Source: Balneolales bacterium
Lineage (GTDB): Bacteria > Bacteroidota > Rhodothermia > Balneolales > Cyclonatronaceae
Reading direction: 5' to 3'
Length of the DNA stretch: 37,560 nucleotides
Assembly (NCBI GenBank): GCA_022565805.1
Contig: JAIULZ010000026.1
Span: 1 to 37,560, forward strand
The notes under the pieces were generated by a model. It was not told the origin of the DNA and did no database searches. It saw only the letters and a list, made by a program, of their open reading frames with translations. Below are positions 1 through 37,560 of this stretch, one piece after another. The number at the start of each line of letters is the position of its first letter. Position 1 is the first letter of the stretch. Both the position numbers and the translations under genes were made by a program.

Positions 1-671
1 TTATTTTTGCTCCAAGGAAGAAGGCGGGCAAAAGAGTGGTTTTGCAAAGCTTTCTATTAATCTAACAGACAAATATACAAAATAAAGCGTGTATATAGCA
101 GTCTTCCATATCTCGCCCTACGGTTAGTGACAATTTTGGAACCTATTATTCCAATTTTTTATCTCATAAGACTCATTTCACTTAATAGAAGACTTTGAAA
201 ACCATTAGTTTTGTTCGTATTCCAGGGCTAGATCATAAAGTGGAGTCTAGAATATCAATTTAAAGACACTCTTGCTTCATGATACAAAAAACTGACGATG
301 AGCAGTTGCCAAAAGTTTTCTTAAAGATATTGGTCAAAAAATCTGGCATCTGCATAGTTCAAGATAAAAAGTGCTTTTTTCTGTTATTGACAGAAGGTTA
401 TGGTCATACTGCTTAGCTCATTCAACGGGTTGTATTCAATCAAAATTGAACGCCTACAACTCTGTAGCTTAAGGGTTCATTACTTATTGTTGGAAAAGGA
501 AGAATTTGAATGATTCGGTTTTATAGAATTATATTGCATTAAGACCAAATATCGTGATAATGCCTGGTCTGAAATGCTGTAAGCTCAGAATCAGGTTTTA
601 AATACGAAGCGGATTCTCTAATTTGGAATAGGTTTAAATAGCACATCACCTGATAGCCTATTACTTATTAA
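1..671. other. Gene-free region upstream of the nuo operon
   Basis: I find no open frame with recognisable protein character on either strand. Short frames are broken by stops. One minus-strand frame of about 40 codons ends at the window edge with no start codon and no recognised motif. Near the downstream end there is a weak inverted repeat (AGAATC at 587-592, GATTCT at 612-617). The nuo promoter must lie here or further upstream; TAGGTTTA at 629-636 resembles the Bacteroidota -7 element TAnnTTTG but has no TTG at the expected -33 spacing, so I do not call it. The stretch could hold decayed sequence or long regulatory leader. Confidence 0.5.
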
Positions 672-752
672 TTGATATTCACCAACATTGGAAGTAAATT
701 TGCCCGATTATTAAATAAGAAGCTTTTTACCGATTCATTTCAACCTTTGAAC

Positions 753-1130
753 ATGATTGAAGTTTATTTTCCGATATTTGTTTTATTCGGAATTGCCTTT
801 GTATTGGCAATCATACTAGCCACTCTGTCCCGGATTTTAGGTCCGCATCGTCCAAACGCTCCTAAACTCAGGCCATATGAAAGCGGTATGGACCCTGTTG
901 GAGACGCGAAAGAGCGCTACTCCGTTAGCTTTTATATGGTAGCTATGGAGTTTATCGTATTCGACCTGGAAATCATTTTTATTTATCCATGGGCTGTGCG
1001 ATTCAGAGAATTGGGCTTTGGAACGTTCTTTGCCGTTATGATATTTATTTTGATACTTACACTCGGTTTAATTTATACGCTGAAGAAAGAATCTAAAAAC
1101 TTTTCTATTAGCAGACCGAAAATCAACTAA
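753..1130 (+). CDS. nuoA: NADH-quinone oxidoreductase subunit A
   Basis: A membrane subunit of complex I (NADH:quinone oxidoreductase) at the junction of the peripheral and membrane arms. From the ATG at 753 the product is 125 aa, the usual family size, with three membrane segments at about 5-27, 58-80 and 88-110. The conserved loop YESGMDPVG (42-50), followed by [15 protein letters not shown], is diagnostic of NuoA and carries the acidic residues seen in the quinone-channel loop of the family. The frame stays open upstream to a TTG at 672, which would add 27 residues with no family counterpart, so I chose the ATG. It is the first gene of nuoA-H, 8 nt before nuoB. Confidence 0.95.
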
Positions 1131-1138
1131 CTATTACT

Positions 1139-1624
1139 ATGAGTCTGGAAAAAACACTTGATAATCAGGGTTTTTTAACCACAAATCTTGATTTTATTAC
1201 AAATTGGGCACGCGCTAATGCAATGTGGCCAATGCCAATGGGCTTAGCATGCTGCGCTATAGAAATGATGGCATTCGCAGGTCCTAAATATGATGCATCC
1301 CGTTTTGGATCGGAGGTGATGAGATTTTCACCACGGCAGAGCGATGTTATGATTGTAGCAGGATGGTGCACGTATAAAATGTCTCACGCAATACGCAGAA
1401 TTTGGGATCAAATGCCTGATCCAAAATGGTGTATCGCCATGGGGGCTTGTGCATCTACCGGTGGTATGCACAGATGCTATGGTGTTGTTCAGGGTGTCGA
1501 TAATTTTATTCCTGTAGATGTTTACGTCTCCGGATGTCCGCCACGCCCCGATGCCCTGCTGAATGCACTCATGCAAATTCAGGAAAAAGTAAAAACAGAG
1601 CATTCTACAGTATACGACGGCTGA
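1139..1624 (+). CDS. nuoB: NADH-quinone oxidoreductase subunit B
   Basis: The complex I subunit that binds the terminal [4Fe-4S] cluster N2, the direct electron donor to quinone. The product is 161 aa, normal for the family. The four cluster ligands are visible: the adjacent pair Cys38-Cys39 in GLACCAIEM, Cys104 in GACASTGG and Cys133 in VSGCPPRPD. The [10 protein letters not shown] lead-in and [17 protein letters not shown] are typical of NuoB. It is translated right after nuoA and 43 nt before nuoC. All ligands are intact, so I expect a functional protein. Confidence 0.97.
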
Positions 1625-1667
1625 TTCAGCTATTTTTTTAACTTTTCTAGTTGTACAACTATTATAT

Positions 1668-2174
1668 ATGAGCAGAACAGAAAAACTGCAGTCTGTAATT
1701 GAAGACCTCAAAAATCAATTTGAGGGTGATATTATTGAAATCAAACAACATGCCGGAGATCAACAGATTCGTGTATCTTTGAATAAGATACATGATGTAT
1801 GTGAGTATCTTTTTCAAAAACATCATTTTGCCTATTTGGTTGATGTTTTTGGAGCAGACCGATTCACTTCTGAAGATCGTTTCGAGGTAATTTATCACAT
1901 TGTTTCGCTTAAAACTGGTGTTCGCATCTTTTTGAAGACATGGTGTTCCGAAGAAAATCCTGTGGTGCCAACTGTAACCGATATATGGGAAGGTGCAAAC
2001 TGGAACGAACGCGAAGTTTGGGATATGTTCGGCATTCGATTTGAAGGACACCCCGACCTCAGACGCATTTTTATGCCAGAAGATTTCACCTATCATCCAT
2101 TGCGTAAAGAGTTTCCTCTTTTGGGTATACCTGGCTCTATCGATTTACCTACCACCACTCCGGACTCTGAATAA
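1668..2174 (+). CDS. nuoC: NADH-quinone oxidoreductase subunit C (30 kDa)
   Basis: A peripheral-arm subunit of complex I that packs against NuoD and carries no cofactor. It is 168 aa, a stand-alone NuoC, not the fused NuoCD of enterobacteria. The 30-kDa subunit signature spans about residues 107-151: NWNEREVWDMFGIRF, then HPDLRRIFMPEDF and HPLRKEFPL. The start is ATG at 1668 after an AT-rich 43-nt spacer from nuoB; nuoD follows after 18 nt. Confidence 0.96.
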   Translation: MSRTEKLQSVIEDLKNQFEGDIIEIKQHAGDQQIRVSLNKIHDVCEYLFQKHHFAYLVDVFGADRFTSEDRFEVIYHIVSLKTGVRIFLKTWCSEENPVVPTVTDIWEGANWNEREVWDMFGIRFEGHPDLRRIFMPEDFTYHPLRKEFPLLGIPGSIDLPTTTPDSE

Positions 2175-2192
2175 ACAGCAGTTGTAAATACT

Positions 2193-3482
2193 ATGGAATT
2201 AAAAAACTCAATTCTCGATAAATCCAAACCAACTTTCTTTGAAAAGCATCAAAATGCTTTGTACAAGAGTCTTGAGGATAAACATACTACAGTCGAAGTA
2301 GAACAAGATCCACTTGGTACAAGAATGATCTTAAACATGGGTCCGCAGCATCCGGCTACTCATGGCGTACTTCGTTTATTGCTAGAACTCGAAGGCGAAA
2401 AGATTCTGCGTAACCGGCTGGATATTGGTTATCTGCACAGAGGTATAGAGAAAATTGCGGAGAATAAAACCTATCAGGAGTTCATGCCCTATACCGATCG
2501 CATGGACTATCTCTCCCCTTACAGCAATAATGTTGCTTTGTGCACAGCGGTAGAAAAAATTGCTCAAATAGAAGTACCAGACCGGGCTCAGTATATACGT
2601 ATGATTGGCGCCGAGCTGGCAAGAATTTCATCACACCTTTTGTTCCTTGGAGCCATGGTTATGGATACGGGAGCTATTTCTTTCTTTATCTGGACATTTA
2701 AGGAAAGAGAAAGGATTTACGACATTTTCGATAATTTCGGTGGTCACCGCTTCACTATTTCTCATTGTAGAATTGGTGGTGTTCATAACGATCTTACTCC
2801 TGAATGTATCTCTATGATTAAAGAATTCACGGAGAGCTTTCCTAAAGAGCACAGCGACTGGCTAAAACTACTCAACAAAAATAGAATTTTTTACGATCGT
2901 AATGCCAATGTAGGCAACATAACCTACGATCAGGCCCTTCAGCTTGGTGTTACAGGTCCGAATATTCGAGCAGTAGGGGTACCTTACGACATACGCAAAT
3001 TCGACCCATATTTAAAATACGACGAAGTAGAATTCGATATACCAACCCGTCTTGAGGGCGATAATTTATCCAGGTATTTTATACGTATGGAAGAGATGCT
3101 CGAAAGTATACGTATTATTCGTCAGTGTCTCGACAAAATGACCCCCGGCCCAATTCGAACAGATAATGCCAAGCAAACCTATCCTTCCAAAGACGAAGTA
3201 TATTATTCGATGGAAGGCCTTATTCATGATTTTATGATGACGGATACAGGTATTTGTCCGCCCGCCGGTGTTGAGTGCTACCACGCAGTGGAAGCGCCAA
3301 AAGGCGAGCTCGGTTTTTACATCCAAAGCGACGGCACAGGTCATCCCTGGCGAATGAAAATTAAATCGCCTTCTTTCACAAACCTTCAGGGCTTAGAAAA
3401 AATGTTAGATGGCGAAATGATTGCCGATACAGTAGTTATGATTGGTGGAATTGATCCGGTAATGGGAGAATCAGATAAATAA
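2193..3482 (+). CDS. nuoD: NADH-quinone oxidoreductase subunit D (49 kDa)
   Basis: The 49-kDa subunit of complex I, homologous to the large subunit of [NiFe] hydrogenases, which forms the quinone site with NuoB. It is 429 aa with about 45 extra N-terminal residues before the conserved core. GPQHPATHGVLR (50-61) carries the conserved quinone-site histidines, and TDRMDY (101-106) ends in the tyrosine expected to contact the quinone headgroup. RIGGVHNDLTP and VECYHAVEAPKGELGFY are further family blocks. The hydrogenase Ni-Fe cysteines are absent, as expected for a NuoD. The stop is 2 nt before nuoE, consistent with translational coupling. Confidence 0.97.
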   Translation: MELKNSILDKSKPTFFEKHQNALYKSLEDKHTTVEVEQDPLGTRMILNMGPQHPATHGVLRLLLELEGEKILRNRLDIGYLHRGIEKIAENKTYQEFMPYTDRMDYLSPYSNNVALCTAVEKIAQIEVPDRAQYIRMIGAELARISSHLLFLGAMVMDTGAISFFIWTFKERERIYDIFDNFGGHRFTISHCRIGGVHNDLTPECISMIKEFTESFPKEHSDWLKLLNKNRIFYDRNANVGNITYDQALQLGVTGPNIRAVGVPYDIRKFDPYLKYDEVEFDIPTRLEGDNLSRYFIRMEEMLESIRIIRQCLDKMTPGPIRTDNAKQTYPSKDEVYYSMEGLIHDFMMTDTGICPPAGVECYHAVEAPKGELGFYIQSDGTGHPWRMKIKSPSFTNLQGLEKMLDGEMIADTVVMIGGIDPVMGESDK

Positions 3483-3484
3483 TT

Positions 3485-4030
3485 ATGAGCGAAACATTCG
3501 AATTTACTAAAGAAGAGCTGGCCGAAATAGATAAAATCAAAGCAAAATATCCGGATAAAAAATCACCGGTGATGCCAGTGTTGTGGCTTGCTCAGAACAA
3601 GTTTGGCCATGTCGAACCCGAAGTTCAGCAACTTGTAGCCAAAACTCTCGATATACCGGCTGCACACGTTTACGGGGTAGTAAGCTTCTACACTCAATAT
3701 TATGGCACCCGAAAAGGAAAATTTGTTTTTGATGTGTGCACTACATTAACATGCCAGCTTTGTGGCGGGTACGATATTTTGCATCATCTTGAAGATAAAT
3801 TAGGTATTAAAGCCGGTGAAACTACAGAAGACGGTATGTTTAGCATACAATCTGTTGAGTGTTTAGGTGCCTGTGGTTATGCCCCTATGATGCAGATAAC
3901 CAATGGCGTTTATTGCAACCATCTTACAAAAGAAAAAGTAGACCGGATAGTTGATGATCTAAAAGCCGGCAAAATGCCTGAATTTGAACAAATTCCTTTC
4001 CCGCAACACCAGAACGAATCTTCTAAATAA
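3485..4030 (+). CDS. nuoE: NADH-quinone oxidoreductase subunit E (24 kDa)
   Basis: The thioredoxin-fold 24-kDa subunit of the NADH-dehydrogenase module, binding [2Fe-2S] cluster N1a next to NuoF. It is 181 aa. The cluster ligands are Cys85 and Cys90 (C-x4-C in CTTLTCQLCGG) and Cys126 and Cys130 (C-x3-C in ECLGACGYAPM). The helical N-terminal region (LWLAQNKFGHVEPEV) and VYGVVSFYTQY are typical. The last 25 residues are charged and probably flexible. It lies between nuoD (2 nt) and nuoF (11 nt). Confidence 0.97.
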   Translation: MSETFEFTKEELAEIDKIKAKYPDKKSPVMPVLWLAQNKFGHVEPEVQQLVAKTLDIPAAHVYGVVSFYTQYYGTRKGKFVFDVCTTLTCQLCGGYDILHHLEDKLGIKAGETTEDGMFSIQSVECLGACGYAPMMQITNGVYCNHLTKEKVDRIVDDLKAGKMPEFEQIPFPQHQNESSK

Positions 4031-4041
4031 GCAAAACCGTT

Positions 4042-5322
4042 ATGTCTGTAGACTGGAAAAATTTTGAACCTGTTTTATTACCCAAAATACCGGTATTACA
4101 CAAAATAGATGTGTATGAAAAAAACGGTGGCTATGATCAATTAAAAAAAGTTCTTAAAGACTGGACACCCGAAAAAGTAACAAACGAAGTTAAAGCCGCA
4201 AATATTCGCGGAAGAGGTGGTGCAGGATTTAATGCAGGCCTCAAATGGTCTTTCATGCCTAAACCCGACGGCGGACCCAGATATATCGCTGCAAACGGGG
4301 ATGAATCTGAACCAGGTACATTTAAGGATCGTCAGATTTTTGAGTACAATCCACACCTCTTTATTGAAGGTGCAATCATCGCTGGTTTTGCAATGAGTAT
4401 TACTGCCGTTTATGTGTATATCCGCGGCGAATACAAAGACTGGATTGATATGATGCAGAAAGCCGTAGATGATGCCTACGCTAAAGGCTATCTGGGTAAA
4501 AATATTCTGGGCTCCGGCTTTGATATAGATATGTATGTACATTCTGGTGCCGGTGCATATATATGTGGAGAAGAATCGTCTTTGATGGAATCTCTCGAAG
4601 GTAAACGCGGATATCCTCGTGTTAAGCCCCCGTTTCCTGCTCAGAAAGGATTGTGGGGTCGTCCTACAACCATTAATAACATTGAAACACTTGCCAATGT
4701 ACCCCTTGTTATCAAAAATGGTGCAGAGTGGTACACTGGCATTGGAGCAAAAAACCATCCCGGACCAGTTCTATACGGCATTTCCGGCCATGTAAATAGA
4801 CCTGGTGTTTACGAATATCCCACCGGTATGTCTATAAATGATCTCATTTATGATGTATGTGGTGGTGTTCGTGGGGGTAAAAAAGTTAAAGCAGTTATCC
4901 CTGGCGGCTCTTCTACTCCTCCCCTTCGCGGAGATCAACTCGAAGGCGTTTGCATGGATGCCGACAGCCTGCGAACAGCCGGTTCTATGATGGGAACAGC
5001 AGGTATGATCATTATGGACGAAGACACCGATATGGTAGATGTGCTCTGGAGAATCTCTCACTTCTACCATCATGAGTCCTGCGGGCAATGTACGCCTTGT
5101 CGCGATGGAACAGGCTTTTTAGAAAAAACACTCATCAAAATCCGCGATGGTCATGGTGAGATGAGAGATTTAGATTTATTACTTGACCTTTGTACTCAAA
5201 TGGAAGGCCGTACAATTTGCGCCCTGGCAGATGCAGCAGCATGGCCGGTTCGCTACACCGTTACGAGATTCCGCGAAGATTTTGAGAAAAGAGTTAAAAA
5301 TACCGTTTACGCTCTAGCCTAA
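4042..5322 (+). CDS. nuoF: NADH-quinone oxidoreductase subunit F (51 kDa)
   Basis: The NADH- and FMN-binding 51-kDa subunit, where electrons enter complex I. It is 426 aa. The glycine-rich nucleotide motif is GRGGAGFNAGLKWSFMP (57-73), followed by NGDESEPGTFKDR. HSGAGAYICGEESSLMESLEG (from about 167) completes the flavin site. The [4Fe-4S] cluster N3 ligands are Cys347, Cys350 and Cys353 in SCGQCTPCRDG, plus Cys393 in RTICALADAAAWPV. All key residues are present. It sits 10 nt before nuoG, so E, F and G form the usual NADH module gene set. Confidence 0.98.
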   Translation: MSVDWKNFEPVLLPKIPVLHKIDVYEKNGGYDQLKKVLKDWTPEKVTNEVKAANIRGRGGAGFNAGLKWSFMPKPDGGPRYIAANGDESEPGTFKDRQIFEYNPHLFIEGAIIAGFAMSITAVYVYIRGEYKDWIDMMQKAVDDAYAKGYLGKNILGSGFDIDMYVHSGAGAYICGEESSLMESLEGKRGYPRVKPPFPAQKGLWGRPTTINNIETLANVPLVIKNGAEWYTGIGAKNHPGPVLYGISGHVNRPGVYEYPTGMSINDLIYDVCGGVRGGKKVKAVIPGGSSTPPLRGDQLEGVCMDADSLRTAGSMMGTAGMIIMDEDTDMVDVLWRISHFYHHESCGQCTPCRDGTGFLEKTLIKIRDGHGEMRDLDLLLDLCTQMEGRTICALADAAAWPVRYTVTRFREDFEKRVKNTVYALA

Positions 5323-5332
5323 ATTAGTTCAG

Positions 5333-7072
5333 ATGCCCGAAATTTTTATAGATAACGTCCGCTACGAATTCGAAGGTAAGCCTTTGGTACTTCAGTTTAT
5401 GCTGGACCACGGCTTAGATCATCCGTTTTTTTGCTATCATCCTTCACTTTCTATACCAGCTAACTGCCGGCAGTGCTACGTTGAGGCAGGTACACCTGTT
5501 TTTAACAGAGAAACCAATAGCTACGAACTGGATGAGTCTGGAGAAAGAGTTATACGCTTTTTCCCGAAACTAATGACTGCCTGTAGTTTGGAAGCAACAG
5601 ATGGTATGGTTATTAAAACCCATCGTACCAGTGCTCTTGTGGAAAGAGCACAAAAAGATACCATGGAGTTTATTCTTGTAAACCATCCTCTGGATTGTCC
5701 AATCTGCGATCAGGCCGGTGAGTGTCCGTTACAAATACAAACCTACAAATACGGACCCGAAGGATCACGATTTGAACATAAAAAAGTTCATAAGCCTAAG
5801 CGCATCAAGCTTGGCCCAAGAGTAATTTTAGATGCAGAGCGTTGTATTAACTGCACTCGTTGCGTACGCTTTACAGAAGAAATAAGTAAAACTCATCAGC
5901 TTACTATTATTTCCCGTGGTGACAAAAATTACCCTGCTGTAGCTCCAGGTACAGAGTTTGATGATCCTTACTCGCTAAATACAGTTGATATATGCCCGGT
6001 TGGCGCCCTCACGTCTTCAGACTTCCGCTTTAAAGCACGTGTTTGGGAAATGAACCAAACTCCCGGCATAGACATAACTAATGGCAAAGGCTGTAATATA
6101 GACGTGTGGACACGGGATAACGTTGTGATGCGAATTACACCACGCTACAACCCTGCTGTTAATGACCACTGGATGCCCGATTTTGGCAGGGAAGACATCC
6201 GCAGAATGAACGAAAACAGAATTTCAAAGCCAGAAGTACTACTCGATGGCGACCGAATTAAGTCATCCTGGAATAATGCAGAGCTTAATTTTACTGAAAA
6301 TCTTGCGGGATTAGAATCAAATGAGATACTTGTTATCGGCTCAGCATTTTCTAGTGTGGAAGACAACTATGCTGTAAAAAAACTTTTCAGTACACTTGGT
6401 TTTAACCATCAGGTTTTCGTGCCAAATATTAAAGAAGGCTCGGGTGATGGCTTCCTGATTGACGATGATCAGTACCCTAATACCAATGGTTGCCGCCTTC
6501 TTGGTTTCGAAGAACTTACTTCTGAGAAGCTAACTTTGTTGCTATCCAAAGGTAACTTCAAGATGATTGTATCGCTTGAAGACGATCTGGTAGGCAGAGG
6601 TGTTTTAAATGAAGATCTGCTTAAAGAACCCTATTTTGTATACATGGGTTCTAATCACAACAAGACATCTGCTCTGGCAGACCTGATTGTACCCATAGCA
6701 AATTCTGTAGAGCAAAGTTGTTCTTATGTGAATTCAAGCGGAAGAATTCAGCGAACAACTGCAGCTAAGGAAACACTCTATACAAATAGAAGACTTAATT
6801 TAGAAATGTCTGTTGGGCGCCTCGATCGCTATGGTACCAAATTCGATAACTGGGTTACAGACCGTAATCGCATAGACTGTATACCAGCATGGGATTTTAT
6901 AGAACGTGTTGCAACTAATCTGGATAAACAAACAGGCTACGAGTCTGCATCCGAGATTATGGATGAAATTGCTTCTGTATTACCAGCTTTTAATGGTCTT
7001 AGTTACGACAGAATTGATGATGAACTGGGGGTTCAAATCATCGGGGATGTTAGTAAAGTAACTTCTGCCTGA
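5333..7072 (+). CDS. nuoG: NADH-quinone oxidoreductase subunit G (75 kDa), short form
   Basis: The iron-sulfur subunit that carries electrons from NuoF towards NuoI and NuoB. Domains in order: a [2Fe-2S] ferredoxin-like domain (Cys34, Cys45, Cys48, Cys84), the His-ligated N5 cluster (His118, Cys122, Cys125, Cys131 in HPLDCPICDQAGECP), the N4 cluster (Cys171, Cys174, Cys177 and Cys221 in DICPVGALT), then a shortened molybdopterin-oxidoreductase-like domain. It is 579 aa, clearly shorter than the roughly 780-910 aa of the Thermus and E. coli proteins. The place where those proteins carry the extra N7 cluster here reads TPGIDITNGKGC (243-254), with one cysteine only, so N7 is predicted absent. 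nuoH follows after 29 nt. Confidence 0.95.
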   Translation: MPEIFIDNVRYEFEGKPLVLQFMLDHGLDHPFFCYHPSLSIPANCRQCYVEAGTPVFNRETNSYELDESGERVIRFFPKLMTACSLEATDGMVIKTHRTSALVERAQKDTMEFILVNHPLDCPICDQAGECPLQIQTYKYGPEGSRFEHKKVHKPKRIKLGPRVILDAERCINCTRCVRFTEEISKTHQLTIISRGDKNYPAVAPGTEFDDPYSLNTVDICPVGALTSSDFRFKARVWEMNQTPGIDITNGKGCNIDVWTRDNVVMRITPRYNPAVNDHWMPDFGREDIRRMNENRISKPEVLLDGDRIKSSWNNAELNFTENLAGLESNEILVIGSAFSSVEDNYAVKKLFSTLGFNHQVFVPNIKEGSGDGFLIDDDQYPNTNGCRLLGFEELTSEKLTLLLSKGNFKMIVSLEDDLVGRGVLNEDLLKEPYFVYMGSNHNKTSALADLIVPIANSVEQSCSYVNSSGRIQRTTAAKETLYTNRRLNLEMSVGRLDRYGTKFDNWVTDRNRIDCIPAWDFIERVATNLDKQTGYESASEIMDEIASVLPAFNGLSYDRIDDELGVQIIGDVSKVTSA

Positions 7073-7101
7073 TTTAATTACATTTAATTGAAAACCGTTT
7101 A

Positions 7102-8118
7102 ATGGAATATCCAATAGTATCCTCCTATCTGATTTTAGCAGTCTCTTTGGCTTTTCTGCTACAATCAGCTGCCGTATGTGTTTATGCCGAGCGCAGGATA
7201 GCTGCTTTTATTCAATACAGGGTTGGACCAAACAGGGTTGGTCCTTTTGGCGCACTACAGCCGCTCGCAGACGTTATAAAGCTCATCTTTAAAGAAGATG
7301 TTACGCCTATATACGGGAATAAAACGCTTCATACCGTTGCACCACTTATTCCGGTAGTTACAGCTCTTCTTACAATAGCCGTAATTCCTTTTGGTGACGG
7401 TCTTTTTATTGTTGATTTAAATGTAGGCGTGCTTTACCTGCTGGCTGTAGCTTCTTTGGGTGTATATGGTGTTACCATGGCCGGTTGGGCATCTAACAGT
7501 AAATATTCTCTTTTTGGTGGTTTACGAGCTGCTGCTCAAATGCTTAGCTACGAACTTCCAATGGGTATGGCTGTCGCCTCTATGGTTTTGTTTGCTGGTT
7601 CCCTATCTCTTATTGATATGGTAAATACGCAAATGTACTGGTGGGGCGTTTTTGTTAATCCCATTGGGTTTATCATTTTCGTGGTCGCTACGTTTGCAGA
7701 GGCTAACCGCACACCTTTCGACCTGGTTGAAGCCGAACAAGAGCTTGTTGGTGGTTTCCATACCGAATACAGCTCCATGAAGTTTGGTATGTTCTTTCTT
7801 GCAGAGTATATGCACGTAGTAATTGGAAGTATGCTTATTACTACGTTTTTCCTTGGTGGTTACCATCTTCCGTTTGCCGGTTACTATGCCCACTTGTTGC
7901 CAGAAGCAGGTACATGGGCTAAAGCCTTGCTCGATATTCATGTTTTCCTTGGCAAAACCGCCTTTATGGTATTTGTATTTATTTGGGTACGATGGACAAT
8001 CCCAAGATTTAAGTATAACCAACTCATGAGTTTGGGATGGGCTAAACTACTGCCTCTTTCAATTGCGAATTTTGTGATTATTGCGTTTATCTTAATGGTC
8101 ATTCATACGTATATGTAG
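7102..8118 (+). CDS. nuoH: NADH-quinone oxidoreductase subunit H
   Basis: The membrane subunit that joins the peripheral arm to the membrane arm and shapes the quinone tunnel. It is 338 aa with about eight hydrophobic segments. The family signatures are complete: AERRIAAFIQYRVGPNRVGP near the N terminus, and EANRTPFDLVEAEQELVGGF with YSSMKFGMFFLAEY in the central loop, where the conserved acidic residues of the E-channel lie. It is the last gene of the operon: a strong terminator follows about 80 nt downstream and nuoI is not next to it. Confidence 0.97.
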   Translation: MEYPIVSSYLILAVSLAFLLQSAAVCVYAERRIAAFIQYRVGPNRVGPFGALQPLADVIKLIFKEDVTPIYGNKTLHTVAPLIPVVTALLTIAVIPFGDGLFIVDLNVGVLYLLAVASLGVYGVTMAGWASNSKYSLFGGLRAAAQMLSYELPMGMAVASMVLFAGSLSLIDMVNTQMYWWGVFVNPIGFIIFVVATFAEANRTPFDLVEAEQELVGGFHTEYSSMKFGMFFLAEYMHVVIGSMLITTFFLGGYHLPFAGYYAHLLPEAGTWAKALLDIHVFLGKTAFMVFVFIWVRWTIPRFKYNQLMSLGWAKLLPLSIANFVIIAFILMVIHTYM

Positions 8119-8200
8119 GTATAAATAATTGTAATGCCATCATGGCTACTATTAGTCAGCCTGGTGTACATTTCTATACATACCATCAACTTTTAAAAAG

Positions 8201-8236
8201 GAGCCGGGATTGTACTCAATTCCGGCTCTTTTTTTT
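8201..8236 (+). terminator. Rho-independent terminator after nuoH
   Basis: An 11-bp stem with one G-T wobble (GAGCCGGGATT at 8201-8211, AATTCCGGCTC at 8218-8228) closes a 6-nt loop and is followed directly by eight T residues (8229-8236). It sits 83 nt downstream of the nuoH stop and should end the nuoA-H transcript. Confidence 0.92.
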
Positions 8237-8388
8237 AGATGATGCGTTTATATTTGCTAACCGACCTAACACATACAAAAAACGCTTTAGCTTTTTCTGT
8301 TAAGTATTATTTTTTCTTAACTATACCGAAATATCAGTAGCACTATATTTTTTTATTACTTTTAGTTTAATCCCCCCTACTAACTCTT

Positions 8389-8832
8389 ATGAAATCAAAA
8401 AAAAGAGTCATCGGCAGAGTTGAGTCTATAGGTTTTCCTGAATTCGGAATAACCGAGATTGATGCTAAAATTGATACTGGGGCGTACACTTCTGCCATAC
8501 ATTGCCATGAAGTAAAAGCTTTTATGAAAGACGATGAGGAATGGGTCAGGTTTAAATTACTGGATCCTCACCATCCCGCTTTTAATCATAAAGAATTTAC
8601 AATGCCTGTCTTTGCAAGAAAGCGCATCAAAAATAGTTTTGGTCAAACCCAAAAACGGATTATTGTACAAACCAAAATGCTTATTTTTGGTAAAAAATAT
8701 AAGATCGAGCTATCGCTGGCCGATCGCTCTAAACTTGAGTTTCCGGTTCTATTGGGTCGAAAAGCTATCAGAAACAGGTTTGTCGTAGATGTTTCTTTAA
8801 AGAATGTTGCCCTCTCTACAAATGAAAGCTAA
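8389..8832 (+). CDS. RimB-like aspartyl-type protease (DUF785, 'ATP-dependent zinc protease' family)
   Basis: A small 147-aa protein of the DUF785/Zn_protease family, whose fold resembles retropepsin-like aspartyl proteases. The likely active-site loop is [14 protein letters not shown], with the DTGA motif at 29-32; the C-terminal block [15 protein letters not shown] is the second conserved family segment. The annotation 'ATP-dependent zinc protease' is historical, and I see no ATP-binding motif and no HExxH. In pseudomonads a homologue (RimB) is encoded with RimK and modulates RimK-dependent modification of ribosomal protein S6. Here it is 26 nt upstream of rimK in the same orientation, supporting a shared function. 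Cytoplasmic: no signal peptide. Confidence 0.85.
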
Positions 8833-8858
8833 AAATACTTAAGAAGGATTTATACCAC

Positions 8859-9767
8859 ATGAAAATTGCAGTTTTATCCAGAAATGGAAATCTATATTCA
8901 ACCAGAAGACTATTAGAAGCCGGCAGACAGAAAGGGCATGAAATGCTTCTTTTAGATCATCTAAAGTGCTATGTATCTATAGAAAAATCAAATCCGGAAA
9001 TCCATTTTGAAGGTAAGAAAATAGAGGGCGTAGATGCAATTATTCCAAGAATTGGAGCTTCTGTAACCTTTTATGGCTGTGCCATTGTGCGTCAATTTGA
9101 AATGATGGGTGTGGTTTCGAGCACAGAATCTCAGGCAATAGTACGTTCGAGAGATAAACTTAGAAGTCTGCAAATTCTTTCCCGGGCCGGGGTAGATATG
9201 CCTATTACTGGTTTTGCACGCTCTGCAAAAGACACCACAGATATAATTAAAATGGTAGGTGGCACACCATTGGTTATTAAGCTGCTCGAAGGAACCCAAG
9301 GTATTGGAGTGGTTCTTGCAGAAACCAGAAAAGCCGCCGAATCTGTTCTTGACGCATTCTATGGACTGAAGACCAATATTTTAATTCAAGAGTTCATCAA
9401 AGAGTCTAAAGGAACCGATATTCGTGCATTTATTATTGATGGAAAAGTAGTTGGAGCAATGAAACGAACCGGGAAAGAAGGAGATTTCAGATCGAATTTG
9501 CATCGAGGTGGTACGGCAACCGCTATTAAGCTATCTGCAGCGGAAAGAAAAACGGCTATTAAGGCTGCTAAAGCCTTAGGGCTCGCTGTTGCAGGTGTAG
9601 ATATGTTGCAAAGTAACAGGGGCCCGCTTGTAATGGAGGTTAATTCTTCGCCCGGACTCGAAGGTATTGAGCGATCTACCGGCATTGATATTGCAGGGCG
9701 AATCATCGACTATCTGGAAGCTAAGCCATCTACGATTTCATCAACAAAAGACAAAATAGGTGTTTGA
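8859..9767 (+). CDS. rimK: RimK-type alpha-L-glutamate ligase (ATP-grasp)
   Basis: An ATP-grasp ligase that in E. coli adds glutamate residues to the C terminus of ribosomal protein S6 and can make poly-alpha-glutamate. It is 302 aa, matching the E. coli length, with long stretches close to E. coli RimK by memory: [14 protein letters not shown] at the N terminus, [11 protein letters not shown] (63-73), [13 protein letters not shown]-like [29 protein letters not shown] (207-218) and [12 protein letters not shown] (260-271). Expected ATP and Mg contacts are Lys100, Lys141, the QEFI hinge (177-180), Asp248, Glu260 and Asn262. An SD-like AAGAAGGA lies about 11 nt before the ATG. It is the middle gene of a three-gene operon; its stop overlaps the next start. 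Confidence 0.93.
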
Positions 9768-10735
9768 TGATAGTTTCTGATAAAAATGACTTCATCATAA
9801 AAGGAATAGCTGTAGAAGCTGGTAAATCGGCTCAGGTTTCCTATAAAATTGCACGGCTGCCTACTCACACACCAATCGAGCTGCCTGTTTATGTTTACAG
9901 AGGAGAAAAACCAGGTCCGGTACTGTTACTAACCGCCGGATTACACGGGAATGAGGTAAATGGAATTGAAATTGTTCGCCAACTACTCGCGAATAAACTT
10001 TGTATTCCTGATGCAGGAACCGTAATTGCTATCCCAATTGTAAATATTTATGGGTTTCTTCAATCAGCACGCTATTTACCCGATGGCAAGGACTTGAACA
10101 GAAGCTTTCCAGGTAGTAAAACGGGCTCGCTCGCTCAAAGAGTTGCTCATGTTCTTATGAAAGAAATTATTCCGCTCATAGACTACGGGATTGATTTTCA
10201 TACCGGTGGCGCAAGCTTATCGAATTTCCCACAAATTCGCTGCGATTTTGAATACGGGATAAATATCAAGCTCGCAGAAATATTTGCACCTCCTTTTGTG
10301 CTCAATTCTTCTATGATTGAAAAATCTTTCCGAAAAGCAGCACACAAACAGGGCAAACATATTATTGTTTATGAGGGTGGAGAATCCCTGCGATTCGATC
10401 ATTATTCTATATCTGAGGGAGTAAAAGGCACTCTCCGCTTGATGGATGCCATACAAATGAAACCTTATGCAGAACCTGTGCCACATAAATGCATCCGCAT
10501 TACCAGTAGCTCATGGTTACGTGCTAAGTATGCAGGTATTTTCCATAGTAATGTTAAAGAAGGCGAGAAAATAAAAAAAAATCAGCTTCTTGGCAGCATC
10601 ACAGATCCATACGGCGAAACCACTTACAAACTGAAGGCCGCAACTTCCGGATATGTACTCGGTCTTAATCATATGCCGGTTCTAAACGCCGGGGATGCTA
10701 TCATGCATATAGGTCGGTCAGAAAACAAGGTGTAA
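9767..10735 (+). CDS. Succinylglutamate desuccinylase/aspartoacylase-family zinc hydrolase (M14-like)
   Basis: A zinc-dependent deacylase/carboxypeptidase-fold protein of the AstE/AspA group, 322 aa from the ATG at 9767, which shares one base with the rimK stop (TGATG). A TTG two codons earlier (9764 in frame) is possible but less likely. Zinc ligands appear as His60 and Glu63 in GLHGNEVNG and His145 in IDFHTGG. DLNRSFPG (109-116) is the substrate-carboxylate motif, and Glu203 in VYEGGE is the probable catalytic acid. The last 90 residues form a beta-rich domain (residues about 235-322). The specificity cannot be read: an arginine-catabolism role is unlikely without ast genes, and linkage to rimK suggests removal or trimming of acidic residues. 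Confidence 0.85.
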   Translation: MIVSDKNDFIIKGIAVEAGKSAQVSYKIARLPTHTPIELPVYVYRGEKPGPVLLLTAGLHGNEVNGIEIVRQLLANKLCIPDAGTVIAIPIVNIYGFLQSARYLPDGKDLNRSFPGSKTGSLAQRVAHVLMKEIIPLIDYGIDFHTGGASLSNFPQIRCDFEYGINIKLAEIFAPPFVLNSSMIEKSFRKAAHKQGKHIIVYEGGESLRFDHYSISEGVKGTLRLMDAIQMKPYAEPVPHKCIRITSSSWLRAKYAGIFHSNVKEGEKIKKNQLLGSITDPYGETTYKLKAATSGYVLGLNHMPVLNAGDAIMHIGRSENKV

Positions 10736-10824
10736 TTTTACCTAAAATAGCAGCTTGTCAATATCGGCTTACACAAAATGGGCGGCCTTGGTTAGGTTAA
10801 GTAGCTAATTGTTTAAACGCAGAG

Positions 10825-12129
10825 CTAAAGATTTGCCCGATTATCAACCCACTGGCCTTTATTGTAAATTCCAAGTACCGTGCCTTTTAAAGTTTGGTTT
10901 AGGTATGGCGAATTACGGGATTTTGAGCAGTTATTTTTTTGCGTATATGTCCAGCTATCTTCGGTAGTAAAAAATGTAATTTCGGCTTTTACGCCTTCTT
11001 TTAGCAACGGCTCCCCGAGTCTGAGAATTTTCCTTGGAGCTGTTATAAGCCGGTCCAGAATATCTTCCAGTTTCATCATACCGCTGTCTAACAATCTATT
11101 CACACTTATACTCCATGCTGTTTGTAGTCCTAAAATACCGTTAGGAGCATAAATAAACTCGACCTCTTTCTCTTCGGGGGAGTGAGGCGCATGATCTGTA
11201 CAAATAGCATCTATAGTGCCATCGGCAAGTCCTTGTAGCATAGCCTGCACATCATCTTTGGTACGAAGCGGCGGATGCATTTTAAAATTAGTATCAAATC
11301 CACTGCTTTCGATACACTCATCCGTTAAATCAAAATGATGCGGACAAACTTCGGTAGTAACCAGTATTCCTTTCTCTTTAGCTTCTCGAACCATCTCCAC
11401 TCCTTTTCGCGTGCTGATGTGGGCTACATGCACATGGCCACCCGTTAATTCGGCCAGCAAAATATCCCGGGCGATCATAATTTCTTCAGCAATAGAGGGC
11501 GTGCCGGCGAGACCTAGTCGCGTAGAAACCCTGCCTTCATGCATGTGTCCGGGTCTGGAAAGTTGCAAATCTTCCATATGGTTAATTATAGGCATATCCA
11601 GCATTGAAGCATAATCCAGCGCCGTTCTCATTAGCTTTGAATTATAAACAGGATCACCATCATCACTAAACGCTACTGCTCCCCCATCTTTCATATCCTT
11701 CATTTCTGCAAGGCTCTCCCCTTTTCTTTCTTTTGATACACATCCAATTGGATGAACGGCAACAGGGAGAGGAGCAGAGCGGTTAACGATATATTCTACC
11801 ACATCCCGCGTGTGAACAGGCGGATTGGTGTTAGGCATGCAAGCAACAGCTGTAAAGCCGCCTGCTGCTGCTGCTTCACAACCACTAATAATGGTCTCCT
11901 TGTGCTCAAGCCCCGGTTCACGCAAATGAACGTGCATATCCATCCAGCCCGGCGATACAAACGCACCATTCATATCCTGAACTTCTTCCCCATCATTGGA
12001 TTCTAAATTTTTCCCAATTTTCGCAATTTTTCCATCTTCAATACGAAGATCTGTTACTTGTGATAGTTCAGATTTTTCTTTCGGACGGGCAATTACTACA
12101 TTCTTAAAAAGGATATTCGGGCTTAGCAT
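10825..12129 (-). CDS. pyrC: Dihydroorotase (type I)
   Basis: A metal-dependent amidohydrolase converting carbamoyl-aspartate to dihydroorotate in pyrimidine synthesis. It is 434 aa. Metal and catalytic residues are visible: His66 and His68 in MDMHVHLREPG, Asp156 in FSDDG (the bridging or coordinating aspartate of type I enzymes), His184 in NHMED, His237 in AHISTRKG and Asp312 in CTDHAPHS. The length and the FSDDG and CTDHAPH patterns place it in the type I class found in Bacillus and Aquifex, not the shorter E. coli class. It is monocistronic by position, convergent with the M14-like gene and divergent from xseA. The start is ATG at 12129. Confidence 0.94.
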   Translation of the reverse strand: MLSPNILFKNVVIARPKEKSELSQVTDLRIEDGKIAKIGKNLESNDGEEVQDMNGAFVSPGWMDMHVHLREPGLEHKETIISGCEAAAAGGFTAVACMPNTNPPVHTRDVVEYIVNRSAPLPVAVHPIGCVSKERKGESLAEMKDMKDGGAVAFSDDGDPVYNSKLMRTALDYASMLDMPIINHMEDLQLSRPGHMHEGRVSTRLGLAGTPSIAEEIMIARDILLAELTGGHVHVAHISTRKGVEMVREAKEKGILVTTEVCPHHFDLTDECIESSGFDTNFKMHPPLRTKDDVQAMLQGLADGTIDAICTDHAPHSPEEKEVEFIYAPNGILGLQTAWSISVNRLLDSGMMKLEDILDRLITAPRKILRLGEPLLKEGVKAEITFFTTEDSWTYTQKNNCSKSRNSPYLNQTLKGTVLGIYNKGQWVDNRANL

Positions 12130-12465
12130 CAGAATTAAAAAAGTTAGTGGAAGACTTTACAAAACCGTTAAAATGTCGTCACATTTATTCGAATATGGTT
12201 TTTTAAAGCCTTAGGTGAAAAAGGAGTAGTTATATTCAATTAAACCAAAACAGTTTAAGCAGGCTAGCTGAAAATTACTTTTGTTACAAATACATTTTGC
12301 CTGTTTTACAAAAATAGCATTATTTCCAAACTGATTTATAATTTTATTAGTTTATTGTGAATTGGAAACAAAGCAAAACAAATCTTTTGCTTAATAAAGG
12401 CTCAGCTCGCAATAAATGCGCAGTATAGAGGGCCTGTTAACCCGATGATATTGACCATTTTTTAA
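12130..12465. other. Divergent intergenic region between pyrC and xseA
   Basis: There is no gene here; the 336 bp must carry promoters for both pyrC (-) and xseA (+). A TACTTTTG at 12276-12283 (+) matches the Bacteroidota -7 consensus TAnnTTTG. It has only a poor -33 (TTTA at 12254-12257, spacer 18 nt) and would give xseA a leader of about 180 nt. I treat that promoter as tentative. No hairpin or RNA gene was recognised. Confidence 0.4.
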
Positions 12466-13674
12466 ATGCAAACCGGATTATTTGATGCTCCCCCGATTGT
12501 ACCGGGCGTAACCGAATTTACGCAGCAGATTAAAGATCTGCTGGAAACTTCGTTCAATAACGCAGAAGTTGAAGGCGAAATAAGCCGGCCTCAATTAAGC
12601 AGTAACGGGCATCTGTACTTTACGCTGAAAGACTCAGGTGCACAGTTACCTTGTGTGATGTGGAGGACTGTCTTCCAGCGTTTATCATTTAAACCCGAAC
12701 ATGGTCAGCAGGTTCGGCTTTCGGGTGATGTTCAGGTTTATGCACCACATGGCAAATATCAGTTCATTGTGCGAAGTGCCGAGCAAGCTGGACTTGGTGC
12801 ACTGCAGCTTGCTTTTGAAAAATTGAAACGAAAACTCGAAGCCGAAGGTCTTTTTCGGGCAGATATTAAAAAGAGACTTCCATTTTTCCCGCTTAAAGCA
12901 GGAATTGTAACTTCAGCTAAAAGTGCTGGTTTACAAGATATTCTGGCAACTTTCGAGAAGAGATATCCCATGATCCAACTGCTTGTTTACCATGCAGCGG
13001 TGCAGGGCGTTCAGGCAGCGGGGGAAATTGCCAAAGGTATACACTACTTTTCTGAAACTCACCCCGAGAAAGTGGATGTACTTATTGTAACACGTGGGGG
13101 TGGTTCACTAGAAGACCTTTGGCCATTTAACGAGGAAGTGGTTGCCAGGGCAATTTTTAAATGCCCGATACCGGTTATTTCTGCTGTCGGACACGAAACT
13201 GATTTTACCATTGCTGATTTTGTTGCCGATGTACGCGCAGCTACACCAACGCAGGCTGTTGCGCTCATGGTACCCGATATCAACGATCTTAAATACACCG
13301 TTGATGAGCTAGGCAAAAGGCTTCATTTCAAAATGGATAATCGTCTTAAAACAACAAAACAACGCGTAGATGCTCTGGCTAAGACTTATGCTTTACATGC
13401 CGTTGTTGAAAAAACAAGGTACTTTTCTTCCAAAGTACAGTCGCTTAAGGAAAAAGCCGGCTATCTGGTTGATAACAGAGTATCTGCGCATCGCCGTAGC
13501 CTGGAGCAGCTTACTTCCCGGCTGGAGCAACTAAATCCGGATACTCCTTTGGAGCAGGGTTATACCCGTATCTGGCAAAACGAGAATTGGATTAAAAAAG
13601 CAACCGACCTGAATCCCGAAGAATCTGTTGAAATTCAATTTAAAGATCGCCGCATTTCAGTTTCTAATAAATAA
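12466..13674 (+). CDS. xseA: Exodeoxyribonuclease VII large subunit
   Basis: The catalytic large subunit of exonuclease VII, a metal-independent single-strand DNA nuclease. It is 402 aa, somewhat shorter than the 456-aa E. coli protein. An N-terminal OB-fold DNA-binding domain covers about 13-110 (VEGEISRP, GHLYFTLKD). The catalytic domain carries GIVTSAKSAGLQDIL, the hallmark RGGGSLEDLWPFNEE and SAVGHETDFTIADFVAD with RAATPTQA. A coiled-coil region (about 280-360) precedes the C-terminal PLEQGYTR block. No xseB reading frame is seen just downstream, where the convergent PPK2 gene ends 36 nt away, so the small subunit must be encoded elsewhere. Confidence 0.95.
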   Translation: MQTGLFDAPPIVPGVTEFTQQIKDLLETSFNNAEVEGEISRPQLSSNGHLYFTLKDSGAQLPCVMWRTVFQRLSFKPEHGQQVRLSGDVQVYAPHGKYQFIVRSAEQAGLGALQLAFEKLKRKLEAEGLFRADIKKRLPFFPLKAGIVTSAKSAGLQDILATFEKRYPMIQLLVYHAAVQGVQAAGEIAKGIHYFSETHPEKVDVLIVTRGGGSLEDLWPFNEEVVARAIFKCPIPVISAVGHETDFTIADFVADVRAATPTQAVALMVPDINDLKYTVDELGKRLHFKMDNRLKTTKQRVDALAKTYALHAVVEKTRYFSSKVQSLKEKAGYLVDNRVSAHRRSLEQLTSRLEQLNPDTPLEQGYTRIWQNENWIKKATDLNPEESVEIQFKDRRISVSNK

Positions 13675-13710
13675 TGCGCTGTTTTTTTAGTATCTCTATC
13701 ACAAATAAGG

Positions 13711-15198
13711 CTACGTAAGCTGCTTAAGTGCCCGCTCTACTGTTTCTATAATTTGAACCCGGGCAAATTTTTTATCCTCAGAAGAAATGAGATTCCATGG
13801 AGCGTGTGGTGTACTTGTATGGGCTACCATATCGTTAGCGGCCTGCTGATATTCACCCCATTTTTTCCGGTTTCTCCAATCATCGTCTGTGAGTTTATAC
13901 TGCTTATAATCTGTCTTTTCACGTTTTTTAAATCTTTTGAGCTGCTCGTCGGGACTTATTTGAAGCCAAAACTTTAGCACTATAGCTCCGGAATCGGTTA
14001 GCTCTTTCTCAAACTCATTTATTTCATCATATGCTCTAACCCATTCTTCTTCTTTGGCAAAACCTTCTACACGTTCCACCAGTACTCTGCCATACCAGGA
14101 TCGATCATAAATTGTGATGTATCCAGCCCGGGGTACATGCATCCAAAATCGCCATAGGTAATGATGAGATTTTTCTATACTTGTTGGCGCTGCAATTTGT
14201 ATAACCCGGTACAGCCGTGCATCTATACAGCGAATAAGTCGCCGAATTGCCCCTCCTTTTCCGGCTGCGTCTGCGCCTTCCAGAACAATAACTATGTTTC
14301 TTTTTTTCTTGTGAGCATCCCAAGCCTTGGTATACAAAGATTCCCAGTATTTCTCCATGCTTTTGCCGTACTCTTTACGGGAAAGGGAATCAGAAAGCGA
14401 AATTCCGCCTATATGGTCTATACCTATATGATTTAGGGGCAATATTTGGGTGTTTTTTTTGCCTTCATCATTCTTTTCTGCGTCTTTAATGCATCGTTTA
14501 AATGCATTAATTAATACATCCATAACATTTAAATCGCAGAGATATGGATCTGAAGCGTCTATAGAGTACCATGGCGACTGATCTGTGTGCGTAAGATGCA
14601 GTACCCGCTCTGCGAGTCGCGTTTTCTCGGTATATTGCTTCCCGTTCTGCATGTCATCCATTGTTACTTCCCATGCATAATCGGGGCGATTATACAGCTG
14701 CTCGCTTTTATTTTTGCTTTTATCATCTTCTGAAAGGTGTAGCCAAAGCTTTATCATGAGCATACCATCGTTGGTTAGCATAGCCTCCGTATCAGAAATT
14801 CTTCTCATTTGATCCAAAAACTCCTGCTCATCCCCTTCCTTTCTTAGAAATCGCAGGTAAGGCTCGGTATACCAAGAACCCACAAAAAGACCGGTTGTTC
14901 CTTTAGCAGGTAATCTTCTCCAAAACTTCCAGAAATAGGGCCTCTCTGCTTCCTCATCTGTGTCGGGACGATGCACGTGTGTTTCGATATACCGGGTATC
15001 CATCCACTCGTTAAGCAGGTTAAGAATACGGGTATAGCCGGAGCTGTGCATCCCGTTGAGATGAATCATAATAGGAATATTTAGCTCTCTCAGGCGAAAT
15101 TGTGCCAGCAGTAGCTTAGTGCGTTTTTTCTCAACAAAAGCTTCATATTCTTTTTTACTTACTGGCGAATTATGCTCGCTAAACGTAAAATTTTCCAT
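13711..15198 (-). CDS. Two-domain PPK2 family protein (polyphosphate:AMP phosphotransferase-like)
   Basis: A polyphosphate-dependent nucleotide kinase of the PPK2 superfamily, 495 aa with two tandem PPK2 domains. The C-terminal domain has an intact Walker A, EGADAAGKGG (307-316), a lid region and IYDRSWYGRVLVERVEGF (363-380). The N-terminal domain keeps the overall pattern (FWRRLPAKG at 92-100, GSWYTEPYL), but its P-loop reads NGMHSSGYTR (48-57) and lacks the lysine, so it is probably inactive. Two-domain class II PPK2 proteins such as Acinetobacter PAP phosphorylate AMP to ADP with polyphosphate, which is the best functional guess. It is cytoplasmic and convergent with xseA. Confidence 0.88.
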   Translation of the reverse strand: MENFTFSEHNSPVSKKEYEAFVEKKRTKLLLAQFRLRELNIPIMIHLNGMHSSGYTRILNLLNEWMDTRYIETHVHRPDTDEEAERPYFWKFWRRLPAKGTTGLFVGSWYTEPYLRFLRKEGDEQEFLDQMRRISDTEAMLTNDGMLMIKLWLHLSEDDKSKNKSEQLYNRPDYAWEVTMDDMQNGKQYTEKTRLAERVLHLTHTDQSPWYSIDASDPYLCDLNVMDVLINAFKRCIKDAEKNDEGKKNTQILPLNHIGIDHIGGISLSDSLSRKEYGKSMEKYWESLYTKAWDAHKKKRNIVIVLEGADAAGKGGAIRRLIRCIDARLYRVIQIAAPTSIEKSHHYLWRFWMHVPRAGYITIYDRSWYGRVLVERVEGFAKEEEWVRAYDEINEFEKELTDSGAIVLKFWLQISPDEQLKRFKKREKTDYKQYKLTDDDWRNRKKWGEYQQAANDMVAHTSTPHAPWNLISSEDKKFARVQIIETVERALKQLT

Positions 15199-15312
15199 AT
15201 TAAATGATAGTTTTGATCAATTCCGATTTTTTTGTGATAATGCACTCTCGCCCGATAATCCTTTTTACACAATTTTAGAAGATGTGAAATAGGTCTGAAA
15301 ATAACAAAGCAC

Positions 15313-15347
15313 AAAAAAGGTGATGTCCGGCCGTTTCAGACATCACC
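15313..15347 (-). terminator. Terminator of the S9 peptidase gene
   Basis: A perfect 9-bp stem (GGTGATGTC at 15319-15327, GACATCACC at 15339-15347) has an 11-nt loop. Read on the minus strand it is followed by six T residues (A-run 15313-15318). It lies 28 nt past the stop of the peptidase gene and also separates that transcript from the PPK2 gene. Confidence 0.9.
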
Positions 15348-15374
15348 CTTCTTCTTTATCATCCAAATTTCCTG

Positions 15375-17759
15375 TTACCTAAACTCGTACTCTTTGGGTG
15401 GTTCCAAGTTATGCAAATGTCGCACAAAATAATCCCATGTTCTGCGTAGCTTATACGACTCGTTTGCATAGCCATGATTCCTGTTTGGCATTACAATAAG
15501 ATCGAAATCTTTATTTTGCGCGATTAGCTCGTTAATTACCTGTAGGGTAGTATTAGGATGAACGTTATTGTCGAGTGTGCCATACGATAGCAATAAATGC
15601 CCCCGCAGCCCCTCTACCTGCAGCTGCAGCGCCTGATTTGTAAAAGAATCAGTTCCATCTTCGAAGCGGGTAAACGGCCCCTGAAATTTTTCGCCCCAAT
15701 AAAAAGTATAGCCGCGGTTATCCATGTTTCCAGCACCTGCTACGCCAACTTTAAAGAAATCGGGATAATTAAACATGGCTGCAGCAGTAGCGAACCCACC
15801 ACCAGAATGGCCGTACATACCTGCACGATCTATATCTATGAAAGAATGCCTTTCTGCAAGCTGTTGCATAGCGGCAATTTGGTCGGGAAGCCCGTTATCC
15901 GACATATCGCCGTAATAAGCGGTATGGAAAGAGCGGGATCTCATAGGAGTGCCAAGCGCATCGATTTGAACAACAATAAAGCCAAGTTCGGCCAAAGCCT
16001 GAGCCTGACCGCGTCTGGTAGTAGCAAACCCTCGCGTACCTACACTCCCAATCTGCGGGCCCGGATAAATAGAATTAATTATGGGATATGATTTATTCGG
16101 ATCAAAATCTACTGGCTTAAACATAAGGCCATAAATATCTGTTTCGCCATCTCGTGCCTTAGCCGTAAATGGAACAGGAAAAGACCAGCCGGCTTCCTTT
16201 AGATCCGAAATATCGGTTTCTTCCAGCATCATAATTTCTTGTCCATACGTATCACGAAGCACAACTTTCTGGGGCTCCGTAAATGAAGAAAAACTATTCA
16301 CGAAAAAAGTGGCATCAGGAGACATCACAACCGTATGATGACCTTCATCAGGTGTGTGCAATCTCAGACCGCTTCCATCAAATTTTATAGAATAAATATA
16401 CTCCTGATAGGGATCTCTGTCTTGATCCATCCCGGCTGCAGAAAACCAAATACGCTCTTTGGCCGTATCGATTTTTAAGATATCAGAAACATTCCATTCA
16501 CCTTCTGTAATAGAATGCAGCCGGCTACCGTCTTCAAGACTGTGCATATAAAGATGCCCCCAATCAGATTCTCGTGAAAACCAGATAAATTCTCCACGCT
16601 CGTAAAGTACACGCCAGTTAGGAATACCTCTGGAATTAAGGTTTGTTTCTATAAATATTTCGTCGCGATAAGTAAATATTTCGCGAACACTACCGTCTGA
16701 TAAATCCGCAATTTTTAGTACTGCTTCTTTGTAATCGCGGCTTGTGGAAACATAAGCCAGTTTACGGTTACTATCTATAAACTGATTATCTGCCCATACA
16801 TTACCACGCGTAAGCCCACAGCAGTTAGATGTGCGCTGATGATATGGCTCTGTTTGCAGTCTCAGCTTTATTTCGTTTTCTACGTCAAAAACAACCCGGT
16901 GATGCATAGGAACATGCTCATCGCCCGAAAGTGCATAAGGCCAGGAAATAAGTTCGGGGCGCCCGTCTGCGGTACGAAGCATATGCATTTCTTCTACCGT
17001 ACGTTCATCCAGCTGATAAGTGGAAATCATGTGTCCGTTTTCCGACCATTTTAAGATAGGCCGGTCGCTGTTAGTCCAGCCCTGAGAATCAGTTGCATAA
17101 CCAAAACGATAGCTGCCATCATGAGAAAGCTGTGTATTCTCTGCTGTTATCATATTACGCACCCATAAATTATTCTCTTTTATAAATGCGGCATATTTTC
17201 CATCGGGAGACAATAACGAATTACGCGGACGCTCTGCCGGAAAGGGTTCCTCGAGCATAGCTAGTTCGTAAGTTTGCAGGTCTAATTCCCATTTTTGGTT
17301 GTTATAATAGAAACGCATAGTACTGGCTGTTTCGCTAAGGGAAATTCTTGAAATACCGGGAAAATCTGGTCTCATATGGTGCCCGTTATCGCTTCCAATA
17401 TGCTCATTTACAACTGAGGCAAGTCTTTCACTATCGAAAAGCGGTGTTTTAAGACGATTTTCTGCATTTACCAGGTAATACTCTAAACCATCTCTGCCGT
17501 TTACTTCATACCAAAAAACAGACTCGCTTACCCACTCGGCACGCACATTGTTTCTGTGAACCAAGCCTATAAGGTTTCTGCCAAGCATTTTGTCTGCCAT
17601 TTCATACCGAGTGGCGTCAAAAGGTTGCAATTGGTCTACAAATCTAACTTGTTTTTCTGAAAGCGTTCTTTCCTGAAGCTCCTGAGTGGGAGTACAGGCA
17701 GCCAGAACCATCAAAAAAGAGAGTATAAAAAATGATGTTTTATAAGTAGAAATCGACAT
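15375..17759 (-). CDS. S9 family dipeptidyl-peptidase IV-like lipoprotein
   Basis: A serine peptidase of the prolyl-oligopeptidase family (S9B, DPP-IV-like), predicted to release N-terminal dipeptides from peptides. It is 794 aa. The N terminus is a lipoprotein signal with lipobox LAAC and Cys22, so the enzyme should be lipid-anchored in the periplasm or on the outer membrane. Residues about 100-510 form the beta-propeller; the alpha/beta-hydrolase domain follows. The catalytic triad appears as Ser652 in GHSGGGFA, Asp730 in LDNNVHP and His762 in NRNHGY. The serine motif is GHSGG, not the GWSYGG of classical DPP-IV. A promoter-like element lies 23 nt upstream, and the gene has its own terminator. 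Confidence 0.9.
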   Translation of the reverse strand: MSISTYKTSFFILSFLMVLAACTPTQELQERTLSEKQVRFVDQLQPFDATRYEMADKMLGRNLIGLVHRNNVRAEWVSESVFWYEVNGRDGLEYYLVNAENRLKTPLFDSERLASVVNEHIGSDNGHHMRPDFPGISRISLSETASTMRFYYNNQKWELDLQTYELAMLEEPFPAERPRNSLLSPDGKYAAFIKENNLWVRNMITAENTQLSHDGSYRFGYATDSQGWTNSDRPILKWSENGHMISTYQLDERTVEEMHMLRTADGRPELISWPYALSGDEHVPMHHRVVFDVENEIKLRLQTEPYHQRTSNCCGLTRGNVWADNQFIDSNRKLAYVSTSRDYKEAVLKIADLSDGSVREIFTYRDEIFIETNLNSRGIPNWRVLYERGEFIWFSRESDWGHLYMHSLEDGSRLHSITEGEWNVSDILKIDTAKERIWFSAAGMDQDRDPYQEYIYSIKFDGSGLRLHTPDEGHHTVVMSPDATFFVNSFSSFTEPQKVVLRDTYGQEIMMLEETDISDLKEAGWSFPVPFTAKARDGETDIYGLMFKPVDFDPNKSYPIINSIYPGPQIGSVGTRGFATTRRGQAQALAELGFIVVQIDALGTPMRSRSFHTAYYGDMSDNGLPDQIAAMQQLAERHSFIDIDRAGMYGHSGGGFATAAAMFNYPDFFKVGVAGAGNMDNRGYTFYWGEKFQGPFTRFEDGTDSFTNQALQLQVEGLRGHLLLSYGTLDNNVHPNTTLQVINELIAQNKDFDLIVMPNRNHGYANESYKLRRTWDYFVRHLHNLEPPKEYEFR

Positions 17760-17788
17760 GCAAATAAATTTTAAGTGTTGATTAAAGC

Positions 17789-17796
17789 CAAAATTA
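17789..17796 (-). promoter_or_regulatory. Putative -7 promoter element for the S9 peptidase gene
   Basis: Read on the minus strand this is TAATTTTG, an exact match to the Bacteroidota -7 consensus TAnnTTTG. It is placed so that transcription would start about 20-25 nt before the ATG at 17759. No TTG occurs at the usual 19-nt spacing (the nearest is 28 nt upstream at 17825-17827), so the call rests on the -7 box alone. Confidence 0.35.
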
Positions 17797-17855
17797 TGAA
17801 TCGAATTATCATAAGTATTTAAGACAAGGTATTAATCTTAAGTTGTTTAATATAA

Positions 17856-17874
17856 ATATGTTAGAATAACATAT
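17856..17874. repeat. Perfect 8-bp inverted repeat, possible operator
   Basis: ATATGTTA (17856-17863) and TAACATAT (17867-17874) are separated by GAA. The element lies about 60-80 bp upstream of the -7 box proposed for the S9 peptidase gene. Its size and spacing fit a dimeric regulator site, but no regulator gene is adjacent. Confidence 0.4.
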
Positions 17875-18103
17875 CCTGGTATCAGAAAGACCATACCAAA
17901 TACCGCTGCCCCAGGCTACTGCGCCATGCAAAATACTGATTTCAATTCTAAAAGCATTTCTTGAGAAAGCTTGCCTTAGGGATAGCGAACTAATTTGTTT
18001 TAATTAATATGGTACATTTCTAATTTTAAAACCTATCGTTTACGTGATACGCTAAGCTTTGATTAAAAGAAAATGCGTACTTAACAGGCAATTTCAAACT
18101 ACC

Positions 18104-18127
18104 AAAAAAGGCCTCTTACCGAGGCCT
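18104..18127 (-). terminator. Terminator of gatA
   Basis: A 7-bp GC-rich stem (AGGCCTC at 18109-18115, GAGGCCT at 18121-18127) has a 5-nt loop. On the minus strand it runs into six T residues (A-run 18104-18109). It is 45 nt past the gatA stop. Confidence 0.85.
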
Positions 18128-18172
18128 CTTCTGTATTTAAAATTAAAAAATGTTTTTTTAGCATTCATTTTA

Positions 18173-19672
18173 CTACCGAACCAAGTTTTCGACTGCTGCA
18201 GCAGCCTTAAAAAGCGATTCCTCTTTAAAATGAGGCGCCATAAATTGTATCCCAACCGGTAACTGCTTATCAAAATCTTCGTTTGCGGGTACACTAATTC
18301 CAGGAACACCGGCAAGATTAGCAGATATGGTATAAATATCACTTAAATACATTTGTAGCGGATCATCTGTTTTTTCGCCAAGAGGAAAAGCAACCGTGGG
18401 TGAAGTAGGGGAAATGATGACATCACACTGCGAAAAAGCGCTGTTAAAATCCTGCTGAATAAGACGGCGAATCTTTTGTGCTTTAGCGTAGTAGGCATCG
18501 TAATAACCAGAGCTGAGCACATAGGTACCAAGCATTATTCTACGCTTTACTTCGGCACCAAATCCTTCTGTGCGGCTTTGCTTATATAGTCTTACCAGCG
18601 CAGAATCTATTGCAGCTAAGTCTTCGCCTGCATCCTTGAGAGATTTTCTCTCGGCAGCAAGGTCTTCCGCAATTTTCTTTTGATCGGCGCGGTGCCCATA
18701 GCGAATACCGTCGTATCTTGCCAGATTGCTCGAAGCTTCTGCTGTTGCCAAAATATAGTAAGTAGCAACAGCATATTTTGTATGGGGTAATTTAATAGAA
18801 ACGAACTCGCAGCCTGCCTCTTTAAGCTGCTCCATTCGAAGTTCAACCAATTCACGAACTTCAGCATCCATACCTTCACCAAAATACTCTTCCGGAACAC
18901 CAATACGCAAACCTTTAACAGAGTCATTTACGGTTTCAGAATAATTACCTACGGGAACCGGAGAACTAGTTGCGTCTCTGCTGTCTTGACCAGCCAGAAC
19001 TTCCAGCATAAGCGCGGCATCCTCTACATTGGCAGTCATAGGGCCAATAGAATCGAAAGATGATGCGTATGCAATTAAACCGTAGCGAGAAACTCGCCCA
19101 TAGGTTGGCCGAAGTCCGACGATGCCACATAAAGACGCGGGCTGACGAATAGACCCTCCTGTATCGGAACCCAGGGTTGCGTGGCACATGCCAGCTGCGA
19201 CGGCTGCTGCACTGCCACCAGACGACCCGCCTGGCACACGAGTTGTATCATGCGGATTACGAACAACGCCATAGGCAGAATTTTCAGTTGATGAACCCAT
19301 TGCGAATTCATCCATATTAGTACGACCGATTAAAACAGCATCTTCTGCAAGCAGTTTTTCTACAGCGGTGGCGGTATAAACACTTTCGAAGCCTTCCAGC
19401 ATTTTAGAACCTGCAGTAGAGACCTTGCCATTCTCAACAATGGCTTCTTTAATACCAATTACGGCACCAGCAAGTTTACCTGCCGTGCCGGCCTTAATTT
19501 TATCCTCCACGATTGCTGCCTGCCGAAGCGCCTGATCTACATATGTCTGGGAAAAGGCATTGATTTCAGGATTTTTATTTGCGATTACTTCGGCATACTT
19601 GGAAATAATATCGGCAAAGCTATCGCCATCCTTAATTTTAGCGCGGGTTTGTGAAATAGATAGTGGTCTCAA
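18173..19672 (-). CDS. gatA: Aspartyl/glutamyl-tRNA(Asn/Gln) amidotransferase subunit A
   Basis: The amidase subunit of the GatCAB complex, which converts Glu-tRNA(Gln) and/or Asp-tRNA(Asn) to the amide form using ammonia from glutamine. It is 499 aa, the usual family size. The Ser-cisSer-Lys triad is visible as Lys75 in GIKEAI, Ser150 in VPGGSSGGSAAA and Ser174 in SDTGGSIRQP, in the same order and spacing as characterised GatA proteins. VSRYGLIAYASSFDSIGP is a further GatA-specific block. gatB and gatC are not in the window; tatA lies 96 nt upstream on the same strand, with a hairpin between them. Confidence 0.94.
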   Translation of the reverse strand: MRPLSISQTRAKIKDGDSFADIISKYAEVIANKNPEINAFSQTYVDQALRQAAIVEDKIKAGTAGKLAGAVIGIKEAIVENGKVSTAGSKMLEGFESVYTATAVEKLLAEDAVLIGRTNMDEFAMGSSTENSAYGVVRNPHDTTRVPGGSSGGSAAAVAAGMCHATLGSDTGGSIRQPASLCGIVGLRPTYGRVSRYGLIAYASSFDSIGPMTANVEDAALMLEVLAGQDSRDATSSPVPVGNYSETVNDSVKGLRIGVPEEYFGEGMDAEVRELVELRMEQLKEAGCEFVSIKLPHTKYAVATYYILATAEASSNLARYDGIRYGHRADQKKIAEDLAAERKSLKDAGEDLAAIDSALVRLYKQSRTEGFGAEVKRRIMLGTYVLSSGYYDAYYAKAQKIRRLIQQDFNSAFSQCDVIISPTSPTVAFPLGEKTDDPLQMYLSDIYTISANLAGVPGISVPANEDFDKQLPVGIQFMAPHFKEESLFKAAAAVENLVR

Positions 19673-19703
19673 AGCCTTAAGTTGATGATTATTAAATAGC
19701 GAT

Positions 19704-19732
19704 GCCGGCTCCCCTGTGTGGAGAAACCGGCA
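19704..19732. other. Hairpin between tatA and gatA
   Basis: GCCGG (19704-19708) pairs with CCGGC (19728-19732), with an inner CTCC/GGAG stem (19709-19712, 19720-19723). On the minus strand no T-run follows, so it does not look like a simple terminator for tatA; on the plus strand AAAAATTC follows. It lies in the leader of gatA and could influence its expression. Confidence 0.35.
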
Positions 19733-19755
19733 AAAATTCTAAAAAAAACATTAGA

Positions 19756-19778
19756 GAAAAAAAAGCCCTTAGCTGGCT
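19756..19778 (-). terminator. Weak terminator candidate at the end of tatA
   Basis: On the minus strand AGCC...GGCT (complements of 19775-19778 and 19764-19767) forms a 4-bp stem followed by eight T residues (A-run 19756-19763). It overlaps the tatA stop codon. The stem is short, so partial read-through into gatA is likely. Confidence 0.35.
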
Positions 19779-19996
19779 GTTTTTTCCTTATTTTCCGGAC
19801 CGGTTTTCGAATTCCGGTTATTTTCGTTTTCGTTTACTCCGGTTTCAATTTCACTTCTAATCTCGTTTGAAGCTTTTTTAAACTCATTGATACCTTGTCC
19901 TAAGCCTCTTGCAAGTTCAGGTATTTTCTTAGCACCAAAGAGCAAAAGAATGATTAGTACGATAATGGCCATTTCGAAGCCGCCAAAAGATCCCAT
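19769..19996 (-). CDS. tatA: Sec-independent protein translocase TatA/TatE
   Basis: The pore-forming subunit of the twin-arginine translocation system for folded proteins. It is 75 aa. It has a single N-terminal membrane helix (about 6-21, [15 protein letters not shown]), then the [15 protein letters not shown] hinge and amphipathic helix, and a charged hydrophilic tail, all typical of TatA. The phenylalanine-glycine pair before the KKIPELAR helix is present. tatC is not in the window. Confidence 0.93.
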
Positions 19997-20247
19997 AGAA
20001 AAAATAAATTAAAGATTATTTGCCAAATATATGCGACAATAGTTAAATATAAGAAACAATATCTGGTTTACACACCCGTATTTAACGAAACCGCCTGATG
20101 TTAACGATTAGGATTGGGTACTGTTGCAAGACAGAAATTAAATTCATTTTTTTTACGTTTTATGCTTGTAAATTACTCAAAGTTTGATTTTAATACTGCG
20201 AGTTTTGACAAGATTAATATTTATTCCGCTAAATTATTTAAAATCAT

Positions 20248-20493
20248 ATGATCTGGACCGTTGAACTTGCTGCTACACTTGAAGAAGCTCCATGGCCCGC
20301 TACCCGGGAAGAGCTCATTGAATGGGCCGAACGAAATGGATGTCCGCAGCAGGTAATCGATAACTTATACGAACTGGATGAAGAGGACGAAACTCCCTAC
20401 GAAAGTATTGAGGAGATTTGGCCTGACTATATCATGAAGGAAGATTTCTTTCATGGAGAAGAAGACGACGGTTTTGATTACGACGATGTTTAG
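20248..20493 (+). CDS. DUF2795 domain small acidic protein
   Basis: An 81-aa, strongly acidic protein. Residues about 15-68 match the DUF2795 pattern by eye: WPATREELIEWAERNG, PQQVIDNLYELD, then YESIEEIWPDY. The function of the family is not established. The first 12 residues (MIWTVELAATLE) and the last 15, nearly all Asp, Glu, Phe and Gly, lie outside the domain. The gene is flanked by non-coding DNA on both sides, with its own strong terminator downstream, so it is probably monocistronic. No signal peptide, so probably cytoplasmic. Confidence 0.85.
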   Translation: MIWTVELAATLEEAPWPATREELIEWAERNGCPQQVIDNLYELDEEDETPYESIEEIWPDYIMKEDFFHGEEDDGFDYDDV

Positions 20494-20597
20494 CAATCTC
20501 CGCCTTTAATATACCGCGGCTTTTGCACATCATTTGTTTTCCGTCTGCATTACCAGCTTCATGCTAATTTGCAATAACCTACTGGTATTTTAAAAAA

Positions 20598-20626
20598 AGC
20601 TGTATGTGCGCATACGGCTTTTTTTA
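20598..20626 (+). terminator. Terminator of the DUF2795 gene
   Basis: A 9-bp stem with one T-G wobble (AGCTGTATG at 20598-20606, CATACGGCT at 20611-20619) has a 4-nt TGCG loop and is followed by a T-run. An A-run lies on the other side (20592-20598), so it could act in both directions. It is about 105 nt downstream of the stop. Confidence 0.85.
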
Positions 20627-20679
20627 TTCCTGAGCCGTCTTTCGGAAAATGGCTTCCGCATATTCTTATAAACAAAACT

Positions 20680-20706
20680 ATATAATTATAATTATTATAA
20701 TTATAT
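20680..20706. repeat. Perfect 13-bp A/T-only inverted repeat
   Basis: ATATAATTATAAT (20680-20692) and ATTATAATTATAT (20694-20706) are exact inverse complements around a single central T at 20693, all A/T. It lies in a long non-coding stretch, about 60 bp after the DUF2795 terminator. Confidence 0.7.
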
Positions 20707-21170
20707 GCTTATCAAATATGCTGAGTCATAGTCGTAGCCATAGTTATCTAATTAATCCGATTTCTGCTATTTGTGCAAAAATGAATCAATCATTCGGGTT
20801 AACTGGAATTATTATGCGATACAGGCAAATCTAAGTGTAATAATATTTAAGGTATAATTTTCTTGCCGTATATTATATTCCATCATATTAATTTCTATGG
20901 AGTTTAAGCAGGTCCGCTAATTGAGACAACCTTTTTCTGTTGCATAAAAAATCTACTGTCTTGCAATGACAAACAACGATTCTGAATCGGCTTTGGCCCC
21001 TGCGAATCACCTGTTTAATTACACACGCTCATATTATATACCAATACACAAAGATTCCACATAAGAAGTATTTTGATAAGCTTTTTTTATTAATTAATTA
21101 GTATTTAAGTCGCACAAGTAAACTTATTCACATGTTTTTTTCAACAAGTGATTTAATAATTCCCATCTGA

Positions 21171-23525
21171 TTGTTTTCAATTTTCACAGAACATACCGTT
21201 TTTATCTTCCGCTTCTTTTTGTGTAAAAAGGCGTTACTTACTATTTGTTTACTTTTCTTTCTGTTTTTTCCGTATTACAATTTGCTTGCACAGCAAAACG
21301 GAACAGAAGAGCCGGAAGTAGAGAATTTGGTCAGATCGGTTCGTTTTAACGGGAACTCCTACTTTAGTAATGGTGATTTAGAGCGAGTAGTAAGAACCCA
21401 AACGAATCGCGAAATTTTTGGTATTCCCGGTGCTACTCTCTGGCTAGGCCTGTATAGAATAAGCTCAAGACTTGGCGAAGCACCACGCATATTAAATCGC
21501 AATACTGTAGCTCAGGATAAAGAGAGAATCCGGCTTTTTTATAACAATCATGGCTTTTTCAGCGCTCAGGTAGACACGACAGTTGAGCGAATACGAAGTA
21601 GAAGATATCGAGTAATATTCCATATTACAGAAGGAGATCCTTCTGTAATACGATCGGTAACCTATCGGGGGTTTCCGGAGGATATGGATCCAAGAACTGT
21701 AGAACGCTTTTATAGCCGAAGTCCCCTTATTCGTGAGCAGATAAATGATACAACCTACTCGGTAAACAGGCAGTATTCTGTAGACCAAATAAGCGTTGAA
21801 AGGAACCGCGTTATCGAGCTTTTGCATAACAATGGGTACGCATCGGCGAGCAGAGACTCTATAATTGCACTTATTCGTAGAGACCCCGAGAACCCTCTGG
21901 AACTGGACATGATGATGAGGATAAGGCCGGGTCCCGTTTATACATTCGGGGATGTTCGTATTAATCTGGAGGCACCGGGAATAAGCTCAAATGGTTCTGT
22001 AAGATCAGATACATTAATGGGAGAACCTTTCACGATAGAACCAAACCGCCTCATTCTTAATATAGATGAGCAGGCGAGAACCCGCTCCAGGTTGTTACAG
22101 CAACGGGTCTTATTTAAGCCAGGCGAACGATTCGATAACAGAATCTACATGTCTACCGTAAACCAGTTTCAAACGCTTCAAATGCTAAGTGTTAGGCAGT
22201 TTAGCCTTACAGAAAGCGGTGGTCAGACCGATTTTTCGCAATCTCAGCTACCTGTATATCTCGATCTGGAAACATTACCGCGGCATCAGATTCGAAGTGA
22301 CTTGTTCGGGATGCAGCGCGTAGGCCCGGGCGCGGGTGCCGGTATACAGTACAGTAACAATAATATTTTTGGAAGAGCAGAGCGTTTAGAAATTGGCCTA
22401 AGTGGCAGCTACGAATATACCGGACAGTCTAATTTTGATAATCCAAGAAGCTTTGAAATAAGTACAAACTATAGTTTTCCAAGATTTGCATATCCGTTTA
22501 CCGCATTCAACAACGATCGGCGTTTTCTTAACCCAAGAACACGGTTTCAGCTCAGCTATGGGCAGATACGGCAGATTAACTTTAATGTAGATGATAACGT
22601 ACGATTCTCTACAAGATATCAGGCTAATCACGACCGAACCACAGCCAGCTTTTTCGATTTAATTGAGCTGGAATGGTTCGATGCTAACATTACCGACTCG
22701 TTCCGGGAGTCTATCCAGCAAAATACCGAAAACGATCTGCTTGTAGAGTTAATACTAAACGATTATCAGCCTCAATTTACATCGCTATCGCGATACACGT
22801 TTAGAAATACGGCAACACACCCTATTCGCCGTGATAGTGGTTTTTTCCTCGAAGCAAGTGTTGAGGTCGGGGGCAACCTGCCCTATCTGGTAGAAACTTT
22901 ATTTATTTCGCGAGAAGATTCGCTTAGAGGCACAATCCCGTCTTTTAGTATAAGCGGCAGAGAATTGGCATACAGCCAGTTTATTAAAACAAGCTTTGAT
23001 TACCGAAGATATTATACTATTGGCTCTAATTCTGTATTTGCTTGGCGTGGCTTTGCAGGAATCGCGTACCCATACGGGCTTAGCAAAACCATACCCATAA
23101 ACCGACGTTTTTTCGCGGGTGGCACTAACGATATAAGGGGCTGGGACCCACTAACACTCGGTCCCGGAAGTAACGACAGGAATATCAATCCTATTAATGG
23201 CGGTGATATAAAGCTTGCCGGATTTATGGAATTCAGAAATACCTTTTCACGCAACTTTTTATCAACTAACTGGATATTAGCAGCATTTGCAGATTTCGGA
23301 AATGTTTGGCTCGGGCCGCGAAATGAAATTGATGAGGGGAAGTTTAGTTTAGAAACCTTTTGGGAGGAAATTGCGCTCAGTTCCGGAATTGGACTAAGGC
23401 TAGATTGGGAGTTTGTAATTCTTCGGCTCGATCTGGCTTACAGAATAAATGATTTAGGAAACGAACCTGGTACAAATATTTTACAGCGAAGAATGTTTCA
23501 CTTCGGTATCGGACATTCTTTTTAG
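21171..23525 (+). CDS. Omp85-family outer membrane protein (BamA/TamA-like)
   Basis: An outer-membrane barrel protein of the Omp85 superfamily, involved in inserting or exporting outer-membrane proteins. POTRA-like repeats are visible: LVRSVRFNGNSYFSNGDLE, then VIRSVTYRGFPEDMD, then a third starting VYTFGDVRI. A barrel of roughly 400 residues follows, with GGTNDIRGWDP near 660-670, the conserved loop-6 motif (VRGF/Y in BamA), and a C-terminal strand ending FHFGIGHSF with terminal Phe. About three POTRA domains resemble TamA more than five-POTRA BamA. There is no ATG start; the frame opens at TTG 21171 (784 aa), but TTG at 21219 (768 aa) gives a cleaner signal peptide, MCKKALLTICLLFFLFF...LLAQQ. 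No tamB or bam gene is adjacent. Confidence 0.85.
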   Translation: MFSIFTEHTVFIFRFFLCKKALLTICLLFFLFFPYYNLLAQQNGTEEPEVENLVRSVRFNGNSYFSNGDLERVVRTQTNREIFGIPGATLWLGLYRISSRLGEAPRILNRNTVAQDKERIRLFYNNHGFFSAQVDTTVERIRSRRYRVIFHITEGDPSVIRSVTYRGFPEDMDPRTVERFYSRSPLIREQINDTTYSVNRQYSVDQISVERNRVIELLHNNGYASASRDSIIALIRRDPENPLELDMMMRIRPGPVYTFGDVRINLEAPGISSNGSVRSDTLMGEPFTIEPNRLILNIDEQARTRSRLLQQRVLFKPGERFDNRIYMSTVNQFQTLQMLSVRQFSLTESGGQTDFSQSQLPVYLDLETLPRHQIRSDLFGMQRVGPGAGAGIQYSNNNIFGRAERLEIGLSGSYEYTGQSNFDNPRSFEISTNYSFPRFAYPFTAFNNDRRFLNPRTRFQLSYGQIRQINFNVDDNVRFSTRYQANHDRTTASFFDLIELEWFDANITDSFRESIQQNTENDLLVELILNDYQPQFTSLSRYTFRNTATHPIRRDSGFFLEASVEVGGNLPYLVETLFISREDSLRGTIPSFSISGRELAYSQFIKTSFDYRRYYTIGSNSVFAWRGFAGIAYPYGLSKTIPINRRFFAGGTNDIRGWDPLTLGPGSNDRNINPINGGDIKLAGFMEFRNTFSRNFLSTNWILAAFADFGNVWLGPRNEIDEGKFSLETFWEEIALSSGIGLRLDWEFVILRLDLAYRINDLGNEPGTNILQRRMFHFGIGHSF

Positions 23526-23677
23526 ACGAATGGTTTCTGCTGCCCAAAACAGTTTCGGAGGCATATCACAATTGTTACTTATACCTTTTCTTTTCAGTTT
23601 TAAATGAAGCCGTTTGCATTTGCGCTATATGGCGTATATTTATTTACAGAACATGATAGCCTTAATTAGAAAGTAGC

Positions 23678-24229
23678 ATGCTTAAAAATAATTCTCTTTT
23701 AAAAAGATTTCGCGGGCAGGCAGCCATTGTTTTCCAGTCTATGCTTCTAAAAGAGCTTACCCACCTGGAAGCATACGAATTTGTACAGCTTTGCCATCGC
23801 CGTTCCTACGAAGAAGGCGAATACATTTATCATTTTAATGATCCGGGTAACGGCTTTTACATTATTGAAAGCGGGCGTATTGAGCTACTTCTTGAAGACG
23901 ACAACCAAAGCAACGAAGAACGTGCCTCCATTCCACTAACAGCGCCACAGTGTTTTGGAAACCTGAGTCTTCTTAACGAGATGCGGCGTATGTCGTCTGC
24001 CCGCACAACAGAGCCTACCATAGTACTAGGCTTTTTTACTCCCGATTTCATAACCTTAGAGAAAAGATACCCACAAATTGCGCTTAAGCTACTTAAGGAA
24101 TTTAACAGGGTAACCTCTATGCAGCTTATTGCTACTATGAATGAGCTTTCGCAGAAAACAAGTCCGTTAGAAACCTACCAACTGCAGTTTCAAACTTTTT
24201 ACAGCCATAGCGACGAAGATACTATCTAA
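23678..24229 (+). CDS. Cyclic nucleotide-binding domain protein
   Basis: A 183-aa protein with one cNMP-binding (CRP-like) beta-barrel domain, about residues 20-140: EGEYIYHFNDPGNGFYIIESGRIELLLED, then a loop ending CFGNLSLLNEMRRMSSARTTEPT, where the phosphate-binding cassette (FGNLSLL...RMSSART) is recognisable. No helix-turn-helix or catalytic domain follows; the remaining 40 residues look helical. It is therefore not a CRP/FNR-type transcription factor by itself, and may act through a partner. Whether it binds cAMP or cGMP is not clear, since the cassette departs from the canonical FGExALL. It is 73 nt upstream of the rlmD-like gene on the same strand. Confidence 0.85.
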   Translation: MLKNNSLLKRFRGQAAIVFQSMLLKELTHLEAYEFVQLCHRRSYEEGEYIYHFNDPGNGFYIIESGRIELLLEDDNQSNEERASIPLTAPQCFGNLSLLNEMRRMSSARTTEPTIVLGFFTPDFITLEKRYPQIALKLLKEFNRVTSMQLIATMNELSQKTSPLETYQLQFQTFYSHSDEDTI

Positions 24230-24302
24230 CTCCTCAAAGAAGAAACAATTTCAATTAAAGCATTTTCCAGCTTTAACTTAATAATAGCCGAACTAAAATT
24301 TC

Positions 24303-25721
24303 ATGTCGATAAAAAAAGGCGCACTGGCCGAATTGGAAATTACATCTGCCGCCTACGAAGGCAAGGGGTTTGGAAAGCTGGCAGATCGTGCCTGCTTTGT
24401 GAAAAACACTGCTCCGGGTGATACAGTACAGGTACGAATCATCAAAAAAAGAAAAGCATTTTTTGAAGGGCAGCTTGTAAAGATTCTTCAACCTGGCCCG
24501 AACCGCATACAGCCCAAATGTACTCATTCCGAAGTTTGCGGCGGCTGTTCGTGGCAGCATGTAGATTATGCTGAACAACTTAGGTTTAAAAGACAGCACG
24601 TAGAAGATCATATGCACAGAATTGGTGGATTAAGAGATCTTGTACCTTTACCTGCTGTAGCCGCTCCCGAAATATTTTATTACAGAAATAAAATGGAGTA
24701 TTCGTTTGGAGATAGGCGCTGGCTAACCCGGGAGGAAATACAAAGTGGCGTACCGATTAAAGATAAAGACGTGGCCGCCGGTATGCATGCACCCGGCAGA
24801 TTCGACCGGATTTTAAACCTGAACGAATGCCACCTTCAAATTCCGGTTTCTTTTGAGCTTCTCGACTTTGTGCGAAACTACGCCCTCCAAAACGGCATTA
24901 CGTCTTACAACCCTGTTAAGCATGAAGGTTATTTACGCCACTTAATGATACGAAATGGAATTCGAACAAACGACCTGATGGTTAACGTGGTAACCTCTTC
25001 CGAAAACGATGATTTGATGCAAAAGCTGAGTCAGGTTCTGCTAGACCGGTTTCCGCAAATAACCACTATCGTTAACAACATTAACGATACCTTGTCCCCA
25101 AGCTCGGAAGGCCGCATAGAAAAAATATTTTACGGACCAGGATATATTGAAGAAATTATCGGTAATAATCGTTTTAAGATTTCTGCAAACACCTTTTTTC
25201 AAACAAATACGATACAGGCAGAAAAGCTTTATACCATTGCCAGAGATTTTGCCAATATTAAGAAAAATGATCTGGTTTACGATTTATACTGTGGTGTTGG
25301 CTCGCTCAGTCTTTTTGTAGCAGAGCAGGCCCGACAGGTTGTTGGCATAGAAATTAATGCTGTTTCAGTCCAAAAAGCAGGCGAAAATGCCGCCAGAAAT
25401 AATATTTCAAATACGTCTTTCGAAACAGGAGACATGAAAGATGTTTTTAAAGATACTTTCATATCTAAATACGGTCGGCCAGATGTAATAATTACAGACC
25501 CGCCAAGAGCAGGAATGCACCCCGACGTAATTAAAACCTTGCTTGAACTCAAAGCTCCAAAAATTGTTTATGTAAGCTGCAATAGCGCAACCATGGCCAG
25601 AGACCTATCGGAACTGAACCAACAGTACACAATAGATGCTATTCAGCCTGTAGATATGTTTCCACAAACCTATCATATAGAAACAGTTGCACAGCTTCAT
25701 TTACGTGCCGGGCAGTTATAA
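24303..25721 (+). CDS. rlmD: 23S rRNA (uracil-5-)-methyltransferase, RlmD/RumA type
   Basis: A SAM-dependent methyltransferase of the TrmA/RlmC/RlmD family, which makes 5-methyluridine in RNA. It is 472 aa. Domains in order: a TRAM domain (about 1-62); a [4Fe-4S] cluster formed by Cys73, Cys79 and Cys82 in CTHSEVCGGCSW plus Cys176 in NECHLQ; a SAM-binding fold with VYDLYCGVGSLSLF; and the DPPRAGMHP motif. The catalytic cysteine is Cys426 in VSCNSATMARDL, and HIETVAQL is the C-terminal signature. The TRAM domain and cluster fit RlmD, but some bacteria use one such protein for two rRNA sites (RlmCD), so the exact target is uncertain. Confidence 0.9.
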   Translation: MSIKKGALAELEITSAAYEGKGFGKLADRACFVKNTAPGDTVQVRIIKKRKAFFEGQLVKILQPGPNRIQPKCTHSEVCGGCSWQHVDYAEQLRFKRQHVEDHMHRIGGLRDLVPLPAVAAPEIFYYRNKMEYSFGDRRWLTREEIQSGVPIKDKDVAAGMHAPGRFDRILNLNECHLQIPVSFELLDFVRNYALQNGITSYNPVKHEGYLRHLMIRNGIRTNDLMVNVVTSSENDDLMQKLSQVLLDRFPQITTIVNNINDTLSPSSEGRIEKIFYGPGYIEEIIGNNRFKISANTFFQTNTIQAEKLYTIARDFANIKKNDLVYDLYCGVGSLSLFVAEQARQVVGIEINAVSVQKAGENAARNNISNTSFETGDMKDVFKDTFISKYGRPDVIITDPPRAGMHPDVIKTLLELKAPKIVYVSCNSATMARDLSELNQQYTIDAIQPVDMFPQTYHIETVAQLHLRAGQL

Positions 25722-25741
25722 ACCCGGCAAATGACATTTGC
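25707..25741. other. Overlapping hairpins at the end of the rlmD-like gene
   Basis: GCCGGG (25707-25712) and CCCGGC (25723-25728) form a perfect 6-bp stem with the stop codon in its loop. A second perfect 6-bp repeat overlaps it: GCAAAT (25727-25732), GAC, ATTTGC (25736-25741). They share two bases, so the two stems are mutually exclusive at their boundary. There is no T-run, so this is not a standard terminator, though it may stabilise the 3' end. Confidence 0.4.
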
Positions 25742-25882
25742 TAAAGTTTGGCAATCGTGTTTTGCTATGAACTTATTTCGGATGCACTATCTGCATCAAA
25801 ATTTAGATTATATTGAATTTCTGATATCTTTTTGGTCAGTTGAATGGCTTATGGGTAAAACAAAATTATTAAATAGTATTGT

Positions 25883-27367
25883 ATGAAGCGAACTATAGCA
25901 GTTATTGGTGCAGGTATTGGTGGGTTAACAGCCGCTGTTCGTCTTGCCGCTGATGGTCATAAGGTCTCTGTTTGGGAAAAAAACGCTAATGCTGGCGGTA
26001 AACTCAACGAACGATTGATAGATGGGTACAGATTTGACACCGGACCCAGCCTTTTTACCATGCCCTTTGTTATAAAAGAGCTATTTGAACATTGTAACAG
26101 AAAGCTTGAAGACTACCTCGAGCTCTCCCCTGTAGACCCATTATGCCGTTACTTTTGGCGCGATGGTACCCGTTTTGATTGTTCTACTAATCTGCAGAGT
26201 ACATTAGAACAAATAGACACCTTTGCACCCGAAGATGCCGAAGATTATGTACGCTTTTTAGGGTATGCTGCAGATATCTACAAAAAGACCGCCAACACTT
26301 TTATAATGAATCCCCTGCAAAAAATTGGCGATCTTAAAGATTTAAAGAAATCTGATATATTTAAGATTGATGCTTTTCCAACAGTTAGTACGAGAGTAGA
26401 TAAATATTTTAGCTCGCCTTATTTGAAGCAGGTTTTTAAGAGATTTGCAACCTATAATGGTTCTTCGCCATATCTGGCACCAGCTACTATAAACGTAATT
26501 TCATATGTTGAACTATGCCAGGGCGGATACTATTTAAGAGGTGGACTTTATTCGCTTGCAAAGGCACTTTTACGGCTTTGTGATGAATTCGATATTGATA
26601 TTAACTACAACAAGGAAGTAAAAAAGATTACCCTCGAAGACAAAAAAGTGAAAGGATTGCTTTTTACAGACGGGGAAACGTGTGAAGCGGAATATATTTT
26701 TTCTAATGCGGATGCCACCATTACCTACCTTGATTTATTAGAGGAAAACACGCTTAGAAAGAAACAGGCAGAACGTATTCGCAGTGTAGAGCCTTCCTGC
26801 TCCGGATTTGTGCTTTTATTGGGATTAAACAAAACTTTTTCGGACTTAAAACACCATAATATTTTCTTTTCCAGAGACTACGAAAAAGAGTTTATGGAAA
26901 TTTTCCACCGGAAAATAATGCCGGAAGACCCTACGATTTATATTGCAAACACTTCTTACACAGATCCCGAGCATGCACCAGAAGGTGGCTCGAATCTGTT
27001 TATTTTAGTGAATGCTCCGTATCTGTCGAAAAAGTTTATATGGGATGAGGATACGATTAAAGAGCAACGTACAAAGATCATTCAAAAACTTGAGTCTTTT
27101 GGCTTAAATGGTCTGGGAAAATCGATTGTGGTCGAAGACCATATTACCCCTCAAAATTTTTACGATGTATATCGATCGAATAAGGGCTCGATTTATGGCA
27201 CATCATCTAATCAACAGCTGTCGGCTTTTTTACGGCCCCGTAATAAATCACCCTACATAGAAAACCTGTATTTGATTGGCGGTTCTACGCACCCGGGTGG
27301 CGGTATTCCTTTGGTAATGATGTCTGCAAAACATGCCATAACCATATTTAACCGAAATGGCAGCTAA
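25883..27367 (+). CDS. Carotenoid desaturase, CrtI/CrtD type
   Basis: An FAD-dependent oxidoreductase of the phytoene-desaturase family, 494 aa. The N terminus is a dinucleotide-binding fold, VIGAGIGGLTAA, followed by EKNANAGGKLNE, and DTGPSLFTMP is a typical family block. The C-terminal FAD motif reads LYLIGGSTHPGGGIPLVMMS; the GGS-HPGGGIPL pattern is closer to flavobacterial CrtD (3,4-desaturase of hydroxylated carotenoids) than to classical CrtI, as I remember the families. No phytoene synthase (crtB) or cyclase lies nearby, so it is an isolated gene. CrtD is favoured, with CrtI as the alternative. It is about 160 nt downstream of the rlmD-like gene and probably separately transcribed. Confidence 0.83.
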   Translation: MKRTIAVIGAGIGGLTAAVRLAADGHKVSVWEKNANAGGKLNERLIDGYRFDTGPSLFTMPFVIKELFEHCNRKLEDYLELSPVDPLCRYFWRDGTRFDCSTNLQSTLEQIDTFAPEDAEDYVRFLGYAADIYKKTANTFIMNPLQKIGDLKDLKKSDIFKIDAFPTVSTRVDKYFSSPYLKQVFKRFATYNGSSPYLAPATINVISYVELCQGGYYLRGGLYSLAKALLRLCDEFDIDINYNKEVKKITLEDKKVKGLLFTDGETCEAEYIFSNADATITYLDLLEENTLRKKQAERIRSVEPSCSGFVLLLGLNKTFSDLKHHNIFFSRDYEKEFMEIFHRKIMPEDPTIYIANTSYTDPEHAPEGGSNLFILVNAPYLSKKFIWDEDTIKEQRTKIIQKLESFGLNGLGKSIVVEDHITPQNFYDVYRSNKGSIYGTSSNQQLSAFLRPRNKSPYIENLYLIGGSTHPGGGIPLVMMSAKHAITIFNRNGS

Positions 27368-27606
27368 GAAATCACGAGCCCTTCCTACCTAAGTATAATA
27401 ACTATAACTGTTTATAATTAAAAAGAATAAAAACGGCTGGTATATATGCAAAATCCTGATGCTTTCAAGTCGTTCTCGGAGATGGGCAACTTGTTTCACT
27501 CAACATCGGATTACTTTGAATACACTGAGCACGTTCTATATGTATGAACTAAATTTATCAGGTTTAGAAAAGGCATTGTGAAACGAATAAGCCGATACAA
27601 ATAAGT

Positions 27607-28851
27607 CTAATCAAGCCCTATAGCTTCAATTTTATTTTCAGCTAAAAACGATCTCAGGTCGGCACCAGATGGCTGCTGATATGCTTTAAGACCGAATTCT
27701 GAAATTACTGAAAATAAATGGTCAAAAATATCGGCTTGAATAGCCTCATACTCGGCCCAAACGACAGTATTCGTAAATACGTATATTTGCAGAGGTATCC
27801 CCTTGTCTGTGGGTTCTAGTTGCCTTATCAGCATGAGGAGATTCGTATTTGCTTTTGGGTGTTTTCTAAGGTATTCGATAATATAAGCGCGAAAAGTACC
27901 AATATTTGTTAACCAACGGGAATTGGTGAGCATAGAAGTATTGTCTTTCAGATACTTGTCGTTATAACTATTCACATCCGCTAATTTCTTATCTATATAG
28001 TCTTTTATCAGGTGAGATTGCCTAAGCCGCTGAATTTCGCTGTAGCTTAAAAAACGTATGGTGTGTATATCGACATGAATTGATCTCATAATTCTGCGTC
28101 CGCCAGATTCCTGCATACCACGCCAGTTTCTAAAGCTGTGCTCCAGAAATTTATGGGTAGGTATTACAGTAATTGTTTTATCAAAATTCTGCACACGCAC
28201 ATTATTTAAAGAAATATCAATTACATCGCCATCGGCACCAAAATTTGGCATTTCAATCCAGTCTCCAATACGAATGAGATCGTTATTTGTAAGCTGTACG
28301 CTTGCCACCAAAGAAAGTAAAGTATCTCTGAAAACAATTAACAAAATAGCGGTAATGGCTCCAATACCCGACAAAAACATCCATGGGGATTGATCCGAAA
28401 GACTCGCTACCATAAATATAATAGCAAGCATATAAATAAGAAGATTACCCAGCTGTATATAGCTTTTAATCGGTCTTAAATGAGCTCTTGGCAGTTTTTG
28501 ATAGAGTTCATTTACCGAGGTTAGCAGCGAATCAAGAACCCTTGCTACCACAAATATCATTAAAGCAGAGGTTATTCTGCTTATAAAATCTTCGATTACC
28601 GGAGAAAGATCCGGTACAAAACTGATACCCAGATAAATAATCAATAAAGGAATTGCAAATAGTGCACGCTGGGGCAATTTCTTCTTAAGAATAACTTCGT
28701 ACCATTCCGAAGTCGTCTTTTCATCCAGTTTTGTAAGTACTTTTATGATCCAATAGCGAATTATAAGCTGAAAAATAGCTGCCATTGAAAAAAGAAAAAG
28801 CAACCACTGCAACGTTTTCCCACTAAAACTATCTCCAAAAAAGTCTATCAT
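27607..28851 (-). CDS. Mechanosensitive channel, YbdG-type MscS family
   Basis: A small-conductance mechanosensitive channel protein of the inner membrane, 414 aa. About five membrane helices lie at about 15-37, 60-80, 87-110, 128-148 and 155-180, the last serving as the pore helix (AITAILLIVFRDTLLSLVAS). The beta domain begins IGDWIEMPNFGADGDVIDI, followed by VRVQNFDKTITVIPTHKF and SFRNWRGMQESGGRR. These blocks match E. coli YbdG (MscM) closely from memory and differ from MscS itself. It likely opens on hypo-osmotic shock. It is convergent with the desaturase gene and 124 nt from the glycosyltransferase upstream. Confidence 0.9.
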   Translation of the reverse strand: MIDFFGDSFSGKTLQWLLFLFSMAAIFQLIIRYWIIKVLTKLDEKTTSEWYEVILKKKLPQRALFAIPLLIIYLGISFVPDLSPVIEDFISRITSALMIFVVARVLDSLLTSVNELYQKLPRAHLRPIKSYIQLGNLLIYMLAIIFMVASLSDQSPWMFLSGIGAITAILLIVFRDTLLSLVASVQLTNNDLIRIGDWIEMPNFGADGDVIDISLNNVRVQNFDKTITVIPTHKFLEHSFRNWRGMQESGGRRIMRSIHVDIHTIRFLSYSEIQRLRQSHLIKDYIDKKLADVNSYNDKYLKDNTSMLTNSRWLTNIGTFRAYIIEYLRKHPKANTNLLMLIRQLEPTDKGIPLQIYVFTNTVVWAEYEAIQADIFDHLFSVISEFGLKAYQQPSGADLRSFLAENKIEAIGLD

Positions 28852-28975
28852 TTATTGTCTTTTTGTATATGATGAAAATTCAATATAAATAAATGTAATT
28901 CCATCGCCTTATTAGGCCGGTGGTATGAAACATCTTTCCAATTCTTGTTTCTACGTACTTTAAACTATCCTCTTG

Positions 28976-30136
28976 TTATTGATTATAATGTTGGATCGAG
29001 TTGCTTAATTTTTGAGCGGTATTGCGCCAATTTAGCTCATCCAATACTCTTCTACGGCCTAAATGTCCCATTTTTTTTCCCCGATCCGGGTTTTGAAATA
29101 AAAATAAAATAGCGTCTGCAAGCTCTTTTGTATCTCCTTCACGAACTATTATTCCTGTTTCCATATGCAAAACTGCATCGGGAACCCCTCCGGAATCTGA
29201 CGCAATAACAGGAAGACTGCAAGCATTTGCTTCAAGGTATACAATACCAAAACCTTCTACATCGGGTGGTATTGTTTGGGGTACCATCACAAAAACATTA
29301 GATGCATTATACAAAGCGGGAAGGTTTTGAAACGGCACTTTTCCAATTAAACGTATACTGCCCGCATTGGATATACGATTGATCTGAGACTGTAAATTTT
29401 GCTTTTCCGGACCATCTCCGGCAATGATGTATACCAAACAAGGTATCTTTTCTTTAAGTCGCTCTACAGCCTCAATTACGATTCCAACGCCCTTTCTCTG
29501 CACGAGTCGCGCAGTAGTAGAAAGCACGAAGGCATTTTTAGGAATAGCATGAGTTTTGCGAAATTCTTGCCCTGAAGCTACATCGGGACTAAAAAAGACA
29601 GGGTCTGTACCGTTATTTATAATCTGCGTATTATGAAGCCCGATTCCAAGCCTCAAAAGCACTTTCTGTGTATAGACACTTACAGGATAATATACGGCGG
29701 GCAGACGCATTAATAGCGTTCGGTATATTCTGAAAAGCGAATTCAAAATAGGTAAACTGGGTTCCAGCAAGAGTTCTCGCGCATGTGCCGCACAAAATAT
29801 GGGTCCATGATAACCAAAGACCCTTGCTACGTAAGAAGCTGCAAGGGAATTCCACTGTGCATGAAAAATGCAGTCGGGTTTATGGGTACGGATTATAGAT
29901 CTTATTTGAATAATAAGCTTTAACCCTAACAAACTATTTGATGATCTGATCCGGATTACTGAATAGGGCTGTTTTTCGTCAAATAAAGCAGCTTCGGACT
30001 TTTCCGGTGCAATTACAGTAACTTTATGCCCCAAAGCAGAAAGATTATTCGCCAGTTCTGCGCTATAGGTGTGTATCCCGCCTATTTCAGGCGGAAAATC
30101 CTGGCTAATAAATAAAATAGACCGCTTTTCAGCCAT
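28976..30136 (-). CDS. Glycosyltransferase family 4 (GT-B fold)
   Basis: A retaining glycosyltransferase with the GT-B fold, 386 aa. The N terminus, ILFISQDFPPEIGGIHTYS, is the glycine-rich start of the GT4 acceptor domain. The donor-binding domain has LSTTARLVQRKGVGIVIEA, IAGDGPEKQNLQ and EGFGIVYLEANACSLPVIA, the E-x7-E motif of GT4 with Glu at both ends, then SDSGGVPDAV. There is no signal peptide, so it acts at the cytoplasmic face on a lipid-linked or polymer acceptor. The sugar cannot be predicted. It is 182 nt downstream of the HTTM-like gene on the same strand. Confidence 0.87.
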   Translation of the reverse strand: MAEKRSILFISQDFPPEIGGIHTYSAELANNLSALGHKVTVIAPEKSEAALFDEKQPYSVIRIRSSNSLLGLKLIIQIRSIIRTHKPDCIFHAQWNSLAASYVARVFGYHGPIFCAAHARELLLEPSLPILNSLFRIYRTLLMRLPAVYYPVSVYTQKVLLRLGIGLHNTQIINNGTDPVFFSPDVASGQEFRKTHAIPKNAFVLSTTARLVQRKGVGIVIEAVERLKEKIPCLVYIIAGDGPEKQNLQSQINRISNAGSIRLIGKVPFQNLPALYNASNVFVMVPQTIPPDVEGFGIVYLEANACSLPVIASDSGGVPDAVLHMETGIIVREGDTKELADAILFLFQNPDRGKKMGHLGRRRVLDELNWRNTAQKLSNSIQHYNQ

Positions 30137-30318
30137 TTTTACATGCTAAAGGCAAATATAGTTTGTTTTGCAAGATGTATTCGAAGTCAATTAAAAACTT
30201 CTGCTTATGTTCGAAATTAAACATCAGATCAAAAATATAAATGGTAACTCTTACCTTGGAGATCTTAGGTTGTAATTTCAATTTAAGTAAGAAGCCGGGT
30301 AAAAGCATACCCCCTGTT

Positions 30319-31281
30319 TTAAGGTATATTTTTCTTAACCGAAGACAGCCACTCAGGGGTGGAAATATCGCCCTGAAAACGGTCAATCATATTATTTAGT
30401 GATGAATAATTTAGCCTGTCAAGTGCATAATCAATTAGTTTAAACCATGGGAAACCAGCTAATATTAAAACATACACATATGAGCTAAAACTTATGTTCA
30501 TAGTCCATTCAATTCCAAAATGCATACCCACGAGTAGTAACACTATGAAGGGTCTGAAAAAAGAAGACCAAACCATAACCCCAACGGCCTCTGTAGCTAA
30601 GCCAAAAAACAGTATGATAGTTGCCAGCCAGTACCATTGTATAGTAAACTCCTGGAGTACATTTAGCTGAAACGAACCGTCTGCAGAAAGTACATCTACA
30701 CTTCGCTCTCCAATCCAAAGCCAAAGATGTCTGCCGTCTATCCAAAGTGGACCAGTACCGATAAGCTTACAAACTGCAGCGGAAGTATAGGCAAGACCCA
30801 TAAAAAATAGAATCATGCCGAAAGAAAATTTACGGAAGCGAATACCGTCTTTATACAAAATGGCGGCAACAGCAAGCGCAAGCAGACATAAACCAGCCAT
30901 ATTCGAACCATGAGATATCTCCCCCAAAGAATAGCGAGAGATGTACTGAAAGTGGATAGCAAAAACAGCAATGAGATATGAAAACTTATTCAGTCGCAAA
31001 AAGCCTGCGGCACAAGCTAGTGTAATAATACCAGCATTGAGATAGGGCAGCAGGTCATCAAACATAAAATGTACGCTAATGTACTGAGCCAAACCCAATG
31101 GCAGCACTACATCCTGAATTCTTGAAATATATGGAGCCCAGTTCCATGCATACGTTATTATGAGTGAAATAATAAGCAGCTCCAGCATTTGAAAATAAAT
31201 ATAATATCCTCTCGACTCGACCTGCCCTGGCTGGAAAATCATATTGGAAATCCAGTCGATAAATTTATTCACCTTATTCAT
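30319..31281 (-). CDS. HTTM-like multipass membrane protein
   Basis: A 320-aa integral membrane protein with about eight hydrophobic segments. Its layout resembles the HTTM domain related to the vitamin-K-dependent gamma-carboxylase N terminus: short charged turns such as GIRFRKFS, KLIGTGPLWIDGRHLWLWI, and a histidine-containing helix near LLVGMHFGIEWTMNISFSSY. I rate the family assignment as likely, not certain. No lumenal enzyme domain follows. The start overlaps the stop of the upstream gene by 4 nt (31278-31281), indicating translational coupling with it. The function is unknown. Confidence 0.6.
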   Translation of the reverse strand: MNKVNKFIDWISNMIFQPGQVESRGYYIYFQMLELLIISLIITYAWNWAPYISRIQDVVLPLGLAQYISVHFMFDDLLPYLNAGIITLACAAGFLRLNKFSYLIAVFAIHFQYISRYSLGEISHGSNMAGLCLLALAVAAILYKDGIRFRKFSFGMILFFMGLAYTSAAVCKLIGTGPLWIDGRHLWLWIGERSVDVLSADGSFQLNVLQEFTIQWYWLATIILFFGLATEAVGVMVWSSFFRPFIVLLLVGMHFGIEWTMNISFSSYVYVLILAGFPWFKLIDYALDRLNYSSLNNMIDRFQGDISTPEWLSSVKKNIP

Positions 31282-31757
31282 CTCGGCAAATCTCCCCTCA
31301 AATCAGGATGCAATATGGTAGCTTCCGGGCTCATAAAAATATATGGCTGGTAAGAAATCACTACAGAATCTGATATTTCCGGATGAAGACTTCCCGTTAC
31401 CTTATAAATCATAATTTGCTCTCTCGAAGTAACTTCGCCCAATAAGGCACGCATATTGCTAAGAGCACGCTCATTCCACTCTGCTGTCTTAGAAACGAAA
31501 TTTGATACATCATTTTGATTTACACCGAGCGAAACCATAGACAAAACGTCTCCATCGAGCTGATCTGCGCCTACAGTTTTCCAGTTTATCATATTTTCGT
31601 CGTAATCGACCACGCGAACATGGGATCTGACCCACGGATTTCCGGCCTGTGAGAACATCGGAAAAATGCTAAAGGGCCAGAATTCACCTTCATGAGGGGC
31701 CACAAGCACTCCAAAAATAATAAATACAGTGATGAGGGCCTTTTTATTTTTCTTCAT
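31278..31757 (-). CDS. Membrane-anchored exported protein with a WPFSIFPMFS motif
   Basis: A 159-aa protein with an uncleaved-looking N-terminal membrane segment (KKALITVFIIFGVLVAP, about 4-21), then GEFWPFSIFPMFSQAG (25-40) and a soluble domain with beta-strand-like alternation. WPFS/FPMFS-type motifs recur, in my recollection, in small proteins encoded next to HTTM/VKGC-like membrane proteins. The downstream start overlaps this stop by 4 nt. I do not recognise a family name or enzymatic motif. The two proteins probably work together in the membrane. Confidence 0.65.
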   Translation of the reverse strand: MKKNKKALITVFIIFGVLVAPHEGEFWPFSIFPMFSQAGNPWVRSHVRVVDYDENMINWKTVGADQLDGDVLSMVSLGVNQNDVSNFVSKTAEWNERALSNMRALLGEVTSREQIMIYKVTGSLHPEISDSVVISYQPYIFMSPEATILHPDLRGDLPR

Positions 31758-31834
31758 ATATACTTAATGAAGTAAGCACTTAATATTAATGTATAGAAAA
31801 TGAGGGAAGAGTTAGAGAGAGCTCTTAACACTAA

Positions 31835-31865
31835 AACCATCCACACCCTGTAAGGTGAGGTGGTT
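31835..31865 (-). terminator. Imperfect hairpin, possible terminator of the 31887 gene
   Basis: AACCA (31835-31839) pairs with TGGTT (31861-31865), and an inner CACC pairs with GGTG around a short loop. On the minus strand it is followed by only four T residues. It lies about 20 nt past the glycosyltransferase stop, at the right place for a terminator, but both the stem and the T-run are weak. Confidence 0.4.
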
Positions 31866-31886
31866 GTTTAATTTACGGAAAGTAAA

Positions 31887-32867
31887 TTACGCACTTGTCA
31901 AACTCCTTTCCTGCACTATTTCTTCCCATCTTCTTTTTTTATAGGAATTGAAATATTTTTTTTCATGATTCCAGCCGAAATGGATAGCGTAGGGTGTAAC
32001 CTTAAGGTGATCCATACTACGGGGGAGAATTAATTTTCCAGCCGTCATCAGAAGTTTATATAGCCACTTAGATCTGATTCCGCGGAAGGAGAAGATAAAG
32101 GGATTACAAAAATAGATGCAGCTTACCTCTCTAAAATCTTTATCGTATTGTGTTAGAAAATGAATAAAATCGAGCTGTGGAGTTTCGTAACCATTAAACC
32201 AAGGGTATACATGAGTTTTGAGGCTACTCATTGCCATACCCAGACTCCATTCACAACTTTCCAGGTTACGGTTCTTTTCTTTGGTTCTGCTTACAAAGTG
32301 TGTTTGATCCATCTGATCCAGAAAATACGAAGCCTTTCGGCCAACCTCTTCTGCAAGAGCTTGATTACTTGCATACATCATCCCTGTTTGTACCCGGGGC
32401 AAGTGGGTAAGACCAAAACGTTTAAGCGTTTTCTGTCGCCTCCTCAGTAAGATATCAAAAGCAATTCCTATCGACTTGGAAGCCCCAAAGAAAACATCAG
32501 CAGAATCGACACCTGTAATAGTGAAGCCGTAAGGCTGCAAATTATGCCACAACGGATCGGGATTACGGCACCAAATCATATCTGAATCGAGGTACAAATT
32601 CCTGTCAAATGGCATAAATTTATGAATACTATGCTTAAAACCCACGATACTTTGGTATTGGGGTTCAAGAATACCTTTAAACTGGAAGTAATCGTCTAAA
32701 CCTCGTTCCCGAAGTGTATCGATGTGTTCCTGAGAAGCGTATATAGCAATCGGGCGGGTTTTATCATACCTTCTTATTGAATCGACACATACGATTACAT
32801 CATGCAGATATTTTAGCTTACCGTAGCTGGTAAATACATAACCTTCCTGTTTTATGGAAGCTGACAT
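31887..32867 (-). CDS. GT-A-fold glycosyltransferase (DxD type)
   Basis: A 326-aa cytoplasmic protein of the nucleotide-diphospho-sugar transferase fold. The donor-binding signature is NLYLDSDMIWCRNPD, with the DxD motif Asp94-Ser95-Asp96 expected to bind the metal and sugar nucleotide. N-terminal VFTSYGKLKYLHDVIVCVDSIRRYD resembles the start of GT8/GT24-like families. RVQTGMMYASNQAL (about 158-171) is the block after the DxD where such enzymes place the acceptor-side residues. HFGWNHEKKYF near the end resembles the terminal His segment. I cannot assign a CAZy family or acceptor. It is 129 nt upstream of the membrane-protein pair on the same strand. Confidence 0.75.
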   Translation of the reverse strand: MSASIKQEGYVFTSYGKLKYLHDVIVCVDSIRRYDKTRPIAIYASQEHIDTLRERGLDDYFQFKGILEPQYQSIVGFKHSIHKFMPFDRNLYLDSDMIWCRNPDPLWHNLQPYGFTITGVDSADVFFGASKSIGIAFDILLRRRQKTLKRFGLTHLPRVQTGMMYASNQALAEEVGRKASYFLDQMDQTHFVSRTKEKNRNLESCEWSLGMAMSSLKTHVYPWFNGYETPQLDFIHFLTQYDKDFREVSCIYFCNPFIFSFRGIRSKWLYKLLMTAGKLILPRSMDHLKVTPYAIHFGWNHEKKYFNSYKKRRWEEIVQERSLTSA

Positions 32868-33597
32868 AAATTTTTGATAGTTCCATGCTACATTTCCTTA
32901 ATTAATCAGAAAATGTGGTTATTACTTGATCAGAATTAATGTATACAAAAACCCGTAATACTGCAGGAATAGATTCAGGAGTAAAAACTATTCTTTCCCT
33001 GTAAAAAAGTCTGTATTCGGAAACTATATGAAGTTTTTTTTCAAAAAGTCTTCTTTATACTTAACTATTTGCAGAAATGCATTGCATTAAGCGGTTTTGA
33101 AACAATATCCCAAAATAATCATAATCAATGTAGAATAACAGCACACTTTAAGTCATTGCTAAACTTTAGTAGCTTGGTTGAGCCAACGGGTATTAAGCAG
33201 ACAACCAATGCAAGCTTTTCTTGCTTGAATAGATGAGTGAAGTACTTATGGATGTAACGCACTTTTTTTCTCGCTACCCATTTCGATTTTTGAATATGAT
33301 AGCCTTTTGTCTAAAAAAATGTAATGCTGTACTTTTCGTAAATGGGAAATGTACAAGAAGAATAAAGTCACCTGCCAGCCGTATGGAATTAAAAATGAAG
33401 CATAAGCCCAAACTTAGAATATGCGATTATTATGAATAACACGCCGTCAAATTCTTTCTGAAAGTTCCTAATCTTCTCATCCGGTCTTAATAACTTCGGG
33501 CTGTTTAAGCCCAACCCGTAAGAGTTTTGAATAACAGTTTATTCTGCCTTAGAACTGCTAATGCTAATTACTTGAAAGACGCTTTAAATTAAAGACG
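32868..33597. other. Gene-free interval between the GT-A gene and the lipocalin-like gene
   Basis: 730 bp with no convincing gene. The only frame of note (33233-33439, +) gives a 68-aa peptide without family features and without a credible start context. A small hairpin (GGGCT at 33498-33502, AGCCC at 33508-33512) lies about 90 nt past the lipocalin-like gene's stop on the minus strand, without a T-run. The promoter of the GT-A gene should lie near 32870-32960. Confidence 0.55.
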
Positions 33598-34701
33598 TTA
33601 TTCGACAACAAAGAAATTGTAAAAGCCATCTAATTTATTCTTATCGCCCATATCTACGGTGCCAAGACCCCGGAATTCCAAAACTTCGCCTCCAAGAAAA
33701 GTCCGGGCTGCTCTTCTCGCAACCCATGAAAGCTCGCTTAATACAGAAAAGCGCTCTTCATCTGCTGTACGAGACAAAGTTACAAAAGACATCTGCCCTT
33801 CCGGATGCATTAACGTAAGCTGTACTTCTGCGGGAATTCGTTTGCCAAAAGCTCTCGAACGGCTCAATTCTTCCATTTGATGAACCTGCTCTACCCAAAC
33901 ATTTCCGTTCTGATTAACCAATTTATGACCAATCGTCTGATTTCCTTTCTCAGAAGCCGGAAGCATAAAGTAAAAGATAGTCCAGTTGTTTTTATCTTGA
34001 TGGCTTATAAAACGAAAACCACTATCCATTAAGCGTGTTGTGGTTTGGTTTTGGAAAGTATGATCCATATAAGCCGTTCCATAGACCTCGCGCTGCTTAT
34101 CATTAATTTTAACAGAACCAGCTACTTTAGCGTAAGGGATGTGCGTAAAAATTCCTATTTCTTCATTTCCGATGTGATAAATGCCATTATCCCATTTAAA
34201 TCCCTTATGAATATCAGTTAGTGTAAGATGGATATCATAAGTAACACCGTCTTTTGAAGTACTTATAACCAGCTCGTGTTTATCTGATAAACTCCCGCTG
34301 AACCAAACATCGCGCCCCTCTCTTAATTGAAAATGATGCCCCTCTTTATCCTGTATTAGGTGCTCAATCGGGTATTCTCTTGATAGCTGATAAGTCTTGG
34401 AATCGAAACCTACTAAAGACAGGCGCAAGCCACTAACCGGGGATTTAAGGCTTCCGAAATTAGCTACAGAATAAGTGATATGAAGACGAATATCATCATT
34501 CAGAAAAAAATGATAGCTCCAAAACTCGTTGTAATGACTCCCGCTTAGAGTTTGTGCCCAAATATCTTGCTCATCGGTATAGTTGAGATCTCCACTCGGA
34601 TTCATAACCTGAGCATCAGCTTCTGTGGCTAGAGTAAAACCAGAAAGTTTAACAAAAACGAAAAAGCCGGTTAGTATTACAGCAGAATATTTGGTAATCA
34701 T
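33598..34701 (-). CDS. Exported CrtC/AttH/Svf1-like lipocalin-type protein
   Basis: A 367-aa protein with a signal peptide (MITKYSAVILTGFFVFVKLSG...DAQ, cleaved near residue 31). The body resembles the double-barrel lipocalin-like superfamily that includes hydroxyneurosporene synthase (CrtC), AttH and fungal Svf1. It shows EFWSYHFFLNDDIRLHI followed by an 'is it visible' type strand pattern, and YGTAYMDHTFQNQTTTRL in the second barrel, where the family has a conserved aspartate-histidine motif. The ATG at 34701 was preferred over a TTG at 34770 because the shorter form starts with the signal peptide. Likely periplasmic lipid or carotenoid binding; enzymatic activity is uncertain. It is 99 nt downstream of mlaC. 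Confidence 0.7.
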   Translation of the reverse strand: MITKYSAVILTGFFVFVKLSGFTLATEADAQVMNPSGDLNYTDEQDIWAQTLSGSHYNEFWSYHFFLNDDIRLHITYSVANFGSLKSPVSGLRLSLVGFDSKTYQLSREYPIEHLIQDKEGHHFQLREGRDVWFSGSLSDKHELVISTSKDGVTYDIHLTLTDIHKGFKWDNGIYHIGNEEIGIFTHIPYAKVAGSVKINDKQREVYGTAYMDHTFQNQTTTRLMDSGFRFISHQDKNNWTIFYFMLPASEKGNQTIGHKLVNQNGNVWVEQVHQMEELSRSRAFGKRIPAEVQLTLMHPEGQMSFVTLSRTADEERFSVLSELSWVARRAARTFLGGEVLEFRGLGTVDMGDKNKLDGFYNFFVVE

Positions 34702-34800
34702 ACGGTTCCGGATGGTAAAGAAGTTGGCGACAGCAATATCAATAACAGGATTGTTGCAATAAAATATCAAGGGTGCTACAGCTCGGCTACAATTACAATT

Positions 34801-35415
34801 TTAAATTAAGCCGGCTCGCCGCTTTAGGTTATCAAGTAATGCATCGTAGCCTCTTCTGCTAATGATACGCTGGAAAGACCTCCGGTAAGACTCGGCCGTA
34901 GAAACATTATCTACAGACATATCTGTAACAAACCATCCGTCGCTTCTTTTTTCCATCTCGTAAGTAACAGGAGTTCTAACATTTTCTAATGTTGCAACAG
35001 TACGAGCAGTTACAATATTTCCATCTACCTCAAAAGACTCATAAATGACATCTGCTCTGTAAATATCAAGGCTGTTTAAAGACTGATCGCGAATAACGCG
35101 GGCAAATACGTCAACAAATTCGCTTTGCTGCTCTTCAGACAAATCATCCCATGCAGACTGAAGCGCATGTTTTGCCATAGCTTTGTAATCAATAACTTCG
35201 TTGATTATATCCATCAACTCCTGCCGCTGCTCTTCGGTATGCTCGGTTCCTTTTGGACCAAGCAATTCTTTTATTTGAGCATCTCTCTGCTCGAGCATAG
35301 TTCTGGCTTCGCTCTCTAAATCTGATTGCAAAGCAGTAGCAGGTGAAGGAAACCCCGCTAGCATAAGAAGCAATATTACAATAAAACCTGTATAAACCTG
35401 TGATAAACTATTCAT
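34801..35415 (-). CDS. mlaC: MlaC/Ttg2D family periplasmic phospholipid carrier
   Basis: A periplasmic lipid-binding protein of the MlaC (Tgt2/toluene tolerance) family, 204 aa. The signal peptide is MNSLSQVYTGFIVILLLMLAGFPSPATA, cleaved near residue 28. The mature part shows the family pattern: an N-terminal helix pair (IKELLGPKG, QRQELMDIINEVIDYKAMAK), HALQSAWDDLSEEQQSEFVDVFARVI, then a beta-sheet (VIYESFEVDGNIVTARTVATL, VTYEMEKRSDGWFVTDMSVD). In Mla systems this protein shuttles phospholipid between the outer membrane and an MlaFEDB ABC transporter. No mlaA, mlaD, mlaE or mlaF is in the window. It is 56 nt downstream of the TolC-family gene. Confidence 0.9.
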   Translation of the reverse strand: MNSLSQVYTGFIVILLLMLAGFPSPATALQSDLESEARTMLEQRDAQIKELLGPKGTEHTEEQRQELMDIINEVIDYKAMAKHALQSAWDDLSEEQQSEFVDVFARVIRDQSLNSLDIYRADVIYESFEVDGNIVTARTVATLENVRTPVTYEMEKRSDGWFVTDMSVDNVSTAESYRRSFQRIISRRGYDALLDNLKRRAGLI

Positions 35416-35471
35416 GACTTACTCCCTAACTATTCGTGATTAAACTACTTTCAATTAATATTATCTGTCGG

Positions 35472-36893
35472 TTACTCATTTGTAGTTAAGCCAGAGTTAT
35501 AAAGCTGAGTAACCGGTATACCAGATGCATTCAAAAGTCGTGCCATTCTCATATTCAGATCATAGGTGCGTTGCTTTTGATCGGCTTCAAGCTCAATACT
35601 ACTACGAAAGGCATCAACAAGATTTGTTACATCACCAAATCCAATATCGTAGTCGAGTTGCTCCTGTCTTAGCCACTGCCGGCTTATATCCAGTGCTCTG
35701 CTATTATTTAGAAGTCTCGAACGCGCCACTCTTGCATCTTTATATCTGTCGCTGATTTCAAGTGCGATGCCATCCATTACTGCATCCTTTGCAAAACCAG
35801 CCTGCCTTAATTGAGCTTCAGCACGTTCTGTTCTGCTTTGAAGAATAAAAAAATTAAGATTTTGACGCAGTCCAATACCTACAGTTAAACTGGAAGTATT
35901 TGCAGGATTGCTAATAAATGGGTTAAACTGCCTCGGTCTGTTAGATGCATAGGCATAGCGGTAATTTGCACCCAGGAAAATGGCCGGGTAGTTTTGTGCC
36001 CGAACAGCATTTCTGCCGTATTCGGCTGTTTCTCTTACCGAGCGCAACTGCCTCGCCTCAGGACGAAGTACATAAGCCTGAGAAAGGTAAAAATCCAGTT
36101 CAAGAATTTCATCTTCAACAGGATCTAAAAAGGTTTCGGATGGTAAATACACAATACCAGAGCCTTGTACACCAAGGGCTATTTGCCAGGCACGAATGAG
36201 AAAAGCTACATTTTCATTAACTTCATCGAGTTGAGATTCGAACTCATACATAAAAATCTCAAACTGATAAAGGTCAGCATCATCTATTTCATCACTACCT
36301 TCATCTATAAGCTTTTGCAACTCTCGGTCAGCCATTCGAATAGTCGGTTTAGAATCTATAGCCAAACGCTGTAACTCCTTAGCTAGCAACATACCTTGGT
36401 AAAGCTGAAACAGCTGAAGTTCAAATCGGCTTTCCTCACCATCATACTCAAAAGCGGCAATATCAACAGCAGCTCTAGAGGCTTTAATCGCATTACTTAA
36501 TGCACCCCATGTATAGATAGGCTGCAAAACATTAATCTCAAACTGATTAAAAACGGCCCAATCATTCCAGTCATTCCTCAAAGTTGGATCTAAATAAAGT
36601 GCCGACTGAGAAAAACTGTCATCTTTTGATCGAACACCGGGAATTAAACCATGAGCTGTGGTAAGCGTGAGATTTGGTAAATAGCGACTTGCCTCGGTTT
36701 CAGAGCGTCTGCTTTCAGCGATTCGAACCTGCTGCTTTCTTGCCTGCATTTCTCTTGAATGATCAAGTGCAATGGATCGAAATTCCTCGAATGAGATGCG
36801 TACCGTATCAGATTCGGCAGGTTGTGCCTGAACCGAAAAGTACAATACAAAAACAAAAAGCACAGTAAGTGTAGCAATTTTATTCAGCTGCAT
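35472..36893 (-). CDS. TolC-family outer membrane channel protein
   Basis: An outer-membrane channel of the TolC family (OEP), 473 aa from the ATG at 36893. The signal peptide is MQLNKIATLTVLFVFVLYFSVQAQ. The mature protein shows the two heptad-rich helical repeats of the family: IALDHSREMQARKQQ near the start, LRPEARQLRSVRETAEYGRN in the second, and LDYDIGFGDVTNLVDAFRS as the typical helix near the end. NYPAIFLGANYRY is the second-repeat strand. A GTG at 36929 would add 12 residues before the signal peptide and is less likely. It is the first gene of an apparent operon with mlaC and the lipocalin-like gene. There is no adjacent MFP or RND pump. Confidence 0.87.
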   Translation of the reverse strand: MQLNKIATLTVLFVFVLYFSVQAQPAESDTVRISFEEFRSIALDHSREMQARKQQVRIAESRRSETEASRYLPNLTLTTAHGLIPGVRSKDDSFSQSALYLDPTLRNDWNDWAVFNQFEINVLQPIYTWGALSNAIKASRAAVDIAAFEYDGEESRFELQLFQLYQGMLLAKELQRLAIDSKPTIRMADRELQKLIDEGSDEIDDADLYQFEIFMYEFESQLDEVNENVAFLIRAWQIALGVQGSGIVYLPSETFLDPVEDEILELDFYLSQAYVLRPEARQLRSVRETAEYGRNAVRAQNYPAIFLGANYRYAYASNRPRQFNPFISNPANTSSLTVGIGLRQNLNFFILQSRTERAEAQLRQAGFAKDAVMDGIALEISDRYKDARVARSRLLNNSRALDISRQWLRQEQLDYDIGFGDVTNLVDAFRSSIELEADQKQRTYDLNMRMARLLNASGIPVTQLYNSGLTTNE

Positions 36894-36923
36894 ACTATAA
36901 TTGCGTAGTATTGTGGACAAATG

Positions 36924-36947
36924 ATTCACTTAGCTTCTTAAGTGAAT
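36924..36947. promoter_or_regulatory. Perfect 9-bp inverted repeat upstream of the TolC-family gene
   Basis: ATTCACTTA (36924-36932) and TAAGTGAAT (36939-36947) are exact inverse complements with a 6-nt spacer. It lies 31-54 nt upstream of the TolC ATG on its promoter side. The size and position fit a repressor operator, or a leader hairpin. Further palindromes with the same TTAAG core lie close by: CCTTAAGG (36987-36994) and CTTAATTAAG (36997-37006). Confidence 0.5.
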
Positions 36948-37560
36948 AAGTTGAATAATTGGCGATGTGTTAAAGGCTAAATAATACCTTAAGGAACTTA
37001 ATTAAGACTTAGAAATATTAATCTACTGCCTACCTTCTAAAAAAGTTTATACTTAAAAAGCATGATACATTAGTAAAGGGGGTATTATTCGAATTATTTC
37101 TTTAACAAAAAGGAAAAGAGTATCAACTATACGAAAAACGTATTTATTAAGCTGTAACTAAACATTCTTAAACAACCTGTTGCCCGCTTTATACTCAATT
37201 TCTCCAAATAAATTATTTGACAAAAAACATAATGCCAAAATGAATTAGATTCATTGATAAATGCGGTGTAAACAGACGGTTTCTGAAAGCCATCTGTTAA
37301 GCCCCCCAAACTTATATATTTTAAAAATCTTTCAAAGGCTTAAGCAGCAAGATTGTACTCTAAATCGCTTAATAAACAAATAACCTCAAAGCTTATCAAA
37401 AAAGATAAAATGAGAATTGACTGTCAAATGAACTGTCGGAATCAATGTAAACGTGAAATCAGACAGAGTATTTCAGCAAAACCAGTTCAAATTTAGATAC
37501 TTCTCATCACTAGTGTCCGGTTAAGCAATTTTCCCATCCATACAAAGTGTTGCTGCACAG
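36930..37560. other. Gene-free region to the window end, with palindromes and a possible IS end
   Basis: 631 bp without a recognisable gene. Close to the TolC gene it has three palindromic elements around 36924-37006. An imperfect 12-bp hairpin (AACAGACGGTTT at 37271-37282, AAAGCCATCTGTT-side at 37286-37298) follows, with no T-run. At 37511-37524 the sequence TAGTGTCCGGTTAA resembles the ends of some insertion sequences I remember; the rest of any element would lie beyond the window. Its partner inverted copy is not in the window. Confidence 0.4.

Follow-up and report, generated by a model that had tools for sequence, protein, structure and literature searches.

The window, a stretch of 37,560 nt that makes up an entire contig (C26), carries three consecutive minus-strand genes with ATG starts. 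A TolC-family outer membrane channel (OEP) of 473 aa is encoded at 35472..36893 (ATG at 36893), a MlaC-family periplasmic lipid-binding protein of 204 aa at 34801..35415 (ATG at 35415), and an exported two-domain lipocalin of 367 aa, whose AttH/CrtC fold comes from its predicted structure, at 33598..34701 (ATG at 34701). The exact gene coordinates bear out the original prediction of three minus-strand neighbours, the spacers measuring exactly 56 and 99 nt. Its claim of export signals also held on inspection by eye, as all three N-termini are hydrophobic and end in A-x-A-like sites, without a lipobox. Further along the same strand lies a glycosyltransferase-like gene (31887..32867; GT-A-like), which was recognised by a sub-cut-off GT8 match and a conserved DxD motif (D94-x-D96) and is parted from mlaC by the lipocalin gene plus 730 nt; a PDB profile search with it returned no match. 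A sigma-70 scan of the locus gave 8 promoter-like sites against 14.0 in shuffled sequences, which is fewer than expected by chance, and overall the terminator and promoter counts were at chance level or below.

We then compared the locus with those of 58 relatives, making 59 genomes with the window's own. The tolC gene lies immediately upstream of mlaC in all 71 loci read, of which 49 are in the order (the locus being absent or unread in 10 of the 59 genomes) and 22 elsewhere in the class (from 26 genomes with MlaC). The genes atpA-atpG stand just before tolC in 37 of the 49 loci of the order; the window's own upstream stretch up to the contig end (36894..37560) contains no atpG. In all six genomes of the genus examined, mlaC and the lipocalin gene are spaced by 57-103 nt on one strand, and among the genomes read it is only in this genus that the lipocalin gene directly follows mlaC. 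Given the 71/71 loci and the 6/6 genus genomes, the order tolC-mlaC(-lipocalin) is not due to chance. What stays constant across the class is the tolC-mlaC core, not the trio as a whole.

The TolC protein passed the cut-off of the OEP family (PF02321, 116.6 bits against 22; E-value 1.5e-33; two stretches), and its score with the type I secretion subfamily model TIGR01844 (58.3 bits) was below the cut-off of 225.15. A PDB sequence search with this protein found no match. TolC channels are commonly shared between systems, and the genome carries several OEP genes (12 OEP stretches on 7 contigs), as would suit a channel that works for a standard efflux pump, the adaptor being encoded elsewhere, and has mlaC merely downstream of it. 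This is highly improbable in view of the 71/71 loci, drawn from many families, in which tolC and mlaC are neighbours. We regard TolC as the likely outer membrane exit of an exporter.

MlaC is usually regarded as a component of Mla/MCE systems. The window protein passed the family cut-off (PF05494, 102.3 bits against 26; E-value 3.1e-29), and its predicted structure (pLDDT 89.6) matched 8dte (Z 21.1) as well as E. coli MlaC 5uwa (Z 17.7, 3.0 Å over 170 residues). With the HpnM equivalog model TIGR03481 it scored 55.4 bits, below the cut-off of 160.1. Among the MlaC proteins of relatives, HpnM matched 19 of 19 (best E-value 9e-18), as against 13 of 19 for PRK15117 MlaC (best E-value 7e-7). Judged from these sequence matches, the window MlaC is nearer to HpnM than to E. 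coli MlaC. The gene does not stand in an operon with MlaFED, its neighbours being tolC and the lipocalin gene. The earlier statement that MlaFEDB is absent is correct for the locus but not genome-wide, as two MlaE-ATPase (ABC)-MlaD sets, both without MlaC, lie on contigs C119 and C9. MCE/ABC genes encoded elsewhere with an MlaC of their own had been named as a finding that would leave the present MlaC unrelated; such sets are indeed located elsewhere, but the MlaC of this genome is single-copy.

The original prediction had also proposed a search for the transporter that co-occurs with the trio, and the most likely candidate is an MMPL protein. Among 296 genomes of the phylum, MMPL was found in 71 and MlaC in 68, all 68 of them within those 71, although both proteins are restricted to one class, so that this co-occurrence represents few evolutionary events. 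MMPL occurred without MlaC in three genomes (G141, G258 and G281), and both were missing in three genomes of the class. In 36 of the 49 genomes of the order, the two genes share a strand and are no more than 15 kb apart, and at such distances they are never on opposite strands; outside the order, linkage at up to 15 kb was seen in only 2 of 22 genomes. In related families, mlaC is a neighbour of MMPL or precedes it on the same strand by a few kb. It lies 117-133 nt directly upstream of MMPL in two loci (L134 and L135) with the run atpA-atpG-tolC-mlaC-MMPL-recO-degP, while another locus (L194) forms a single run of tolC, mlaC, GT, GT2, a membrane protein, DUF3047 and MMPL, with the same labelled genes and order in L197. 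In the window's genus, MMPL is unlinked to the trio: here it is found on another contig (G000:C80:11918-14443), and in G005, whose genome is a single contig, the distance is 0.83 Mb.

The MMPL protein of the window's genome is 63% identical to the search query and exceeded the PF03176 cut-off (147.1 bits against 20.5). Its scores with the more specific models were all below the cut-offs: 244.5 bits for HpnN TIGR03480 (751.85), 145.8 for NF052374 (1100), 162.6 for BstA NF045600 (1400) and 166.7 for HAE3 TIGR00921 (351.9). Its best PDB match was HpnN 5khn (E-value 4e-26). The missing transporter of the trio is thus most likely an HpnN/BstA-like RND (MMPL) protein and not the Mla ABC transporter. 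Against an exporter built on MMPL, MlaC may act with the two MCE loci, as it does in E. coli, the tolC and lipocalin neighbourhood then being incidental; it is the sole MlaC of the genome, both MCE sets lack one, and its fold is that of the phospholipid-binding MlaC. We give this explanation little credence, because MlaC is confined to genomes with an MMPL transporter (68/68), shares the strand and vicinity of MMPL in those 36 of 49 genomes, matches HpnM more consistently than PRK15117 MlaC, and is missing above the cut-off from a Bacteroides control that has MlaD.

The lipocalin showed a distribution complementary to that of DUF3047 type B, a periplasmic protein unrelated to it and otherwise encoded at the MMPL gene. 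Type B was separated by score and place, and comprises DUF3047 matches of 98-132 bits in 15 genomes; unlinked type A matches (204-253 bits) were not counted, and fragments in G002:C415 and G041:C33 (two pieces) were left out. Of the 59 genomes, 41 had the lipocalin only, 14 DUF3047-B only, 1 (G027) both and 3 neither (Fisher p = 7e-10, uncorrected for relatedness). In the 39 genomes at least 90% complete, with the window's own genome left out, the corresponding numbers were 25, 13, 1 and 0. The lipocalin of G011, broken by a contig end, was scored as two pieces and counted once as present, and that of G049 entered the presence count (42) and was left out of the distance count (41). On an MMPL tree of 77 rows (57 of the 59 genomes, without G008, which lacks MMPL, and G047, a fragment shorter than 450 aa, plus all 20 MMPL loci fetched from the rest of the class, in which 29 genomes have an MMPL match), there were about nine switches between the two proteins. 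Eight independent pairs on this tree never went the same way (median p 0.031); the pair test is weak (p about 0.03) after allowing for relatedness. In the 14 of these 20 fetched loci where DUF3047 was labelled, it lies at most 250 nt before MMPL on the same strand (14/14).

The lipocalin gene itself is found within 2 kb of MMPL in 25 of 41 genomes. The interval between mlaC and MMPL is densely occupied by variable genes of the glycosyltransferase, flippase and polyol-phosphate types, and relatives of the window's glycosyltransferase-like gene come within 200 nt after mlaC in 38 of the 71 loci (20/49 in the order and 18/22 in the rest of the class). The lipocalin might thus be a mere passenger of a hypervariable envelope-polysaccharide island, tied to the exporter by position only, and its location elsewhere in 8 of the 41 genomes would fit such a role. 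We consider this improbable: DUF3047-B is still absent from those eight genomes, so that the complementarity persists away from the locus, and in L108 and L121 the lipocalin gene has the orientation of MMPL, lying 25 and 99 nt before it, respectively. We propose instead that the lipocalin belongs to the exporter, either as a carrier of lipids or as an accessory that modifies them, and that DUF3047 type B can take its place.

The structural prediction for this protein (pLDDT 91.9) turned the earlier label "lipocalin-like" into a two-domain AttH/CrtC calycin, with AttH 2ich matched at Z 24.2 (3.7 Å over 293 residues). A PDB sequence search gave no match, and the CrtC model PF07143 scored 15.9 bits, below its cut-off of 22.5; when matches up to E ≤ 0.05 are admitted, this model is detected in 29 of 39 relatives. 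Several enzymes are among the structural neighbours at Z 19-24, so the protein might mainly be a periplasmic hydratase, lyase or cyclase acting on the cargo rather than a carrier, comparable to CrtC, kievitone hydratase, 25-phosphosteroid lyase or CghA/Fsa2, with the exporter otherwise unchanged. Indeed, Asp213 is invariant in the alignment and Tyr211, two residues before it, is nearly so, recalling Tyr266 and Asp268 of CrtC, which also needs His239 and Trp241 according to PMC4717167. For the His/Trp pair, by contrast, no counterpart was evident by eye, as position 187 is not conserved and position 189 is Pro; moreover, a limited literature search found no activity described for DUF3047, the replacement of the lipocalin. 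We therefore hold a mainly enzymatic role to be somewhat unlikely.

Taken together, the trio probably, though by no means certainly, contributes the periplasmic and outer membrane components to an HAE3/MMPL-type exporter that moves a lipid across the whole envelope and is driven by the MMPL protein on contig C80. Gene content, gene order, co-occurrence, complementarity and predicted folds are what we observed, and from them we infer the partnership, the direction of transport and the cargo. By analogy with HpnN, BstA and MmpL, the proton-driven MMPL protein would lift the cargo into its own periplasmic domains; MlaC, as its fold and linkage suggest, would carry it across the periplasm, and the lipocalin would act as a second carrier or a cargo-finishing enzyme. 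The cargo may then exit through or beside the TolC channel, as the fixed tolC-mlaC order suggests. The lipocalin would fill the role held in other lineages by DUF3047 type B, encoded directly before MMPL, and the choice between the two seems to shift repeatedly with the glycosyltransferase island, as if matched to the cargo. Counting against the exporter are the missing linkage of MMPL to the trio in this genus, the scarce linkage outside the order and the coupling of TolC to MMPL, since we are not aware of any classical adaptor (MFP) for a TolC of this kind; among the labels of the neighbour genes read, no MFP was named either. The original prediction of a dedicated route for a hydrophobic molecule is hence supported as an envelope-crossing route with an MMPL partner, but not as one fixed trio.

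How lipids reach the outer membrane through the periplasm is still mostly unsolved; in this clade, MlaC goes with an RND transporter and a TolC channel rather than with Mla/MCE. Balneolales and the rest of the class may even possess a distinct exporter class, to which we give slightly less than even credence, with MMPL as the engine, MlaC in place of the adaptor, TolC as the exit and a swappable lipocalin/DUF3047 selectivity subunit that would be exchanged together with the glycolipid-making genes. Because two unrelated periplasmic proteins replace each other naturally at an otherwise conserved transporter, the role of such proteins becomes testable, and DUF3047, which is little treated in the literature searched, gains a possible functional setting.

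As for the cargo, squalene-hopene cyclase (PF13243) was absent from the window's genome and present in only 1 of the 59 genomes; a hopanoid is therefore an unlikely cargo and was rejected for the clade. A carotenoid cargo found no support either, as the CrtC model stayed below its cut-off and the catalytic pattern of this hydratase was only partial. An inositol lipid was considered as cargo because, in some genomes, the lipocalin gene has genes for myo-inositol-phosphate synthase and a nucleotidyltransferase as neighbours, but this arrangement is not general.

Among known systems, HpnN/HpnM (hopanoid transport) likewise pairs an MMPL RND protein with a MlaC-family protein, and its NCBIfam models were the best for both proteins of the window's genome. 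However, all curated cut-offs were missed, the clade mostly lacks hopene cyclase, and tolC is fixed beside mlaC here, while HpnN, according to PMC6394551 (section 11), operates with no partner in either the periplasm or the outer membrane. That same section describes AmeABCD of Castellaniella defragrans, proposed as an envelope-spanning exporter for hydrophobic molecules, which similarly combines an HAE3 RND protein with an outer membrane protein and a pair of periplasmic proteins from linked genes; the first of these is, however, a DUF1302 protein and the other two are of the DUF1329/LolA-like and COG4447 types, whereas the outer membrane gene here is OEP/TolC, accompanied by MlaC and the lipocalin or DUF3047. 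BstABC (sterol transport in Methylococcus capsulatus) also joins an MMPL-family protein, BstA, to periplasmic and outer-membrane-associated lipid binders, but BstB is a binding protein of the phosphonate type, BstC comes from a different family, and TolC is not mentioned in the main text of PMC10942540. E. coli Mla (MlaFEDB-MlaC-MlaA) shares the MlaC fold, but no MlaFEDB gene lies at the locus, and MlaC tracks MMPL here, not MCE. Finally, AttH/NE1406 (2ich) has the same two-domain calycin fold and a predicted role with lipids and transporters, although its genome context ties it to ABC transporters (PMC2954199) and the transporter here is of the RND type. In a viral structure library, the lipocalin fold had one full-length match, Catovirus A0A1V0SB04, which probably reflects a shared fold only.

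The genome of this bacterium comprises 4.47 Mb in 290 contigs, one of which (C26) constitutes the entire window. As originally predicted, three consecutive minus-strand genes, separated by spacers of 56 and 99 nt, encode a TolC-family channel (36893-35472), MlaC (35415-34801) and a third exported protein (34701-33598). The predicted structure of MlaC (pLDDT 89.6) matched 8dte, 2qgu and E. coli MlaC with Z scores of 21.1, 19.4 and 17.7, respectively, and the protein is thus modelled as a MlaC. The third protein showed no family match over any cut-off; however, its confidently predicted structure, built from an alignment of 39 sequences (pLDDT 91.9), is a two-domain AttH/CrtC calycin, which bears out the label lipocalin-like. 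The structural neighbours include AttH (2ich, Z 24.2), Fsa2 (24.3) and CghA (23.5), followed by kievitone hydratase (21.8) and 25-phosphosteroid lyase (19.3). The lipocalin may either bind or convert its cargo: several of these fold relatives are enzymes, and a conserved Tyr-x-Asp recalls two of the four CrtC residues described in PMC4717167, although the CrtC His/Trp pair has no evident counterpart. In the lipocalin search, the named genomes closest to this one were Balneolia/Balneolales metagenome-assembled genomes, a group that GTDB places in the class Rhodothermia. Lipocalin relatives of 32-34% identity also occur, in a different neighbourhood, in two Fibrobacteres metagenome-assembled genomes (loci L125 and L126), and the lipocalin model has a match (E 1.2e-13) that covers most of its length in a protein of the giant virus Catovirus CTV1 (A0A1V0SB04). 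Elsewhere, the window carries an ordinary NADH dehydrogenase (complex I) gene cluster (1139-8118, plus strand).

Searches of the whole genome revealed a single MlaC, a single lipocalin of this family and OEP stretches on seven contigs. The supposed absence of MlaFEDB therefore holds at the trio locus but not genome-wide, since two MlaE-ATPase-MlaD loci were found; neither has an MlaC of its own, which argues against the possibility that such loci leave the trio's MlaC unrelated. In the lipocalin neighbourhoods of relatives, a recurrent adjoining gene of about 835 residues encodes an MMPL-type RND transporter. Its orthologue here, at C80:11918-14443, shares 63% identity with the query sequence and is followed by recO and degP. 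This protein scored well above the cut-off for MMPL (PF03176), while its scores for HpnN (the best, 244.5 bits), HAE3 (166.7) and BstA (162.6) were all below the curated cut-offs; the solved structure nearest by sequence is HpnN 5khn. The co-occurring transporter that the original prediction called for is most likely MMPL: among 296 genomes of the phylum, MMPL was found in 71 and MlaC in 68, all of the latter within the former. Both genes are missing from three members of the class. MMPL occurs without MlaC in three genomes (G141, G258 and G281), and in two of these the MMPL protein sits on a very long branch. Because both genes are restricted to one class, this co-occurrence represents few independent events.

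At the mlaC loci of relatives, the gene order is atpA-atpG-tolC-mlaC, then MMPL-recO-degP, which either follows mlaC directly (L134 and L135, gap 117-133 nt) or is separated from it by a variable island that holds glycosyltransferase and flippase-like genes. In all loci read, tolC is immediately 5' of mlaC (49/49 genomes of the order and 22/22 others of the class), and mlaC and MMPL share a strand within 15 kb in 36/49 and 2/22, respectively. Locus L194 is a single run in which tolC and mlaC are followed by a pair of glycosyltransferase-like genes, then by a membrane protein gene and lastly by DUF3047 and MMPL; the labelled genes of L197 agree with these in kind and order. In the window's own genus, MMPL is not linked to the trio, which weakens a simple operon reading.

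Among 41 genomes of the order, the lipocalin gene is at most 2 kb from MMPL in 25, after mlaC in the six genomes of the window's genus, and away from both in eight; in loci with named records, it is upstream of MMPL on the same strand (gaps of 25 nt in L108 and 99 nt in L121). Lineages without it carry a DUF3047 protein (type B) before MMPL, mostly with a gap of 43-79 nt; a DUF3047 gene also immediately precedes MMPL in 14 of the 20 MMPL loci fetched from the rest of the class. The lipocalin and type B are complementary: among 59 genomes, 41 have only the lipocalin, 14 only type B, one both (G027) and three, which are 67-84% complete, neither (Fisher p 7e-10, ignoring kinship). On an MMPL tree of 77 rows, the two states require nine changes; of eight independent pairs located on well-supported branches, an average of 6.1 showed DUF3047 changing in the opposite direction and none in the same direction (median p 0.031). 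MMPL is near-identical in G041, with DUF3047, and in G016, G024 and G056, with the lipocalin. The G041 island (L225) holds DUF3047, while that of G016 (L146) holds genes for an inositol-phosphate synthase, a nucleotidyltransferase and a CDP-glycerol-phosphotransferase-like protein besides the lipocalin, a difference that looks like cassette exchange. Mere hitch-hiking of the lipocalin with the island is disfavoured, because type B is also absent from all eight genomes with a distant lipocalin. An unlinked type A paralogue of DUF3047 (about 230 bits; C85:8899-9489 in the window's genome) occurs in many genomes of the order, with or without the lipocalin.

Overall, gene content and fold are best explained by a pathway in which an RND transporter would drive the movement of a hydrophobic molecule, a reading that keeps the dedicated route proposed originally but not as a simple operon. 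MMPL would take up the molecule from the inner membrane, MlaC plus the lipocalin (or DUF3047) would transfer or finish it in the periplasm, and TolC would be the exit. Hopanoid cargo is unlikely, since hopene cyclase was found in only 1/59 genomes. Our guess is a glycolipid, given the glycosyltransferase island and a glycosyltransferase-like gene within 200 nt after mlaC in 38/71 loci.

Similar RND transporters whose genes are linked to those of periplasmic and outer membrane partners have been described, namely AmeABCD (PMC6394551) and BstABC (PMC10942540), and HpnN has been assigned to HAE-3 (PMC8277102); the accessible parts of these accounts do not name MlaC, a lipocalin or DUF3047 as a transporter partner. 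The proposed exporter is best classed as a variant of described RND exporters that belongs to none of HpnN, BstA and AmeABCD, because it lacks those of their defining features that were tested. A literature search, which covered mainly open-access papers and, of bioRxiv preprints, those in PubMed Central, found no paper joining MlaC, MMPL, RND and TolC, two that mention both MlaC and MMPL, and one that mentions DUF3047. A metagenomic clone of gammaproteobacterial type from a perchlorate-resistance screen (pJR76, PMC8343002) carries an MMPL C-terminus and then an MlaC gene, between which the accessible part of that paper draws no link; judging from this clone, the pairing may occur beyond this class.

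Further genes may belong to the wider exporter system. The window carries a conserved minus-strand pair at 30319-31757 (320 and 159 aa, overlapping at start and stop, with no Pfam match). Many relatives (e.g. L130, L136 and L137) have this pair in the vicinity of MMPL, with or without DUF3047 before it, so the pair may be part of the system. A membrane protein with no Pfam match, which by eye resembles YbhN/UPF0104, is a possible additional component; among loci L045, L047, L040 and L042, some have it adjoining or close to the lipocalin, others immediately ahead of DUF3047-MMPL.
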